Source: Neptunicella marina
GTDB lineage: Bacteria; Pseudomonadota; Gammaproteobacteria; Enterobacterales; Alteromonadaceae
Direction: 5' to 3'
Assembly: GCF_014270035.1 (NCBI RefSeq)
Contig: NZ_JACNEP010000004.1
Span: forward strand, 124,001 to 188,000
DNA length: 64,000 nucleotides
Shown in pieces: positions 1-64,000 of the stretch. The position numbers and the translations under genes are program-made. The notes below the pieces were generated by a model. The model was not told where the DNA came from. It did not search any database and was given only the letters and a program-made list of their open reading frames with translations. The first letter of the stretch is position 1. Every line of letters begins with the position of its first letter.

Positions 1-718
1 GAGTGGCTTTTACATTCATGTCCTCCAGCAGCGTTTGACTGGTATTAACCTTGTCTTGTTGCTGACTGATTTTCAGTTGTTGAATGTTAATTGATTCGTT
101 ATGAATATCTTTTAGCTGGCTGATTTTGGACTGGCTCAGGGCAATGTTGTTGATGAGTTGTTTTTCTTCGAGCTGGGTTTCAATAAATTCCAGTTTGGAA
201 ATGATGCCCTGTTTTTGCAGTTGTTGCTTGGACTGACGTTTTAAACTGGCGATCTCAAGTTGTGATTTTAATTCCGTTAGTTTTGAGGTTTCGGTGAGCA
301 TTTCGCGCTTTTGCTCAACCATCAGTTTACGCAGATTGGCCTGCTCAGAAGCCAGATTTTGCTGATCTGTTTTCAGTTGCTGCTCTAATGCCGGATTACG
401 TAAGCGCAGAATAATATCGTCAGCTTTTAAACGGTCACCTGGCTGATGCAATATTTCAGTGACCACTCCTGAATTCACTGCGGTTAATAACTGACGCTCG
501 GGTGAATACAAACCACCAAAACCATCAATATTCAGCTGCATGGTGCCTTGTTTTACTTCGCCAATCAGAATGTCTGTCCGCTTAATTTCCACTGTATGCA
601 AGCTGGATCTGAACATAACCGTGAGTATTACAAATACACTGATCACCAGCGTGCTAAGCAGCAACAGGCGTAGTTTGCTATGAATGGACGGTGCAGCATG
701 TATTTTCAGTTTATCCAT
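1..718 (-). CDS. HlyD-family periplasmic adaptor protein (partial)
   Basis: Membrane-fusion subunit of an export pump, linking an inner-membrane transporter to an outer-membrane channel. The gene is cut by the left window edge; 239 codons are visible. Seen: one N-terminal membrane anchor (about residues 16-37), then the first half of a lipoyl-like domain with the stretch HQPGDRLKADDIILRLRNP, then a long Gln/Leu-rich coiled coil running off the window. The ATG at 718 lies about 40 bases after the predicted start site of a sigma-54 promoter. The two-component genes just upstream on the same strand very likely control it (inference). The transporter itself would lie outside the window. Confidence 0.85.
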   Translation of the reverse strand, partial: MDKLKIHAAPSIHSKLRLLLLSTLVISVFVILTVMFRSSLHTVEIKRTDILIGEVKQGTMQLNIDGFGGLYSPERQLLTAVNSGVVTEILHQPGDRLKADDIILRLRNPALEQQLKTDQQNLASEQANLRKLMVEQKREMLTETSKLTELKSQLEIASLKRQSKQQLQKQGIISKLEFIETQLEEKQLINNIALSQSKISQLKDIHNESINIQQLKISQQQDKVNTSQTLLEDMNVKAT

Positions 719-769
719 AGTGCTTGGGTTACTATTCGGTCATTTGGTGAAGCGGTATATGCTTCTATA

Positions 770-785
770 GCGAATAGTGTGCCAA
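770..785 (-). promoter_or_regulatory. Sigma-54 (-24/-12) promoter of the HlyD gene
   Basis: On the minus strand the sequence TTGGCACACTATTCGC matches the sigma-54 consensus TGGCAC-N5-TTGC with one mismatch and has the required GG-N10-GC spacing (GG at 783-782, GC at 771-770). Transcription would start near 758, leaving a leader of about 40 bases before the ATG at 718. A sigma-54 activator is encoded 1.4 kb upstream on the same strand, which strengthens the call. Confidence 0.75.
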
Positions 786-846
786 CTAAATAAGACGATA
801 AATATCAATAAGTTATGATTTTGCGGGAATATTCATTCGCAGTGAG

Positions 847-862
847 TTTTCGATTTCGAAAA
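847..862. promoter_or_regulatory. Candidate enhancer dyad upstream of the sigma-54 promoter
   Basis: A perfect inverted repeat TTTTCGA-tt-TCGAAAA lies about 65-80 bases upstream of the -24 element, a normal place for an activator binding site of the NtrC class. It is the only strong dyad I see between 719 and 886. Binding by the neighbouring regulator is inference. Confidence 0.45.
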
Positions 863-886
863 AGAGTTTTTGCGATTATGGGAATG

Positions 887-2155
887 TTATTGCGGTTTGA
901 GTGGTAAGCCGATAGTGGCGACCGCACCACCATCAGGGTGGTTTTTTAAGCTGATTGACCCGCCTTGTTGCTCAATGACGTTCTGGCAAAAGCTCAGACC
1001 AATGCCCTGACCGCTGACTTTGGTGGTGTAAAGAGGGACAAACAGGTTTTCGTCATTGAGTATGCCATTGCCATTATCAATAAGCTCAAACTGTTGTTGC
1101 TGATTTTGCATGTCAACCGTTAGCGTAAGCTGGCTGGCGCCAGCTTCAATGGCATTTTTGATCAAATTAATAAACACCTGTTGCAATAAGGTCTGGTCAG
1201 CGTAGATGTTTTCAAGCTGAATATTTAAACCCAGTTTAACTTCAGGGTAGAGTTCGGCTAAGCCACTGAAAAAAGCCTGGCTTTTAAAGGTGTCTGGTTG
1301 CAACTGTATGCCCTTGCTCAGGCTGGCATAGTTGCCTACAAACTGTTGTAAATGTTCACAGCGTTCGATAATCAGCGCTAGTGCACTCAATTGTCGTTGC
1401 TCATTTATTTCGCTGGAGAGTGATTGTGCCAACGAGGAAACCGGCGCCAGACTGTTACCAATTTCGTGGGACAACACCCGCACAATTTGTTGCCACGCCA
1501 GCATTTGTTGCTGTTTAAGTTCGGCCTGGATATCGATAAATATCAGCAACTCCTGAGTTTCACCCTCTTCGATAAACTGACTGGAGCGGATTTTCCAGCC
1601 ATTATCGCCTTGCTTAAAACGCCATTGGTCGGTTTTATTCAGCCCGAGTGCATTAGCCGTTGAATAAACAAGACTTTGCCACGGCTGGTTAAATAGCAGA
1701 TGTGAGGATTCGTTAGCAAAGGTCAGTTGTTGCTGATGATTAAACACCAGCACCGGAATACCCAGTTGTGAAATCAGCTGATACACCAAAAATACATGCT
1801 GATCATAACGGCTTTTCTGGGTTTGTAATTGTTCACTTAGTAACTGCAACTGGCTATGAAACTGCCCGACAATACCATGTTCAAATTGCTGTTTTACGAC
1901 GTGGGCAAAGTTATCTTCACTAATCGCGTCTAACTGGATGGTAGCGCGTTTAAAACCACTTTTTACGGTGCTGGTTATTTGCAGACTGATCAACAACGCC
2001 AGCAGTGCACTGAAAATAAAGGTTGTCACACTTAATCCCAGGTTGTGGGATAGCAAATAAACCATGGTGCTGACAGCGATTACCATGAGCAGCGAAAGAA
2101 TTCCCAGTCGCCAGGCAAGATAGTGCTCCAGTGAACTAGCTTTTTCCGAGCGCAT
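887..2155 (-). CDS. Membrane sensor histidine kinase
   Basis: Sensor kinase that should phosphorylate the sigma-54 response regulator encoded immediately before it; the two reading frames overlap by 20 bases. Seen, in order: two N-terminal membrane segments (about 16-35 and 41-60) with almost no periplasmic loop, a linker, a PAS-like region (about 125-205), the phospho-acceptor box LSHEIGNSLAPVS with His about 230, and a HATPase domain with N box INLIKNAIEAGA, G1 DNGNGI and G2 GQGIGLSFC. The tiny periplasmic loop suggests sensing in the membrane or cytoplasm. The NtrY-like layout is typical of kinases paired with NtrC-class regulators. The signal is unknown. Confidence 0.88.
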   Translation of the reverse strand: MRSEKASSLEHYLAWRLGILSLLMVIAVSTMVYLLSHNLGLSVTTFIFSALLALLISLQITSTVKSGFKRATIQLDAISEDNFAHVVKQQFEHGIVGQFHSQLQLLSEQLQTQKSRYDQHVFLVYQLISQLGIPVLVFNHQQQLTFANESSHLLFNQPWQSLVYSTANALGLNKTDQWRFKQGDNGWKIRSSQFIEEGETQELLIFIDIQAELKQQQMLAWQQIVRVLSHEIGNSLAPVSSLAQSLSSEINEQRQLSALALIIERCEHLQQFVGNYASLSKGIQLQPDTFKSQAFFSGLAELYPEVKLGLNIQLENIYADQTLLQQVFINLIKNAIEAGASQLTLTVDMQNQQQQFELIDNGNGILNDENLFVPLYTTKVSGQGIGLSFCQNVIEQQGGSISLKNHPDGGAVATIGLPLKPQ

Positions 2156-3482
2156 ATTTTTCCATTCGTCGATACAGCGCAGAGGTACTCAAATCCAGTA
2201 ATTCAGCAGCTTCTGCGACGTTATTACCTGTTTGTTTAAGTGCATTGCGAATTAACATTTGCTCGGCCTGATCCAGTGGCATCACGTTAATTGCATTACT
2301 GCTCTGGTCAGGAACCAGAGCTAAATCAGTCGCATCAATCATACCGCTGGTATTGAGTAACACCGCGCGCTCAATACTGTGGCTCATTTCACGAATGTTA
2401 CCCGGCCAGTTATAGTTTTGCAGGGATTGGATTGCCGCCTCTGTTAACTGCAAATCAGCGCGTTGATATTTTTGCCCGTGCGTTTTTATAAAATATTGTG
2501 CCAGCGGAACAATATCCTCTGTGCGTTCCGATAGCGGTGGAATGGCAAATGTCATGGTATTTAAGCGGTAAAACAAATCCTGTCGGAACTGCCCCTCACT
2601 AATTGCTCTGGCTAAATCACAGTTGGTCGCAGAAATAATTCGCGCGTTGCTTCGTTTTGTTTGGTTGGAACCTACTGATTCATATTGTCCAGATTCCAGT
2701 ACCCGCAATAGCTTGGCTTGCTGCGATAAAGTCATATTGGCAATTTCATCTAAAAACAGCGAGCCGTTTTCAGCCAGTTCAAAGCGGCCTATGCGCTGCT
2801 GTTTGGCATCGGTAAAAGCACCTTTAACATGACCAAACATTTCACTTTCAAACAGCGATTCGACAATTGCGCCCATATTCACCTGCACCAGTGAACTCAG
2901 TGGTTTGCCTGATTGTTGGTGGATAAATACTGCCAGTTCGCTTTTACCACAACCATTGGGGCCGGTGAGTAAAATATTAGCATTGGTTTGTGCCACGGTA
3001 GCAAGCTGAGTAAGCAAGGTTTGCATCACAGGTGATTGCCACTGATAACCGCTTTGATGGCTGGCTTCCAGCTGCTGTGTCAGTTTATTGTTTTGCTGAT
3101 TAAGCGCAGATAGCTCTAACTGACGCTCTATCAGATTAATCAGCTGGGCGTTATTCCACGGTTTTTCAATAAAGTCTCTGGCGCCCAGTTGCATGGCTTT
3201 AACCACTAACGCGGTATTGCTCCAGGCCGTCATCGGGATCACCGGGATGCTGTGTTCCTGCTGTTGTAACCACTCTAAAAAGCCAATCCCTTCCTGCCCG
3301 GAGACTGTATCCAGCGAATAGTTCATATCCAGCAAAATCAGTTCGGGGAGTTGTTGTTTCATTGTCGATTGCGCTGCAAACGGGTTATCTGCCTCGCTGA
3401 CCTGATACTGATGCTGTTCAAGTAAAAAACGCAATGAAGCCCTGACATCCGCTCTGTCATCAATGATTAAAATGCTGTGCAT
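2136..3482 (-). CDS. Sigma-54-dependent response regulator (NtrC class)
   Basis: Transcription activator for sigma-54 promoters. Receiver domain at residues 1-120 with acidic pocket DD (8-9), phospho-Asp about 52 in LILLDMNY and the Lys in FIEKPW. AAA+ domain with Walker A GPNGCGKSE, the loop GAFTDA and Walker B SLFLDEIAN. C-terminal Fis-type helix-turn-helix. The sigma-contacting loop reads GAFTDA rather than GAFTGA, a variant also found in other members. I chose ATG 3482 because GGATG precedes it and the receiver fold begins there; an in-frame start at 3524 also exists. First gene of the minus-strand operon. Its likely target is the promoter at 770-785. Confidence 0.9.
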   Translation of the reverse strand: MHSILIIDDRADVRASLRFLLEQHQYQVSEADNPFAAQSTMKQQLPELILLDMNYSLDTVSGQEGIGFLEWLQQQEHSIPVIPMTAWSNTALVVKAMQLGARDFIEKPWNNAQLINLIERQLELSALNQQNNKLTQQLEASHQSGYQWQSPVMQTLLTQLATVAQTNANILLTGPNGCGKSELAVFIHQQSGKPLSSLVQVNMGAIVESLFESEMFGHVKGAFTDAKQQRIGRFELAENGSLFLDEIANMTLSQQAKLLRVLESGQYESVGSNQTKRSNARIISATNCDLARAISEGQFRQDLFYRLNTMTFAIPPLSERTEDIVPLAQYFIKTHGQKYQRADLQLTEAAIQSLQNYNWPGNIREMSHSIERAVLLNTSGMIDATDLALVPDQSSNAINVMPLDQAEQMLIRNALKQTGNNVAEAAELLDLSTSALYRRMEKYALGKS

Positions 3483-3798
3483 GACATCCATGAAAATGGT
3501 GAAAGTATGCGGCACTAATAACAAAAAGCGCCCATACAGGCCAGCGCTAGTTGGAATTTTTGTAGATCTATTGACACTGTTTTGTATAAAACCCCTACAT
3601 ACTGTTGTAAAAATATACTGCTAATATCATCGCGCTCTGATTGCAACAGCAAATTCAATCTGTTGAAAAGTGCAGTCGCTATTGATCCAGTTCAGTAATT
3701 GTTTTTTATTGTGGTGAGATAATGCGTATAAATTTTATATGTTGGTAAGTAAATAAAAACAGTTTACTGACGTAATCTTTTTACAAGGAAATTGTCCG

Positions 3799-4851
3799 AT
3801 GAAACAATGGTTGTTGGGGTTAGCTATCGTCGCATTGGTTGCGATAGTGGGATACAAGGTTTTTCTGGAACAACCTGAGCAAACGGACGTGGCCAGTGGC
3901 AACGGCCGGATTGAGGCTACTGAAATCGGCATTGCGGCTAAAACCGCGGGGCGGGTTAAACAAATTCTGGTGAATGAGGGCGATTTTGTTAACGCCGGTC
4001 AGCAAGTGGCGTTTCTGGACTCAGCCACGTTAGATAGCCAGCTTAAACAGGCCAACGCCCAGTTACGTCAGGCACAAAGTTCGGTGGCCACCGCACAAAC
4101 ATTGGTGACCCAGCGCGAGAGTGAAAAGGCGGCACTAGCCGCTGCGTTAGCCCAGGCAAAAGCTGAGTTAAAAGCGGCAAAAAGTCGCGCTAATCGCACT
4201 GAATCTCTGGTTGAAAGTGGGTCTGTCTCACAGCAAATCGCAGAAGATAATGAAACAGCCGTGGCCAGTGCTGAAGCTGCGGTGGTAGCATCGCAAGCCA
4301 GATTAACGGCTGCCGATGCCACCATTGCATCGTCTAAAGCGCAAGTTACGTCGGCTGAATCAGCAGTGGATGCGGCAGAGGCGCTAGTCGCGCAAATCGA
4401 TTCTGAACTGCAGGATTTAACTCTGATCGCCCCACGTGATGGTCGTATCCAATACCGCGTTGTTCAGCCGGGTGAAGTGGTTGCAGCCGGTGGCCGGGTA
4501 TTAAGTCTGGTGGATTTAACCGATGTGTATATGACCTTTTTTCTGCCCGCCGCCGATGCGGGTAAGTTAACCATAGGTTCGGAAGTGCGTATTATGCTGG
4601 ATGCATTGCCGGGTGTGTCGGTTCCGGCAGAAATTTCCTATGTGGCCGATGTGGCGCAATTTACTCCCAAAACAGTGGAAACCGCCAGCGAACGCGAAAA
4701 ACTGATGTTCCGGGTCAAAGCCAAAATATCTCCGGCCTTGCTAAAAAAACATATCGAGAAAGTCAAAACCGGCTTGCCGGGACGTGCCTGGGTCAAGTTA
4801 GCTGACAATGCTATCTGGCCAGATGATGTTCCTGCCCCGGTTGCCCCATGA
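3799..4851 (+). CDS. yhiI: HlyD-family adaptor, YhiI-like
   Basis: Periplasmic adaptor of an ABC export system. One N-terminal membrane segment (about 5-23), then the lipoyl half-domain beginning [18 protein letters not shown], an Ala/Gln-rich coiled-coil hairpin (about 75-200), the second lipoyl half [18 protein letters not shown] and a beta-barrel region. At 350 residues it is the length of E. coli YhiI. It is the first gene of a three-gene operon: its stop overlaps the next start as ATGA. The set adaptor, double-ABC/permease fusion, permease has the same order as yhiI-rbbA-yhhJ. Start ATG 3799 follows AAGGAAA. The substrate is unknown. Confidence 0.88.
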
Positions 4852-7580
4852 ATAGTGTCATTTGTGCCAGTGATTTGGTTGTGACCTACGGTCAGACACA
4901 GGCGCTGGATAATATTTCGCTGGATATACCCAGCGGCCAAATGGTTGGCTTGATTGGGCCTGATGGCGTGGGCAAATCCACCTTGTTGTCGTTAATTGCC
5001 GGTGCACGTGCGGTTTCCCACGGACAGTTAATGGTGTTGCAAGGTGATATGCGTGATAAAAAACACCGTGAAAAAATCTGTTCTGATATCGCCTATATGC
5101 CTCAGGGGCTGGGTAAAAATTTGTATCCTACCTTGTCGGTGGAAGAAAACCTGCAGTTCTTTGCGCAACTGTTTGGACATAATAAAGCTGAGCGACGCAG
5201 ACGTATTGACGAGCTGACCCAGGCAACCGGTTTGTATCGTTTTTTGTCACGCCCGGCAGGTAAGTTATCCGGTGGTATGAAACAAAAGCTCGGTTTGTGC
5301 TGCGCACTTATTCACGACCCCAAGCTGTTGATTTTGGATGAACCCACCACCGGGGTTGATCCGCTGGCGCGCAGTCAGTTTTGGCAGCTTATTGGCCGTA
5401 TTCGTCAGCAACAGCCTCAAATGAGTGTGCTGGTGGCCACCGCGTATATGGATGAAGCACAGCAATTTGATTATTTAATTGCCATGAACGCCGGACAGAT
5501 TTTGGCTACAACTACGCCTGACGAAATGTTGGTTCAAACTGGCACTGAGTCACTGGAAGCTGCGTTTATTCATTTGTTGCCGCAGAATTTGCGTGCTAAT
5601 TACAAACCCGTGGTGGTGCCGCCATTTAATCCGCAAAATGAGCAGGATATTGCTATTGCGGCTGATGGTTTAACCATGAAGTTTGGCGATTTTACCGCGG
5701 TGGATAATGTCAGTTTTAGCATTCGTCGTGGCGAGATATTTGGTTTTCTGGGCTCAAACGGTTGTGGTAAATCCACCACCATGAAAATGCTGACCGGGCT
5801 GTTACCGGCAACAGCGGGCCGGGCGTGGTTATTTGGTAATGAGCTCGACCCCGATGATGTGGATACCCGTAAGCGGGTGGGGTATATGTCGCAGGCATTT
5901 TCGCTGTACAGCGAGCTAACGGTGATACAAAATCTGGTGCTGCATGCACGTTTATTTGGCGTGGCTGAACATGCCATCGCCGGGCGTGTGGATGAGATGG
6001 CGCAGCGTTTTGCTCTCACTGATGTTTTACATGCCTTACCTGCCGACTTGCCACTGGGTATCCGCCAGCGTTTATCACTGGCGGTCGCCATGGTGCATAA
6101 ACCCGAGCTACTGATACTGGATGAACCTACATCCGGTGTCGATCCGGTAGCAAGGGATAACTTTTGGCAATTGATGGTGGATTTGGCCAGAAATGATCAC
6201 GTCACTATTTTTATTTCCACCCACTTTATGAACGAAGCGTCGCGCTGTGACCGTATTTCATTAATGCATGAAGGTAAGGTGTTGATCAGTGCTGAACCAG
6301 AGGAAATTAAACAACAAAAACAAACCGATTCCCTGGAAGAGGCTTTTATCGGGTTTTTGCAGGATGCCACTTGTCATCAGGACGAAACGGTCAGTGAGCA
6401 AAATCCTGTTCTGACAAATAGTGAAACGCAGCGAAGCCCAGGAGTATCGCGTTTTTTCAGTGGGCGGCGCATGCTTAGCTTTGCTAAGCGTGAATCACTG
6501 GAGTTATTGCGTGACCCAATTCGCCTGACCATGGCATTTCTCGGTAGTATGCTACTGATGGTGTTTATTGGCTACGGCATCACCATGGATGTGGAGGATT
6601 TGTCCTTTGCGGTATTTGATCGTGACCAATCCATTCTCAGCCAAAACTACAGCCTGAATATGTCTGGCTCACGCTACTTTATTGAGCATCCCCAAGTGCA
6701 CAGTTACGACGAACTCGACCAGCGTATGCGCAGTGGTGAGCTGTCGTTAGTGATTGAAATCCCGCCCGGTTTTGGCCGCGACTTATCCAAAGGTTTGCAG
6801 GTTGATGTAGCAGCCTGGATTGACGGTTCGATGCCTTCCCGCGCCGAAACTATCAAGGGCTATGTGCAGGGTATTCATGGTTCATGGTTAGCTCAGCAGG
6901 TACGTCAGATGAATAGCGGGGTGTCGTTAGCTGGCGCGGTGAATATCGATACCCGTTATCGTTATAACCCGGATGTGGTCAGCCTGATAGCCATGGTTCC
7001 TGCCATGATGCCTATGTTGATGCTGATGATTCCGGCGCTGTTAACCGCCTTGTCGGTTGTGCGTGAAAAAGAGCTTGGCTCCATTGTTAACCTGTATGTG
7101 ACGCCGGTAAAACGGCTGGAATTTTTACTGGGTAAACAGCTGCCCTATATTTTTACCTCGTTTATCAGCTTTTTTATTCTGGTGGCCATGGCCATATTGT
7201 TGTTTAAAGTGCCGGTGGTTGGCAGCTTTTTCACTTTATCACTCACTGCGCTGGTATTTATTTTGTTCGCTACCGGCTTTGGTTTGCTGGCCTCAGTGTT
7301 TACCAAAAGTCAGATAGCTGCGATTTTGCTATCGACTATAGGCACCATGATACCGGCGGTGCAGTTTGCAGGCATGATCACACCTGTTTCGGCACTGGAG
7401 GGCGCAGGTAAACTGATTGGTGAAATTCACCCGGTCAGTTATTTCCTGTTGGTTAGTCGTGGAGTATTCAGCAAAGGTCTGGGGTTTGAGGATCTCAGCT
7501 TTGCAATAGTGCCCATTCTGATTTCAGTGCCGGTGGTTATGTATTGTGCGGTACTCTTTTTACCTAAACAGGAACGTTAA
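4848..7580 (+). CDS. rbbA: Double ABC ATPase-permease fusion, RbbA-like
   Basis: Fusion of two ATP-binding cassettes and an ABC-2 permease, 910 residues, like E. coli RbbA (about 911). First cassette: Walker [10 protein letters not shown] (38-46), signature LSGGMKQ, Walker [14 protein letters not shown]. Second cassette: Walker [11 protein letters not shown] and Walker [14 protein letters not shown], but the signature is the degenerate LPLGIRQ, also seen in RbbA. About residues 540-910 hold a membrane segment, a large periplasmic loop and five further membrane segments. E. coli RbbA has been described as a ribosome-associated ATPase, yet its genetic context here (adaptor before, permease after) fits an exporter. 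Confidence 0.9.
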
Positions 7581-7581
7581 G

Positions 7582-8706
7582 GTGCGTAAACTTAAAAATA
7601 TTTATTACCTTGGTATTAAGGAAATCTGGAGCCTGTGGCGCGATCCAACTATGTTGGTGCTGATCCTGTTTGTATTCACCCTTAACATTTATACCTCGGC
7701 CAAGGCGTTGCCCGAGACATTGCACAAAGCACCGATTGCGTTTGTGGATGAAGACCACTCACAGCTTTCGGGGCGCATTATTGATGGTTTTTACCCGCCT
7801 TATTTTATGCCGCCCAGGTTAATTGAATTACAGGATATGGATAAGGTGCTGGATGCCGGTGAATATACTTTTGTGGTGAATATTCCACCGGACTTTGAAA
7901 AAGACGCAATGGCAGGCAGGAAACCCACAGTGCAGGTAAGTGTGGATGCCACGCGTGTGAGTCAGGCATTTACCGGCAATGGTTATATCAGCCAAATTAT
8001 TAGTTCGCAGGTTAGTGAATATCTGGCGGGATACCGCAGCAATGAGCCTCTGCCGGTTGAGTTGGTGTTACGCGCGCGCTTTAATCCGGGATTAGAGCAA
8101 TTCTGGTTTGGTTCGGTGATGGAACTGATTGATGCAGTGACCATGATTTCTATCATTTTGGCCGGGGCGGCATTAATCCGCGAAAAGGAACATGGCACGG
8201 TAGAACACCTGTTGGTGATGCCGGTGACAGCGGGCGAAATCATGATTTCAAAAATCTGGTCAACCGGTTTGATTGTTACGTTAGCGACCAGCTTGTCCCT
8301 GGTGGGGGTGATTGAAACATGGTTGCAGGTACCGATTGAGGGTTCCAAATTGTTGTTTGTATTGTGTGTGGCATTGCAGTTATTTGCTACCACTGCTATG
8401 GGTATTTTTATGGCCACCATTGCGCGTTCAATGCCGCAATTTGGCTTGCTGATGATTTTGGTATTGCTGCCATTGCAGATGTTATCAGGCGGTATGACTC
8501 CCAGAGAAAGTATGCCGGAATTAATTCAGATCATTATGCTGGCGGCACCCAATACTCATTTTGTGATGGCATCCCAGGCTATTTTGTACCGCGGTGCTGG
8601 CATTGATGTAGTGTGGCCACAGCTGGTGGCACTGTTGCTGATTGCCTCGGCCTTTTTTGTCATTGCGCTGACCCGTTTTCGTAGAACCATCAGCTTACTG
8701 GCCTGA
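7582..8706 (+). CDS. yhhJ: ABC-2 type permease, YhhJ-like
   Basis: Membrane subunit of the same exporter, 374 residues, the usual YhhJ length. One membrane segment near the N-terminus (about 20-40), a large extracytoplasmic domain with FVDEDHSQLSGRI, then five segments from about 180 onward, including the conserved IREKEHGTVEHLLVMPVT amphipathic stretch. I place the start at GTG 7582, one base after the preceding stop, because AGGA sits 8 bases before it; an in-frame ATG at 7546 would overlap rbbA by 35 bases and lacks such a site. Likely pairs with the permease half of the RbbA-like protein. Confidence 0.85.
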   Translation: MRKLKNIYYLGIKEIWSLWRDPTMLVLILFVFTLNIYTSAKALPETLHKAPIAFVDEDHSQLSGRIIDGFYPPYFMPPRLIELQDMDKVLDAGEYTFVVNIPPDFEKDAMAGRKPTVQVSVDATRVSQAFTGNGYISQIISSQVSEYLAGYRSNEPLPVELVLRARFNPGLEQFWFGSVMELIDAVTMISIILAGAALIREKEHGTVEHLLVMPVTAGEIMISKIWSTGLIVTLATSLSLVGVIETWLQVPIEGSKLLFVLCVALQLFATTAMGIFMATIARSMPQFGLLMILVLLPLQMLSGGMTPRESMPELIQIIMLAAPNTHFVMASQAILYRGAGIDVVWPQLVALLLIASAFFVIALTRFRRTISLLA

Positions 8707-8709
8707 GTT

Positions 8710-8729
8710 CGCCGACCTGGTGGCCGGCG
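8710..8729. terminator. GC-rich hairpin after yhhJ
   Basis: Inverted repeat CGCCGaCC-tggt-GGcCGGCG with one mismatch, 3 bases after the yhhJ stop. There is no clear T-run after it, so it may be an RNA-stabilising or weak terminator hairpin. Confidence 0.35.
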
Positions 8730-8790
8730 TATTTTGACACCTGCTGAATCTGCCGTTGATTGCAGGCTCAGTGAGTGAACCGGAAAAAGG

Positions 8791-9906
8791 CTATTTTTCC
8801 AGAAGTTGAATAATCTGCTCAGCCACGGCCTGTGATGACAGATAGTTTTGCCCGGTAACGATGCGACCATCCACTTCCACATGCGGAGTATTTCTGGGGG
8901 AATACAAAAAGGTACCGCCATGTAGCTCAACGCTTTGTTTGATTAAAAACGGAAACTGGGCAAAATAAGCTTTGGACTGATTTTCATAGTCTTCGGGGTA
9001 GCCACTAATGCGTTTGCCCGACACCAGATATTGCCCATCTTGCGTGCGCAAATTCACTATGCCTGCCGTGCCATGACACACCGATGAAATAATGCCGCCG
9101 TGCCGTTCATAAATCGCCATACTGATTGCCTGAATCTGCTGATTGTCGGCGACGCCATACATGGCATTAGTGCCGCCTAAATAGTGTACCGCCACATAAT
9201 CTGCCGGATTGATTTGTTGTGGTGTTTTGCTGTTGCCAATCGCAAACATAAAGTCGCTATCGTATAAATACTGTTTATGCAGTGGCATTGAGGTGTTGAT
9301 ATAAGCCAGTGGCAAAGCACCGCCATCGGGGCTAACAAAATCCACCGTGTAACCGGCTTGTTTGAAGGTATGGTAAGCGATCACTATTTCAGAAAAACTC
9401 ACGCCAGCGGGTAATTGCGTTTCACCGTGAAAGTAAGCGCTGGAAGCAATAAATAAAATACGTTTACCGTTACGGTTGCTGGTATCGCTGCTGGCGGATT
9501 TACTAATGATCTGCCAGCGTTTATCCAGTTTCTTTAACAAAAATAAATCGGTATAACGCAACGATTTTGCCGGAACCAGTATTTCCACTTTGGCTGTGGC
9601 GATATTACCTGCAATATCGATATCGAGTATTTCGCCAATACGTCCGTTAAATTTGCCTTTGTTCTCTTCCTTAAACCAACCGATATAGTCACTGGCTTTG
9701 ACCACCCAGTTTGCCTGATCGGTTTTTTGCAGGTGCAATAGGGCATCAGACTGAAAGGCATTTTTTATCCGTGACTGGTCATTAAAAGAGGTGCCCTGAA
9801 TGTAATCGTTAAGTGTGTCGCTAATGGCTTGCTGGTCAGATTGCGCCATACAAATATGGCTAAACAGACTGATAAAAAAAGCCAAAATTAAAGTGAAGGT
9901 TTTCAT
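8791..9906 (-). CDS. Exported NTF2-like / DJ-1-PfpI fusion protein
   Basis: Two-domain protein with a Sec signal peptide (residues 1-21, cleavage after CMA). Residues about 24-140 look like an NTF2/lumazine-binding-like fold (helical start, then VEILVPAKSLRYTDLFLLKK and WQIISK strands). Residues about 148-371 are a DJ-1/PfpI glutamine-amidotransferase-like domain with the nucleophile elbow VCHGTAG, as in Hsp31/YajL glyoxalase-chaperone relatives. An exported DJ-1 domain joined to an NTF2-like domain is uncommon. The catalytic Cys-His pair is present, so an enzyme acting on a small periplasmic carbonyl or peptide substrate is possible, but the function is unknown. The AraC gene upstream on the same strand may regulate it. 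Confidence 0.8.
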   Translation of the reverse strand: MKTFTLILAFFISLFSHICMAQSDQQAISDTLNDYIQGTSFNDQSRIKNAFQSDALLHLQKTDQANWVVKASDYIGWFKEENKGKFNGRIGEILDIDIAGNIATAKVEILVPAKSLRYTDLFLLKKLDKRWQIISKSASSDTSNRNGKRILFIASSAYFHGETQLPAGVSFSEIVIAYHTFKQAGYTVDFVSPDGGALPLAYINTSMPLHKQYLYDSDFMFAIGNSKTPQQINPADYVAVHYLGGTNAMYGVADNQQIQAISMAIYERHGGIISSVCHGTAGIVNLRTQDGQYLVSGKRISGYPEDYENQSKAYFAQFPFLIKQSVELHGGTFLYSPRNTPHVEVDGRIVTGQNYLSSQAVAEQIIQLLEK

Positions 9907-9993
9907 TGTGTTTTCCTCATCATAAAAAGAGAAAAACAGGCTACAACCTTTTATTTTAAAGCTTTTATCACACTATATTTTCGTATTACGAAA

Positions 9994-11058
9994 TTATAAT
10001 TCCGAAGTTTTTACAGACTCTGAACTCTTGTTATTAAGCGTATTTTTACGAAATTGCGCCGGTGTGGTGCCCGTGAATTTTTTGAACGCAGTATAGAATG
10101 TCGATTGCGAGTTATATCCACAGGCTTCGTAAATGTGCTCCATTCCCAGAGCGGGTTTGACTAACAATTGCTGTTTAGCTGCATCAATGCGCAAGGCATT
10201 GATATAGTCATTAAAACTCACCTGTTTATTATCATTTAACAACTGCGACACTTTGGGCACAGATAAACCCAGTAAGCTTGCAAGTTTGGGCAAGGTGAAA
10301 TTGGCATCACAATAAAGCGTCTGCTGTTGCATCAGATTGTCCATTTTTTCCAGCATATTTTGCGCGTCGGACATCTCGATTTTCTTATGCTGGTATTTTG
10401 CTGTTTTAGGCTGCTTAAAATTAAACAATGTGATGATTAGCGTCAGATAAAACACAAAAGAAAAACTCAGTGCACCGGCAATATAGGAGGTAAATGACGA
10501 AGTGAAATAGCTTAGCCAAATCAGACTGGTTCCGGCCCATACCGTCACCAATAGGATTTGTTGGTGATTCAACCTGGTTTGTGTTGTCACCCGTGCACGT
10601 AATAAAGGCCATAAGCTCACCGTGCTCATAACGATATAAAACAGCCAAAAGTAATTGATGAATTTGTAGGCAATATCACCCCATTGCTGCGGATAACTTT
10701 GGTAAGGAAAAGCGATACCTAAACCAACAACAGCAACGACAGGTGTTATCAGGTGCAGCAGGTAAGTGGTACGACTAACATGTCCCTGAGCCTGCACACA
10801 TCGGCAATACAGATACAGAAAAGGCCCGATCAGAAAACAGGCTGACAACCCTGCTTGCAGATAAGCTTTTGACAGATCCGGATAAAAATAGAAAAACACC
10901 GATTTGCCAATACGCAGGCTCACCATCAAGAGCAGCAAGGACAACAGGCGATTAGATACAGTCGCTTGCGGTTTAAAAAACAGGTAAGCAGACAAAAGTA
11001 AGCCGTTAAAAACGCCCAGTGCACTGAAAAAGAAAAGTAGCTGACTACTGATATCCAT
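9994..11058 (-). CDS. AraC-family regulator with multi-pass membrane domain
   Basis: The N-terminal 210 residues form about seven hydrophobic segments (for example LLFFFSALGVFNGLLLSAYL and ACFLIGPFLYLYCR). The C-terminal 100 residues are an AraC helix-turn-helix pair (LPKLASLLGLSVPKVSQLL and IYEACGYNSQSTFYTAFKKF followed by TGTTPAQFRK). Such membrane-tethered AraC proteins sense a signal in or across the inner membrane and control adjacent genes. It lies 87 bases before the DJ-1 fusion gene on the same strand. ATG 11058. Confidence 0.85.
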   Translation of the reverse strand: MDISSQLLFFFSALGVFNGLLLSAYLFFKPQATVSNRLLSLLLLMVSLRIGKSVFFYFYPDLSKAYLQAGLSACFLIGPFLYLYCRCVQAQGHVSRTTYLLHLITPVVAVVGLGIAFPYQSYPQQWGDIAYKFINYFWLFYIVMSTVSLWPLLRARVTTQTRLNHQQILLVTVWAGTSLIWLSYFTSSFTSYIAGALSFSFVFYLTLIITLFNFKQPKTAKYQHKKIEMSDAQNMLEKMDNLMQQQTLYCDANFTLPKLASLLGLSVPKVSQLLNDNKQVSFNDYINALRIDAAKQQLLVKPALGMEHIYEACGYNSQSTFYTAFKKFTGTTPAQFRKNTLNNKSSESVKTSEL

Positions 11059-11254
11059 CGAGTATTTATTGAGTCCTAAAGCAGAATAACGGTTTAGTTT
11101 ATCTAAACCAGATTTTTACGCATTAAACATTCAAATCAATTTGTAATTAAATTTCTATAATTATCAAAGATCTAAGCATTTGGGTAAGTCTTCAGCAAAA
11201 TAATATTTGTATTTTAGTAAAATCTAATTAATATTTATCTTAATTAAGTATTTG
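11059..11254. other. AT-rich divergent intergenic region
   Basis: Very AT-rich stretch between the minus-strand AraC gene and the plus-strand ArsR operon; it must hold both promoters. I see no open frame or stable hairpin in it. Confidence 0.6.
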
Positions 11255-11270
11255 CTAATATATTTATTAG
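11255..11270. promoter_or_regulatory. Candidate ArsR operator
   Basis: Perfect inverted repeat CTAATA-tatt-TATTAG, ending 17 bases before the ArsR start codon. AT-rich dyads at the promoter are the usual binding sites of YgaV/BigR-type repressors. This suggests autoregulation of the operon (inference). Confidence 0.5.
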
Positions 11271-11287
11271 TAGTGTGCAGGTGAATT

Positions 11288-11614
11288 ATGGCAAGTGGCG
11301 TTCAAACTGATTTTTCCACTTTTGATAAGCAATCGTACGATGCTGTGCGCTTGCTAAAGAACCTGGCTAATCAGCATCGCTTGTCAGTGCTTTGCACTCT
11401 GGCAAGTTTCGACGGAGAAATGTCGGTGACTGAATTACTGGACGCCGTGCCTTTATCTGCGTCGGCACTGTCACAACATCTGGCGCGCATGCGAGAAGAT
11501 GGCTTAGTGCTGTCGCGCCGTGATGCGCAGAATATTTTTTATCGTATTCAGCCTGGACCTGCGCTTGCGGTAATTGATGTGCTGCGCCAGCATTATTGCA
11601 ATATTAAGGAGTAA
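11288..11614 (+). CDS. ArsR-family repressor, YgaV/BigR-like persulfide sensor type
   Basis: Winged-helix repressor of 108 residues. The recognition region [18 protein letters not shown] and [11 protein letters not shown] closely resemble E. coli YgaV. It has exactly two cysteines, C36 (LSVLCTL) and C104 (QHYCN), at the positions used by YgaV, BigR and SqrR to form a tetrasulfide or disulfide bridge with reactive sulfur. No ArsR metal box CxCxxC is present, so metal sensing is unlikely. It heads an operon with a DUF2892 protein, as in the E. coli ygaV-ygaP pair, and an RND pump. Sulfide/persulfide-responsive control of the pump is inferred from family knowledge. Confidence 0.85.
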
Positions 11615-11618
11615 TCTT

Positions 11619-11843
11619 ATGTCTGCTAACGTTGATAAATTGGTGTTTCGTTTTGCTGGTACTTTTGTGCTGGCGAGTTTAATTTTGGCACAACTGCATT
11701 CAGCGAACTGGCTGTGGTTTACCGCCTTTGTTGGTGTGAATTTATTGCAGGCCTCTTTTACCGGTTTCTGTCCGCTGGCAACTATCCTGAGTAAACTCGG
11801 GGTAAAACCGGGTATGGCATTTTGTGCAACTGACAAAAAATAA
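11619..11843 (+). CDS. DUF2892 inner-membrane protein
   Basis: Small membrane protein of 74 residues with two hydrophobic segments ([15 protein letters not shown] and [18 protein letters not shown]) and the family hallmark [13 protein letters not shown]. This is the fold of the membrane half of YgaP; the rhodanese half is absent. Start ATG 11619 follows AAGGAG at 11606-11611. The upstream repressor ends 4 bases earlier and the RND adaptor starts 9 bases later, so the three are co-transcribed. Its role in sulfur handling is likely but not defined. Confidence 0.82.
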
Positions 11844-11852
11844 GGAACTGGA

Positions 11853-12920
11853 ATGAAATCTCTGGCACTGGTTTTAAGTAGTTTGCTGTTAATTACTGGC
11901 TGTGGTGAACAAACTCCAGCCCGGCAAAGTACGCCGATGGACTTAACGGGACTGTCTGGTGTTGCGGTCACCAGCCAAAACACAGAACAGCAAATTGAAC
12001 TGGATGGCACAGTAGAAGCGGTTAACCGCGCTGTGGTATCGGCACAAACCAGTGGCAGGGTAACCGCTTTGCCTTTTGATGTGGGTGATCAGGTCAACGC
12101 CGGGGATGTGATTGCACAAATCACCAGTGAAGAACAACAAGCTGCGGTTAATTCTGCAATGGCACAAGTTAACGAAGCCAGGGCACGTTTTGCCGAAGCC
12201 GATGCACAGTTAACCCGTATTGCCGATGTGTTTAAAAAGGGTGTGGTATCTAAAGCGGAATTTGATCAGGTAAAAGCGGCGCAGCAAAGTGCAGAGGCCA
12301 GAGTCACTTCAGCTGAAGCGGCGTTAAGCGATGCAAAACAGCGTTTGCAATATACCCAGGTTATTGCTCCTTACAGTGGTATTTTAGTGCGTCGCCTGGT
12401 GGATGTGGGCGCAACGGTTGCCCCTGGCACCCCTTTGCTGGAAGGTGTGTCTTTAGCTGACGTGCGTATTCGGGTTAATGTGCCACAAAACAGTATTCAG
12501 GCGGTGCGTAAATACCGTAAAGCACAGATTATGCTGGCCGATGGCAGCATGCTTGAATCTACCGATTTGCGTATTTCACCCAGTGCTGATGCCAGTTCAC
12601 ACAGCTTTTTAACGCTGGTGGAGATCCCGCAAAATGCCAGCAATGTGTCGTTATTACCTGGTTCATTAACCAAAGTGGCGTTTGTGACCGGCACGGAACA
12701 ACAGCTTGTGATCCCCAAAAATGCCGTGGCACAGCGCGGTGAAGTCAGCGCAGTATATGTCATCAATCAGCAGCAACTGGTGTTTCGTTATATTCGTTTG
12801 GGTAAAACCATGGGTGATAAGGTGGTGGTGCAAAGTGGCCTTGCTGAAAACGATCAAATCGCCAGCGATGTGATTCAGGCAGCAGCCATCTACAAGCAAT
12901 CGTCTGTGGCAGCGCAGTAG
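11853..12920 (+). CDS. RND efflux periplasmic adaptor lipoprotein
   Basis: AcrA/MexA-like membrane-fusion subunit, 355 residues, with a lipoprotein signal ending LLLITGC (Cys 17). Lipoyl half-domains at about 45-75 (VSAQTSGRVTALPFDVGDQV) and 165-195 (VIAPYSGILVRRLVDVGATV) flank a coiled-coil hairpin; beta-barrel and membrane-proximal domains follow. The gene lies 9 bases after the DUF2892 gene and 9 bases before the pump gene. It should bridge the RND permease to a TolC-type channel encoded elsewhere. Confidence 0.9.
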   Translation: MKSLALVLSSLLLITGCGEQTPARQSTPMDLTGLSGVAVTSQNTEQQIELDGTVEAVNRAVVSAQTSGRVTALPFDVGDQVNAGDVIAQITSEEQQAAVNSAMAQVNEARARFAEADAQLTRIADVFKKGVVSKAEFDQVKAAQQSAEARVTSAEAALSDAKQRLQYTQVIAPYSGILVRRLVDVGATVAPGTPLLEGVSLADVRIRVNVPQNSIQAVRKYRKAQIMLADGSMLESTDLRISPSADASSHSFLTLVEIPQNASNVSLLPGSLTKVAFVTGTEQQLVIPKNAVAQRGEVSAVYVINQQQLVFRYIRLGKTMGDKVVVQSGLAENDQIASDVIQAAAIYKQSSVAAQ

Positions 12921-12929
12921 GGAGCCATT

Positions 12930-15900
12930 ATGTCTGTTGAAAAGCCATTGGGAATTTCGGGTCGCATCGCCAAAACCTTTCTCACCACTGAAATCACGCC
13001 ATTGCTGGCACTGGTGGGATTATTGCTCGGTTTGTTTGCCATCTTTGTTACCCCGCGTGAAGAAGAGCCACAAATTAATGTGACGTTCGCTAACGTATTT
13101 ATCGCTTATCCCGGCGCCACCGCGCAGGAAGTGGAATCGCTGGTTACCACGCCGTCTGAGCAAATTGTCTCGGAGCTGGTGGGGGTTAAGCATGTCTATT
13201 CCATTACGTATCCCGGGCTCAGTGTACTCACCGTGCGTTTTAAAGTGGGTGAAGCGCGTAACGATGCCATCGTGCGTTTGTACAATGCGTTTTATTCCAA
13301 TCAGGACAGATTGCCATACAACCTTGGGGTGATGCAGCCATTGATTAAACCCAAAGGTATTGATGATGTGCCTGTCGTCAGTGCGACCTTGTGGAGCGAA
13401 AATCCGGGTCTGACGGCTGCCGATTTACTCAATGTGGCGCACAGCGTCGAAGCCGGATTACAACGGGTGGCAGGTACCCGCGAGATTAAATCGATTGGTG
13501 GTTTATCATCGGTGGTCAAAGTCAATTTTGATCCAGCACGTTTAAGTTCTTATCAGCTGAGCTTAGATGATGTGCGCCATGCACTGGCCAGTGCCAACGC
13601 CTCGGCCAATGCCGGTGAACTGGTCAAAAACAACCAAAGCGTGCAGTTGCAGGTCGGCACGTTTTTAACCTCAGTGGATGATGTGTCGTCGCTGGTTATT
13701 GGCGTTTATCAGGGCGCCCCCGTGTATTTGCGTGATGTAGCCGGGGTACAACTCACCACCAACACACCTGCGCAATATGTGGCTTTTGGTCATGCTGATA
13801 AGGGCGCAAATCCGGCGCAGCAATATCCGGCAGTCACCCTGACCGTGGCTAAAAAGCCCGGTGAAAATGCAGTGGATGTGGCTGCCGGTGTGATTGAGCG
13901 CATCGAGCAATTAAAAGGCGTGGTGATCCCGGATGATATCAATATCAGCATTACCCGGAATTACGGTCAGACCGCCGAAGAAAAAGCACAGACCCTGATT
14001 AAAAAACTGATTTTCGCCACACTGTCGGTGATTGTACTGGTGCTGTTTGCCTTAGGTCGCCGCGAGGCCTTTGTGGTGGGGCTGGCAGTGGTTGTTACCC
14101 TGGCAATTACCTTGTTTGCTTCGTGGGCGTGGGGTTTTACCCTTAACCGCGTGTCGTTGTTTGCGCTGATATTTTCCATTGGTATTTTGGTGGATGATGC
14201 GATTGTGGTGGTGGAAAACATTCACCGCCATATGACCATGGGCGGACGAACGCTTAAACAAGCTATTCCACTAGCGGTAGATGAAGTGGGCGGGCCGACT
14301 ATTCTGGCGACCTTTACTGTTATTGCCGCCTTATTACCTATGGCGTTTGTGTCTGGTTTAATGGGGCCTTATATGCGCCCTATCCCGATTAATGCATCGA
14401 CTGGCATGTTAATTTCACTGGCGGTGGCCTTTATTTTTACTCCCTGGTTATTCCTGCGTTTATTTAAAAACGCTAAGCTGCATGCAGAAGAACATCAGGC
14501 CGCAGAGTCTCAGGCAAAAGGGCCGCGTTATCAGGCTTTATTCACTAAAATCCTCAGCCCGTTTTTAAATGCCCGCGCCGGGCGTGGCAAACGTGTGGGG
14601 TTATTGCTGAGTATTTTGTTACTGATTGGGGTGTCGGTGGCACTGGTGGTGAGCAAAGATGTGATCATGAAAATGCTGCCATTTGATAACAAAAGCGAGT
14701 TTGAACTGGTGGTGGATATGCCGGAAGGCACCTCGCTGGAACAAACCTATGCGGCCATGCAGCAACTGGCGGCTGATTTAAGTGTATTGCCCGAGCTGAA
14801 AAATTATCAGTTATACGCAGGCACGGCCGCGCCGATTAACTTTAACGGTTTGGTGCGTCAGTATTATTTACGCAGCGGCGCCAATATGGGCGAAATTCAG
14901 GTGAATCTGGTGCACAAATCTGAGCGCTCGCGTAAAAGCCACGACATCGCTCTTGAAGCACGTCAGTTAATTGCAGCAACGGCTAAAAAATACCATGCCA
15001 ATGTTAAAGTGGTGGAAATGCCGCCCGGCCCGCCGGTAATGGCGCCACTGGTGGCTGAAATTTACGGGCTGGATTACGCCAGACAACAAGCCATCGCGGC
15101 GAAAATAAAAACGGTATTTGCCCAAACCACGGATGTGGTGGATGTGGATGACAGCGTCGAAGCGGCGCAAGCTAAATGGACACTGGTGGTGGACCGAGCC
15201 AAAGCCGCAAAACTGGGTGTGGATCAGGCCAGTATTGTGGCCGATGTGCAGGCGGCAATTGCCGGCGAAGACAGCTCTTATCTGCATAGCCAAACGCGCA
15301 AAAATCCGCTGCCGGTGCGTTTAACTTTGCCCGCCAGTAGTAAAAGTGATTTGCAGGCACTGCAAAACCTTAAAATCCGTGCTGCCAGTGGCGAGTTGAT
15401 TGCGTTATCGGAAGTGACCAGTCTGGTCAAAGCAGAGCGTGAGCAGGCGATTTATCACAAAGATTTATTGCCGGTGGTGTACGTTACCGGTGATGCAGCT
15501 GGTGAAGCCGACAGCCCGTTATATGGTTTGTTTGAGATTGCCGCAGCACTGGATAAAGCTGAGCTTGAAGCTGGCAACAACGGCATTGAACAATTTTATA
15601 CCGCGCAGCCTGCTAACCCTTACCAGTGGAGTCTGAAATGGGATGGTGAGTGGCAGATTACCTATGAAACCTTCCGCGATATGGGCATTGCCTATTCGGT
15701 GGGGCTAATTATGATTTATTTGCTGGTGGTGGCGCAGTTCCGTTCTTATTCGGTACCGCTGATTATTATGGCGCCAATCCCGCTGACCATTATCGGTATT
15801 TTGCCCGGCCATGCCTTGCTGGGGCAGCAGTTCACTGCGCCCTCGATGATCGGCATGATCGCGCTGGCGGGCATTATTGTGCGCAACTCCATTTTGTTGG

Positions 15901-16166
15901 TGGATTTTATTCAGCAGCAGGTGGCGGCCGGTAAAGATTTACAACAAGCCACTATCGAAGCGGCCGCAGTGCGCTCCACGCCGATTGCCTTAACCGCCAT
16001 CGCCGCCATGATGGGCGGGTTCTTTATTCTGGATGATCCGATTTTTGGTGGATTAGCAGTATCGCTGATATTCGGATTACTGGTTTCAACTATTTTAACG
16101 CTGGTAGTGATCCCTGTGGTGTATTACGCGTATAACTATCAACAGCAAGTGAATAAACCGAATTAG
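12930..16166 (+). CDS. RND (HAE1-type) efflux permease
   Basis: Proton-driven inner-membrane pump of 1078 residues. Twelve membrane segments in two halves with two large periplasmic porter domains. The acidic pair expected in segment 4 is present in GILVDDAIVVVENIHRH, and the corresponding second-half motif is MIGMIALAGIIVRNSILLVD. The N-terminus (TFLTTEITPLLALVGLLLGL) and the sequence ITPLLALVGLLLGLFAIFVT resemble the VexF/CusA-distant branch of drug/organic-compound exporters rather than AcrB. Substrate not predictable. A rho-independent terminator follows. Because its operon is headed by a YgaV-like sensor, it may export a toxic sulfur species or a product of sulfur stress (inference). Confidence 0.9.
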   Translation: MSVEKPLGISGRIAKTFLTTEITPLLALVGLLLGLFAIFVTPREEEPQINVTFANVFIAYPGATAQEVESLVTTPSEQIVSELVGVKHVYSITYPGLSVLTVRFKVGEARNDAIVRLYNAFYSNQDRLPYNLGVMQPLIKPKGIDDVPVVSATLWSENPGLTAADLLNVAHSVEAGLQRVAGTREIKSIGGLSSVVKVNFDPARLSSYQLSLDDVRHALASANASANAGELVKNNQSVQLQVGTFLTSVDDVSSLVIGVYQGAPVYLRDVAGVQLTTNTPAQYVAFGHADKGANPAQQYPAVTLTVAKKPGENAVDVAAGVIERIEQLKGVVIPDDINISITRNYGQTAEEKAQTLIKKLIFATLSVIVLVLFALGRREAFVVGLAVVVTLAITLFASWAWGFTLNRVSLFALIFSIGILVDDAIVVVENIHRHMTMGGRTLKQAIPLAVDEVGGPTILATFTVIAALLPMAFVSGLMGPYMRPIPINASTGMLISLAVAFIFTPWLFLRLFKNAKLHAEEHQAAESQAKGPRYQALFTKILSPFLNARAGRGKRVGLLLSILLLIGVSVALVVSKDVIMKMLPFDNKSEFELVVDMPEGTSLEQTYAAMQQLAADLSVLPELKNYQLYAGTAAPINFNGLVRQYYLRSGANMGEIQVNLVHKSERSRKSHDIALEARQLIAATAKKYHANVKVVEMPPGPPVMAPLVAEIYGLDYARQQAIAAKIKTVFAQTTDVVDVDDSVEAAQAKWTLVVDRAKAAKLGVDQASIVADVQAAIAGEDSSYLHSQTRKNPLPVRLTLPASSKSDLQALQNLKIRAASGELIALSEVTSLVKAEREQAIYHKDLLPVVYVTGDAAGEADSPLYGLFEIAAALDKAELEAGNNGIEQFYTAQPANPYQWSLKWDGEWQITYETFRDMGIAYSVGLIMIYLLVVAQFRSYSVPLIIMAPIPLTIIGILPGHALLGQQFTAPSMIGMIALAGIIVRNSILLVDFIQQQVAAGKDLQQATIEAAAVRSTPIALTAIAAMMGGFFILDDPIFGGLAVSLIFGLLVSTILTLVVIPVVYYAYNYQQQVNKPN

Positions 16167-16197
16167 CGTGATAAGGACAACCGTCCTGCAACCTTGT

Positions 16198-16222
16198 GCC
16201 CGGCCTGTGCCGGGCTTTTTTT
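16198..16222 (+). terminator. Rho-independent terminator of the RND operon
   Basis: Perfect stem GCCCGG-cctgtg-CCGGGC followed by seven T residues, 32 bases after the pump stop codon. Confidence 0.9.
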
Positions 16223-16305
16223 ATCAAAACTTAATCCAGATCAAATAACCCCTTTCAGCATTTTGTTACCCTGCCGCGCTTTTTTGCTGTGCTAATGAGG
16301 TTGTG

Positions 16306-17691
16306 ATGAAATCGCCAGAATTATTGTCCCCGGCTGGGTCGCTTAAAAATATGCGTTATGCCTTCGCGTACGGTGCGGATGCGGTTTATGCCGGTCAGCC
16401 GCGCTATTCGTTGCGGGTACGTAATAACGAGTTTGATCACGACAATCTGGCACTGGCGATTAACGAGGCACACCAGCTGGGCAAACAGTTTTATGTGGTC
16501 AATAACATCGCGCCACATAATGGCAAACTCAAAACCTTTTTAAATGATTTAGCGCCTGTGGTCGCAATGCAGCCCGATGCCTTTATTATGTCCGACCCCG
16601 GCTTAATTATGCTGGCCAAAGATGCCTATCCAGATTTGAATATTCACCTGTCGGTGCAGGCCAATGCGGTGAACTGGGCGTCGGTAAAATTCTGGCAACG
16701 GCAGGGCATTTCACGGGTGATTTTATCGCGCGAATTATCCATTGAAGAGATTGAAGAAATCCGCCAGCAATGCCCGGATATGGAGCTGGAAGTGTTTGTA
16801 CACGGTGCGTTGTGCATGGCCTATTCTGGCCGTTGTTTGTTATCCGGTTATATCAATAAACGTGACCCTAATCAGGGCACCTGTACCAATGCCTGTCGCT
16901 GGCAGTATCAAATTAACAGCGCCGAACAGGATGAAATGGGTAATCTGCAACCGGGTGATGTGCTGGCAACGGGCAATTATGCCGGTGGTTGTGGTGAGCA
17001 AAGCGCATCGCCATTATTTGTGATGCAGGAATCCGGTCGCCCCGGTGAACTAATGCCCGCCTTTGAAGATGAACACGGCACTTATATTTTTAACTCGCGC
17101 GATTTACGTGCGGTGCAGCATGTGGAGCGCCTGCTCAAAATCGGCGTGGATTCACTTAAAATCGAAGGGCGTACCAAATCGTTTTATTACTGTGCACGTA
17201 CCGCGCAAATTTACCGTCAGGCCATGGACGATGCACTGGCAGGCAAAACCTTTAATCCGTCACTTATGCATGAGCTGGAGCATCTGGCCAACCGTGGTTA
17301 TACCGATGGTTTTTTAAAGCGCCACAAACAGCACGGTGATTTACAAAACTACGATTACGCCAGCTCTGTCAGCGATACCCAACAACTGGTGGGCGAAGTG
17401 ATCGAAAAGCAAAACAACCGCTATCTGGTTGAGGTCAAAAACAAGTTTGTGGTTGGCGATACGCTGGAACTGATTAGCCCGGCAGGTAACCACAGCTGGA
17501 CCATTACACAAATGTGGGACAAACAGGGCAATGTGATTACCGATGCCAAAGGCTCGGGTCATCATGTATGGCTTGAACTGCCTGTAGAAGTAAAACCTGA
17601 ATTTTGCATTGTGGTGCGCCATTTACCCCACAGCCAGACCACACGCAGCCAGTTTGTCAGCCAGATTCCACTGGCTACCCAGGTTGATTAA
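16306..17691 (+). CDS. trhP: tRNA 5-hydroxyuridine synthase, U32 peptidase family
   Basis: Homolog of E. coli TrhP (YegQ), needed with prephenate for 5-hydroxyuridine at position 34 of certain tRNAs. The N-terminus SPAGSLKNMRYAFAYGADAV and the cysteine region (HGALCMAYSGRCLLSGYIN, GTCTNACRW) match YegQ almost residue for residue; those cysteines are thought to bind an iron-sulfur cluster. Length (461 residues) is as in the family. I chose ATG 16306, five bases after TGAGG; a GTG lies directly before it. A ferredoxin gene follows at 15 bases. Confidence 0.95.
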   Translation: MKSPELLSPAGSLKNMRYAFAYGADAVYAGQPRYSLRVRNNEFDHDNLALAINEAHQLGKQFYVVNNIAPHNGKLKTFLNDLAPVVAMQPDAFIMSDPGLIMLAKDAYPDLNIHLSVQANAVNWASVKFWQRQGISRVILSRELSIEEIEEIRQQCPDMELEVFVHGALCMAYSGRCLLSGYINKRDPNQGTCTNACRWQYQINSAEQDEMGNLQPGDVLATGNYAGGCGEQSASPLFVMQESGRPGELMPAFEDEHGTYIFNSRDLRAVQHVERLLKIGVDSLKIEGRTKSFYYCARTAQIYRQAMDDALAGKTFNPSLMHELEHLANRGYTDGFLKRHKQHGDLQNYDYASSVSDTQQLVGEVIEKQNNRYLVEVKNKFVVGDTLELISPAGNHSWTITQMWDKQGNVITDAKGSGHHVWLELPVEVKPEFCIVVRHLPHSQTTRSQFVSQIPLATQVD

Positions 17692-17705
17692 TACGCAGGT
17701 TAATC

Positions 17706-17948
17706 ATGGCATTACAAATTTTAAATAGTTGTATTAACTGCGATATGTGCGAACCGGAATGCCCTAATCAGGCGATTTTTATGGGCAAAAAGGTCTATGA
17801 AATAAACCCGGATAAATGCACCGAATGTATTGGTCACTACGACGAGCCACAATGCGTGGCTTGTTGCCCGATTGACTGCGTCAAACCCGATCCTGCCCAA
17901 CCTGAAACGGAAGAAACAATACTGCAAAAGTTGGAGCAGCTGGGGTGA
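17706..17948 (+). CDS. yfhL: YfhL-family 4Fe-4S ferredoxin
   Basis: Small electron carrier of 80 residues. Two cluster-binding motifs are visible: CINCDMCEPECP (residues 9-20) and CTECIGHYDEPQCVACCP, the second with the longer spacing typical of YfhL/Alvin-type ferredoxins. It lies 15 bases after trhP and is probably co-transcribed, which suggests it may supply electrons to the tRNA hydroxylation step (inference from position). ATG 17706. Confidence 0.92.
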   Translation: MALQILNSCINCDMCEPECPNQAIFMGKKVYEINPDKCTECIGHYDEPQCVACCPIDCVKPDPAQPETEETILQKLEQLG

Positions 17949-17964
17949 TTTCAGTACCTAATTG

Positions 17965-18690
17965 CTAATAGTGAACAATGTCTGAACTGCATAACTGATT
18001 GGTTTGCTTAGAAAATACGGAAATATTGCTGCGCACCAACCTTTTGTCATTAAAGTAAAGTTTGGGCGTCGCGTTGGCGACAGCAACCAGAGAGGTTGTG
18101 CTGCCGCAACCTCTCTGGACTCACCCGGCACCCACACTGTGCCAGTTCAATTTCAAATTCAGGCAAACTGCCAGCGTCGCAAATCCACATCCCTTCAGTT
18201 GCGACTGACTCGGCATCCCTGCCTCGTCTGGCAGTTCGCTAATCTGAATTTTAAATTGGTCACAGTGATGGGGAAATAAGTCAGCCGTTGGCTGACTAGG
18301 AAAACCAACACTGTCAAACTTCAAGGCGATAGCAGACAAGCTTTAGCTTGGCTAATCGCGACTCCAATTTGCCTTGTGCAGGTGAAACTTGTTCGAACGG
18401 GAAAACAGGACGTTTTCCCGAGGTGCGTGCTTTGCACGGATAGCTGCCTCGCACCGGTTCGATAAAACAAGTGATACCGGAACAAGATCAGCAAATTGGC
18501 GGAGTACAGGATTCTTTCGCCTCTTTCTTATCCATAAGAAAGGGGCTCGCCCCGCAAGGAAGCGGGGAGAAAAAGCTAGGGATAGCAATTAATATTTTAA
18601 TTTGTTACTTATAGTTCAAAGGATTAGGTCTGAGACAGGTTGCGGTAGAAAAATGACCCAATTGCTCACTATTAAATTTGTAGGCATACA
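17965..18690 (-). repeat. Hairpin-rich dispersed repeat, copy 1
   Basis: Non-coding unit between yfhL and a lipoprotein gene, read on the minus strand. It is homologous to sequences at 60165-60650 and 63241-63645. It holds a series of hairpins: 18068-18081 (GTCGC/GCGAC), 18087-18118 (12-bp stem, loop CGGCAGCA on the minus strand), 18280-18296 (GTCAGCC/GGCTGAC), 18337-18350 (CAAGC/GCTTG), 18399-18419 (GGGAAAAC/GTTTTCCC), 18523-18542 and 18550-18567 (CCCCGC/GCGGGG). The outer ends carry imperfect inverted 15-mers, 17965-17979 and 18661-18675 (13 of 15 matching). Open frames inside are short and not conserved as protein. Function unknown. Confidence 0.85.
18618..18680 (+). repeat. Conserved leader in front of a cassette-like gene
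   Basis: A roughly 60-base segment containing GGTTG.GG.AGAAAAA, then ACCCAAT and CTCACTATTAA, lying 23 bases before the ATG at 18703. The same segment occurs inverted at 60164-60225, again just before a hypothetical gene. It could be a promoter/leader or the terminal part of the repeat. Confidence 0.65.
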
Positions 18691-18702
18691 AGGATTAAGC
18701 AT

Positions 18703-18933
18703 ATGAAGCCGTGGACTAATTTATTGCCATTAGTATTTTTAGTTGGATGTACAACTGCAAATACAGTTTATGAAAGGGACGGCAAACAAGCGATACTAAT
18801 TGAATGTGGCGCAGCAGTGTCATTCTCTGTGTGCCATGATCGAGCCAAGCAGGAATGCCCAAGTGGCTATACAACGTTATCTGAAAACGCTGGGTTCAAT
18901 CGTAAAGAACTCAGAATTAGGTGTAATCCATAG
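18703..18933 (+). CDS. Small hypothetical lipoprotein
   Basis: 76-residue protein with a lipoprotein signal (PLVFLVGC, Cys 16) and a mature part of about 60 residues with four further cysteines, suggesting two disulfides in the periplasm. I do not recognise its family. ATG 18703 follows AAGGA. It lies between a copy of the dispersed repeat and an attC-like site that starts 4 bases after its stop codon, so it looks like the content of an integron gene cassette. Composition is more AT-rich than the housekeeping genes around it. Confidence 0.7.
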   Translation: MKPWTNLLPLVFLVGCTTANTVYERDGKQAILIECGAAVSFSVCHDRAKQECPSGYTTLSENAGFNRKELRIRCNP

Positions 18934-18937
18934 CCAT

Positions 18938-19061
18938 GCCTAACAAACAGCAGTACGAGAGCCAGGCAAAATACACCGGACAACAGGAATCAAAGGGGTC
19001 AGAGTTGTTGATATTATACCAAATCAATTACTCTGACCCTTTTGGTACTCAAGTGTTAGGC
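18938..19061 (+). other. attC-like recombination site
   Basis: 124-base segment bounded by GCCTAAC (18938-18944) and GTTAGGC (19055-19061), a perfect inverted pair fitting the integron core-site consensus RYYYAAC / GTTRRRY. Inside these, AGTAC (18952-18956, following AAACAGC) can pair with GTAC of GGTACTCAA near 19045-19050, giving R and L boxes as in an attC. The centre is filled by a REP-like palindrome. Length is similar to Vibrio cholerae repeats. It separates two unrelated hypothetical genes in the same orientation, as expected of cassettes. Confidence 0.6.
18991..19044. repeat. REP-like palindrome
   Basis: Two 24-base arms with four mismatches: the left arm begins CAAAGGGGTCAGAGT and the right arm ends ACTCTGACCCTTTTG, separated by about six bases. 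Sequences of the GGGGTCAGAGT type are familiar as dispersed palindromes in many proteobacteria, some near REP-associated transposases. No transposase is present here. Confidence 0.65.
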
Positions 19062-19093
19062 CAAGAATCTGAAATTTCTTTGCAGGAGGCAAT

Positions 19094-20215
19094 ATGGGGT
19101 TTTATTTAAGGAAAAGCATTAGCGTTGGTCCGTTTCGATTCAACCTATCTAAATCAGGAGTAGGTGTTTCTGCTGGTGTTAAAGGATTCAGAGTCGGAAC
19201 TGGTCCTAGAGGAAATTATGTTCATATCGGAGCTAAAGGACTTTACTATAGAACAACCATAACTAGCCCAAGTCAACGTAAAGGTTCTCAGAACACAAAT
19301 AAATATAGTCTCGACAGTGATCATGTTGTTTCGAACAGTTCTACACATGAGGTTTTAGAAGATATTGAGTCGGCTGATGTTAGCCAAATTGTGGATTCAT
19401 CTTCTGAAGAACTATTACAGGAGCTAAATAGCAAAAAGAAAAAAAACAGCTTTTGGCCTTTTGTCTTAGCATTGTTCCTATTTTTAGTTATTGTTTCATT
19501 TCGCGTACCATGGCCTTTATGGGCCAGTATTAGCATCTGTGTAGTTGGCTCACTATTAACTGGCGTTACATATAGTCGAGACCTACTAAATAAAACCACA
19601 GTATTGTTTTACGATTTTGACTCAGAAATGGAGTCTGCTTACTCTTCATTTCTGTCTGCCGCAGAAAAATTACAATCATGCTCAAAGAAGTGGCATATCG
19701 CCGCCTCTGGTCGTGTTTTGGATAAAAAATATCATGCAGGGGCCAGTGACTTAGTAAACAGAAATGAGACAACTATTTCTATTTCTGAGCCTCCTTTACT
19801 CAAGACAAATATCAAGTCTGTTGCTATTGGAGTTGGTCGCCAAACATTACATTTTTTTCCTGATAGAGTATTTGTTTTTGATTCCAATGGCGTCGGCGCA
19901 GTTAACTACAACGATTTAAATTTGAACGTAGAAAGGCAGCAGTTTATTGAAGATGGTAGTGTGCCTCGAGATGCAGACGTTGTGGGTCAAACTTGGAAAT
20001 ATGTCAATAAGTCCGGGGGGCCAGACCGCCGATTTAGAGATAATCATCAAATTCCAGTGTGTCTATACGAAAACATTGCGTTCACTAGTAATAGTGGGCT
20101 CAACGAATTAATTCAGCTTTCTTCCTGTGGTAACGCTCAATTATTTCAAAAAGCTATCTCTAAGGTGTCTCAGAGTTTGCCTAATGAAATCTCTAATAGT
20201 GAAAGTGTTGCCTAA
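19094..20215 (+). CDS. DUF4236-domain membrane protein
   Basis: 373 residues. The first 55 residues are the DUF4236 domain (SISVGPFRFNLSKSGVGVSA, then GNYVHIGAKGLYYR), a glycine-rich module of unknown function. Two membrane segments follow at about 116-157, then a roughly 200-residue cytoplasmic region. Start ATG 19094 follows a strong AGGAGG. The gene is clearly AT-rich compared with its neighbours. It begins 32 bases after an attC-like site, and its stop codon TAA is embedded in GCCTAAC (20210-20216), the usual cassette arrangement. Function unknown. Confidence 0.8.
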   Translation: MGFYLRKSISVGPFRFNLSKSGVGVSAGVKGFRVGTGPRGNYVHIGAKGLYYRTTITSPSQRKGSQNTNKYSLDSDHVVSNSSTHEVLEDIESADVSQIVDSSSEELLQELNSKKKKNSFWPFVLALFLFLVIVSFRVPWPLWASISICVVGSLLTGVTYSRDLLNKTTVLFYDFDSEMESAYSSFLSAAEKLQSCSKKWHIAASGRVLDKKYHAGASDLVNRNETTISISEPPLLKTNIKSVAIGVGRQTLHFFPDRVFVFDSNGVGAVNYNDLNLNVERQQFIEDGSVPRDADVVGQTWKYVNKSGGPDRRFRDNHQIPVCLYENIAFTSNSGLNELIQLSSCGNAQLFQKAISKVSQSLPNEISNSESVA

Positions 20216-20240
20216 CAAACACACGTATGTCCTGATCAAG
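20210..20240 (+). other. attC-like 5' half-site
   Basis: GCCTAACAAACA at 20210-20221 repeats the first 12 bases of the attC-like site at 18938 exactly, and contains the stop codon of the DUF4236 gene. No matching GTTRRRY follows before the next gene at 20282, so the site appears decayed or truncated. Confidence 0.5.
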
Positions 20241-20281
20241 AGAACAATTGGAGTCTGTGTCAATCAAATGAAAGAAAATAA

Positions 20282-20683
20282 ATGAGCCTGTCATTGCATA
20301 TCGATTTTAATGGAAATTGTCAGCAGGCGTTTGAATTCTATGCTGCGAATTTGCAGGGAAAAATCGGCACTATGTTGCAGGTAAAAGACTCACCCTTAGC
20401 GCAGCAGGAATCGAGTGAATGGCAGGATAAAATTGTGCATGCCAATATAAATATTCACAATATTGAGTTGGCCGGTGCTGATGTAAAGCCTAAGCAATAT
20501 CACAAACCACGCGGGTTTTATTTGTTACTTGGATTAACTTCGGAGTCGGCGGTTAAGGATATATATAATAAGCTGGCAGAGCACGGTGAAGTCATTTTAC
20601 CGCCGCAGAAAACATTCTGGTCACCTTGTTATGCGATTGTGACAGACCGTTTTGCTGTGCCATGGAAATTAAATTGCAGTTAA
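20282..20683 (+). CDS. VOC/PhnB-like protein
   Basis: 133-residue member of the vicinal-oxygen-chelate superfamily, PhnB branch. The N-terminus LHIDFNGNCQQAFEFYAANL and the C-terminal FWSPCYAIVTDRFAVPWKL (usual form WG..Y...DPFG..W) are diagnostic. The metal ligands of true glyoxalases are poorly conserved and the usual glycine-rich end is shortened, so the activity is uncertain; related proteins are often annotated as glyoxalase or 3-demethylubiquinone methyltransferase-like without proof. It lies 20 bases before an FMN reductase gene and probably shares its transcript. Confidence 0.78.
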   Translation: MSLSLHIDFNGNCQQAFEFYAANLQGKIGTMLQVKDSPLAQQESSEWQDKIVHANINIHNIELAGADVKPKQYHKPRGFYLLLGLTSESAVKDIYNKLAEHGEVILPPQKTFWSPCYAIVTDRFAVPWKLNCS

Positions 20684-20703
20684 AGGATAAGTAAAAGATC
20701 ATT

Positions 20704-21258
20704 ATGAAATTACTCGCGATTTCCGGAAGTGCAAGACTAGCCTCGACCAATACTGCTTTGTTACAGGGACTGAAAAAGCGGGCTCCCGAAGGCGTTGAAT
20801 TGCAGGTTTTTCAGCAATTACATTTACTGCCGGTTTTCTCACCTGATTTGGAAGGCGCGGAAACACCCGCCTCGGTTGAGGATTTCGTTGCGCTCGTTGC
20901 ACAAGCTGATGGCATTATTATCTGCAGTCCTGAATATGTGCGGGCTATTCCAGGCGGTCTGAAAAATGCGATTGACTGGCTGGTCTCGCGCTTTGAAGTT
21001 ATCGGAAAACCAGTGGTGTTGGCTCATGCATCTCATCGTGGTGATGATATGCTGGCGTCGCTGAGGCTGGTGCTATCAACCGTCAGTGAACAGTTTCAGG
21101 AGCAGATTTTTCTGAAAATACCGTTAGTTGGCAAGTCACCAGCAGATATTGAAACCTTGCTGCACTTACCTGAGAGTGAGTCGCAAATATCGGCGTTTTT
21201 AAACGCGTTTATTGAAGCTGTGAATCACTGCAATGTGCTGGAAACACAGGGTTTGTAA
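20704..21258 (+). CDS. NADPH-dependent FMN reductase-like flavoprotein
   Basis: 184-residue flavodoxin-fold oxidoreductase. The FMN phosphate loop SGSARLASTNTALL is at residues 6-19, and the second flavin-contact motif SPEYVRAIPGGLKNAIDWL at about 78-96 is the family signature of NAD(P)H-dependent FMN/quinone reductases. Soluble, probably a dimer or tetramer. Transcribed with the VOC gene before it. The physiological acceptor (quinone, chromate, azo compound) cannot be told from sequence. Confidence 0.87.
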   Translation: MKLLAISGSARLASTNTALLQGLKKRAPEGVELQVFQQLHLLPVFSPDLEGAETPASVEDFVALVAQADGIIICSPEYVRAIPGGLKNAIDWLVSRFEVIGKPVVLAHASHRGDDMLASLRLVLSTVSEQFQEQIFLKIPLVGKSPADIETLLHLPESESQISAFLNAFIEAVNHCNVLETQGL

Positions 21259-21408
21259 TCTACTAAGCGAAATAGCTTTAGTTCTTTAAATACTCATGCC
21301 ATTTTTTTGCCAAAACCAGTCTGCTACATGTTGCTATATCTTCAAAAACTAAACACCGTATACTGCTGTTTTTATTATTAAAAATCGCCATCAATTAAAA
21401 GGGTTAAC

Positions 21409-21897
21409 ATGAAAAAGGGACATGCGTTGTTTGCTGTGTCAGCGCTTTTAACCAGTCAGTTTGCTATGGCTAATGTTGTGGATTCTGGAGCAGAAATACG
21501 TGAACTGGTCGAGACATTCCGAATTAGTATTATCAACAAAGATAAGGCGGTGTTTAGCTCGTTATTTTTTAGCGACAACATTCCCTTTGTCGCGGTTTTT
21601 AGCGATGAAATGCTAAGTCAAAAGCGTCAGCAAAAACCAAATTATCCGGCGGTGGTCGATTTTGGCAAGTTTGGCCCGCCGGTCAAAATGTTGTCCGACG
21701 ATGCAGAGCAGGAAGAAAAAATGTGGAATATTAAGGTGCAAACCGATGGTTACCTTGCCAGCGTGCACTTTGATTACAGCGACCATGAAAACGGTAAAAA
21801 GAAAGCCTTTGGTACTGAGTCATGGAGTTTGGTAAAGGTGGATACTGAGTGGAAAATTACCTCGGTTTCTTTCACCGTTACCGAAGTTACCGATTAA
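21409..21897 (+). CDS. Exported NTF2-like hypothetical protein
   Basis: 162 residues with a signal peptide (cleavage near AMA/N22). The mature part resembles SnoaL/NTF2-like folds: an initial helix with IRELVETFRISIINKDKAVF, then strands including WNIKVQTDGYLASVHFDY and SWSLVKVDTEWKITSVSF. No catalytic residues stand out. Preceded by AAGGG and a 150-base AT-rich gap. Divided from the LysR gene (convergent) by 21 bases. Function unknown. Confidence 0.7.
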   Translation: MKKGHALFAVSALLTSQFAMANVVDSGAEIRELVETFRISIINKDKAVFSSLFFSDNIPFVAVFSDEMLSQKRQQKPNYPAVVDFGKFGPPVKMLSDDAEQEEKMWNIKVQTDGYLASVHFDYSDHENGKKKAFGTESWSLVKVDTEWKITSVSFTVTEVTD

Positions 21898-21918
21898 CAA
21901 CGTGACGGCGTGAAAGGA

Positions 21919-22824
21919 CTAAAACATGCCTGTATCAGCAATATTGTGTTTTAGATGATCTAAAAACAATCTTGTTTTTTCGGGAATAAAATCCAGATTG
22001 GTATACAGGGCCACCAGGTCTGCTCTTGGTCCACTGAACTGGGGGACAACCCGTTGTAATAATCCCTGTTCCAGGTAGGTTTTCATAAAGATATTGGGTG
22101 CGAAGAACATGCCCGTTCCTGAAATCGCGTTTTGAAACAGCGCTTCAGTATTGTCCGATATAAAAACGGCTTTTTTCAGCTTGACCTTTTGACCATCGGA
22201 TAAGGTGAAATAACCCTTGCGGTACATGGCAAGCGACAATACAAAAGGGCAGGCTTCCAGTTGCGTCATGGTTTCAACCTGACCAAAACGTTTTATAAAA
22301 GCGGGAGCTGCGTAAAAGCCTATCTCATAACTTGCCAGGCGAACCCGCCGAAAACTTAGCGAGTCAATTTCATAATTACTGGTGGTAATGGTGATGTCAT
22401 TATTCGAGTTGGGCGGCGCACCAATGGGAAGCACGTCCAGTTCAACCTGAACATCGGGATAGGTGGCAAGAAATGCAGGCAAACAGCCACTGACGACTTT
22501 AGAGCCAATTAAAGTATTTGCGCCTATTCGAAGCCAGCCTTTAGGTTGATCGGTTAATTGCTGAAGCGACTGAATGGTGTCATCAATTTCAGTTAATAAA
22601 TGCCGCATTTTTTGCGCGTACATTTTTCCACTGGTGGTTAAATTTACATTACGTGTTGTTCGTACCAGCAGGCTGCTATTCAACTGAGATTCCAGAAAAC
22701 GCACTTTTTTACTGATATTGGACGCTGATACCCCCATTTTAGACGCAGCTGCACTAAAACTATTATGTTGAGCGACCAGTAAAAAGGCTTTGGTACAGTC
22801 CAGAAAATCCACAATTAATTCCAT
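21919..22824 (-). CDS. LysR-family regulator
   Basis: 301 residues. N-terminal winged helix-turn-helix (FSAAASKMGVSASNISKKVRFLESQL at about 22-47 contains the recognition helix) and a C-terminal effector-binding domain. It is transcribed away from the GNAT/PdxH-like pair, with 90 bases between starts, so it probably controls that pair. ATG 22824. The effector is unknown. Confidence 0.87.
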   Translation of the reverse strand: MELIVDFLDCTKAFLLVAQHNSFSAAASKMGVSASNISKKVRFLESQLNSSLLVRTTRNVNLTTSGKMYAQKMRHLLTEIDDTIQSLQQLTDQPKGWLRIGANTLIGSKVVSGCLPAFLATYPDVQVELDVLPIGAPPNSNNDITITTSNYEIDSLSFRRVRLASYEIGFYAAPAFIKRFGQVETMTQLEACPFVLSLAMYRKGYFTLSDGQKVKLKKAVFISDNTEALFQNAISGTGMFFAPNIFMKTYLEQGLLQRVVPQFSGPRADLVALYTNLDFIPEKTRLFLDHLKHNIADTGMF

Positions 22825-22914
22825 TTTGGAAAAAAAGCATTTCGATATTGTCTATTTATAAAATTATTTTCAAGTTTTAACATGATTTCAGTGAATTTAA
22901 GGACATAACTGCTT

Positions 22915-23457
22915 ATGACTGCTCCCTTGTTAAACCCTGTTATTAAACTTTTGGACTTGAGTGATTATCGGGCGTTTTTTGATTTGATTGACAGTAACCG
23001 CGACAGGCTGCTGGATTTTTTTGCTGGTACCTGTAAGCGCACAAACAGTTTGGAAGACACCGAGCAATATTGCGTGGAGATAAAATACAAAATACAGCAA
23101 CAGAGCTATTTCCCGTTTATGTTACAACGGCCCGATAGTGGTGAATTTATTGGTTTTATCGATATAAAAAACATTGATTGGCACACAAATACCGCAGAAG
23201 TTGGTTATTTTATTGATGGTAAGGCCGAAGGTGCAGGTTTGATGGTTCAGGCGGTGCAGCAAGTTTTTTTATGGTTAAGCCAGCATACCAGCTTAAAACA
23301 CATTTATTGTCGGATACATGAATCCAATCAACGCAGCCTGGCGTTGGCGCAAAAACTCGGTTTTAAATTCGAGTGCATATTGCCCGGGAGCTACGTTAAT
23401 TCACGTGGTGAAACAATTGATCTTAATAAATTTATAACTCACCTGAAGGAAGGTTAA
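22915..23457 (+). CDS. GNAT N-acetyltransferase, RimL-like
   Basis: 180-residue acetyl-CoA-dependent acyltransferase of the RimL/RimJ group. Seen: FIGFIDIKNIDWHTNTAEVG (beta 4), an unusual acetyl-CoA loop DGKAEGAGLMVQAV in place of the normal QGKGLATEA pattern, and the C-terminal IHESNQRSLALAQKLGFKFE typical of the family. Its stop overlaps the next start as TAATG, so it is translationally coupled to a PNP-oxidase-like gene. Substrate not predictable. Confidence 0.83.
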   Translation: MTAPLLNPVIKLLDLSDYRAFFDLIDSNRDRLLDFFAGTCKRTNSLEDTEQYCVEIKYKIQQQSYFPFMLQRPDSGEFIGFIDIKNIDWHTNTAEVGYFIDGKAEGAGLMVQAVQQVFLWLSQHTSLKHIYCRIHESNQRSLALAQKLGFKFECILPGSYVNSRGETIDLNKFITHLKEG

Positions 23458-24050
23458 TGAGTAAAACCGTAACTGAAAATCCATTGGAAAAATTTAACCA
23501 TTATTGGGACAAAGCGAAACAACACTCTCCGTTATCTCAGAAAAGTGCCGTCAATATTAGCACTGTTGATCCACAGGGTTTCCCACAAAGCCGGTTTGTT
23601 GATTTAAAAGAAGTGCATAAACAAGGGCTGGTATTTTGTACCCGTTTTGATTCCAGCAAGGGCAAAGACATTGAACTCAATAACAAAGTTGCGCTTACTG
23701 CGTGGTGGGACCATATCGGCATACAAATTCGGGTGAGTGGTGTTGCGCACAAAACCTCGGTACAAGCATCTGACCAATACTGGAATAGCCGCAGCCAAAG
23801 CGCCAGAGTTATCAGTATATTGTCGAAACAAAGCCATGTTTTAGATGATCCACACGCGTTGTATGAGCAAGTGGACAACGAACTGGCATCGAATCCCGGG
23901 CGGGAACTAGCAAGGCCGGATAACTGGGGCGGGTATTTAATTGAACCTGTTAAGGTCGAGTTTTTAACCTTTAAAAAATCGCGGCTTCACGTAAGAGAAT
24001 TGTTTACTAAGACGCAACAAACCTGGTCATATTGTTTGTTACACCCTTAA
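23457..24050 (+). CDS. Pyridoxamine 5'-phosphate oxidase-like flavoprotein
   Basis: 197 residues with the FMN-binding split-barrel fold of PdxH: QGFPQSRFVDLKEVHKQGLV, then CTRFDSSKGKDIELNNKVAL, IQIRVSGVAHK and a C-terminal dimerisation part WGGYLIEPVKVEFL ahead of a shortened tail. The order of motifs is that of PdxH, but sequence around the substrate site diverges, so it may act on another substrate. Overlaps the GNAT gene by one base and is probably controlled by the divergent LysR protein. Confidence 0.8.
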   Translation: MSKTVTENPLEKFNHYWDKAKQHSPLSQKSAVNISTVDPQGFPQSRFVDLKEVHKQGLVFCTRFDSSKGKDIELNNKVALTAWWDHIGIQIRVSGVAHKTSVQASDQYWNSRSQSARVISILSKQSHVLDDPHALYEQVDNELASNPGRELARPDNWGGYLIEPVKVEFLTFKKSRLHVRELFTKTQQTWSYCLLHP

Positions 24051-24102
24051 AAGTTCAGCACTGTTATATCTGCAACAAAACTTGAGCTGATTCAGGTTTG
24101 AT

Positions 24103-24987
24103 TCAGACCGTTTTTATAAACTCAATAAATGCTTTCACCTTTGGGGTATGTTGCATTTTGCCGTGATAAACCGCGTAAATATGTTGCTCACCCCAGTTAT
24201 ATTCCGGCAGCACCTGAACCAGTTTATGGTTTTTGAGTTCCTTCTCAATCTGGTAATCAAACAAACGCGCAATGCCCATGCCTTGCATACATAGTTGTTT
24301 TAAACTGCTGTAACTGTTGCAGGCAATATTACCTGTGGTGGTGACGGACAGGTGGTGTTTTCCCTTTGTGCAATCCCAGTTACTTAAGCGTTTATTGTGC
24401 TGAAAATGCAAGCAAGGCAGTTGTTCAAGTTGTTCGGGATTAATTGGTTGCGGCAGGTTGCAAATAAAATCCGGTGAGGCAACCAGAATACGTTTAGCTG
24501 ACATTAATAACTTGCTGGTCAGGTTTGAATCTTCCAGATGGTGGCTGCTGCGCAGCGCAATATCGATTTGTTGGGATGGCAGAGGGACCAGATCATTAGT
24601 GAGCAACATGTCTATATTCAGTTTTGGGTATTGTTGGCAAAAAGCGGCTATATGCTGATTACTTAGATACTCGCCCACTGCCGGTGTGGCGGTAATGTGC
24701 AGTGTACCCTCAGGTTCGGCCTGATCATTGCGTATCGTCGCCAGCATTGCATCGATGCTGGCAAGTTGCTCTGTGGCCTGTTTATATAGTTTCAGGCCTG
24801 CATCGGATGTTTCCATCAAGCGTGTGGAACGATTTAACAAACGCTTATTCAGCAGAGATTCCAAACGCGATACTGCTTTGCTGATAGCGGGTGTTTGTAC
24901 ATGTAATTTTTCTGCTGCCTGCGTAAAACTGCCCTGTTCAACCACGGTACAAAATACTCTAAGCAAATAAATGAGTTCTTTATCCAT
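24103..24987 (-). CDS. LysR-family regulator
   Basis: 294 residues. N-terminal DNA-binding domain (SFTQAAEKLHVQTPAISKAVSRLE) and a CrgA-type effector domain (PEGTLHITATPAVGEYL, IDIALRSSHHLEDSNLTSKL). It faces away from the NHL-repeat gene that starts 97 bases upstream of it and is its most likely target. Confidence 0.87.
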   Translation of the reverse strand: MDKELIYLLRVFCTVVEQGSFTQAAEKLHVQTPAISKAVSRLESLLNKRLLNRSTRLMETSDAGLKLYKQATEQLASIDAMLATIRNDQAEPEGTLHITATPAVGEYLSNQHIAAFCQQYPKLNIDMLLTNDLVPLPSQQIDIALRSSHHLEDSNLTSKLLMSAKRILVASPDFICNLPQPINPEQLEQLPCLHFQHNKRLSNWDCTKGKHHLSVTTTGNIACNSYSSLKQLCMQGMGIARLFDYQIEKELKNHKLVQVLPEYNWGEQHIYAVYHGKMQHTPKVKAFIEFIKTV

Positions 24988-25083
24988 TGTTTCTTTTTGG
25001 GAAAATATAACTTTCCATAAATGCTGTTATTTGGAAAGTATAATGCAGTCACAATGCTCGCCTCAACTATCGAGGAAAGTATT

Positions 25084-26037
25084 ATGCAATTCAATAAATC
25101 AACACTTACGCTCATATCGGTGCGACATTCGTTGCTGTATCTATTGCTCAGTTTGTTATTGCTTGGCGTTAGCGCAATATCCCAGGCCGGTGTGGTAGAC
25201 ACCAACCGCGCTAAAATTATTAACCTGACTTTGCCTGACAACTGGTATTTAGGAGAAGTAGCCGGGCTGGAATTTACCCGCAATGGTGACATGGTGGTAT
25301 TCAACCGGGGCTTGCATCCGTTACTGGTGTTCAGCAAAGAAGGGAAATTTAAGCGTGAATTAGGCTTAGGATTATTTAAGGTGCCCCATGGCTTATTTGT
25401 GGATAAACAGGATTATATCTGGACCACAGATCAGGAAACCCATCAGGTGCTTAAATTTGACCAACAGGGCAAAATTAAACTGATTTTAGGGCGAAAAGAC
25501 TCCCCCGGTTCAGGCTGGTTTGATAACGGCTATCAGCTTAATTTATTCAATGCCCCCAGTGACGTGGCTCTGGACAGTAAGGGCAATATTTATGTGGCCG
25601 ATGGTGATAACTATCGCATTGTGAAATTTGATCCAAGCGGTAATTTGCTATCGAGCTGGGGCGAAAAAGGGGAGACCGCAGGTAAATTTAATTTCCCGCA
25701 CTCCTTGCTGTTTGATGCGGAAGATCGTTTGTATGTTACCGATCGTCAAAATGGCAGGATCCAGATTTTTAATACCGATGGTCAGTTTTTAACCCAGTGG
25801 AACGATATTGGTTACCCCTACGAGCTGGAGCGCTACGATGATAAAACTTTTATTATCACCGATGCTCGTAGTGGTGAAATCAATAAAATTAATTTGCAAG
25901 GTAAGGTGATAGAAAAGTTTGGCCGCTGGGGTAAAGGTTTGTCTGAGTTTGGTTTCCCACATGGTTTGGCGGTAGATAAAAGTGGTACTGTTTACGTGGG
26001 TGAATTACTTAACTGGCGGGTTCAGACTTACCACTAG
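25084..26037 (+). CDS. Exported NHL-repeat beta-propeller protein
   Basis: 317 residues with a signal peptide (hydrophobic core YLLLSLLLLGVSAISQA, cleavage near residue 36). The rest is a six-bladed NHL propeller: repeats such as NAPSDVALDSKGNIYVADGD, FNFPHSLLFDAEDRLYVTDR and FGFPHGLAVDKSGTVYVGE recur about every 45-50 residues. Such proteins bind ligands or act as lactonase/peptidylglycine-like enzymes; no catalytic set is evident. I chose ATG 25084 because AGGAAAG sits before it; an in-frame ATG at 25021 would give an implausible N-terminus. Divergent from a LysR gene. Confidence 0.82.
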   Translation: MQFNKSTLTLISVRHSLLYLLLSLLLLGVSAISQAGVVDTNRAKIINLTLPDNWYLGEVAGLEFTRNGDMVVFNRGLHPLLVFSKEGKFKRELGLGLFKVPHGLFVDKQDYIWTTDQETHQVLKFDQQGKIKLILGRKDSPGSGWFDNGYQLNLFNAPSDVALDSKGNIYVADGDNYRIVKFDPSGNLLSSWGEKGETAGKFNFPHSLLFDAEDRLYVTDRQNGRIQIFNTDGQFLTQWNDIGYPYELERYDDKTFIITDARSGEINKINLQGKVIEKFGRWGKGLSEFGFPHGLAVDKSGTVYVGELLNWRVQTYH

Positions 26038-26186
26038 AACATGAGTCTTTGTTAAAAAGCGGATTGCAAACACCTGTAGTTATTATGGCCTTTCATCCGC
26101 TAATTTGCTGTTTTTATTGTAAAAACATGTCAAGGTACTGATTGTTTAGTCCTGTTTTAACCTTATGAGCATTTAAGTAGGTGCAA

Positions 26187-26438
26187 ATGGATTTGCTTAC
26201 GCTTAATCCTTTAATTATGTTGTTGGCTTTCTCATTGGTGTCTTTCCGCAGATGGAAAAATCCGGTGAATAGCGAAGCCGTGTTTATGGTGTGTATGGGC
26301 TGGGCAGCTATTGCGGTGTTGAGTTTGTCAGGCGGCATCATGTTGTTTGTGGTTCGTGACTACGTAGTGGCCATTTTTTTATTGCTACTATCTCCGGCAG
26401 CGGCCTACGTGGCAACACGCTTTAGGGATTTAAATTAA
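26187..26438 (+). CDS. Small hypothetical membrane protein
   Basis: 83 residues with three hydrophobic stretches (LNPLIMLLAFSLVSF, AVFMVCMGWAAIAVLSLSGG, VVAIFLLLLSPAAAYVA), so almost entirely membrane-embedded. ATG 26187 has AGG a few bases before it. I do not recognise a family. It stands alone between the NHL gene and a convergent nitronate monooxygenase gene. Confidence 0.6.
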   Translation: MDLLTLNPLIMLLAFSLVSFRRWKNPVNSEAVFMVCMGWAAIAVLSLSGGIMLFVVRDYVVAIFLLLLSPAAAYVATRFRDLN

Positions 26439-26496
26439 GTTATCGCTACCTCGCTAATGTTAAAACCATAAGGCATTGTTCGTGCCTTGAAGCGGT

Positions 26497-27552
26497 TTAA
26501 TCTGCTCGTGCCATTTGTGCTACCAGTTGTTTAACCAATTCGGCCGCAGGCATAGCTTGTGCCAGTGGTGCGCCTTGGCCTGCCCATTGTGCCGAATAAC
26601 TATCGTCATTGTGTTGAATCGCTGTGGCTGCGAGTTTTTTGGCTGCGCTGTAGGCAATTGGATAATCGGCAATGTCGGGGCGGTTTAGGTCATCATCCAG
26701 ATACAAACGATTAACCATTCCGCGTGCCGGGCGGCCAGATATGCAGCTGGTAAATTGCGTATTTGCCGCCGCCGGGCTTTGCAGTTTTTGCCGATAAGCA
26801 GAATTAGCAGCTGATTCAGGGCACAAAATAAAAGCGGTGCCTAGTTGTGCGCCCGCTACGCCCATTTGCATTAAACGCGTAATCTGTTGGCCTTGCATAA
26901 TGCCACCTGCGGCGATAACCGGGATTGAACTAGCGGGTAATAGTTGGGTAAGTAGCTCATTAAGCGGCTGCATGGTATCTGGCTCGCTAGGATCAAACAT
27001 GCCTCGGTGGCCTCCGGCTTCGGCACCTTGCGCTACCACTGCATCTACGCCAGCCTGTTCAGCGGCGCTCAGCTCGTTGATATTAGTTACGCAGGCCAGT
27101 ACCACAATGCCAGCTTGTTGTAGTTGCTGAATATTGGCGACGGAGGCTAAACCAAAATGAAAACTGACTACTGAGGGTTTTAATTCAAGCAGCAGTTCCA
27201 ACATAGCTGGAGACTCAACAAAACTAGCATAAGCCGCATTGATGGTGCTTGGAACTGGCAAATTTAAACGAGCAAAATGAGGGGCCAAATAGGCCAACCA
27301 GTTGGCTTCTTGCTCTCTATTGGCTACCGCGGGGCGATGACAAAACAAATTAACGTTAAACGGGCGTGAGGTTAATTGGCGGGTGGCCAATATCATCTCG
27401 CGTGCTTGTGTTAGCGAACTTGCGCCAATGCCAATTGAGCCGAGGGCGCCTGCATTACTGACTGCGGCCGCCAGCGTTGGGGTCGATACGCCCACCATCG
27501 GTGCTTGAATAATAGGATAGGTAATATTAAGTAATTGGCAGAGGGTTTTCAC
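26497..27552 (-). CDS. Nitronate monooxygenase (2-nitropropane dioxygenase family)
   Basis: FMN-dependent TIM-barrel enzyme of about 351 residues that oxidises propionate-3-nitronate and similar nitronates. Seen: [14 protein letters not shown] at the N-terminus, [12 protein letters not shown], the conserved [13 protein letters not shown] with the catalytic His, and [14 protein letters not shown] for phosphate binding of FMN. I place the start at GTG 27552, which is preceded by AGGAG at 7 bases; an upstream TTG at 27576 is in frame but lacks a ribosome site. The gene stands alone on the minus strand. Confidence 0.87.
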
Positions 27553-27654
27553 AAACTGGCTCCTCACGAGGGACAACGGCGAGATAGGAAGAACAGTTTA
27601 CTCGCCTAAGTAGCGGATCTCCATCCGCAATCCTATTTGATTTTTATTGCAAAT

Positions 27655-28434
27655 TTAGCTCTGCTGCTGATAAGCGCTCGGCGAGATGCCGAATTGTTTG
27701 TTGAAACTGTGGCTGAAAGAACTGTTGTTGTCGTATCCCAGTTCGAGTGCCACCTGTTTGACGCTGTGATGGGGCAGCAGCTGCAAGGCCAGCAACATTC
27801 TGGCCTGATGACACCAGGTCGCAAAAGGTAAACCGGTTTGTTTATGAAAGTGGCGAGCAAAGCTGCGCGCAGACATGGCCAGCTTTGCAGCCCAATGCTC
27901 TATCGGATAGCGTATGGCCGGATGGTTCAGAATCTCATCCGTCAGTTGCTGCATTGCGGGCGATTGTGGCATGGCTAAATGAAATTTTTGAGTGTCGGCT
28001 TGGGTTATTTCATTGATTGCCACCTGTGCCAGCGGTTGATAGTGCGCTAAGGGCAGTGTGTGATAGGCGTCTTGTAGTTTGTTAACAATTGCTAGTAATA
28101 ATTCACTCACCTTAATAACCCGGATTTTATCACTTAGTCCGGTGCTTGCCTGATAACTGACATAAAGGCTCCAGCCGTTAAAAACACCAACAGAACTAAC
28201 ACCATGTGTACAATTAGGCGGAACCCAAACCGCATAACCGGCTGGCATAACCCATTGCTGTTGCTCGCTGGTAATCGCTAATGCTCCCGTTCGGGACGCA
28301 AAAAGCTGTCCTAGTTTATGATGATGAGGTGGGGTATTACGCGGCGAATCTTGCTGGACATTAACCACGCACAAATCTCTGTCACGATTCAGTAATACTG
28401 GGGTTACTGAATGTGAAATTCGTTGTATAGCCAT
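27655..28434 (-). CDS. AraC-family regulator with cupin sensor
   Basis: 259 residues. The N-terminal half is a cupin-like sensor (DSPRNTPPHHHKLGQLF, WVMPAGYAVWVPPNCTHGV); the C-terminal half has two helix-turn-helix motifs (WAAKLAMSARSFARHFHKQT and VALELGYDNNSSFSHSFNKQFG). This layout is the YidF/NimR-type repressor group (PF06719-like neighbours often control adjacent transporters or enzymes). Its start overlaps the end of the small gene upstream by 31 bases, so the two are co-transcribed. Confidence 0.85.
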   Translation of the reverse strand: MAIQRISHSVTPVLLNRDRDLCVVNVQQDSPRNTPPHHHKLGQLFASRTGALAITSEQQQWVMPAGYAVWVPPNCTHGVSSVGVFNGWSLYVSYQASTGLSDKIRVIKVSELLLAIVNKLQDAYHTLPLAHYQPLAQVAINEITQADTQKFHLAMPQSPAMQQLTDEILNHPAIRYPIEHWAAKLAMSARSFARHFHKQTGLPFATWCHQARMLLALQLLPHHSVKQVALELGYDNNSSFSHSFNKQFGISPSAYQQQS

Positions 28435-28667
28435 TGCTGTAATTTGAGATCCTTCAGTTGGAAAAAATCAAATATGCCTAATGCTTTTAAAGCTGGAATG
28501 CTGTCACGAATTTCTTGTTCAAGTTCCGCTCGTTGGTACTGTGACATAGTGGGATCCAGCCAGTTGTTACAATTGAGCATAAATGCACCTATGGTGCCTT
28601 TTCGCACATTAACGCCATTGATTTGCGCAAAATTCTGGTTGTCTGGTAAAAGGTCCGACGGCTGCAT
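28404..28667 (-). CDS. Small conserved-looking hypothetical protein
   Basis: 87 residues, soluble and acidic, beginning MQPSDLLPDNQNFAQINGVN and containing VRKGTIGAFMLN. I recall similar short proteins in other gammaproteobacteria but cannot assign a function. AGGAG lies 10 bases before ATG 28667. It overlaps the AraC gene by 31 bases, which argues for translational coupling. Confidence 0.65.
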   Translation of the reverse strand: MQPSDLLPDNQNFAQINGVNVRKGTIGAFMLNCNNWLDPTMSQYQRAELEQEIRDSIPALKALGIFDFFQLKDLKLQQWLYNEFHIQ

Positions 28668-28793
28668 AAATAGGTATCTCCTGTGATGAACTACAACTAG
28701 TTTTAATCAAGTCGGCTGGAGAAGCGATAGGCTGGTCTGCCATTGTGTATCGATACTTTGCCTTTGCAAGGTAGTAATCATAGAGCTTGTATC

Positions 28794-29744
28794 TTACTGG
28801 CTTTTTGAGGAACGCATTTTACGTATCTGATATACAGCCAGAGTGCGCATTGGTGTTTCCCGTCCGCGCCACACAAAACGTGAAGGCATAGGCGCCATTT
28901 TGTAAAGTTCTTCTACGGTTGGGGGAATATACAATAAGCCGCGATTGATCAAATTCAATAGCATTTGCATTTGTAATTCGCGCAAGGTGTAACGCCATTT
29001 TCGCCGCAGATAGGTTATACAATCGCGCCAGCGAAAAGGTGACAAGGAGCGGAAAGAAAACTCGGCGCGTCCATGAAATACACAACGTCGCCCCATATTT
29101 TCATAATAGGCATTACGCCACAGGTTGGTCGCAATCAGCCAGGAAACAAAAAAATCCTCACCAATAAATCCGACCGGAATACGCATTTGGCGTTGCTGAA
29201 GATAGCTAACAAAACTGCCTCGAAGTGCATAACAATTGCCAGCCAGCATACCGTTAAATACCATACGCTGACGCCATGCATCACGATCCCGGCCGGTGGC
29301 GGGCATCGCTCCGGCTGCTTCTGCGTAAGGGTTTTTGTTAAGCATTTCCTGCAACAAATCAAAGGTTGATGATGAAACCGTCACATCACCATCCATAAAA
29401 ATAATTGCACTGTTTTCAGGAATCGATTTATCTGCCAGCAATTGGTGCACAAAAATATTCCAGGTGTTGGCTTTATCACCAACCGCGGTTTCCATTAAAT
29501 ACAGATTGCCGATATTTCCTTTAAAATTGTGTACCTGCTGAACAGTCTGGTCGGTACAGCCGTTGGCCAGTATAAACACCTTCGCATTGAGGTTTTGGGT
29601 CGCTCGTTCAATGCTGCGTAACGCACTGTGAATATTACGCGCTTCATTGTGTGCAAACAGGGCAATAAAGCATTCATCAGTCTGCGCTGTCTGGTTTAAC
29701 CTTGTGAGTTGGTGCTGTTCAACTGGGCGAATATCCGCAGTCAT
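28794..29744 (-). CDS. Family 2 glycosyltransferase
   Basis: 316 residues, GT-A fold. Seen: CFIALFAHNEARNIHSALRS at the start (nucleotide binding), ILANGCTDQT, and the metal-binding acidic motif IIFMDGDVTVSS with MDGD as the DXD equivalent. There is no strong membrane segment. It opens the surface-sugar region and is transcribed away from the next glycosyltransferase gene. Donor and acceptor cannot be predicted. Confidence 0.85.
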   Translation of the reverse strand: MTADIRPVEQHQLTRLNQTAQTDECFIALFAHNEARNIHSALRSIERATQNLNAKVFILANGCTDQTVQQVHNFKGNIGNLYLMETAVGDKANTWNIFVHQLLADKSIPENSAIIFMDGDVTVSSSTFDLLQEMLNKNPYAEAAGAMPATGRDRDAWRQRMVFNGMLAGNCYALRGSFVSYLQQRQMRIPVGFIGEDFFVSWLIATNLWRNAYYENMGRRCVFHGRAEFSFRSLSPFRWRDCITYLRRKWRYTLRELQMQMLLNLINRGLLYIPPTVEELYKMAPMPSRFVWRGRETPMRTLAVYQIRKMRSSKSQ

Positions 29745-29964
29745 GGATCGTCCTTATCACGCCTTGTTTATGGTACTAAATTGATGGATTAGCGGCCGAT
29801 TGCATATTTTGCATAGACTAGCATGCAACCGATTTGTGGCGAAATTGTTTGAATAGCCAACTGCTTGATATTGAAGGTTTTCAGCAATGCTTGCCAGTGT
29901 CCTGCAGGCTGTTTACTATTTAGAGCATAACAATAATTAAGGTTATGGATAACGGGCCCTTAAC

Positions 29965-30861
29965 GTGAGCCAAGGTCAAAGTACAAGTCAACCACTACTC
30001 AGCATTGGTCTGCCGGTTTATAACGGCGGAAAATGGCTGGCCGGTGCCGTGGAGTCGATGCTGGATCAGAGCTTTAGTGATTTTGAATTGCTGATTGTGG
30101 ACAACGCTTCTACTGATAACACCGCTGATATTGCCCGGCATTACGCCGCAAAGGATAAGCGGGTTAAATATCACTGTAATCCGCATAATATCGGTTTGTA
30201 TCGTAATTTTGATCGTGCTTTTGAATTGTCTTGTGGTCAGTACTTTAAATGGGCTGCGGATAGTGATTTTTGTTTACCGGGCTTTTTTGAGAAATGTATT
30301 GAGGTACTGGAACAACGGCCGGATGTGGTGCTGGCATACCCTCAGGCATTTTTGCTGATACGTGATCAAATGGGTGAAGAGGTCGCTTATGAGTATTTTG
30401 ATGACTTTAATCTGGAAGATGAGCGCCCCTCCGAGCGTTTTATCAAATATCTTAACCGCGAAAAAATTAATAATGTCATGCACGGCATTATTCGCGTCTC
30501 TGCGTTAAAACAAACCAGTTTAATCCGGCCTTTGCCAGGCTCGGATATCAGCATGGTAGCCGAGCTCAGCTTATTAGGTAAGTTTGTGGAAGTGCATGAG
30601 CGTTTGTTTGTAAGACGCTTTGATGATGAAACCTCAAGCATGCTAATGAGTAAGAAAACCGCGGCTAAAAAAGATGTGCCGCTTGGTAATAGCATTCGTC
30701 AGCGGCTTGATTTGCACAGTTATCGTTTTTATAGCGCGCTGACATCTCCGATTTCTGTTACTGAAAAAATCCGTGTGTGTCTGTATTTACTTAGACGGGT
30801 TACCTGGTTGCGGCATAAAGTGATGCAACAACTGGTACGCAGTGCCATCCCGGGAAGATAG
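29965..30861 (+). CDS. Family 2 glycosyltransferase
   Basis: 298 residues. GT-A motifs: LLSIGLPVYNGGKWLAGAVE, VDNASTDNTADIARHYA, and KWAADSDFCLPGFFEKCI with ADSD as the DXD site. GTG start at 29965. First of four plus-strand genes; the next begins two bases after its stop. Probably adds a sugar to a surface polysaccharide or glycan made by the enzymes encoded downstream. Confidence 0.87.
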   Translation: MSQGQSTSQPLLSIGLPVYNGGKWLAGAVESMLDQSFSDFELLIVDNASTDNTADIARHYAAKDKRVKYHCNPHNIGLYRNFDRAFELSCGQYFKWAADSDFCLPGFFEKCIEVLEQRPDVVLAYPQAFLLIRDQMGEEVAYEYFDDFNLEDERPSERFIKYLNREKINNVMHGIIRVSALKQTSLIRPLPGSDISMVAELSLLGKFVEVHERLFVRRFDDETSSMLMSKKTAAKKDVPLGNSIRQRLDLHSYRFYSALTSPISVTEKIRVCLYLLRRVTWLRHKVMQQLVRSAIPGR

Positions 30862-30863
30862 CC

Positions 30864-31817
30864 ATGAATTCTATGGCGCGATACAAAAATAAACGGGTTT
30901 TGGTCACCGGGGCCAGTGGTTTTATTGGTGAACATCTGTGCCGCTATCTGGTTGAACAAGGCGCGCAGGTAATCGGTGTTTACCGCACTAATATGATTGA
31001 TATCGCCGGGGTGAAAGGTGTCCGGACGGATTTAACTAATGAGAGTCAGGTTCACAATCTGGTTGAAGAGGTGAAACCTGAATTTGTATTTCATCTGGCC
31101 AGTGAAGTGCATGGTAAACGTGATGTGCAGTATGTGACTTCGACCCTGCATAATAATTTAGTCGCGACGGTTAATTTACTTACCGCACTTGAGCTGGCCG
31201 GAGGTTGTCAGCGAATTATTCTGGCGCAATCACAAGAGGAGATTTCCTCGTCAGGTGAGACTAATGGTTCACAGCCTGTTATTCCTTGTTCTCCTTATGC
31301 CGCTTCAAAAGTAGCGGCCACTGCTTATGGCAACATGTTTTACCAGCTATACCAGTTACCAGTGGTGATGGCGCGCATTTTTATGGTGTATGGACCGGGG
31401 CAAAAAGATCTGAGTAAGCTGGTGCCATACAGCATCTTGTGTTTGTTGAAAGGGAAATCACCTCTAATCAGCAGCGGTACACGTTTGGTGGACTGGATTT
31501 ATGTGGAGGATGTGGTAACCGGGTTGCTGACCATGGGCCTGCAACATGGCATTGAGGGTAAAACTCTTGATTTAGGCAGTGGTGAAAGCCAGTCTATTCG
31601 CGGGGTGATCGAGCAGTTAATTGCAGTAGCAGATACTGAGATCACGGCTGAATTTGGCGCAGGTGCCGGGCGTAAACATGAAGTTGAACCGGTAGCTGAT
31701 ATTAAACACACCGCACAGTGGTTACATTGGCAACCACAGACAACTCTGTCACAAGGGCTGGCTAACACGGTCGGTTTTTATCGCCAACAACTTAGTGGGG
31801 GTTATGGCAATGAATGA
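30864..31817 (+). CDS. NAD(P)-dependent nucleotide-sugar epimerase/dehydratase (SDR)
   Basis: 317-residue extended SDR. Rossmann motif VTGASGFIGEHLCRYL at about 14-29; the active site SPYAASKVAATAYGNMF holds Tyr-x3-Lys. C-terminal substrate domain with RIFMVYGPGQKDLSKLVPY. Likely acts on an NDP-hexose as 4-epimerase, 4-reductase or 4,6-dehydratase. ATG 30864 is two bases after the glycosyltransferase stop, and its end overlaps the next gene by 8 bases, so the four genes form one operon. Confidence 0.85.
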   Translation: MNSMARYKNKRVLVTGASGFIGEHLCRYLVEQGAQVIGVYRTNMIDIAGVKGVRTDLTNESQVHNLVEEVKPEFVFHLASEVHGKRDVQYVTSTLHNNLVATVNLLTALELAGGCQRIILAQSQEEISSSGETNGSQPVIPCSPYAASKVAATAYGNMFYQLYQLPVVMARIFMVYGPGQKDLSKLVPYSILCLLKGKSPLISSGTRLVDWIYVEDVVTGLLTMGLQHGIEGKTLDLGSGESQSIRGVIEQLIAVADTEITAEFGAGAGRKHEVEPVADIKHTAQWLHWQPQTTLSQGLANTVGFYRQQLSGGYGNE

Positions 31818-33114
31818 TAACCCACCATTTGCCCACGCCGATTTAGCTGCTGCGCAGCAGAAAATGCAGCAGCTTATGCTACAGCTTTACCCGATTTGCC
31901 GCAGTATTACCGGGCCGGGTGTTCGGGAATCTCTGGCGTTGTTGCAACAACATATTCCACTTGAGATAAAGTCGGTTGCCAGTGGCACCAAAGTGCTGGA
32001 TTGGATTGTGCCCGACGAATGGCAAATTAATGATGCCTATATAAAAGATGCTAGTGGCAAGCGGGTGGTCGATTTTACGCAGCATAATTTGCATGTGATG
32101 AGTTACAGCCAGCCAGTTAACAGGGTCATGTCCCTGGACGAATTGCAGCCTCATTTACACTCAATACCCGGGCAGCCAGATTGGATCCCTTATAAAACCA
32201 GCTATTACCAAACTGACTGGGGATTTTGTTTAACACATAAGCAGCGGCAAAAGCTTAAACCGGGTCAATATGAGGTTTGCATTGATAGCAGTCTTAAACC
32301 CGGAGTTTTAAATTATGCTGAGTTGCTGATAAAAGGAAAATCGACGCAGGAAATCCTGATTTCCACTCATATTTGTCATCCGTCAATGGCCAATGACAAC
32401 TTGTCTGGCGTCGTGGTCGCAACCGCATTAGCCAGTTACTTACAAAAAATAAATAAGTTGCATTATAGCTACCGGTTTGTGTTTGTTCCCGGCACAATCG
32501 GAGCAATTTGCTGGTTAGCACAACAAGGGGATAACCTCCGGCGTATTCAGCATGGACTGGTATTGTCCGGCTTAGGTGACAGCGGAACTTTAACCTATAA
32601 AAACAGCCGCAGTGCTGAAACCGCTATTGATAAAGTGATGGCGAAAGTTGTGCACGATTATCAGGGGAATACTGAGCCTTTTTCACCTTATGGCTATGAT
32701 GAACGACAGTATTGTTCACCGGGTTTTAACTTGCCGGTGGGACGTTTGTCGCGCACGCCATTTGGCACCTATCCTGAATACCACACATCTGCAGACGACT
32801 TACAATTTGTAAAACCACAACAACTTGGAGGCGCGTTACAAGCTGTGATTAAAGGCTTGCAGCAACTGGAGTCGCAACCTTATTACATTAATTCACAGCC
32901 TTACGCCGAACCCTGTTTATCTAAATATGGATTGTATGATGATGACAAAGGCAAGCCTTTATCGCAAGCGGTGCGAATGGCTTTGCTTTGGGTACTGAAT
33001 TTAGCCGATGGTCAGCATGATCTGGCTGAGATGGCAGAACAAAGTGGTTTAGCCTTGCATGATATTGAGCATGCCGCAGATAAGCTAAAACAGGTTGGAT
33101 TGTTAAAGGAGTAA
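31810..33114 (+). CDS. DUF4910 metallopeptidase-like protein
   Basis: 434 residues. The zinc-peptidase-like core contains ISTHICHPSMANDNLSGVVV, in which His and Asp are M28-type metal ligands, and a downstream EYHTSADDL motif. The C-terminal 60 residues look like a small winged helix (LAEMAEQSGLALHDIEHAADKLKQVG). Proteins of this family recur in polysaccharide and sugar-modification loci; activity on an aminoacyl- or acyl-sugar is possible but unproven. I prefer ATG 31810 (GGGG 8 bases before); ATG 31804 is in frame too. Confidence 0.8.
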   Translation: MNDNPPFAHADLAAAQQKMQQLMLQLYPICRSITGPGVRESLALLQQHIPLEIKSVASGTKVLDWIVPDEWQINDAYIKDASGKRVVDFTQHNLHVMSYSQPVNRVMSLDELQPHLHSIPGQPDWIPYKTSYYQTDWGFCLTHKQRQKLKPGQYEVCIDSSLKPGVLNYAELLIKGKSTQEILISTHICHPSMANDNLSGVVVATALASYLQKINKLHYSYRFVFVPGTIGAICWLAQQGDNLRRIQHGLVLSGLGDSGTLTYKNSRSAETAIDKVMAKVVHDYQGNTEPFSPYGYDERQYCSPGFNLPVGRLSRTPFGTYPEYHTSADDLQFVKPQQLGGALQAVIKGLQQLESQPYYINSQPYAEPCLSKYGLYDDDKGKPLSQAVRMALLWVLNLADGQHDLAEMAEQSGLALHDIEHAADKLKQVGLLKE

Positions 33115-33138
33115 CAAACAGGTGAGAAGGATAAAACA

Positions 33139-33912
33139 ATGAAGGTGGTTTTATTTTGCGGTGGGTTAGGTACACGATTGCGTGAATATACCGATACAGT
33201 GCCCAAATCTATGGTGCCTGTTTGCGAAAAACCGATGTTATGGCATTTAATGCGCTACTACGCGCACTTTGGTCACAACCGGTTTATCTTATGTCTGGGT
33301 TACAAAGGCGATGTGATCCGTGACTATTTTACTCAGGGGGTGGAGGACGATTTTGTTGAACTGACCCGCCAGGGTGAAACTGTCGATATTTGCTGCGAAG
33401 ATGGGACGACATTGCAGGTAAATTTGGTGGAAACGGGGGAAAACGCCAACATTGCTCAGCGACTGTTAGCGGTTAAGTCTTATCTGGCGGATTCTCCGGT
33501 ATTTTTGGCTAACTATAGTGATGGACTGGCCGATTTACCCTTAGATCGTTATATCGATTATGTGCAATCACAAAACAAAACTGCGGCATTTGTAAGTGTC
33601 AAACCGACCAGTAGTTTTCATGCGGTGTCGTTTACTGCCGATGGTGTGGTTAAGCATATAAAACCAGCGAGCAAGGCGGGATTTTGGATTAACGGCGGTT
33701 TTTTTGTTTTTAAACAAGCCATATTTGATTATATGCAGGCCGGTGAAGAGCTGGTGGATGAGCCCTTTGACCGCTTAATTGAAAAGCAGCAATTACTGGC
33801 TTTTGCGCATGAGGGTTTTTGGGCGTGCATGGACACACCTAAAGATAAATTTGCCTTTGATGAGCGTTGTCGTCAGCAGGATATGCCGTGGCAGGTTTGG
33901 CTTAAGGATTAA
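33139..33912 (+). CDS. rfbF: Glucose-1-phosphate cytidylyltransferase
   Basis: 257 residues. Makes CDP-glucose from CTP and glucose-1-phosphate, the first step to CDP-3,6-dideoxyhexoses. The signature LFCGGLGTRLREYTDTVPKS (residues 5-24), then MVPVCEKPMLWHLMRYYAHF, NYSDGLADLPL (metal site) and INGGFFVFK match RfbF closely. The partner CDP-glucose 4,6-dehydratase RfbG is not obviously present in the window unless one of the SDR proteins plays that part. Its last 11 bases overlap the end of the convergent PIG-L gene. Confidence 0.92.
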   Translation: MKVVLFCGGLGTRLREYTDTVPKSMVPVCEKPMLWHLMRYYAHFGHNRFILCLGYKGDVIRDYFTQGVEDDFVELTRQGETVDICCEDGTTLQVNLVETGENANIAQRLLAVKSYLADSPVFLANYSDGLADLPLDRYIDYVQSQNKTAAFVSVKPTSSFHAVSFTADGVVKHIKPASKAGFWINGGFFVFKQAIFDYMQAGEELVDEPFDRLIEKQQLLAFAHEGFWACMDTPKDKFAFDERCRQQDMPWQVWLKD

Positions 33913-34549
33913 ACACCATTTTTCGCACATAAAAGGCTTCAGCGCAGTCGCTGTGACATTCCACCCCACGGATACGCATTAATGCCAGCAAGGTTTGTGG
34001 TTTAAACCAGCTTTTGCTTTGCTGGGTGACAAAGGTTTGGTAAATGTCGTCGGCTTTTTGACTGGCGTCCTCTTCGCTTACCGGCACCAGCAATTGCGGT
34101 TGTCCTAAATCACCATCCCATTTCACAATTTCGTATTCCCAGATATTGTTGTTGCGCCAGCTGTTCCAGCATAACTGATTAATAAACTGATGATCCTGAT
34201 GTTTATCGTTAGCGCAGTGGGTAAGAATGAGATCGGGATTCACGCGCTGTTTTAACTCATCAAAATAGGCTTTCACCGCTTCACCTTGCCAGGGTAAATA
34301 GGCATCACGAAAATCCATTATCTCGAGCGTGACCTTTGTGGCGCCCTGGGTAAAACGCTCTGCGCCATTAATGGCTTCTTGCTCGCGTGCGCTGCCTTTG
34401 CCGGTTAATACTACCCAGTGAATGTGTAACTCAGGTTGCTGTTTTATCAGCTGACGAATGGTACAGCCTGCGCCAATCTCGATGTCATCAGGATGCGCGC
34501 CAATACACAGCAGTTGTTTAACCGATTGAGTGGAGAGTAATGACAGCAT
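33902..34549 (-). CDS. PIG-L family deacetylase
   Basis: 215 residues. Zinc-dependent de-N-acetylase fold with the metal site AHPDDIEIGAG (residues 18-28) and a second His motif DKHQDHQ. Such enzymes remove acetyl from GlcNAc-containing lipids, sugars or thiols. Last gene of a four-gene minus-strand operon, coupled to the previous one by TAATG. In this context it probably deacetylates an amino sugar precursor or glycan. Confidence 0.87.
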   Translation of the reverse strand: MLSLLSTQSVKQLLCIGAHPDDIEIGAGCTIRQLIKQQPELHIHWVVLTGKGSAREQEAINGAERFTQGATKVTLEIMDFRDAYLPWQGEAVKAYFDELKQRVNPDLILTHCANDKHQDHQFINQLCWNSWRNNNIWEYEIVKWDGDLGQPQLLVPVSEEDASQKADDIYQTFVTQQSKSWFKPQTLLALMRIRGVECHSDCAEAFYVRKMVFNP

Positions 34550-35112
34550 TAGTTTTCCTCGTTAAATAACTGTTGGCACAACACCGCATCAAAATCAGCA
34601 TATTGGCTATCGCGCCCGGCAATCTGGCTTACTGGCAGCGGCCAGTTAATCGCAAAAGCGGGATCGTTATAACGAAAACCGCCGGCTAATTCAGGTGAAA
34701 ATACATCGGTCATCATGTAATGCATCACCGCATTATCCGTGAGGGTTTGATAACCATGAGCAAATCCCGGCGGTACATACAGCGCGTTAAATTGTTGGCT
34801 ATCGAGCTCAATGCTGATGTGTTGACAAAAGGTGTTGGAGCTAGGGCGACAATCAATAACTACATCCAGCACTTTGCCATGTTCGCAGCGGATCAGTTTG
34901 CCTTCTGTAGAGGGCGAGCGTTGAAAATGCATGCCACGCAAAGTACCCGCCAGCTTATTATGACAAACGCTGGTTTGTACAAACTCACTGGGTAGGCCAT
35001 GTTGTTGAAAGGTTTGGCTACACCAAGTGCGCGCGAAAAAACCTCGTTCGTCACTGATGGGATCAATCTGAATTTCAACGGCACCGGCCAGTGCGGTGGG
35101 GATGATTTTCAT
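34549..35112 (-). CDS. dTDP-4-dehydrorhamnose 3,5-epimerase-like protein
   Basis: 187-residue cupin. RmlC motifs: DERGFFARTWC, LRGMHFQRSPSTEGKL with the catalytic His, CEHGKVLDVVIDCR, and YVPPGFAHGYQTL. Probably epimerises a 4-keto NDP-sugar at C3 or C3/C5. The other rml genes are absent, so the substrate is likely the CDP-linked 4-keto sugar of this locus rather than dTDP-rhamnose precursor (inference). ATGA overlap with the SDR gene before it. Confidence 0.87.
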   Translation of the reverse strand: MKIIPTALAGAVEIQIDPISDERGFFARTWCSQTFQQHGLPSEFVQTSVCHNKLAGTLRGMHFQRSPSTEGKLIRCEHGKVLDVVIDCRPSSNTFCQHISIELDSQQFNALYVPPGFAHGYQTLTDNAVMHYMMTDVFSPELAGGFRYNDPAFAINWPLPVSQIAGRDSQYADFDAVLCQQLFNEEN

Positions 35113-36146
35113 GACTGGCTCCAGAACAGTCTGTCATCCAGTTGTCCGCTCTGGCGTAAATAGTTAAGTTGCTTTAAGCGGGTAAATGCGCGGAACTGGT
35201 AGGTATCTGCTGACATCTGTATGCGTTCAAAGCGTTGTTTTAATTCCTCTGCCCCGGCTTTGGTGGTCCAGCGTGTTTTATATCCGGGTAATTGTGTGGC
35301 GATTTTATCAAAACTGACTTTGTAGCTGCGGTTATCACCGCTCGGTTTGCCGGTAGATAATTCACAGCCAGTGAATACCTCAGCAATAATCGCGGCAATC
35401 TCACGAATACGATAATTTTCATCGCTGTTGCCCACATTAAAAATCTGACCATTAATGCTTTGTGCCGGTGCTTCTAAAGCGCAGCGAAATGCTTCACAAA
35501 TATCTTCAATATGTACTATTGGTCGCCACGGGCTGCCGTCGCTGATCATGGCGATTTTTTGGGTGGTAAAGGCCAGTGCACATAAATCGTTTAATACAAT
35601 ATCAAAACGCATGCGCGGCGAGGGACCATAGGCGGTGGCATTGCGTAAACACACCACGCTAAAGTCATTATCAGCCAGCGGTTGTAAATCGCGCTCCACT
35701 AATGTTTTGCATTTGGCATAGGCGGTTTGTGGATTGACCGGTGAGTGTTCATCAACGATGTCGGTGACGGCAGCGCCATACACGCTGCAGGACGACGCAT
35801 ACACAAAACGCTCCACCCCGGCTTGTTTGGCGGCTTGTGCCAGTTGAATGGAGCCCTGGTGATTAATCTCAAAAGTGATATCCGGGTTTTGTTCACCGAG
35901 TGGATCATTAGATAACTCAGCTAAATGGATCACCGCATCAAAACCTTCAAGATCATCGGCACTGATATGGCGTAAATCTTTGCACAAGGTAAAAGGCAAA
36001 GTTGGTTGTTGCTGGTTATCCAGATACAAGGTGCCATCGCGATAAAAGCCGGTATCGAGTCCGGTGACCTGATGGCCATGTTGTATGAGCCACGCCGCCA
36101 TGCGCGTGCCAATGTAACCTTCAGTGCCAGTAACAAAGACTTTCAT
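35109..36146 (-). CDS. NAD-dependent nucleotide-sugar epimerase/reductase (SDR)
   Basis: 345 residues, extended SDR. Rossmann motif VTGTEGYIGTRMAAWL, YASSCSVYGAA and the active-site AYAKCKTLVE (Tyr-x3-Lys). Ends with an unusual C-terminal tail of about 45 residues rich in Arg/Gln. I use ATG 36146, with GGA 6 bases before; an in-frame TTG lies two codons upstream. Second gene of the minus operon. Possibly the 4-keto reductase or 4,6-dehydratase step for the CDP-sugar. Confidence 0.85.
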   Translation of the reverse strand: MKVFVTGTEGYIGTRMAAWLIQHGHQVTGLDTGFYRDGTLYLDNQQQPTLPFTLCKDLRHISADDLEGFDAVIHLAELSNDPLGEQNPDITFEINHQGSIQLAQAAKQAGVERFVYASSCSVYGAAVTDIVDEHSPVNPQTAYAKCKTLVERDLQPLADNDFSVVCLRNATAYGPSPRMRFDIVLNDLCALAFTTQKIAMISDGSPWRPIVHIEDICEAFRCALEAPAQSINGQIFNVGNSDENYRIREIAAIIAEVFTGCELSTGKPSGDNRSYKVSFDKIATQLPGYKTRWTTKAGAEELKQRFERIQMSADTYQFRAFTRLKQLNYLRQSGQLDDRLFWSQS

Positions 36147-36155
36147 TTTCAATCC

Positions 36156-37388
36156 TTAATCCAGCACGGTGGCAGTGGGCACAGGCAGCACAAACTTAGC
36201 GCCCCATTGTTTAATATCCTGCATCTGCTGAGTAATTTCTGTGGCCAGATTCCACGGTAAAATCAGTACATAATCGGGTTGTGTGGCAAAAATCTTATCC
36301 GGTGCATAAATGGGAATTCGTGTGCCGGGCGTATATTTGCCCTGTTTATGCGGGCTTCTGTCCACCGTGTAACTGAGTAAATCAGGTCCGATTCCACAAT
36401 AATTGAGCAGGGTATTACCTTTGCCCGGCGCGCCATAACCCACCACTTTTTTGCCCTGTGCTTTTGCGTTAATTAAAAAACTCAGCAACTGGTTTTTGCA
36501 TTGCTGTACCTGTTCGGCAAAGGTTAAGTAGGTGCTGAGTTCAGTTAATCCGGCTAGTTTTTCCTGTTTACGCAAGGCGTCCAGCGCTGCTGTTGTTTGC
36601 TGTTGAGCATTGTTATGACAGGCGTAAATACGCAGTGAACCACCGTGTGTGGCAAGTTGTTCAACATCAAAAATGCGCAGGCCATGTTTGGCAAAGGCTT
36701 TTTCTACTACCAACAATGACAAATAACAAAAATGCTCGTGGTAGATGGTATCAAACTGGCTTTGTTCAATAAGTTGCTGCAGATGCGGGAACTCCATGGT
36801 CAGCACGCCATCATCACTTAACATAGCGTGCAGACCCTGAATAAAATCAAGCAGGTTGGGCACATGAGCCAGCACATTGTTGCCAATTAATAAATCGGCT
36901 TTGCCGTGTTTGTCGGCTAATTGTTGGGCGGTATCTGCACCAAAAAACAGATTTTCGGTATTTATGCCCTTTTTGCGTGCAACTTCGGCGACATTTGTTG
37001 CAGGTTCGATACCAAAGCAAGGAATATCCTGTGTTACAAAATGCTGCAGCAAATAACCATCGTTACTGGCGATTTCCACGACCTGTGAATTAGCATCTAA
37101 TCCCAGACGCTGAACAATGTTCTCGCAATATCGGTGCGCATGTTCAACCCAGCTATCTGAGTAAGATGAAAAATAAGGATAATCCTGATAAATCTCATCC
37201 GGTGAGACAAACTCATGCACTTGTACCAGTAAGCATTGCTCACATACATAAGCATGCAGCGGGTAAAACACTTCCGGTTGGTTGAGCTGCGACGGGGGGA
37301 TAAAGGTTTCGCACAAAGGCGACATGCCTAAGTCAACAAAACTGTGTTTAAGCTTGTTGTTACACAAGCGGCATTTACCCAGCGTCAC
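36156..37388 (-). CDS. Zinc-binding C-methyltransferase for NDP-sugars
   Basis: 410 residues, TylC3/NovU-like. N-terminal zinc ribbon formed by CRLC (6-9) and CEQC (about 49-52), a SAM-binding fold with VVEIASNDGYLLQHF, then a C-terminal domain starting near KKVVGYGAPGKGNTLLNY. Enzymes of this type add a methyl branch to carbon 3 (or 5) of 4-keto sugars. GTG 37388 is preceded by GGAG at 6 bases. First gene of the minus operon with SDR, 3,5-epimerase and PIG-L, implying a branched-chain sugar in the product. Confidence 0.87.
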   Translation of the reverse strand: MTLGKCRLCNNKLKHSFVDLGMSPLCETFIPPSQLNQPEVFYPLHAYVCEQCLLVQVHEFVSPDEIYQDYPYFSSYSDSWVEHAHRYCENIVQRLGLDANSQVVEIASNDGYLLQHFVTQDIPCFGIEPATNVAEVARKKGINTENLFFGADTAQQLADKHGKADLLIGNNVLAHVPNLLDFIQGLHAMLSDDGVLTMEFPHLQQLIEQSQFDTIYHEHFCYLSLLVVEKAFAKHGLRIFDVEQLATHGGSLRIYACHNNAQQQTTAALDALRKQEKLAGLTELSTYLTFAEQVQQCKNQLLSFLINAKAQGKKVVGYGAPGKGNTLLNYCGIGPDLLSYTVDRSPHKQGKYTPGTRIPIYAPDKIFATQPDYVLILPWNLATEITQQMQDIKQWGAKFVLPVPTATVLD

Positions 37389-37614
37389 AAATCGCTCCTT
37401 TGATTAATTTCACACCAAGTAGAGTAAAGCTAAGGGCGTGAATTTAAAAGCTTTTATCCTTTTAGGGACAATGAAGTGTTTAAATATTCACACCTGTCTC
37501 ACACCTTCGGTAATAGATTATTAAAAAAAAAAGCGGTAATGTTGCGCCGTTGTAATAACATTTTGTATGAAAAATATTCACTTTTTATTCACCAGTAAAT
37601 GCGGCAGGCCAGTA

Positions 37615-38190
37615 ATGCATAACAATAATCAGCCTGATTCTTTAACTCAATCCATCAGCGATGATGGTTATAAAGAATTGTTCTCCAGTTCTCACTGGAA
37701 GCTGAAAAAAGCACTGAGCCGTTTTCTCTCTCCCTCCGATGCCGAAGAGGTGATTCAGGAAAGTTTTGTCACTTTACTGGAACAATGTAAGCAACAAAAA
37801 CCAGATAATCCCCAGGCGTTTGTGTTCAGAGTCGCGCGTAATATTGCCATCAGCCGTCTACGTAATCAGGCTGTACGTCGTCGTTTTCTGGATAAAGAAA
37901 TCAACCAGATTGACGTGATTGAACCGCAGGAAAATTTGCAGGATTCAATGGCGGATGATCAACACAAGGCAAAATTACTCGCAGCGATAGATCAACTGCC
38001 GCCAGTATGCCGTCAGGTTTTTGTGTTAAAAAAAATACATGGTTACAGCCATAAAGAAATAGCAGAGCAGATGCAGATTTCAGTCAAAACAGTTGAAAAT
38101 CATTTAGCTAAAGGCATGAAAGCCTGTCTGTTTGCCTTCCGGCCTGCTGCAAGCGATACATCGCTTAACCGGATGAAAGCGGATAAGTAA
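37615..38190 (+). CDS. ECF sigma factor, FecI-like
   Basis: About 191 residues. Region 2 (FLSPSDAEEVIQESFVTLLEQ, then AFVFRVARNIAISRLRNQAVRR) and region 4 (QLPPVCRQVFVLKKIHGYSHKEIAEQMQISVKTVENHL) are intact. Iron-starvation type sigma factors of this kind control a neighbouring TonB-receptor operon. I prefer ATG 37615 (GGCAGG before it) over an in-frame ATG at 37567 without a ribosome site. The FecR-like gene begins 5 bases after its stop. Confidence 0.88.
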   Translation: MHNNNQPDSLTQSISDDGYKELFSSSHWKLKKALSRFLSPSDAEEVIQESFVTLLEQCKQQKPDNPQAFVFRVARNIAISRLRNQAVRRRFLDKEINQIDVIEPQENLQDSMADDQHKAKLLAAIDQLPPVCRQVFVLKKIHGYSHKEIAEQMQISVKTVENHLAKGMKACLFAFRPAASDTSLNRMKADK

Positions 38191-38195
38191 CACCG

Positions 38196-38528
38196 ATGAA
38201 TGTAGATGAATGGGTGGGTTATGGCCTGCCTGAGCATACCATGGATCAGGCAGTTGCCTGGTTGGTGAAACTGGAATCCGGTGAGATGGAAGAAAGTGAA
38301 TACCGTCAGTTCTCTCAGTGGCTAGACAGCCAGCCTGAGCATCGTTGGGCGTTTGAAGAGTTATCTGCGGTCTGGGCGAAAACATCCACACTGAAGGAAG
38401 ATAAATCCCTACCCGGAGAGCAAATACCCAATCAATCTCTTTCACAACAATCAGCTTCTTCCCGGGGATATTTTGGTATCGCTATCGCATTAATGAGCAT
38501 TGGTTTAATTATTGGTTTGTTAGGGTAA
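38196..38528 (+). CDS. Short FecR-like anti-sigma factor (DUF4880 plus one membrane segment)
   Basis: 110 residues instead of the usual 310-340. The N-terminal cytoplasmic DUF4880 domain (AVAWLVKLESGEMEESEYRQ, FSQWLDSQPEHRWAFEEL) binds the sigma factor in FecR proteins. A single membrane segment GIAIALMSIGLIIGLLG closes the protein. The periplasmic FecR domain that receives the signal from the TonB receptor is missing, and the next 225 bases do not encode it in any frame, so this is not a simple frameshift. It may anchor and inhibit the sigma factor under another control. Confidence 0.8.
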   Translation: MNVDEWVGYGLPEHTMDQAVAWLVKLESGEMEESEYRQFSQWLDSQPEHRWAFEELSAVWAKTSTLKEDKSLPGEQIPNQSLSQQSASSRGYFGIAIALMSIGLIIGLLG

Positions 38529-38681
38529 TGCATAACTGATATCTATCGCATTTTTATGGCGAAAAATTCAACACAATCTCATCTTTCCAGGCTATTCTAT
38601 TTAAAAATTTTTCCTTAAAAATACTAATAAAATCATTAGGTAAGGCTTTTTATGTAAATTAATTGTTAATTTGATGTAGGG

Positions 38682-38705
38682 GGAAATTCTGACTTAGGCG
38701 TCTTT
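38682..38705 (+). promoter_or_regulatory. Possible FecI-type ECF promoter before the TonB receptor
   Basis: GGAAAT (38682-38687) and GTCTTT (38700-38705) resemble the -35 and -10 elements of iron-starvation sigma promoters and lie about 50 bases before the receptor ATG. The 12-base spacer is shorter than usual, so this is weak. Confidence 0.3.
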
Positions 38706-38753
38706 GTATTCATAAGGACCATAAAAATAACGAATTCAACTCTGGAGCCCTTT

Positions 38754-41744
38754 ATGCTTAATAAAATAACAAAGGTCATATCAAACCAGTACAGCTATTC
38801 AATTTCTGTTGCTGTCGCGCTGGTTGCATTTGCCTCACACGCCAGTGCACAGGAAAAACAAACTACCCCGGAAGAAGAATCAGTAGAAAAAATCTCGGTG
38901 GTGGGGTCACAAATTCGTGGGGGTCAGGTTAGCGAAGCCCTGGCTGTTTCCGTTATCAGTGCTGCGGATATCGCAGAACTGGGGATTGATTCGGGTGACG
39001 AATTACTGGATCTCATCCCGGAAAACGGCCAGAACTTTTTTAATGAAGCCGGCAATATTGGTGGTGGTGTCAATGCCGCGCGTGGTGACGTGGGTGCCTA
39101 TAATTTACGTAATCTGGGCACGGGCAACACGCTGGTACTTTTGAATGGCCGTCGTCTGGTGAACGCCGCAACCTATCAAACCGAAGAAGTGGGCGGTAGT
39201 TTTGTCCCGGTAAACTCGGTTAACTCTAATACCATTCCGGTTTCTGGTTTAGAGCGAGTGGAAGTCTTACGCGATGGTGCTTCAGCTATTTATGGTGCAG
39301 ATGCGGTAGCAGGCGTAGTGAACAACGTACTGAAAACCGATTTTGTCGGGTTTAACGTCAGCATGCGTTACAAAGGTTTTGAGAATCTGCCAAGAGATGA
39401 CAAAACCCTTAAACTGGAATGGGGTAAGGATTTTAACGGCGGTAGAACCAATGTTAGTGCTTACTATAATTTTTACGATCGTGGACGTGTCAGTTCACTG
39501 GATGATCCGCGCTGGTCAAGTTCCGATTTCCGTGACCGCATTCCGGCAGGCTCCCCGTGGGAAGGCGATACAGCCTTTCGTAATGACAGCGCCAACTCAT
39601 TATATGGTCAGTTTGATTTAGTCAAAAGTGCTACCAGCAGTGGTTTAAAAGATCATTTAACTGACAGTAGTGGGGAATTTGAAACCTTCCCTGCAGGTGA
39701 TGCGCGTTGTACATATGCGATTAACGAGCAAATTTGTGGTGCCATTGATGGTAATGGAACAGAACGCTTTGATTTTAATGCGGTAGGTCGTGACCTGATT
39801 TCAGATTTAACCCGTAATAATCTGTTTGTGTTTGTTAATCACGATTTTGAAAATGGTATGCAGTCCTTTACCGAATTGTCGTATTATCAGTCGTCATCCA
39901 ATATTACCCGTCATCCCTCATATTCATTCAGTACCTCTAAACTACGTGTTGGTGCAGAAAACTACTACAACCCATTTGGACCCTGTGGTTCGCCTAATCG
40001 TTTGCCTGATGCCTTGATCCCGGATGTACCCTGTGAAGGTCTGGCGTTAACCATTGATAATTATCGTTTTGCTGAAAAGCCACGTGTGGTTGATGTTGAT
40101 GCTGATACTTACAGGGTGTTACAAGGTTTCCGCGGTCAGTTAGGTGACTGGGACTGGGAATCGGCATTTTCCTATTCGAAAGCCAGCCGTGAAGACGTAA
40201 CACATAACCGCGTATCAAACATTCTGATGCAGGAAGCGTTAAATGATTCAACAGCGGCCGCTTACAATCCATTTAGCGCAGGCGTGAACAGCAATATTGA
40301 ACGTGCGTTAGTGGATGTGCGTCGTGATAGCGAAACCACCTTAACCACGCTGGATGCAAAATTTTCAAATACCGATTTATTCACTCTGCCCGGTGGTAGC
40401 GCCAGCTTCCTGGTGGGCGTGGATTATCGTCGTGAAACCTTCAAGGATGATCGTGATCCTCGTTTAGATGGCACTATCGTGTTTACCGACTGGGAAGGCG
40501 ATACCTATCCGTATGTTTCCGATGTGGTTAACTCAAGCCCTACACCGGATAACTCGGGTGAGCGTAAAGTCACGGCCTTGTTCACCGAATTGCAGTTACC
40601 GTTAATGGATGATTTTGATGTTCAGGCTGCTGTGCGTTACGAGAATTTTTCTGACGTAGAAAATACCACTGTCGGCAAGGTTGCATTTGGCTGGCATCCC
40701 AGTGATTTGTTTTTGTTAAGAGGTTCATGGTCGCAAGCTTTCAGAGCGCCAAATCTGGTCACTATTAACGAAGATATGGTTGCGCGTAACAATACCCGTA
40801 CCGACTGGACCTGTGTTTATGCCGCAGAAAACGGTGGCGATCCGGATCAGGATATTCTGGATTGTACTAACTCTACTCAACGTATCGCGCAGGGTAGTGA
40901 TAAATTAAAACCGGAAGATTCGACCAATACCTCATTGGGTGTGGTGTTAACACCAACTAAAAACCTGACCTTTACGGTGGATTACTGGACCATAGATAAA
41001 AACAATACCATTGGTTTATTGGGAGAGGAAAATCATACGATTCTGGATTTGGTTTATCGTCTTCGTAGTGGCAGTAATTGTGATACCAATCCAGCGGTTA
41101 ACCGTGTGGAAGCAACAGATGACCAAATCGCTATCTACGATGCGGCAGGTATTTGTCCTGCTGGTGATATCAAGTATATTGACGATAACTACACCAACCT
41201 GGATAAGCGTACGGTAAGTGGTTATGACGTTGGGGTGTATTACAACGAGGACTTCTCCTTCGGTACGGTCCGTTTTGATTACAATGGTTCATTCCTGCAA
41301 AAATTTGAGCAGAAAGCGGGGGGAGATGCCTTATTGCTAGTGGAAGCACAGCAACAGGGTGAAATTACCGAGGATTATCCGGTGGTTGGTTTTGCTGATT
41401 TAATCGGTAAAGACGGAAACCAGAAACAACGTCATCACTTTAAATTATCGTGGCGTGATGGTGACTGGGGGGCCTCGTTATCCGGTAACCGAATTGGCAG
41501 TTTCTATCAAAGTGATTTAACGCTGGAAGATGGCACGAAATATGTTATCCCGGCTATGAGTACTTACGATGCCACTGTAGATTATCGTTTTGATATCAGC
41601 GATGTACGCACCCGTGTACGTTTTGGTATCAAAAACCTCACCGATGAGCGTGCTCCGTTAGCCGATGACTACTTTGGTTATTTCTCGGATGCACATTCCG
41701 ATCTGGGTCGTAATTATTATCTCGACTTAAAAGCTTATTTCTAA
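38754..41744 (+). CDS. TonB-dependent outer-membrane receptor
   Basis: 996 residues with signal peptide (cleavage after SHASA, near residue 32). TonB-box-like EKISVVGSQIRGG, plug domain about 50-180 (GTGNTLVLLNGRRLVNAAT, GLERVEVLRDGASAIYGADA), then a 22-strand barrel ending in a terminal aromatic (DLKAYF). There is no N-terminal STN signalling domain, in line with the missing periplasmic part of the FecR-like protein. This subgroup often imports carbohydrates or other organic ligands rather than siderophores. It is followed by a transporter and a hydrolase gene that probably belong to the same uptake system. Confidence 0.9.
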   Translation: MLNKITKVISNQYSYSISVAVALVAFASHASAQEKQTTPEEESVEKISVVGSQIRGGQVSEALAVSVISAADIAELGIDSGDELLDLIPENGQNFFNEAGNIGGGVNAARGDVGAYNLRNLGTGNTLVLLNGRRLVNAATYQTEEVGGSFVPVNSVNSNTIPVSGLERVEVLRDGASAIYGADAVAGVVNNVLKTDFVGFNVSMRYKGFENLPRDDKTLKLEWGKDFNGGRTNVSAYYNFYDRGRVSSLDDPRWSSSDFRDRIPAGSPWEGDTAFRNDSANSLYGQFDLVKSATSSGLKDHLTDSSGEFETFPAGDARCTYAINEQICGAIDGNGTERFDFNAVGRDLISDLTRNNLFVFVNHDFENGMQSFTELSYYQSSSNITRHPSYSFSTSKLRVGAENYYNPFGPCGSPNRLPDALIPDVPCEGLALTIDNYRFAEKPRVVDVDADTYRVLQGFRGQLGDWDWESAFSYSKASREDVTHNRVSNILMQEALNDSTAAAYNPFSAGVNSNIERALVDVRRDSETTLTTLDAKFSNTDLFTLPGGSASFLVGVDYRRETFKDDRDPRLDGTIVFTDWEGDTYPYVSDVVNSSPTPDNSGERKVTALFTELQLPLMDDFDVQAAVRYENFSDVENTTVGKVAFGWHPSDLFLLRGSWSQAFRAPNLVTINEDMVARNNTRTDWTCVYAAENGGDPDQDILDCTNSTQRIAQGSDKLKPEDSTNTSLGVVLTPTKNLTFTVDYWTIDKNNTIGLLGEENHTILDLVYRLRSGSNCDTNPAVNRVEATDDQIAIYDAAGICPAGDIKYIDDNYTNLDKRTVSGYDVGVYYNEDFSFGTVRFDYNGSFLQKFEQKAGGDALLLVEAQQQGEITEDYPVVGFADLIGKDGNQKQRHHFKLSWRDGDWGASLSGNRIGSFYQSDLTLEDGTKYVIPAMSTYDATVDYRFDISDVRTRVRFGIKNLTDERAPLADDYFGYFSDAHSDLGRNYYLDLKAYF

Positions 41745-41756
41745 TCATCTATGCTT

Positions 41757-41780
41757 GCCGGTAATCAACTGATTACCGGC
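41757..41780. terminator. Strong hairpin between receptor and transporter genes
   Basis: Perfect 10-bp stem GCCGGTAATC-aact-GATTACCGGC, 12 bases after the receptor stop. No T-run follows. It may protect the receptor mRNA or lower expression of the downstream genes. Confidence 0.55.
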
Positions 41781-41800
41781 GGCAGGACGCTTTACTGATT

Positions 41801-43282
41801 ATGCAACAAAATACCAATTATATTGAGGACGCAACACGCGCCCGTTATCAGGATGTGGGTTTATTACTTGGCCCACTTGTTTTTGCCTTGTTTATGTTTT
41901 TTGACGGCTCGCAATCGATTATGCCGCAGGAAGCGTGGCGGGTAGCTGCTGTTGGATTATGGATGGCGGTATGGTGGGCGACCGAAGCAATACCGGTGCC
42001 AGTCACCGCATTTATTCCTTTAGTTGCCTTTGACATTTTAAAGGTCGCGAGTTTTAAAGAAGCGGCGATGCCCTTCTCAAATCCGATTATCTTTTTGTTT
42101 TTAGGCGCGTTTTTACTGGCAATTGCTGTAGAGAAATGCAATTTGCACAAACGCATCGCGCTGGCGATTTTGGGCGTGACAGGCACTCAAAGTACCCGAT
42201 TGATCGGCGGTTTTATGCTGGTGGGTGCGTTTTTGTCGATGTGGATGAGTAATACTTCAACCACTTTAATGTTGATGCCAATTTGTATCTCGGTGGTGAA
42301 AGTCATCACCGACAATTCCACCAGCGCAACGGACAGACAAAAAACACACTTCCAAATAGCCATGTTATTAGGTCTGGCCTATTCCACCACTATTGGTGGT
42401 TTATCGACTTTAATTGGTACGCCTCCCAATGCCTTACTCGCAGCGTTTTTAGCCGAAAACTATCATATGCAAATTGATTTTATCTCCTGGATGAAAGTGG
42501 GTGTGCCAATCAGTTTAATTATGTTGCCGTTAGCGTGGTTGTTGCTGACACGTGTACTGTTTAAGGTTGATATCAAAGTTGATGATTCGGTGAGTGAACA
42601 TTTTGCCCAGTTACGTAAAGAACTGGGTGTTATGTCAAGTGCTGAAAAGCGCGTTGGTATCATCTTTTTAGTGGTGATTAGTCTGTGGATTTTACGTCGC
42701 CCGTTAACTGAATGGATTGGAATCACAGGTGTAACAGATGCGGGCATTGCGATGCTGGCGGCATTAATGTTGTTTTTGGTGCCTAAAGGCGGTAATAGCC
42801 AGTGCCGGTTACTTAACTGGCATGATGCGAGTATGGTGCCCTGGGGTGTATTAATTCTGTTTGGTGGTGGTTTAAGTCTGGCATCGGCTGTGTCGTCCAG
42901 TGGTCTGGCAATGTTCCTGGGTGAATCTTTACAGCCATTGACGATTTTTGGCATCGCCGTATTAATTATTGCTGCTACTGGTCTGGTGATTTTCTTAACC
43001 GAGCTGACCAGCAACCTGGCCACCGCTGCCACCTTGTTACCTGTGGTTGCTGCAATTGCCATGCAATCCGATTTATCTCCTCTGTTATTGACTGTTCCTG
43101 TGACGCTCGCCGCCAGTTGTGCCTTTATGTTACCGGTCGCTACACCACCTAACGCAATTGTATTTGCATCCGGTTATTTAACCATTCCGCAAATGGTCAG
43201 AAGTGGCGTAATGCTGAATATTATTGGCATGATTTTATTATCTCTGGTTGCCGTGTGGTGGGCGCCCTACATCTTGTTGTAA
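41801..43282 (+). CDS. SLC13/DASS family sodium-coupled anion transporter
   Basis: 493 residues, about 11-12 membrane segments in an inverted repeat. Family motifs: SNTSTTLMLMPI and STLIGTPPNALLAAF in the first half; ELTSNLATAATLLPVVAAIA and ATPPNAIVFASGYLTIPQM in the second (SNT and TPPN motifs). Relatives carry di- or tricarboxylates or sulfate with sodium. Encoded between a TonB receptor and an SGNH hydrolase, it should move the released anionic product across the inner membrane. Confidence 0.9.
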   Translation: MQQNTNYIEDATRARYQDVGLLLGPLVFALFMFFDGSQSIMPQEAWRVAAVGLWMAVWWATEAIPVPVTAFIPLVAFDILKVASFKEAAMPFSNPIIFLFLGAFLLAIAVEKCNLHKRIALAILGVTGTQSTRLIGGFMLVGAFLSMWMSNTSTTLMLMPICISVVKVITDNSTSATDRQKTHFQIAMLLGLAYSTTIGGLSTLIGTPPNALLAAFLAENYHMQIDFISWMKVGVPISLIMLPLAWLLLTRVLFKVDIKVDDSVSEHFAQLRKELGVMSSAEKRVGIIFLVVISLWILRRPLTEWIGITGVTDAGIAMLAALMLFLVPKGGNSQCRLLNWHDASMVPWGVLILFGGGLSLASAVSSSGLAMFLGESLQPLTIFGIAVLIIAATGLVIFLTELTSNLATAATLLPVVAAIAMQSDLSPLLLTVPVTLAASCAFMLPVATPPNAIVFASGYLTIPQMVRSGVMLNIIGMILLSLVAVWWAPYILL

Positions 43283-43294
43283 GGATTAAAGTAA

Positions 43295-44086
43295 ATGAAA
43301 AAATTAGTGTTACTGATTGTGTTATGGGCTGGGTTTTCAACTGCCTATGCCGAGTTACAACCCAAAGTGAAACCGACTTTGCAGCCACAAAAAGTGTTGT
43401 TTGTCGGTAACAGTTTCAGTTATTACAACAATGGTGTTCAGAACCATGTTATCAGCCTGATTAAGTCAGCAGGTAAATGGACGCAGGGCGAGAATCGTTA
43501 CCGTCTTAAAACTCTGTCAGGCGGTAAATTATATGAACATATCAAAGGTTTTAGTTATTTAATGGATCAGCCGCAAGGTAAAGGCTGGGACATAGTGGTA
43601 TTGCAAGGACATTCAAACGAAGCTGCAACTAAAAAGCGTTATCCGGCGTTTGATGAAGCAGCCAAAATATTAGTTAAAAAAGCACGTGAGCATAAGGTTG
43701 AACCGGTGTTTTTTATGACCTGGCCATATAAAGGCGAACCCAAAATGACCGCTAAAATACGCCAGGGGTATTTAAAAACAGCCAATCAGTTAAATGCACT
43801 CGTGGTGCCTGTGGGATTGGCGTTTGCTAAGGCTAACCAAACATTACCACAGCTTGAGTTATATCATGCTGATGTAGAAGGCTTTGATGACAAAGGTGAG
43901 GTGCAATACCACCCGGTAGAAAAACACCCGTCAATGGCCGGTACTTATTTGGCTGCCTGCATGTTTTATGCTGCCTTTTATCAACAGTCTCCGGCAGGAC
44001 TGACATACACTGCGAAGTTACCAGTGGAGACGGCCAGGGAACTGCAGGATGTAGCGTGGCAAACCTATCAGGAATTCTATAAGTAA
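43295..44086 (+). CDS. Exported SGNH/GDSL-type hydrolase
   Basis: 263 residues with a signal peptide (cleavage near AYA, residue 19). SGNH blocks: LFVGNSFSYYNNGV with the catalytic Ser, DIVVLQGHSNEA with the block-III-like position, and HPSMAGTYLAACMFY with the catalytic His. Probably a periplasmic esterase. It starts 12 bases after the SLC13 stop and ends the operon at a strong terminator. It may cleave an ester brought in by the TonB receptor, yielding the carboxylate for the SLC13 carrier (inference). Confidence 0.83.
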   Translation: MKKLVLLIVLWAGFSTAYAELQPKVKPTLQPQKVLFVGNSFSYYNNGVQNHVISLIKSAGKWTQGENRYRLKTLSGGKLYEHIKGFSYLMDQPQGKGWDIVVLQGHSNEAATKKRYPAFDEAAKILVKKAREHKVEPVFFMTWPYKGEPKMTAKIRQGYLKTANQLNALVVPVGLAFAKANQTLPQLELYHADVEGFDDKGEVQYHPVEKHPSMAGTYLAACMFYAAFYQQSPAGLTYTAKLPVETARELQDVAWQTYQEFYK

Positions 44087-44106
44087 TTGAATACAAAATA
44101 TTTTGT

Positions 44107-44132
44107 AAAAGCCTGCATTTGCAGGCTTTTTT
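44107..44132. terminator. Bidirectional rho-independent terminator
   Basis: AAAA-GCCTGC-attt-GCAGGC-TTTTTT between the SGNH gene and the convergent LysR gene; A and T runs on both sides serve both strands. Confidence 0.9.
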
Positions 44133-44152
44133 ATGGCTTAAATGAATAGGGG

Positions 44153-45022
44153 TTATAACCAGCGTTTTATCCAGCTGCATTCCTGTTTAACTGCGCTGTG
44201 CTGCAATAAGGGTTTACGCACCGATAAATAATAAGCCCGCTCCGGCACAATTAAGGCGTTAGGATCAATTTTGATTAGTTGGTTTTGTGCCAGCTGCTCT
44301 TTTACCAGCGCTTGCTCCAGCAGTGCAACGCCCTGATGATTTAACACCGCCTGCAATAATAAAATCGTGTGGCTGAAATAACGTTGTTTGCCACCCTGGC
44401 TGTTAGGTGAAAACTGATTAAGCCAAAAATCCCATTCATTCACATCTTCCAGCGTGAGCAAGGTTGCTTGTGGCAGCCAGTGTTGGTTTTGTTGCAGTCC
44501 TTGCTCGTATTCGGGACTGCACACCGCAATATACTGTTCCCGCTGTAACAGCTCACTTTGGTAATGCGGATTAACAATGCGCTGACCTAACACCATATCC
44601 AGACCCAGAGCCACAGGATCATCGTTACATTGCAGCATTCTGACTCTGATGTCGCTATGGCTGCCGTCAATATCACGCAAACTAAGCGCCTGAGTAAAAC
44701 GATTCATCGCCAGTGCACTGTCCACTCCAATTTGAATGGTATCGGGTTCAGATTGGGTAAACTGGTTACTTAGTTGTTCAATGGCGGTGAAGTGCTGTGC
44801 TAATTCACTGGCGAATTTTTTCGCGCTGTCAGTTAAAAATAACTGTCGCCCGTGTTTTTCGGTAATCGCAAAACCACATTGCTGTTCAATGCGTTTTAAC
44901 TGATGGCTAACGGCACTAATTGAAATATTTAACTCATCGGCCACACGACTGTGCTGCTGATGACGGTTTAAGCTCACCAGTAGTTGTAGTTGTTTAAATG
45001 ACAGATGATTAGCTGTGTTCAT
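44153..45022 (-). CDS. LysR-family regulator
   Basis: 289 residues from ATG 45022. Winged helix-turn-helix with HSRVADELNISISAVSHQL and a full effector domain (DTIQIGVDSALAMNRFTQAL). A long upstream in-frame extension (to 45232) overlaps the divergent gene and lacks LysR similarity, so I exclude it. The 102-base gap to the divergent exported-protein gene at 45125 suggests that gene is its target. Confidence 0.83.
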   Translation of the reverse strand: MNTANHLSFKQLQLLVSLNRHQQHSRVADELNISISAVSHQLKRIEQQCGFAITEKHGRQLFLTDSAKKFASELAQHFTAIEQLSNQFTQSEPDTIQIGVDSALAMNRFTQALSLRDIDGSHSDIRVRMLQCNDDPVALGLDMVLGQRIVNPHYQSELLQREQYIAVCSPEYEQGLQQNQHWLPQATLLTLEDVNEWDFWLNQFSPNSQGGKQRYFSHTILLLQAVLNHQGVALLEQALVKEQLAQNQLIKIDPNALIVPERAYYLSVRKPLLQHSAVKQECSWIKRWL

Positions 45023-45124
45023 ACTTGATATTAATTCAACTAAATGTCTAAATTTGTCAATTTTTATACTGTGCCTGAAAGCGTATTCTGTATCCAGTGA
45101 ATTTATTGGATTAAGGGTTTTATA

Positions 45125-45685
45125 ATGATAAAGCAAGGTTTGAGAATTAAAAAAGGCATATTTACAGCAATATCGACAATAGCTATTTTGTTGACTCAGT
45201 TTCAGGTAAATGCTGATGAGGCTTCCACGCATTTTTGCGGACCAACTGTGCCCAAAGCAGCTTTAAAGTTAGACAGCATTATTCCTGCGTTGTACGGCAT
45301 AGTGTCCGGCGCTGCTGGCGAAACAAAAAACTGGCAGCTGATGTCTGAGCTGTTTGCGCCTAATGGTCAGATTGTGCCGGTGTTTCATGATAAAAAACAG
45401 CAACCTCAAATTGATGTGTTAAGCGTGGAAAAGTTTGTTGAACTGAATAAACAAATTTTTAAAGACATCAATTTTTACGAAACGGAAGTCAGTAAACAGA
45501 TTTTCCAGGTGGGGCATATGGCTACCGTATTAAGTCACTATGCATCACGTGATGATTTAAATGCTGCGCCTTACTCACAAGGTATCAACTCCTTTCAGTT
45601 GCTTAATGATGGTCGTCGCTGGTGTGTGATTTCTGTCACCTGGGACAGCGATAAAGGCGGTCATGCCATTCACGCTTTTGAATAA
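45125..45685 (+). CDS. Exported NTF2-like hypothetical protein
   Basis: 186 residues with a signal peptide (hydrophobic IFTAISTIAILLTQF, cleavage near residue 30). The mature protein looks NTF2-like: helix region IIPALYGIVSGAAGETKNWQ, then LFAPNGQIVPVFHD and the strand NSFQLLNDGRRWCVISVTW. Two cysteines could form a disulfide. No known function. Divergent from a LysR regulator, which probably controls it. Confidence 0.68.
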   Translation: MIKQGLRIKKGIFTAISTIAILLTQFQVNADEASTHFCGPTVPKAALKLDSIIPALYGIVSGAAGETKNWQLMSELFAPNGQIVPVFHDKKQQPQIDVLSVEKFVELNKQIFKDINFYETEVSKQIFQVGHMATVLSHYASRDDLNAAPYSQGINSFQLLNDGRRWCVISVTWDSDKGGHAIHAFE

Positions 45686-45689
45686 AAAA

Positions 45690-45715
45690 ACAGTAAAAAG
45701 CCGGTGTGAACCGGC
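45690..45715 (-). terminator. Rho-independent terminator of the LuxR gene
   Basis: Perfect stem GCCGGT-tcac-ACCGGC on the minus strand followed by TTTTTACTGTTTTTTT, 32 bases after the LuxR stop. Confidence 0.85.
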
Positions 45716-45747
45716 AATGGTGTGAATTGGTCATAATGTGAAAATGC

Positions 45748-46875
45748 TTATTGGCTAAATGCCGCCAACGTCGCCATTAACTCAATTTGTGAATTGATAT
45801 TCATCTTGCGGTAAATATTTTGCAGATGCACCCGCAAGGTGTTGTAGGCGACTTCTTTGCTCGTGGCGATATCTTTGAGTGTTTGTTTATTGTTTAAGGC
45901 TTGTAGTAACTCCAACTCTTTAGGGGTGAGGTTGTATTCATTATTAAATTGCACCCAATCAATCGTGTGTTGCAGTTTAATGGTAACCAGAGCGCACGGG
46001 GTGCTGATTTCGACAATTCCATTTTCACGCTGAAGTGGAGATACGCGAATGCGCGCTTCCTGATAATTGTCATTAGTCACTATTAAGGTTTGCTGCTCAC
46101 CAATACTACTAAACTGCTGGTGTGCACATTGCTGAATGTTGTTTAGCAACATTTGCTGGTAAACCGGTGTATCAATCAGCAAATGGTTAGCCTGAATACT
46201 AACTGGCATGCCTTGTGTCAGGTGTTTATTAGCAAAGTCGTTGCTTAAAATGATCTTGCCGTGTTCATCGGTAACGATAACGGCCTGGGTTGACTGATCA
46301 ATCACATGCTTAGTCAAAGCCGAATATTGTTTTAGCAGATTGATTTCTTTGAATATATGCATTGCTCGCGATAAATGAGGTGCCAGTTTTTTAAGCAGAT
46401 TAATTTCATCTACCGTGTAATCCGGATCATTAAAACCTCTGTTGAGTGCCAGCATAGCTTCGTGTTTCCCATCCCGACACAAGCAGGAGGTAATCACCTG
46501 AGCCGAATCCATTGGCACAATAACATTTTGGTAAAAATCAGTGTGTTGGTATTCGGTTAAATCCAGATAGTGATTCAGTACCAATACATCACCTTCGCTC
46601 ATGTCCTTGCTGACAGAATAATAAGGATCTTCAAAAGGACGTGCCTGATAGTCCTGTATCAGTTTAGCTGGCACGTTAATGGTGGTGCTGTATTCAAGTA
46701 TGGCCGGTGTTTCTGAAGCCAGTTCGGTTAAATAAAAGAAGGCTTTGTTTGATGCTGTGACCTGCAGTAATTTATCCAGTAACCCTTGCCATTGACCAGT
46801 GCGTGAAGCGGAATAGGTTTCTTCAATTAGTTCGAGTATAAAGTCAGTGGAATTGATGCGATTTTTGTCCGTCAT
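45748..46875 (-). CDS. LuxR-family transcription regulator
   Basis: 375 residues. The N-terminal ~290 residues form a GAF/PAS-like sensor (QAVIVTDEHGKIILSNDFAN is a PAS-type strand pattern). The C-terminal 60 residues are a LuxR helix-turn-helix: LTPKELELLQALNNKQTLKD, then YNTLRVHLQNIYRKMNINSQ. No receiver or AHL domain. It faces away from the PepSY gene pair, with about 450 AT-rich bases between them. Ligand and targets unknown. Confidence 0.85.
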   Translation of the reverse strand: MTDKNRINSTDFILELIEETYSASRTGQWQGLLDKLLQVTASNKAFFYLTELASETPAILEYSTTINVPAKLIQDYQARPFEDPYYSVSKDMSEGDVLVLNHYLDLTEYQHTDFYQNVIVPMDSAQVITSCLCRDGKHEAMLALNRGFNDPDYTVDEINLLKKLAPHLSRAMHIFKEINLLKQYSALTKHVIDQSTQAVIVTDEHGKIILSNDFANKHLTQGMPVSIQANHLLIDTPVYQQMLLNNIQQCAHQQFSSIGEQQTLIVTNDNYQEARIRVSPLQRENGIVEISTPCALVTIKLQHTIDWVQFNNEYNLTPKELELLQALNNKQTLKDIATSKEVAYNTLRVHLQNIYRKMNINSQIELMATLAAFSQ

Positions 46876-47327
46876 CTTACAATCTTCGCTTATTTTTTAA
46901 CCTAATGTATCGGTTTTTGTATCCCAGATCAAAACTTATATAAATTAGTAAGTTACAGACTATTTTTACGTATTATTTATCTGGCTTCAGCGAAAGTTTT
47001 AGTGTGCAGAGTTTACAGCGAGTTGATTTTTAGGGGGATGAGTTCTGTTCAAAATTAACACGCATTAAACGGTATAGCTGGTTCTATTTATCCATTACTT
47101 TTTAAAGTATATAAACTTACTTTTCTGAACTTTCACTGCAAAAAGTTAATAAGTCTCAGATTCCCTAAAGTTTTTGAATTTATTGCAATTATTGCCTGTG
47201 GCCTGACTATGCAACATGAAATTATTTCGTTACTATTAATAAAAATGATTCGTATTTAATTTTGTTCTGTTGTACTTATATTGTTGGCGGTAAGTGGACA
47301 AATTTAGCTAAGTTCTCAGGTAAATTT
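46876..47327. other. AT-rich intergenic region between LuxR and PepSY genes
   Basis: About 450 bases with low GC, no conserved frame and no stable hairpin that I can see. It must carry both divergent promoters and contains a possible Fur site near 47237-47257. Confidence 0.6.
47237..47257. promoter_or_regulatory. Possible Fur box
   Basis: The segment AATAAAAATGATTCGTATT matches 11 of 19 positions of the Fur consensus and resembles the AATGATTCGTATT core common before iron-uptake genes. It lies about 75 bases before the iron-uptake-type membrane gene. Weak but in a sensible place. Confidence 0.4.
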
Positions 47328-47870
47328 ATGATGTATCTGTTGGCCACGCTGTTGTCATTAGCAACGGTAAGTGGTTTTTATTTAAGTTGGAAACAGCAAG
47401 CCAGCCGGGCGTTATGGTTATCGATTGGCTTATTAGTAGTGAGCTGTATCGGCTGGTCGTATGCGGCGGGTTGGGAATATGGTCTGGTTTATGCGTTGTG
47501 TATTCCGAGCATGTTGGTGTGGCTGTTTATTTGGCAACAACGTAAATCACTGGGCGTAAACAAAGCCATTCCCCATTCACCTGCTGCTAAGGTCAGTGCA
47601 AAACTGGCCGCTTCTCATATGGGAAGATTATTGGTTGTACTGATTATTCAGGCCTTAATTAGTTTATTGCTAACCTTAGTTTTTTGTTACTTGTTACCAC
47701 TTGAAGACGTAAACCGCATGGCACTTGGCATAGTGTTGTTGCCGCTGGTGTGGGCGTTATTGAGTTATCAGTTATTGCAAAGCCGTTTTTACTGGCGCTC
47801 CCTTAGTATTCAAATGGTGGTGGGATTGCTTTCCGCCGGTGGTTTAGCTGTACAAGGAGGCCTGATATGA
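47328..47870 (+). CDS. Small multi-pass membrane protein of a PepSY iron-uptake operon
   Basis: 180 residues with five or six hydrophobic segments (LLATLLSLATVSGFYLSW, ALWLSIGLLVVSCIGW, LLVVLIIQALISLLLTLVF and others). Resembles the DUF3649/DUF3325-type proteins that accompany PepSY proteins in siderophore-uptake loci, though I cannot fix the family. ATG 47328 has AGG 7 bases before it. Its stop overlaps the next start as ATGA. Confidence 0.7.
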   Translation: MMYLLATLLSLATVSGFYLSWKQQASRALWLSIGLLVVSCIGWSYAAGWEYGLVYALCIPSMLVWLFIWQQRKSLGVNKAIPHSPAAKVSAKLAASHMGRLLVVLIIQALISLLLTLVFCYLLPLEDVNRMALGIVLLPLVWALLSYQLLQSRFYWRSLSIQMVVGLLSAGGLAVQGGLI

Positions 47871-49270
47871 GCAATAAAACGAATCTGGCCAAGCAGGCTT
47901 TATCTGCTCACAGTTGGATGGGCGTGTTTTTAGGTGCGTTGTTATTTTGGGTATGTTTATCCGGTACCTTGGTGGTATTCCATCAGGAAATGGAGCGTTG
48001 GGAACAACCCGCCGTGCTCGAAATGGCAGATACCAATGCGGAAACTGTGCAAAAGGCGTTTGATAATTTTACCGCTAAACACAAGGAAGACACCGAACAT
48101 TTCTTTGTGGTGTTTCCTACATCGGGCATTCCCCGCTTAGTGGTAGAAAACGATCATGTTGCTTATTTTGCCGATCAGCAGGGAAATCTGCTGGAAAAAG
48201 AACAATCACCACTCACCAAAATGCTGGTCAACTGGCACTTATATCTGCATCTGCCGATGAGCTGGGGCATGATCCTGGTCAGTGCGTTGGGTGCGATTAT
48301 TTGTGCCTTGGTTATTAGCGGCATTATTGCGCATAAACGTATTTTAAAAGATGCCTTTCGCCTGAGAACCGGCAGCACAGGCCAGCAATATCAAATTGAT
48401 TTGCATAACCGCTTTGGCGTCTGGGCGGCACCATTTCATTTAATTATCGGTATTACCGGGACCTATTTTGGCCTTGCCGGTGTGATGATCGTTATTGTCG
48501 CGCAGCTGTTTTATAACGGTGATCGTCAGGCGGTGATGGATACGGTTTTTACCCCTGAGCCTGAACTGCATCAAACTATAGAGCCGGTTAATGTGGGTAA
48601 AGCCTTCGAACAAGCGTTAACCATGGAGCCCAATGGCAAACCGATTTTTATGACGGTGCATGAGCCGGGTACGGAAGGGCAGTTTATTGAAATCTATACC
48701 GAAATTCCGGGCAGAATGCTGTACTCAGAAAATTTCCGATTTGATGCCGCAGGAAACTTTATTAGTACCGGTGGTTATAAAAAAGGAGCCTGGGGCAAAC
48801 AGTTGGTGTATTCACTCTACCGTTTACACTTCGGCCAGTTTGCCGGCATGGCGGGCAAAGTCCTTTATTTTGTATTAGGTATTATGCTGACCCTGCTGTG
48901 TACATCTGGCATGAAAATCTGGTTTAACAAACGTGCGGCAGACGATGCGCTACCCCGAATCTGGACGGCATTAGTATGGTCTACTTTTATCGGTGTAACA
49001 GCGGTAAGTACCTATAGTTTGTTAGCACATACTGCGCCTGTGGTTATTTTATGGGGCGTGATTGCTGTTGCCATCCTGCTTGGCTGGAAAGTCAGTGTAA
49101 TAAGCTTAAAACACTGGCAAATTGCCACGGCTGTATCACTTGCTGTTTTGTTGCTTGTGTATGCCATAACCCATCAGCATGGTCTATTTAACCTTGCGTC
49201 ATTGCAGTTAAATCTGCCGATCGTGGCATTTATTGCATATTGCCTGTACCGGATAAAACGACCGCAGTAA
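47867..49270 (+). CDS. PepSY-associated TM-helix protein (PiuB/FsrB-like)
   Basis: 467 residues. Begins with KQALSAHSWMGVFLGALLFW, the usual first membrane helix, then a PepSY-like periplasmic part (LVVENDHVAYFADQQGNLLE), WHLYLHLPMSWGMILVSALG and DLHNRFGVWAAPFHLIIGIT, both typical histidine-bearing helices of this family, and further helices at the C-terminus. Relatives act as inner-membrane reductases that release iron from imported ferric siderophores. Coupled to the small membrane gene before it. Confidence 0.87.
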   Translation: MSNKTNLAKQALSAHSWMGVFLGALLFWVCLSGTLVVFHQEMERWEQPAVLEMADTNAETVQKAFDNFTAKHKEDTEHFFVVFPTSGIPRLVVENDHVAYFADQQGNLLEKEQSPLTKMLVNWHLYLHLPMSWGMILVSALGAIICALVISGIIAHKRILKDAFRLRTGSTGQQYQIDLHNRFGVWAAPFHLIIGITGTYFGLAGVMIVIVAQLFYNGDRQAVMDTVFTPEPELHQTIEPVNVGKAFEQALTMEPNGKPIFMTVHEPGTEGQFIEIYTEIPGRMLYSENFRFDAAGNFISTGGYKKGAWGKQLVYSLYRLHFGQFAGMAGKVLYFVLGIMLTLLCTSGMKIWFNKRAADDALPRIWTALVWSTFIGVTAVSTYSLLAHTAPVVILWGVIAVAILLGWKVSVISLKHWQIATAVSLAVLLLVYAITHQHGLFNLASLQLNLPIVAFIAYCLYRIKRPQ

Positions 49271-49313
49271 TAAAACTACCAGGCTGCATTAGAGTTGAAT
49301 TCAACCTACTTAT

Positions 49314-49338
49314 AAAACGCGCATTTAGCGCGTTTTTT
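49314..49338 (+). terminator. Rho-independent terminator of the PepSY operon
   Basis: Perfect 9-bp stem AAAACGCGC-attta-GCGCGTTTT running into six T residues, 44 bases after the PepSY stop. Confidence 0.9.
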
Positions 49339-49477
49339 GTCATCTTTAACTTATTAAATTGTTTTTTACTTTGTTTATTTTCAAATTTATTTTGATAAAG
49401 ATTGTTTTTTTATGCGGTTTTTAAATTTTTTGTTTAATTTAAACTAAGGGATACAGTTTTCTAGCAAGGAATTTATT

Positions 49478-50494
49478 ATGCAAGCAGTCGGTTATCAGCA
49501 GGCACATCAATTAGGTGAAGGTGCGCTAAACGACATAGAGTTACCTGTACCTCAGGCAAGTGCTCATGATCTTTTGGTTGAAGTGAGCGCAGTATCGGTT
49601 AATCCGGTCGATACCAAAATCCGCAAATCCGCCAGTGTAGAGCAGGGTTACAAAGTTTTGGGTTGGGATGCAGTCGGCACCGTTAAAGCTGTGGGTGAAA
49701 AAGTCACTCTTTTCAAGCCGGGTGACCGCGTTTGGTATGCCGGTGATATTACTCGTCAGGGCAGCAACGCGCAGTTCCAGTTAGTGGATGAGCGAATTGT
49801 TAGTCTGGCGCCAAACAGTTTATCCGATGCGCAAGCCGCCGCTTTGCCGCTAACATCATTAACTGCGTGGGAAATGTTATTCGATCGTTTGCAGGTAAAA
49901 ACCGGCAAAGATTTCAGCGGCGAAAGTTTGTTAGTGATAGGTGCTGCCGGTGGTGTGGGCTCAATTTTAGTGCAACTGGCACGCAAGTTAACCGGCTTAA
50001 CTGTCATTGGTACCGCGTCGCGTGAAGAAACCCGCAACTGGTTAAAAGAATTGGGCGTGCACCATGTGATTGATCACAGTAAACCACTAAGCCAGCAATT
50101 AAAGGCAATTGGATTTGATTCGGTTACCCATGTGGTAAGCCTGACCAATACGGATGATCATTTTGATGAAATCATCGAGTCGTTAGCGCCACAAGGCAAG
50201 TTTGGTTTAATCGACGATCCGGCAGTATTGGATGCCACCAAATTAAAGCGTAAAAGCTTATCGCTACACTGGGAGCTGATGTTCACCCGTTCATTATTCC
50301 AGACCGCGGATATGTTAGCCCAGCACCATATTTTATCTGAGGTTGCCGCATTAATTGACGAAGGCATTATTAAAACCACCCTGGGTGAAAATTTTGGTGA
50401 AATTAATGCTGCCAACATCACTAAAGCGCATCAGTTAATTGAATCACAACAAGCTAAAGGCAAAATTGTGTTGCAGGGTTTTGCTAAGTTATAG
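49478..50494 (+). CDS. Zinc-independent MDR alcohol dehydrogenase / quinone oxidoreductase
   Basis: 338 residues, medium-chain dehydrogenase fold. Catalytic domain start VSVNPVDTKIRKSA, nucleotide-binding motif LVIGAAGGVGSILVQLARKL (NADPH type AAGGVG), and a C-terminal IVLQGF end. The zinc ligands of true alcohol dehydrogenases are absent, placing it with the ZTA1/YhfP-like quinone or enone reductases. ATG 49478 follows AAGGAA. A LysR gene starts 12 bases after its stop on the same strand and may form an operon with it. Confidence 0.87.
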   Translation: MQAVGYQQAHQLGEGALNDIELPVPQASAHDLLVEVSAVSVNPVDTKIRKSASVEQGYKVLGWDAVGTVKAVGEKVTLFKPGDRVWYAGDITRQGSNAQFQLVDERIVSLAPNSLSDAQAAALPLTSLTAWEMLFDRLQVKTGKDFSGESLLVIGAAGGVGSILVQLARKLTGLTVIGTASREETRNWLKELGVHHVIDHSKPLSQQLKAIGFDSVTHVVSLTNTDDHFDEIIESLAPQGKFGLIDDPAVLDATKLKRKSLSLHWELMFTRSLFQTADMLAQHHILSEVAALIDEGIIKTTLGENFGEINAANITKAHQLIESQQAKGKIVLQGFAKL

Positions 50495-50506
50495 TCGGAG
50501 AGCTGA

Positions 50507-51421
50507 ATGCGGGCGTTACAGGATTTAAAAATATTTATTGAAGCGGCCAAGTGCGGAAATCTATCTAAGGTCGCCGATTTAATGGAGCTGACACCCGCTG
50601 CCACCAGTGCTGCGATTAAACGGCTGGAAGCACAGGTAGGTGTGCCATTAATGGTGCGCTCAACCCGCAGCAGCCGTTTAACGCAGGCCGGAGAAATCTT
50701 TCTCGATCATTGTATTCGTGCGGTATCTACGCTGGAAGAGGGCATCGATTTACTCTCTTCCGAGCAAATATCCGGCAAGTTTACCTTGTCGTTACCCTCT
50801 GATTTAGGCCGCAATTTTTTAATGGGGGCGCTGGATGATTTTATGCAACATCACCCCAGTATTCGTTTGCATCTACAGGTTAGTGACAGAGTTGCGGATT
50901 TCTATCGTCATCCGGTGGATTTTGCGTTGCGTTATGGCCAGCTAAAAGATTCACAACTGGTGGCGCTGCCGGTGTGTGCTGAAAATCATCGTGTATTGGT
51001 GGCCTCACCGGATTACATTCGCCAATTTGGCAAACCGGATTCGCCACAGGCATTAACGGAACATAATTGCCTGCGTTTTATGCTGGATAATCAGCCACAT
51101 AGCCGTTGGCAATTTGAACGCAACAAACAACAAATTAAGGTAGAGGTGCAGGGTAACCGTGTGGCTGATGATGCCGATGTGGTCAGGCGCTGGGCTGTGG
51201 CAGGTAAAGGCATTGCTTATAAATCGCTGCTGGATGTGGCTGAAGATATTGTTGCTGGTCGTTTGGTTCGTTTATGCCGTGACTGGCAGGGCGAAGCGGT
51301 ACCACTTTGTTTGATAAGTGCAGATCGCCGCATGTTCACACCCGCCACGCTGGCGTTAAAAAATCATCTTACGCAGGTGTGTAAACAACGATTTGCTCTT
51401 TTACAGAGCGAATTGGCATAA
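50507..51421 (+). CDS. LysR-family regulator
   Basis: 304 residues. CrgA-like: LSKVADLMELTPAATSAAIKRLE in the DNA-binding domain and an effector domain with SGKFTLSLPSDLGRNFLMGA. It is co-oriented with, and 12 bases after, the quinone-oxidoreductase-like gene, and about 90 bases before the YghU-like glutathione transferase gene. It may control both as a response to electrophiles (inference). Confidence 0.87.
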   Translation: MRALQDLKIFIEAAKCGNLSKVADLMELTPAATSAAIKRLEAQVGVPLMVRSTRSSRLTQAGEIFLDHCIRAVSTLEEGIDLLSSEQISGKFTLSLPSDLGRNFLMGALDDFMQHHPSIRLHLQVSDRVADFYRHPVDFALRYGQLKDSQLVALPVCAENHRVLVASPDYIRQFGKPDSPQALTEHNCLRFMLDNQPHSRWQFERNKQQIKVEVQGNRVADDADVVRRWAVAGKGIAYKSLLDVAEDIVAGRLVRLCRDWQGEAVPLCLISADRRMFTPATLALKNHLTQVCKQRFALLQSELA

Positions 51422-51509
51422 GCAACATCTTTAAATTGCCGGTCTTACTCCTCATCTAATTAACTGAATAGCTTTTTTAACTAGCGCGCAATTTTTAAGG
51501 AATTTTAAC

Positions 51510-52361
51510 GTGAGTGACCCAACCTATACTCCACCTAAAGTGTGGGAACCTGATAACGACAATGGCGGACAATTTGCCAGTATCAATCGCCCGACTGCCG
51601 GCGCCCGATTCGAGCGTGATTTGCCCAAAGGCGAACATGCACTGCAACTGCATTCATTAGCGACGCCCAATGGCGTAAAAGTAACCGTGATGCTGGAAGA
51701 GTTGCTGCAGGCTGGCATTAGTCAGGCAGAGTATGATGCTTTCCCCATCAGCATTGGTGACAGTGATCAGTTCAGTAGTGGCTTTGTGGAAATTAACCCC
51801 AACTCTAAAATCCCGGCGTTAATTGATACCTCAACCACGCCTGTTACACGTATTTTTGAATCGGGTTCAATTCTGGTTTATCTGGCCGAAAAGTTTGATG
51901 CCTTTTTACCTAAAACGCAGCCACAACGCACCGAGACTTTAAACTGGTTATTCTGGCAAATGGGCAGTGCGCCTTTCTTAGGTGGTGGTTTTGGCCATTT
52001 TTATAAATATGCCCCAGAGAAATACCAGTACCCAATCGACCGTTACACCATGGAAGTAAAACGCCAGCTGGATGTACTGGATAAACAACTGGCGAATAAT
52101 ACCTATGTGGCCGGTGACGAATATACTATTGCCGATATGGCAATCTGGCCCTGGTATGGTCAGGTGGTATTAAATACTGTGTATGAAGCGGCGGAGTTCC
52201 TGCAAGCTGAGAGTTATACCAACGTGATGCGCTGGGCAAAACAGATTGCCGAGCGTCCGGCGGTAAAACGCGGTGTATTAGTCAATAAAACCTGGGGCGA
52301 AGATAACGAGAAAGTGCCCGAGCGTCACAGCGCTGCCGATTTTGACGGTAAAGTGCTGTAG
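51510..52361 (+). CDS. yghU: Glutathione-dependent disulfide-bond oxidoreductase
   Basis: 283 residues, Nu-class glutathione transferase. It matches E. coli YghU closely: YTPPKVWEPDNDNGGQFASI at the start, LHSLATPNGVKVTVMLEELL, SSGFVEINPNSKIPALID, the glutathione-binding FESGSILVYLAEKF and APFLGGGFGHFYKYAPEKYQ. The protein binds two glutathiones and reduces small disulfides and organic peroxides. GTG start at 51510 with AAGGAA before it. Confidence 0.93.
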   Translation: MSDPTYTPPKVWEPDNDNGGQFASINRPTAGARFERDLPKGEHALQLHSLATPNGVKVTVMLEELLQAGISQAEYDAFPISIGDSDQFSSGFVEINPNSKIPALIDTSTTPVTRIFESGSILVYLAEKFDAFLPKTQPQRTETLNWLFWQMGSAPFLGGGFGHFYKYAPEKYQYPIDRYTMEVKRQLDVLDKQLANNTYVAGDEYTIADMAIWPWYGQVVLNTVYEAAEFLQAESYTNVMRWAKQIAERPAVKRGVLVNKTWGEDNEKVPERHSAADFDGKVL

Positions 52362-52382
52362 TTAAAGCTAAAACAAGCATTT

Positions 52383-52410
52383 AAAAAGGTGGTCGATGAC
52401 CACCTTTTTT
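52383..52410. terminator. Bidirectional rho-independent terminator
   Basis: Perfect 12-bp stem AAAAAGGTGGTC-gat-GACCACCTTTTT between the convergent yghU and glycosidase genes. Confidence 0.92.
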
Positions 52411-52434
52411 GTACCCTGATTCTGTATCCGGCGA

Positions 52435-54999
52435 TTATTCGGCGGCGAGCGGCATTATGCGCAAACCGTATAAATCGACTGTATTAAGTGGGCCAGTTAA
52501 ACCACCGGCTTCGCTGTAGGTTTGGTTATTTTGCAGGTAACTCATATTGTAATAATCGAGTAATTTGGCCTGATAGTCACCGGCCTTTAGTTTTACCTTA
52601 AGCGGGGTAGACCAGCCAATATCCTGCGAAATATGTGGCATCACCACCACGCCTTCTGCCACCAACTGCTGCTGGTTATCAAATAGCTGCAACCACTTTA
52701 CCCCAGCGGTAATGCCGGTATTGATCGCATGGTGGTGATTGGCATATTTAAACTGCAAGGCATAGTCACCGCTTTGGTTAATCTTAAGCTGCTGGTAATT
52801 TAGCACATCATCGGCTGCGCCCCAGTTTTTAATATATGGCCCGTTATCGGACGCGCTTACCGGCTGGTTAATTTGCACCTTGGCCGAATCCATGCGGATA
52901 AAACTGCCATCATTAGTGCAGTGCACTTTGCTGTGATGTGATTGCAAACCACTGTCGTTAAACACCGCCATGGCCGAATAACAGCGCTGCACTGGGGTTA
53001 AATCGGTATCACGATAGCCTGTTGCAGCAGGCAATTCGGCCAAAGGTTTGCCATTGCGCATTAACTGATAACTAACGCTGCCCGGCTGATTGCGTGTATC
53101 CACTATGGTGATGGTTTGTTTATCATCACTTAGCGCTAACTGCGGTTCAAAGGGCACAAACAAATTATTGGGCGTGGCATCTGGCTCTGCACTTACACGT
53201 GTTATGTCAGTATCCGCTGCCTGTGCATTGCCTAAATTAATCACTAACTGGTTTTTATCTTTAAGCTGTTCGATGCTGATTTGTAAACCATTAAGTGTTT
53301 GTTTATTCAGTTCAATCGAATCAACCGCAAATACTCCGGATTGCGCGGTTTTATCATTGATATTCAGGGTGATATTTAACTCATGCCCCTGCCAGTTCAA
53401 CTGCTTAAGTTGCAGGCTCGACTGAGCGGCAAAATACTGTTGATACAATTTAGCCGGAATATAAGGCGCAATCTGCAGGCCATTCTCTACGGCATTGATG
53501 CCAAATAAGTCATTAATCACCATGCTTAAATAAGCGCCTACAGACCATAACTGGCGGCGAGAGTTAATCACCGGGCCAGATAAATCGGCGTTGTTTGGAT
53601 CCTGATACCATGCCTTGCCGCTTAACCATTCGAGGTTTTCCATATTACTTAAATTGGCTGCAGCACTTTGAATAAGTGTCTGGTAAGCCTCAACGGCTAC
53701 CGCCTGATTGTTGGCGCTACGCGCGGCTTTTAAACCATAAGCAGTAACAAAGGGCCAGATTGCGCGGTTGTGGTAAACCGCAATGCCGGGCTGCTGCGGG
53801 AAAATAACCGGCGCGCCCTGTGGCCCATGCGGATAATTGGCCATAATGGCTTTGGTTTGTGCAGCGGATGCCACACCGGTAATTACTGCCAACGACTGCC
53901 CCAGCCAGTCGTATTTTTGCAGCACGTTGTTATCAAATTGCCCGGCGGTGAGGCTGGAATATAAACCTTGTTCCGGTAGCCATAATTGCTGATTAATCGC
54001 TTGTTTTAAATTCGCCGCCCACTGCTGATATTTTGCAGCTTGTTGTGGTTCACCTTGCTCGCTGGCTAAACGTGCCGCCAGCGTAATTGCCTTGTAATGC
54101 GCCACGTTGGTGGAAAGCGCTTTAGAGGTTGCCATGCTGGTTAATTGTTGTGGCAACCAGCTGGCATAGGTTTGTTCACGCCAGTCTAAAAAGGATTGCT
54201 CACCCATGTATAAACCGCTTTTGACATCAAAGGCGATTTTGCGGTCATTTTCTATGGTATTACTTAGAATGATCAGCGCGGTTTGCGCAAAGGTTTGGTA
54301 ATCGTCGCCGTGTAAATTATTCAGCGCGGCTTCTGCGCCAAAGGCCCAGGTTACCCGGTCGGTACTGATTGGCCAGCTACCGCCGCTGCCGGTGTCCTGA
54401 ATTATCTGCCAGCCAGATTTATCACCTGCCACCACATCGCTAATGTTTATTTGTTGACGAAAACCACTGGTTTTAAATAACAGTGAATTGACCACACGCT
54501 GCGGCTCTAATAACGCCAACCCTAAATTAGCCGCGTAAGATAAATCGCGGGTCCAGACGTAATGCCATTTTTCGCCGGTTTCAAAACATTCGCAGGCAAT
54601 TGCCTCGCCGTGGTTATAGGCACCATCCTGAATTTCATCCACCGCATCCAGTTGCATTTCGATTTGCGCAAGAGCAAATAAACCATCAAACAATTCATTG
54701 CCACTGCGCACATAGGCGGCACCTGGCTGCTCAACAATGGCGCGATTAGGCGCTAAATCGTCACGCAATGTTGCGCTGGTGGTGAACTGGTACTGGCGCA
54801 AACCGTTGGCCTGCGTTTGTGATTCTACTGTTACTTTTGCGGTTTGTACTGGCGTGGTGCCTGAATCTTCAGACTGAGATGCTGCTTTAGGCGCTGTCAT
54901 AGAATTTGGTATATCGGGTTTGCTCTGACAACCGGTAAGTCCTGCCATTACAAGAGATAAACATAAAACAGAGCGCGAAAAAGTGAAGTGGTTTTTCAT
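52435..54999 (-). CDS. Surface lipoprotein (alpha/alpha)6 glycosidase
   Basis: 854 residues with lipoprotein signal VMAGLTGC (Cys 24). About residues 90-540 form an (alpha/alpha)6 barrel: WHYVWTRDLSYAANLGLALL recalls the WxRD general-acid region of glucoamylase/trehalase/GH63-type enzymes, followed by DWREQTYASWLP, QQPGIAVYHNRAIWPFVTAY and WLSGKAWYQDPNNADLSGP. About 540-640 is a beta domain, and the C-terminal ~150 residues (FKYANHHHAINTGITAGVKW, then AKLLDYYNMSYL) look like a jelly-roll carbohydrate-binding domain. The glycoside hydrolase family is not clear to me. Substrate unknown, probably an alpha-linked glucan or oligosaccharide. Confidence 0.8.
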   Translation of the reverse strand: MKNHFTFSRSVLCLSLVMAGLTGCQSKPDIPNSMTAPKAASQSEDSGTTPVQTAKVTVESQTQANGLRQYQFTTSATLRDDLAPNRAIVEQPGAAYVRSGNELFDGLFALAQIEMQLDAVDEIQDGAYNHGEAIACECFETGEKWHYVWTRDLSYAANLGLALLEPQRVVNSLLFKTSGFRQQINISDVVAGDKSGWQIIQDTGSGGSWPISTDRVTWAFGAEAALNNLHGDDYQTFAQTALIILSNTIENDRKIAFDVKSGLYMGEQSFLDWREQTYASWLPQQLTSMATSKALSTNVAHYKAITLAARLASEQGEPQQAAKYQQWAANLKQAINQQLWLPEQGLYSSLTAGQFDNNVLQKYDWLGQSLAVITGVASAAQTKAIMANYPHGPQGAPVIFPQQPGIAVYHNRAIWPFVTAYGLKAARSANNQAVAVEAYQTLIQSAAANLSNMENLEWLSGKAWYQDPNNADLSGPVINSRRQLWSVGAYLSMVINDLFGINAVENGLQIAPYIPAKLYQQYFAAQSSLQLKQLNWQGHELNITLNINDKTAQSGVFAVDSIELNKQTLNGLQISIEQLKDKNQLVINLGNAQAADTDITRVSAEPDATPNNLFVPFEPQLALSDDKQTITIVDTRNQPGSVSYQLMRNGKPLAELPAATGYRDTDLTPVQRCYSAMAVFNDSGLQSHHSKVHCTNDGSFIRMDSAKVQINQPVSASDNGPYIKNWGAADDVLNYQQLKINQSGDYALQFKYANHHHAINTGITAGVKWLQLFDNQQQLVAEGVVVMPHISQDIGWSTPLKVKLKAGDYQAKLLDYYNMSYLQNNQTYSEAGGLTGPLNTVDLYGLRIMPLAAE

Positions 55000-55163
55000 T
55001 TTAGTCCTTAAATGACAGGCTGCGTATTGGCTGCGACTAACAATGCGATAGTTTGTAAAACTGTATCATTAAATTATCAGCGAGCGTTAAAAGCAGTGAC
55101 AAGTTGCACGCTTTTTGTTGTAGTGGGCTTTATGACTGAATCTCAGGCAACTTTGATATTTAG

Positions 55164-56618
55164 ATGATTGATTTTTCAACAAAATTTTCCCATGCACGGG
55201 TTTTTACTAAAAAGAAGCAAATAAGCCTTAGTGGCTTGTTGATGGAATACGAAAGTGATCGTGGACGCATTATCAACTCGGCAGCCGTGCGCCGTTTACA
55301 GCAGAAAACCCAGGTTTTCCCGCTGGAACGTAATGCCGCGGTGCGCAGCCGCTTAACTCACTCGCTGGAAGTACAGCAGGTGGGGCGGTTTTTGGTGCAA
55401 ACCATCTTCCGCAGTTTGACAGAGCTGCAACAAACTGAGCTGGGTTTAACTGGCCTCGATCGGCATATGGAAACCGTGGTGGAAATGGCCTGCCTGATGC
55501 ACGACATCGGTAACCCACCTTTTGGCCATTTTGGCGAACAGGCGATTAACGACTGGTTTGAGCAAAACCTTCAAAGTTGTTTGCCAGTTTATCAGAATGA
55601 AACACTGCCGTTATCGGATGAAATTAAAAGCGATATTTGCCATTTTGAAGGCAACGCGCAGGGCATTCGTCTAGTACAAAGCCTGCAGCAACTTAACCTG
55701 ACCTATACCCAGGTGGCGGGCATTCTTAAATACACCCGTTGTGGTGGTGAAGCCAAACCCGCCAAAGGCCAGCCGTTTGATTATCTGAAAAAGAAAGTCG
55801 GTTTTTACCTAAGTGAAAAAAACTATGTCGATGAGCTGAATAAACAACTTGGCCTGCAGCATGGGCATCGTCATCCGGTGTCTTACATCATGGAAGCGGC
55901 TGATGATATTTCTTACTGCATTGCCGATCTAGAAGATGCGGTGGAAAAGGGCATTCTGGATATCGATAAACTCTCGCGGGTATTGATTGAAGAATTTAAT
56001 CTGCTTATTAAAGAGTTTGGCGTGGAGCCAGCTCAGTTAAATATCGATATTGACGCCATTACCCAAAAAGCCTTAGCCAGTGCCTCACGTGCCGATATTG
56101 CCAAAAGCAGCCAGTATTTTATTTCGCTTAGGGTGGGTGTGACCCATCCACTGGTAAAACACGCGGCCAAACGTTTTATTGATAACGTTGATGCGGTGTA
56201 CCACGGCAGTTTTAATCAGGCCTTGCTGGAAGATAACAGTGCAGAACATGCCTTATCGGAATCACTTAAAAACGTGGCGATTAAATATGCCTTTTGTGAC
56301 AAAGAAGTCGAAAGCCGTGAATTGCAGGGCTACCGCATTTTATCCGGTTTGCTGGAATGTTATAAACCGTTGTTATGCCTGACGCGCGAGCAATTTGCTG
56401 CGGTAATCGGACAACAAAAATCGGCTCCGTTACTGGCCAAGCGTTTATACAAAAAGTTATCCAGTAAACATGTGCGCGCTTATTTGGCGGTGGTGCATGA
56501 AGGTACCAGCAACCAGATGGAGTTTTATTATCGTTGCCGTTTATTGCAGGATTACATTAGTGGCATGACAGATCAGTTTGCCTTTGATGAATACCGCGCG
56601 CTGATGGTAATTGATTGA
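55164..56618 (+). CDS. dgt: dGTP triphosphohydrolase
   Basis: 484 residues, HD-domain enzyme converting dGTP to deoxyguanosine and triphosphate. Metal ligands: RSRLTHSLEVQQVGRF (first His), ACLMHDIGNPPFGHFGE (HD) and YIMEAADDISYCIADLEDAV (last Asp). Length is as in E. coli Dgt (505). dNTPases affect dNTP pools and can restrict phages. Stands alone between two minus-strand glycosidase genes and ends at a strong terminator. Confidence 0.92.
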   Translation: MIDFSTKFSHARVFTKKKQISLSGLLMEYESDRGRIINSAAVRRLQQKTQVFPLERNAAVRSRLTHSLEVQQVGRFLVQTIFRSLTELQQTELGLTGLDRHMETVVEMACLMHDIGNPPFGHFGEQAINDWFEQNLQSCLPVYQNETLPLSDEIKSDICHFEGNAQGIRLVQSLQQLNLTYTQVAGILKYTRCGGEAKPAKGQPFDYLKKKVGFYLSEKNYVDELNKQLGLQHGHRHPVSYIMEAADDISYCIADLEDAVEKGILDIDKLSRVLIEEFNLLIKEFGVEPAQLNIDIDAITQKALASASRADIAKSSQYFISLRVGVTHPLVKHAAKRFIDNVDAVYHGSFNQALLEDNSAEHALSESLKNVAIKYAFCDKEVESRELQGYRILSGLLECYKPLLCLTREQFAAVIGQQKSAPLLAKRLYKKLSSKHVRAYLAVVHEGTSNQMEFYYRCRLLQDYISGMTDQFAFDEYRALMVID

Positions 56619-56640
56619 TTTAGTGAGTTTGAATAATAAA

Positions 56641-56664
56641 AAAAGCCGCAATCGCGGCTTTTTT
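56641..56664. terminator. Bidirectional rho-independent terminator
   Basis: AAAAGCCGC-aatc-GCGGCTTTTTT between the convergent dgt and glycosidase genes, 22 bases after the dgt stop. Confidence 0.92.
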
Positions 56665-56692
56665 GTTGGCTGATAAACGCGGTTAAATAAGC

Positions 56693-58012
56693 CTATTCCG
56701 CATCCACATAAAACGGAATATTGGCATTGGTCACTTTATTATCTTCCGTTAACACAGAGACAAATAAACGGTAACCACCACTTTGGCCTGGCGCACGAAA
56801 ATCCAGTGAGCCATCCAGCCCTTGTTTTTCAAATAATCCGGTCACAGGCTGTGGGCGACTTTCTCTGTCGCCACCGGATTTAATGTCGGTGCTTTCTGGC
56901 AGTATTTCCCAGTTAATCTGGTATTTATCGGCACTGTTTTTATTAATTGCCACCAGCGCTTTGTTTATCGAACCGGCTTTCACATGAATGCTATCCAGCG
57001 CATGTTTGTTGTTAATGGTGTAATCGGCGATGGAGGGCGCACGATGCTCAGGCCATTGTCCGGTCCATAAATATTGCAGGCTGTCGACCACTTCGTTGGG
57101 ATGGCCATTTTCGGTGAAAACACCATACCAGGTTGGGGTGGTTTCCTGTTTCTGTCCCCATAAAAACGCGTACGAACCTAAGGCACGATCCGGCGCGCCA
57201 GCAATACCGCCCTGATAACGGAAACGATAGGAGGCCGCTTTTTCTGTGCTTGTTTGTTCAATCGGCACACCCCAGTCGGTTTTGGGCACTTCCCAGTGGC
57301 CGGTTGGTCCCCACTCACTTACCAGATAAGCACCGTTATAACCGTAATCGAATAATTGCTGTGGTAAGGCTTCCAGCCCGCCATAAGTATTCACACTCAG
57401 ATAATCAATGCTGGGCACACGTTGCATAATCAACTGCACTTTGGCTTTGTCCACGCCAGCGGTGACTGTGGTGACCACGTGATTAGGATCAAGCTGTTTA
57501 ATCATTTTGGCGATATCTTCCACCGCGTACCACACATTGGTATTTTTGTAGAACAAATCCAGTTCGTTACCAATCGCCCAAATGAGTAATGCCGGATGAT
57601 CCTTGTATTTAAGCACTTCCTGTTTAATGCGTTCTTTTTGCTCGGCGACGGCTTGTTTGTCATCGTAATCAAAACCGTGACGTTCCTTGCCCATGCGCAA
57701 TCCCATCATCACAGTTAAACCGTGTTTTTGCGCGTTATCTAAAACTTGCTGGGCGTTTTCGGTACTCCAGGTGCGCACCGAGTTACCACCAGAATCTTTG
57801 AGCAATTGCATATCACCGCTGCCACCGCCACCTTTAACAAAATAAGGCTGACCATCACGCAATAACTGGTATTTACCCTGCTCAAATTGCAGTTCACTTT
57901 TAACCGCGTGAGCCTTTGCATGGTCGATGGAATTGTTGCTACTTGTCTGGCCACAGCCACTGAGTAATAGACTGCCGCAAAAAATCAGCAGTGATAACGG
58001 ATTGCGTTGCAT
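56693..58012 (-). CDS. Lipoprotein glycosidase of clan GH-A (GH2-like TIM barrel)
   Basis: 439 residues with lipoprotein signal LLLSGC (Cys 20). The TIM barrel carries the acid/base Glu in WAIGNELDLF and the nucleophile Glu in YLVSEWGPTG, the NE and E positions of GH2/GH5-type enzymes. It resembles only the catalytic domain of GH2 enzymes; the usual N-terminal sugar-binding and Ig-like domains are absent, and the C-terminal ~110 residues form a beta domain (SGGYRLFVSVLTEDNKV). Probably a beta-glycosidase or glucanase working on the cell surface. Confidence 0.82.
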   Translation of the reverse strand: MQRNPLSLLIFCGSLLLSGCGQTSSNNSIDHAKAHAVKSELQFEQGKYQLLRDGQPYFVKGGGGSGDMQLLKDSGGNSVRTWSTENAQQVLDNAQKHGLTVMMGLRMGKERHGFDYDDKQAVAEQKERIKQEVLKYKDHPALLIWAIGNELDLFYKNTNVWYAVEDIAKMIKQLDPNHVVTTVTAGVDKAKVQLIMQRVPSIDYLSVNTYGGLEALPQQLFDYGYNGAYLVSEWGPTGHWEVPKTDWGVPIEQTSTEKAASYRFRYQGGIAGAPDRALGSYAFLWGQKQETTPTWYGVFTENGHPNEVVDSLQYLWTGQWPEHRAPSIADYTINNKHALDSIHVKAGSINKALVAINKNSADKYQINWEILPESTDIKSGGDRESRPQPVTGLFEKQGLDGSLDFRAPGQSGGYRLFVSVLTEDNKVTNANIPFYVDAE

Positions 58013-58225
58013 AAGGATTCCCTTGAATAGCTTTTATGTTAGCGCTTACATTTTTTGCACCTTAGCGTATTTTACGCTTTGACGGCAACGACTTATCTAT
58101 GGATTTAGTTAATTTGACGAAATGACAATAAAAGAGCTTTGGGCATAAAAGCTGGACGATCGGCACTGATAATCATGTTTAAATTAGCGCAGACTGATAG
58201 CCAAAATATCGATGTAAAACACAAC

Positions 58226-59320
58226 ATGAAAAACAATATTAATCAGCACAGTGTGGAGACTGTCGCCACTGCATTTACGCAAGTCTGGCCACAGTTTAAT
58301 CGTGAGTCTTTTGAACAACACGCAAACAACGGGCTGGATAAACTCGAATTAAAAGCGCGGGTTAAACATATTATTCAGGCGCTTAAACAAAACCTGCCAG
58401 AGGATTTCAACCAAACAGCAGCGCTATACAACAAGTTGGTGGAAGCGCAGCAATCACAGCGTAGCTTAAATGGTTTTACTGCCTGGCCGGTGATTGATTT
58501 TATTGGTGAACACGGGCTGGAACATCCCGAACTAAGCCTGCCGATTTTAAAAGGCTTAACCGAGTGTTTTTCGGCAGAATTTGCCATTCGCCCTTTTATT
58601 ATTCAACATCCCGAAGTGAGTTACCGGCATTTACATGAGTGGCTGAATCATCCCAATGAACATGTGCGCCGTTTGGTATCAGAAGGCACACGTCCCCGTT
58701 TACCCTGGGGCATACAACTTAAATCCTTAGTGCAAGACCCAGCACCCAATATCGCCCTGTTAAACGCACTTAAAAATGACGAGAGTTTATATGTGCGCCG
58801 CTCGGTGGCTAATCATATTAACGATATCGCCAAAGACCATCCGGACTGGGTGATAGAGCATTGCAAACAATGGCTGCCAAACGCCAGTAAACATACAAAG
58901 TGGATTATCGGCCATGCCACTCGCACCTTAGTTAAAGCGGCACATCCCGGTGTATTTGCGCTGTTAGGTTATAGCGATAAGGTGCAGTTAAAAGCGGCTG
59001 AACTAAGTTTAAATAAACCCCTTATCGAATTGGGTGAATCAATGGAACTGGCTTTATCGCTTACTTCCAGCGCCAACACATCACAAAAACTGGTAGTGGA
59101 TTTTTCCATTCATTTTGTAAAGGCTAACGGCAAACAAAGCGCCAAAGTATTTAAGTGGCGTAACCTGCAACTGGCCGCAGGCGAAACGCTAACCCTGACT
59201 AAATCGCATCCGATTAAACCGATTACCACCAGGAAATATTATGCAGGTATGCATAAAGTGGAGGTATTGGTGAATGGGGGAGTGGTGGCTGAAGCAGAGT
59301 TTGAGTTGGTGGTTGGTTGA
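58226..59320 (+). CDS. DNA alkylation repair protein (HEAT-repeat, AlkD-related)
   Basis: About 364 residues from ATG 58226, where family similarity begins; in-frame starts further upstream (58175 ATG, 58139 TTG) have no good ribosome site. Seen: LDKLELKARVKHIIQALKQN, PIFKGL-type helices, FIIQHPEVSYRHLHEWLNHP, EHVRRLVSEGTRPRLPWG and SLYVRRSVANHINDIAKDHP, the hallmark helical repeats of this group. A C-terminal beta domain of about 100 residues (ANTSQKLVVDFSIHFVKANG) is normal for it. Related AlkD removes alkylated purines. Confidence 0.85.
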   Translation: MKNNINQHSVETVATAFTQVWPQFNRESFEQHANNGLDKLELKARVKHIIQALKQNLPEDFNQTAALYNKLVEAQQSQRSLNGFTAWPVIDFIGEHGLEHPELSLPILKGLTECFSAEFAIRPFIIQHPEVSYRHLHEWLNHPNEHVRRLVSEGTRPRLPWGIQLKSLVQDPAPNIALLNALKNDESLYVRRSVANHINDIAKDHPDWVIEHCKQWLPNASKHTKWIIGHATRTLVKAAHPGVFALLGYSDKVQLKAAELSLNKPLIELGESMELALSLTSSANTSQKLVVDFSIHFVKANGKQSAKVFKWRNLQLAAGETLTLTKSHPIKPITTRKYYAGMHKVEVLVNGGVVAEAEFELVVG

Positions 59321-59345
59321 TGTGGTTTACCGCTGATTTTATCTG

Positions 59346-59765
59346 TTAGCTGCGACTAAGTTCATTGATAAACTCTTTTATTGCCAACTTTAGCTCATAA
59401 GCATTGGTGCTAGCTGCTTCCAAATCTGCTTCGGAGGCCAGCTGTATTGCTTTATTTCTGTTATTTTGTTCAAAGTAAATTTCCGCCATAGCAAACTTGA
59501 TTGACGCGGAATACTCTGAGAGTTCAAGGTTTGATGAGCAGGTTAAACCTTTTCGGTAGGCTTGCAGAGCCTCTTCATGATTTTCTGAAAAATCACCTAA
59601 TGCTTCCCATTGCAGAGGGTGGTCAAGCTCTTCACCTTCATGGCTTTGACACAACTCTTTTAATGCTTCGTATGCTTGTGAGCCAGCGGTATCATTTTCA
59701 TTTGCCGATGCATTGGCGATATCTAGTGCTAGACCATGAACTAAGTCGTAAAGTGGTGCGTTCAT
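59346..59765 (-). CDS. TPR-like hypothetical protein (cassette-like)
   Basis: 139 residues. Helical repeats of TPR type (HPLQWEALGDFSENHEEALQ, ASIKFAMAEIYFEQNNRNKA). ATG 59765 follows AGGTGA, which is itself part of an attC-like core site GTTAGGT ending at 59772. Its stop TAA lies inside AGCTAAC, close to the RYYYAAC consensus. Function unknown. The features suggest a captured gene cassette. Confidence 0.7.
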   Translation of the reverse strand: MNAPLYDLVHGLALDIANASANENDTAGSQAYEALKELCQSHEGEELDHPLQWEALGDFSENHEEALQAYRKGLTCSSNLELSEYSASIKFAMAEIYFEQNNRNKAIQLASEADLEAASTNAYELKLAIKEFINELSRS

Positions 59766-59771
59766 ATTTTC

Positions 59772-59853
59772 ACCTAACGCCCAGCCTTGGGGCGCCTGCT
59801 TTTTATCCGCCACGCCACGCTTTTCAGTGGTCTCAACGGTCGCTTGTTGTACG
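59772..59853 (-). other. attC-like recombination site (degenerate)
   Basis: On the minus strand the segment starts GTACAAC (one mismatch to RYYYAAC) and ends GGGCGTTAGGT, where GTTAGGT fits GTTRRRY. ACCGTTGAG near the start can pair imperfectly with CCCCAAGGCTGG near the end, as in L boxes with an unpaired base. It lies exactly between the stop of one hypothetical gene and the start of the next. Less convincing than the site at 18938. Confidence 0.45.
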
Positions 59854-59856
59854 GAT

Positions 59857-60129
59857 TCAACCTAAGACTCGCCATGGACCAGACTCAGAAACTCGCTCTA
59901 TGAATCCATCTGAAGCCAATTCTTGAAGAATAGCTACTAACCAATACTGTTGGTTCGATGAAGTTGCGACCGGGTAGTCTCCCCAGTCGAGTCCACATTT
60001 TCTGAATATCACCGACTGTTTCAAACCATCTGAATTTACACCACAGTTAGGATCTGACTTCATAAACTCGAAGACTAACGATTTTGCCAATGCTCGAAGA
60101 TCTGCGCCACGTTTCGTGAAGTCTGACAT
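59857..60129 (-). CDS. Hypothetical protein (cassette-like)
   Basis: 90 residues from ATG 60129 (AGGAG 8 bases before). Mostly helical with a winged-helix feel at the end (YWLVAILQELASDGFIERV). I do not recognise a family. It lies between the conserved leader of repeat copy 2 and an attC-like site, mirroring the lipoprotein gene at 18703. Confidence 0.65.
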   Translation of the reverse strand: MSDFTKRGADLRALAKSLVFEFMKSDPNCGVNSDGLKQSVIFRKCGLDWGDYPVATSSNQQYWLVAILQELASDGFIERVSESGPWRVLG

Positions 60130-60163
60130 ATGACTAGCTCCTGCATTTGAATATATGTACAAC

Positions 60164-60225
60164 AACTTAATAGTGAGAGATTGGGTTGTTTTTCTGCCAC
60201 AACCAACCTCGTTTTTATCCTTTGG
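60164..60225 (-). repeat. Conserved leader in front of a cassette-like gene, second copy
   Basis: Minus-strand counterpart of 18618-18680: GGTTG.GG.AGAAAAA, ACCCAAT and CTCACTATTAA in the same order, ending about 35 bases before the ATG at 60129. Confidence 0.65.
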
Positions 60226-60650
60226 CTTATTAGTACCAGATTAATAAAAGCTTTACCAATTGTAGGTTTAGTGTGTATTTGCCCTTGTACATCTTTATTA
60301 AACTTTCTAAATCATCCCTGATTTTTTCACGCCCAGTCCTATGGGCGCGACCCTGTTTTGAGGCACCAAAACAGGGGAAAAGTGCTCTACTCCGCCAACT
60401 TGCTGATCTTGTTTCGGTATCACTTGTTTATTCGAACCGGTGCGAGGCAGCTATCCATGCAAAGCACGCACCTCGGGAAAACGTCCAGTTTTCCCGTTCG
60501 AACAAGTTTCACCTACACAAGGCAAGTTGGAGTCGCAATTAGCCAAACTCTGTTTGGCTGCTGTCGCGGTGATAACTGAAAGCTCTGGTTTTCCAGGTCA
60601 GCCCGCGGCTGACTTATATTGCCAGCACCGTGGCCAATTTAAATTTTAAA
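60165..60650 (+). repeat. Hairpin-rich dispersed repeat, copy 2
   Basis: Same element as at 17965-18690 but inverted. Hairpins: 60330-60347 (CGCCCA/TGGGCG), 60351-60376 (CCCTGTTTTG/CAAAACAGGG), 60475-60495 (GGGAAAAC/GTTTTCCC), 60542-60558 (GCCAAAC/GTTTGGC) and 60597-60613 (GTCAGCC/GGCTGAC). It breaks off at CCAATTTAAA near 60647, inside the end of the next gene, so the second half found in copies 1 and 3 is lost. Confidence 0.85.
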
Positions 60651-60845
60651 ATACCGTGGAATAACCATTAACCCCACACCAACGATCAACACCACCCAGT
60701 GGTTATCAAAAAAGTAGGGGTAAAGCATCAGCGCCAGTCCACAAAGGCGCACCACTAAATCCTGTTGTCTTTTACCGTAGATAAAATAGCCCAGGCCAAT
60801 TGAGCTAAAAATAACGCCTAATATTAACGTCCAGCTATCAATCAA
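60639..60845 (-). CDS. Small membrane protein
   Basis: 68 residues, two or three hydrophobic segments (LILGVIFSSIGLGYFIYG, LCGLALMLYPYFF, WVVLIVGVGLMVIPRYF). Similar short proteins occur widely in aquatic gammaproteobacteria and are sometimes labelled amino-acid transport protein without evidence. Its stop codon and last residue lie at the edge of the dispersed repeat. Confidence 0.7.
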   Translation of the reverse strand: MIDSWTLILGVIFSSIGLGYFIYGKRQQDLVVRLCGLALMLYPYFFDNHWVVLIVGVGLMVIPRYFKI

Positions 60846-60898
60846 TGTTTATTACCTCTGGTGATGCTGAGTGAACATGTGGGATGTTTTGTTTGCCA

Positions 60899-62047
60899 TC
60901 AGGAGGCCGGTTCAGCTTCCTGGTACAGGACAGTGCGGTTTCTGCCCAGGTGTTTAGCTTCATAAAGTGCACTATCGGCTTTAATTAGCAGGTCATCAAT
61001 CGATTCCGCGGTTTCACTGATACTGGCAATGCCAAAACAGGATGTTATAGCGTTTTTGATACCAAAATGAGAAAAATCCAGTTGCTCAATTTGTTGTCTG
61101 AGGCGTTCAATAATAATAAATGCGCTGTCGATATCGGTTTGGGTCAGGAACAGCGCAAATTCTTCACCACCTATTCGCGCAACAATATCGGACTCTCTTA
61201 ATTTTATTTGTAAAACCGATGCTATTTTTTGCAGCACGGTATCGCCAACATTATGACCAAAATTGTCATTGATGTTTTTAAAGTGATCAATATCTACCAT
61301 GACCACACAGGCCTGATGATTATAACGGCGGCAGGTTGCCAGACTTTTAGGGGCCAACTCGTAAAAGGCTCTGCGATTGTACAGGTTGGTTAATAAATCA
61401 ATACGGGCCAGATGTTTGGCTCGTTTGTTCGCTTCTTCCAGTTCAAAACTTAATGTGAGCGTGCGGATCCAGCTTTTATGTTGCTGGATGCTGACCATGG
61501 CCAGAAAACCCAGAATGCACAAAAGCAAAATGGTGATTAAGGTACCGTAAACGGTTTGCAAACTAATGTAATACACTGTCTGCGGCAAGATGGCGCCAAA
61601 GGTGTACATATGTGGCGCCCACTTCATTTGGTGGTAGGAGCCGATCGTGCCGCCGGTAAAACCAAGTGTCACGATTAACAGTAATAATAACGCATCTTCA
61701 ACACCGTTAAATGCCAGTGTCATAAAGATAAAGTTGTACAGTATGGCTAAGCTAACTAACTGAATATATAAAAGTTTCCCCCAAAATGGCGTTTTGTTAT
61801 TCGCAATGGAGGACGTGTTAAATTTACGGCTGGTGAGATAAGCCTGTGCAACATATATCCACAGCAGAGATGCCAGAATAACCGGATTCACACGGCTATT
61901 TTCTGTCCATCCAACAATAATGATGACAAATGAAACCAGAACCACGCCCATCAGGTTGTAGGCTCTGTTGCGGTAAACCATTCTTACGCATTCTGCATAA
62001 ATCCGTTGTTGGTTATATCTGCTGTTGGCGCTGGACTCTGTATTCAT
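60899..62047 (-). CDS. Membrane diguanylate cyclase (GGDEF)
   Basis: 382 residues from ATG 62047. Six or so membrane segments (about 32-200), then a GGDEF domain: DIDHFKNINDNFGHNVGDTV and the active-site ARIGGEEFALFL (GGEEF). Makes cyclic di-GMP from two GTP. No RxxD inhibitory site is evident in the usual place (the matching stretch is KLRESDIV, which contains RESD, so product inhibition remains possible). An in-frame ATG at 62131 would add 28 residues that look non-coding. Confidence 0.87.
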   Translation of the reverse strand: MNTESSANSRYNQQRIYAECVRMVYRNRAYNLMGVVLVSFVIIIVGWTENSRVNPVILASLLWIYVAQAYLTSRKFNTSSIANNKTPFWGKLLYIQLVSLAILYNFIFMTLAFNGVEDALLLLLIVTLGFTGGTIGSYHQMKWAPHMYTFGAILPQTVYYISLQTVYGTLITILLLCILGFLAMVSIQQHKSWIRTLTLSFELEEANKRAKHLARIDLLTNLYNRRAFYELAPKSLATCRRYNHQACVVMVDIDHFKNINDNFGHNVGDTVLQKIASVLQIKLRESDIVARIGGEEFALFLTQTDIDSAFIIIERLRQQIEQLDFSHFGIKNAITSCFGIASISETAESIDDLLIKADSALYEAKHLGRNRTVLYQEAEPAS

Positions 62048-62261
62048 TTTATTTTTGCTCACAGTATGATTTTTATCGTTTTTGTGAATGGAGCATCTGT
62101 GCTGGCTGTTGGTTAAAAGGGGCAGACACATTGTGATGTTAGCGTAAAAAATCCTCTATTTGATTGTTAATTGAATAATTTTTTAATTAAACCCCGCAGC
62201 TAATAGCATTTCAATTTAAGCCATTTACTATCCGCAATATAGTTTTTTATCAGGATGTGTG

Positions 62262-63227
62262 ATGAATATTTTTAAGTGGTGTTGGTTAGGTTTAGTGACT
62301 GTGTCATCGGTTGTTTTTGCGCAAAATCCGTTGGATTTTGGCAGTGATATTAAAACCGCTGATCCCTCCGCGCATGTGTGGAAGGATGGCAAAATGTACC
62401 TTTACACCTCGCATGATGAAGAATGTCAGGTCGATTTTTACATGAAAAACTGGCATGTGTTTTCATCGGATAACCTGACTGACTGGCAGGATCATGGCGC
62501 GGTGTTATCGGTTAAAGACTTGAACTGGGCTGATAATTACGCCTGGGCGCCGGATGCCGCGTATAAAAACGGTAAATATTATCTGATTTATCCTGCCGGA
62601 AATGGCGTAAAAGACAGAGTGAATCCACAAAACAGTACCAAATGGATGGGCATTGGTGTGGCTGAAAGTGATTCACCTACCGGGCCGTTTAAAGATGTTA
62701 TTGGTAAACCGCTTTGGCGCACGCCCTATGCCAATGACCCAGGTTTATTTATTGATGATGAAGGTCAGGCTTATTTGTACTTTCATGCACAAGGCATGGA
62801 TTACCATGTAGTCAAAATGGCTGATGATATGCGAAGTATTGATGGCGATTTTATCAAAATGGATATGGGCGGTTATGAGCCTAAAATGGAAGGACCGTGG
62901 GTTTTTAAACGTAACGGATTATATTATTTCACCATGCCGGAAAATAATAAGGAGCTGTCTTATTACACCAGTCAGTCACCGACTGGCCCCTGGACCTATA
63001 AAGGCATTTTTATGCAGCAGGAACATAACAGTAATAATCATCACTCGATTGTTGAGTTTAAAGGCCAGTGGATCCTGTTTTATCATCGCTGGTATCAGTC
63101 TGCTAAAAGCCAGTGTGAGAAACGCCAGCGTAAAGTGGCGGCTGAATATATTTATTTCAATCAGGATGGCAGTATCCAGCCAGTAAAACGCACCGACAAT
63201 GGTATTGGTGACTTTAAGGCAAAATAG
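62262..63227 (+). CDS. Exported GH43-family glycosidase
   Basis: 321 residues with a signal peptide (cleavage after VFA, near residue 21). Five-bladed propeller of family 43: catalytic base Asp in TADPSAHVWKDGKMYLYTSH, pKa-modulating Asp in ANDPGLFIDDEGQAYLYF and acid Glu in KMEGPWVFKRNGLYYF. These enzymes act on arabinan, xylan or galactan side chains. ATG 62262 has AGGA 6 bases before. Its stop is followed within 20 bases by copy 3 of the dispersed repeat. Confidence 0.9.
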   Translation: MNIFKWCWLGLVTVSSVVFAQNPLDFGSDIKTADPSAHVWKDGKMYLYTSHDEECQVDFYMKNWHVFSSDNLTDWQDHGAVLSVKDLNWADNYAWAPDAAYKNGKYYLIYPAGNGVKDRVNPQNSTKWMGIGVAESDSPTGPFKDVIGKPLWRTPYANDPGLFIDDEGQAYLYFHAQGMDYHVVKMADDMRSIDGDFIKMDMGGYEPKMEGPWVFKRNGLYYFTMPENNKELSYYTSQSPTGPWTYKGIFMQQEHNSNNHHSIVEFKGQWILFYHRWYQSAKSQCEKRQRKVAAEYIYFNQDGSIQPVKRTDNGIGDFKAK

Positions 63228-63240
63228 TTGTTAACGCCCA

Positions 63241-63645
63241 TTCAGCGGGAAAACGTCCTGTTTTCCCGTTCGAACAAGTAACACCTACACAAGGCAAGTT
63301 GGAGTCGCAATAAGCCAAACTGCGTTTGGCTGCTGTCGCAGAGATGGTTGATAGTGTCGGTTTTCCTGGTCAGGCCAAAGCCTGACTTAATCTACCCATT
63401 CATTGTGGCCAATTTAAAAATTCAGATTAGCGAACAGCCAGACGAGGCAGGGATGCCGAGTCAGTCGCGACAGAAGGGATGTGGATTTGCGACAATGGCA
63501 GTTTGCCTGAATTTAAAATTGAACAGGCACAGTGTGGGATGCCGTTGGGTTCTTAGGGAATTGCGGCAGCACAATTCCCTGAGCTGTTGTCGCCGGCGCG
63601 ACGCTCAGAGTTAACTTTTATGACAAATGGTTAGTGCGAAGCATT
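63241..63645 (+). repeat. Hairpin-rich dispersed repeat, copy 3
   Basis: Same element and orientation as copy 2, but lacking the leader half. Hairpins: 63247-63267 (GGGAAAAC/GTTTTCCC), 63314-63330 (GCCAAAC/GTTTGGC), 63369-63386 (GTCAGGC/GCCTGAC), 63555-63580 (AGGGAATTG/CAATTCCCT with loop CGGCAGCA) and 63589-63602 (GTCGC/GCGAC). The middle portion 63405-63540 is close to copy 1 along its length. Confidence 0.85.
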
Positions 63646-63711
63646 ACTCGGTATCTTCGATAAACGGTCTAAATCGTCCCCGAAGGGACGTGAAATAAAA
63701 GATGTTTATGG

Positions 63712-63775
63712 AATTGCTAATAGTTTTCCTGTCGCCAACGCGACGCCCAAACGACCAATTAATGACAAGCGATTC
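63712..63775 (+). repeat. Fragment of the dispersed repeat
   Basis: GTCGC-CAAC-GCGAC (63731-63744) followed by GCCCAAAC and AATGACAA repeats the distal end of copy 1 (18045-18081, minus sense), with AATTGCTAATAGT (63713-63725) just before it. It suggests a second, mostly deleted unit next to copy 3. No gene is present between 63228 and 63795. Confidence 0.6.
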
Positions 63776-63795
63776 AGGTTTTGCGATCAACAAAA

Positions 63796-64000
63796 TCAAA
63801 TATAGCGCCTATGCTCTGCCTGATAACCCAAAAATAAAAACACCGCCACCACACTGATACCGCGATAGGTGCCGGGGATCATCAACAGTAACTGTTTAAC
63901 AAAAGGTGTGAGGAATACGGTTAACAAGCCGTAACCGAAGGCACAAATCAACACAAAGGCACTGGTGCGTAAAATAAAGTGATAAGGGCTTAATATGCGT
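63796..64000 (-). CDS. Membrane protein (C-terminal part)
   Basis: The gene enters from the right edge; 67 codons and the stop TGA at 63796-63798 are visible. Two hydrophobic segments (FVLICAFGYGLLTVFLTPFV and GISVVAVFLFLGYQA) and a basic tail EHRRYI. Not recognisable as a known family from this piece. Confidence 0.65.
   Translation of the reverse strand, partial: RILSPYHFILRTSAFVLICAFGYGLLTVFLTPFVKQLLLMIPGTYRGISVVAVFLFLGYQAEHRRYI

Follow-up and report, generated by a model that had tools for sequence, protein, structure and literature searches.

A recurrent hairpin of Neptunicella marina belongs to the pseudoknotted 3' domain of a dispersed, TwoAYGGAY-like element

The 64,000-nt window considered here, that is, the whole stretch of Neptunicella marina DNA that was analysed, contains two hairpins that carry the same 8-nt loop on largely different stems. 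This raises the question of whether the loop is a conserved recognition site or one part of a larger structure. The first hairpin (18087-18118) has a perfect 12-bp stem, and its loop reads TGCTGCCG on the plus strand and CGGCAGCA on the minus strand. The second (63555-63580) has a perfect 9-bp stem, which reaches 12 pairs including one T-G when read on the plus strand, with the loop CGGCAGCA on that strand. Both hairpins, first pointed out in the first-pass annotation, are real and share their loop in the RNA sense of the element, read from the minus strand at 18 kb and from the plus strand at 63 kb. The accompanying statement that the stems have only their last three base pairs in common is nearly right: compared as 12-mers, the 5' arms agree in the three bases next to the loop and in 2 of the 9 others. 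No tRNA or tmRNA was found in the window.

The hairpin is part of a repeat dispersed in the genome. Using positions 17950-18250 as a query, blastn detects it at 29 places of the own genome; 19 places are detected by a covariance model built on the hairpin domain. The loop CGGCAGCA is present at 19/19 of the latter (positions matched by hand), an identity that is based on the model search matched to a loop-anchored collection and not on that collection itself. At these 19 places, 15 stems are perfect over 12 bp, three contain one G-T (RNA sense) and one has a mismatch; three stem types are found, CCAGAGAGGTTG, CTTAGGG... and CCAAGGG.... Three copies of the repeat lie in the window (about 18.0-18.7 kb, 60161-60616 and 63236-63658), and nhmmer shows that the repeat modules recur in several combinations and orientations. 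The parts of the window copies are as follows.

18011-18060, minus strand: repeated 3' tail (nhmmer module TAIL).
18068-18081, minus strand: 3' hairpin GTCGC-CAAC-GCGAC; 3 of 5 pairs changed on both sides.
18087-18118, minus strand: hairpin with 12-bp stem and 8-nt loop CGGCAGCA; perfect pairing, 10 of 12 pairs changed on both sides.
18119-18125, minus strand: 7-nt linker GGTGAGT between pseudoknot strand and stem, from aligned copies; its length is equal in the 27 copies of the A1 set by choice of register, and a few copies have a longer linker.
18126-18132, minus strand: pseudoknot 5' strand GGTGCCG (RNA sense); pairs with loop positions 1-5 and covaries.
18134-18276, minus strand: branched TwoAYGGAY-like domain, a long stem around two GGA-loop hairpins (RF01731, 27.9 bits, E 0.053; consensus fold).
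18212-18223, minus strand: GGA-loop hairpin GGC-AGGGAT-GCC; GGA in 25/25 flank-matched copies (17 own, 8 congener).
18277-18328, minus strand: segment between the divergent arms, with hairpin AGTCAGC/GCTGACT (nhmmer module TER5).
18345-18505, plus strand: opposite arm, TwoAYGGAY-like (YYHP), loops AGGAC and CGGAT (nhmmer; loop GGA counts).
18515-18586, plus strand: further GGA hairpins CCCCGC-AAGGAA-GCGGGG and GCTA-GGGA-TAGC (hairpin calls, nhmmer).
18602-18682, plus strand: conserved end of the opposite arm (ZEND; nhmmer).
60161-60616, minus strand: second copy, an arm with GGA hairpins and without the pseudoknot domain or this hairpin (nhmmer).
63236-63322, minus strand: third copy, truncated opposite arm (nhmmer).
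63395-63534, plus strand: third copy, TwoAYGGAY-like core (nhmmer).
63536-63602, plus strand: third copy, 67-nt pseudoknot domain with loop CGGCAGCA (match of the domain model R1 at G000:C41:187536-187602, 74 bits).

Beside the 18-kb element lie a small ORF (18703-18930) and then GCCTAAC...GTTAGGC (18938-19061); the latter resembles an integron attC site, judged by the attC consensus, so that a lone cassette may adjoin the element. In one congener copy (L041), an insert at 1587-1777 separates two GGA hairpins and contains GGGC-AGGAA-GCCC.

Is the loop itself conserved beyond this genome? In the congener and in other genera it reads AGGCAAG, CGGCAAGA, CGGCGAA, CGTCGCTT, CGGCGCTA, CGGAGGCA, CGCC and others. 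Invariance, noted in the first-pass annotation for two copies, does not hold as a general rule and fails outside the own genome, where further copies with variable loops, the observation named there as speaking against the idea, are indeed found. A 7-nt strand located 7 nt 5' of the stem changes together with the loop in these organisms, the strand/loop pairs being UGCCG/CGGCA, CGCCG/CGGCG, UGCCU/AGGCA, AGCGACG/CGUCGCU, AGCGCCG/CGGCGCU and CUCCG/CGGAG. Because loop and strand change together, the loop is one side of a pseudoknot, and the evidence for this structural conclusion is strong. Its apparent invariance in the own genome is then explained by shared descent and by binding to the partner strand. 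Accordingly, the loop as an invariant protein site was rejected, since loops vary and covary with the upstream strand across genera; what stands of the binding-hairpin reading is that a nucleic-acid structure with a covarying stem has been selected. Nothing in these analyses pointed to a strand-exchange site.

The covariation was quantified in the A1 set of 27 copies, which were chosen for pairing of the stem and of the 3' hairpin, not for pairing of the pseudoknot. Changes on both sides affect 6 of the 7 pseudoknot pairs, in addition to the stem and 3'-hairpin pairs listed above; pair 4-34 of the pseudoknot is unsupported and is unpaired in 20 of the 27 copies. For the whole structure, A1 contains 120 double-change cells, versus 36.6 in shuffles and 9 to 24 when the structure is slid. 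A1 represents 27 of 54 rows, those left out being 13 one-base-shifted duplicates, 2 antisense rows, 7 further own-genome copies, 2 further copies from an array in genome G091 and 3 copies with a longer linker. In the fixed register, the longer-linker copies form 2 to 3 of the 5 pairs, and L016, an own-genome copy left out of A1, forms only 4 of 5.

Genomes outside the model give the same picture. There, 107 matches from 35 loci were reduced to 51 distinct combinations by removing duplicates, rows shorter than 60 nt and loops longer than 12 nt; one weak antisense row stayed within this set. With the registers allowed (linker 7-9, offset 0-1), at least 4 contiguous pairs are formed in 39 of the 51 copies, versus 15.7 (sd 2.5) when the loops are shuffled, and none of 5000 shuffles gave as many. 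Adding eleven loci absent from the 51-copy test (five from G126 and six from G512) gives 42 of 60 copies, versus 15.7 (sd 2.7) and again 0/5000; the other 18 of the 60 are without 4 contiguous pairs. A looser count without fixed register finds at least 5 pairs in 46 of 58 copies, versus 38.5% of cross-genome combinations. The pairing is absent in the tested copies of 4 of the 24 genomes (G061, G094, G116, G126).

What accompanies the pseudoknot domain? Scanned against Rfam at E up to 1, the window copy matches a single family, TwoAYGGAY (RF01731), with a score of 27.9 bits, below the gathering score of 43; no Rfam family, those of the CsrB/RsmZ class included, has a match at gathering score in the window. 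Two terminal GGA-loop hairpins on a common stem, as in TwoAYGGAY RNA, are present in the window core. The strict AYGGAY form of the loop is absent from this core, whose loop is AGGGAU; AUGGAY occurs in some other copies. In the own genome, ten sub-threshold RF01731 matches are found at E <= 0.02 (best score 38.3, also below the gathering score) versus none in 14 control genomes; seven of the ten lie in copies of the YYHP module, the 18-kb copy not being one of them, and three lie outside the loci taken in. When 16 repeat loci were compared with Rfam at gathering scores, 17/17 matches were to TwoAYGGAY. Among relatives in the family, scores reach 72 bits, and RF01731 has matches in 39 of 98 family genomes, above the gathering score in 26 of them. 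The 67-nt domain matched no Rfam family where it was scanned.

At E <= 0.01, the domain model R1 has matches in 33 of the 98 genomes of the family and in 22 of its 52 genera, and a genome carries up to 19 copies. At E <= 0.001, it is found in 15 of 197 genomes of an order sample (7 outside the family, four of those weak) and in 3 of 274 genomes of a class sample (one outside the family). The two motifs frequently adjoin, and in several genera a TwoAYGGAY RNA has the domain immediately on its 3' side. There are 66 RF01731 matches above the cut-off, and among the matches listed, 46 are in genomes with R1 and 20 in genomes without it. For 30 of the 46, again among the matches listed, a same-strand R1 match follows on the 3' side, in 28 cases at a distance between -13 and +22 nt; the other 16 have no adjoining domain among the matches listed, two of them, in G034, having a weak partial domain match beside them. 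A1 was partly built from loci found via RF01731, which makes this co-location circular for the genomes concerned; in genomes outside model building, which leave those out, the domain is 3' of RF01731 in 8 of 15 (counted by hand, among the matches listed).

In G126, G139 and G190 (by fold) and in G512 (by eye), no TwoAYGGAY-like hairpin pair was seen upstream of the domain. Since it occurs in other families without a visible upstream pair of this type, the pseudoknot domain looks like a module. In L122, L123 and L125 (G139, G190), the domain, with for instance UGUCG/CGACA, follows a different 5' region, and the GGA-loop hairpin pair was not seen in the folds displayed. The loci of G512 (L139-L144) represent a different dispersed repeat, from another family, with a similar hairpin, whose AUCGCGAU-like loop can pair with an upstream strand in 5 of 6 copies.

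Fixed loops do occur in these elements, in the neighbouring hairpins. Among perfect hairpins of the repeat loci examined, GGA/TCC leads the loop 3-mers, with 25 occurrences versus 6.5 expected in the own genome and 17 versus 3.1 in congener loci, counts that come from related copies and are not independent. In the whole window, GGA (5 versus 2.4 expected) is not the commonest; CAG leads with 12. Core hairpin 1 has GGA in all of the flank-matched copies listed above (26 regex matches, one unrelated hairpin dropped). Of the opposite-arm hairpins, the first shows GGA in 25 of the 26 rows in view and the second in 27/27, where it is preceded by any of the four bases. GGA is thus fixed while the stems and the base before it vary. 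The idea of a fixed loop motif on rewritten stems, put forward in the first-pass annotation for the pseudoknotted loop, does not hold for that loop and applies to the GGA of neighbouring loops in the same elements. Such fixed GGA loops suggest a CsrA-type protein, and a csrA gene is present in the own genome. CsrA binding by TwoAYGGAY has been predicted in PMC4333381, a paper attributed to Gardner and colleagues.

Wobble pairs inform on the strand. When the core is folded on each strand, 57 G-U to 8 A-C are counted on the GGA strand and 48 to 23 on the antisense strand. As the antisense fold also favours its own wobble, the comparison of strands was confined to pairs that the two folds share, for which G-T and A-C columns on the GGA strand stand at 32 to 10 (p 0.0009). 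To these counts the core contributes 14 and 7, the opposite arm 9 and 1, and the pseudoknot domain 9 and 2; the pair set of this domain was partly chosen by pairing, and without it the balance is 23 to 8 (p 0.011). This excess of G-T is more in keeping with a folded single strand bearing GGA loops, in the simplest case RNA. One possible function of such an RNA, intrinsic termination by the hairpin, was rejected because the 3' hairpin lacks a trailing U-run in the copies displayed.

From these data it can be proposed that the element is probably an RNA that titrates CsrA, occurs in many copies, may be mobile and carries a 3' pseudoknot domain not described before; the structure is well supported, whereas function and mobility are inferred. 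The 18-kb and 63-kb hairpins form the main stem of the 67-nt pseudoknotted 3' domain of this multi-copy structured RNA. In RNA sense, a long stem around two GGA-loop hairpins (TwoAYGGAY-like) is followed by the 7-nt strand, the 7-nt linker, the 12-bp stem and a short GC hairpin; the partner of the 7-nt strand is the loop of the 12-bp stem. The element would be transcribed, and its paired GGA loops would bind, and thereby titrate, the CsrA encoded by the genome; titration is here a reasoned deduction. The pseudoknot domain may protect or space the 3' end, or serve the spread of the element.

The arrangement of the copies bears on this last point. At least 21 pairs of neighbouring domains (less than 1500 nt apart) are divergent, 18 of them with gaps of 350-483 nt, which gives units of about 520 bp. 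In fourteen two-armed units, both ends are alike and the further flanks differ. In other genera, inverted pseudoknot domains form MITE-like inverted terminal segments at both unit ends; in the 18-kb window copy, the domain is present at a single end. In G091 (L064, C1; also G091:C1:3660687-3662540), TwoAYGGAY and pseudoknot units form tandem arrays, with a period of 576-577 bp in L064. Repeated, often head-to-head copies suggest that units multiply within genomes. Spread as a mobile unit is plausible, given the number of copies, their patchy occurrence and the homology between units whose flanks do not match.

These features would also suit a MITE-like element acting at the DNA level, in which a transposase encoded elsewhere would recognise the end hairpins in folded single-stranded DNA, any role of the RNA being incidental. 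Such an element would account for the dispersal over 29 blastn places, the closely spaced divergent domain pairs, the outer ends common to units with different flanks and the patchy distribution among genomes. It would also account for the best G063 match to a 4.6-kb G102 stretch, which is confined to the unit (1996-2545). For one G102 stretch, a match covers bases 1-877 and stops short of the unit, and comparing G102 stretches with G063, G062 and G022 gave unit-to-unit matches and no clean orthologous empty site. The flank 17300-17950 had no match in the congener, and no target-site duplication was seen by eye in the 14 units. Y1_Tnp (PF01797, RAYT) has no match in the own genome, whereas 5 of 14 control genomes are positive; a REP/RAYT system was rejected on this ground. 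Moreover, the GGA loops and the G-U/A-C asymmetry favour a single-stranded RNA role, although folded single-stranded DNA of the GGA strand could produce the asymmetry as well. Overall, we regard the MITE-like reading as possible and rather unlikely.

A cis-acting element of neighbouring genes, for instance one placing a flanking mRNA under CsrA-dependent control, appears improbable. The three window copies do sit between larger ORFs, and the Rfam type label of RF01731 is Cis-reg. The genes adjoining the window copies are however unrelated (ferredoxin and U32 peptidase; GGDEF protein; GH43), and elsewhere the units frequently diverge or are arrayed in tandem. Lastly, chance, or an ordinary repeat without selected structure, is hardly credible: the loop 8-mer alone is indeed not enriched in the window (5 matches versus 3.0 expected), but covariation across many genera contradicts this reading, as do folding z-scores of about -7.6 on both strands of 18060-18300.

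Returning to the proposed CsrA-titrating RNA, the Rfam family RF01731, of unknown function, gains a further domain with strong covariation; its genomic habit proves to be like that of a repeat and its organisation two-armed, and the predicted CsrA role and possible mobility of TwoAYGGAY become testable. If the elements titrate CsrA, activity of the regulator would be tied to how many copies of a repeat the genome carries. A bolder and doubtful extension, offered as speculation, is that two divergent structured RNAs, each with CsrA decoy hairpins and often sharing a pseudoknotted 3' domain, make up self-spreading noncoding elements whose copy-number expansion would tune a global post-transcriptional regulator in the family.

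Known systems resemble the element in part. REP/BIME, MITE and other palindromic repeats are dispersed repeats with inverted arms. The window element is likewise dispersed, lies between genes in the window and has inverted arms; it is set apart by two-armed units of about 520 bp, covarying pseudoknots and the absence of a Y1 transposase. The TwoAYGGAY motif was originally listed in PMC2864571; going by the available text, this RNA has a branched stem with two GGA-containing terminal loops, as has the window element, whose 3' pseudoknot domain falls outside the 168-position Rfam match. In the portions of the descriptions at hand (PMC2864571, PMC4333381), the 3' pseudoknot domain, head-to-head units and the high copy number of the repeat are unmentioned, and no earlier description of the domain was found in the open-licence literature. 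Finally, CsrA-titrating sRNAs of the CsrB/CsrC/RsmX/Y/Z type differ from the window element, for which CsrA binding is predicted, in that the latter consists of multi-copy repeats and carries a pseudoknot domain; both present paired GGA motifs in hairpin loops.
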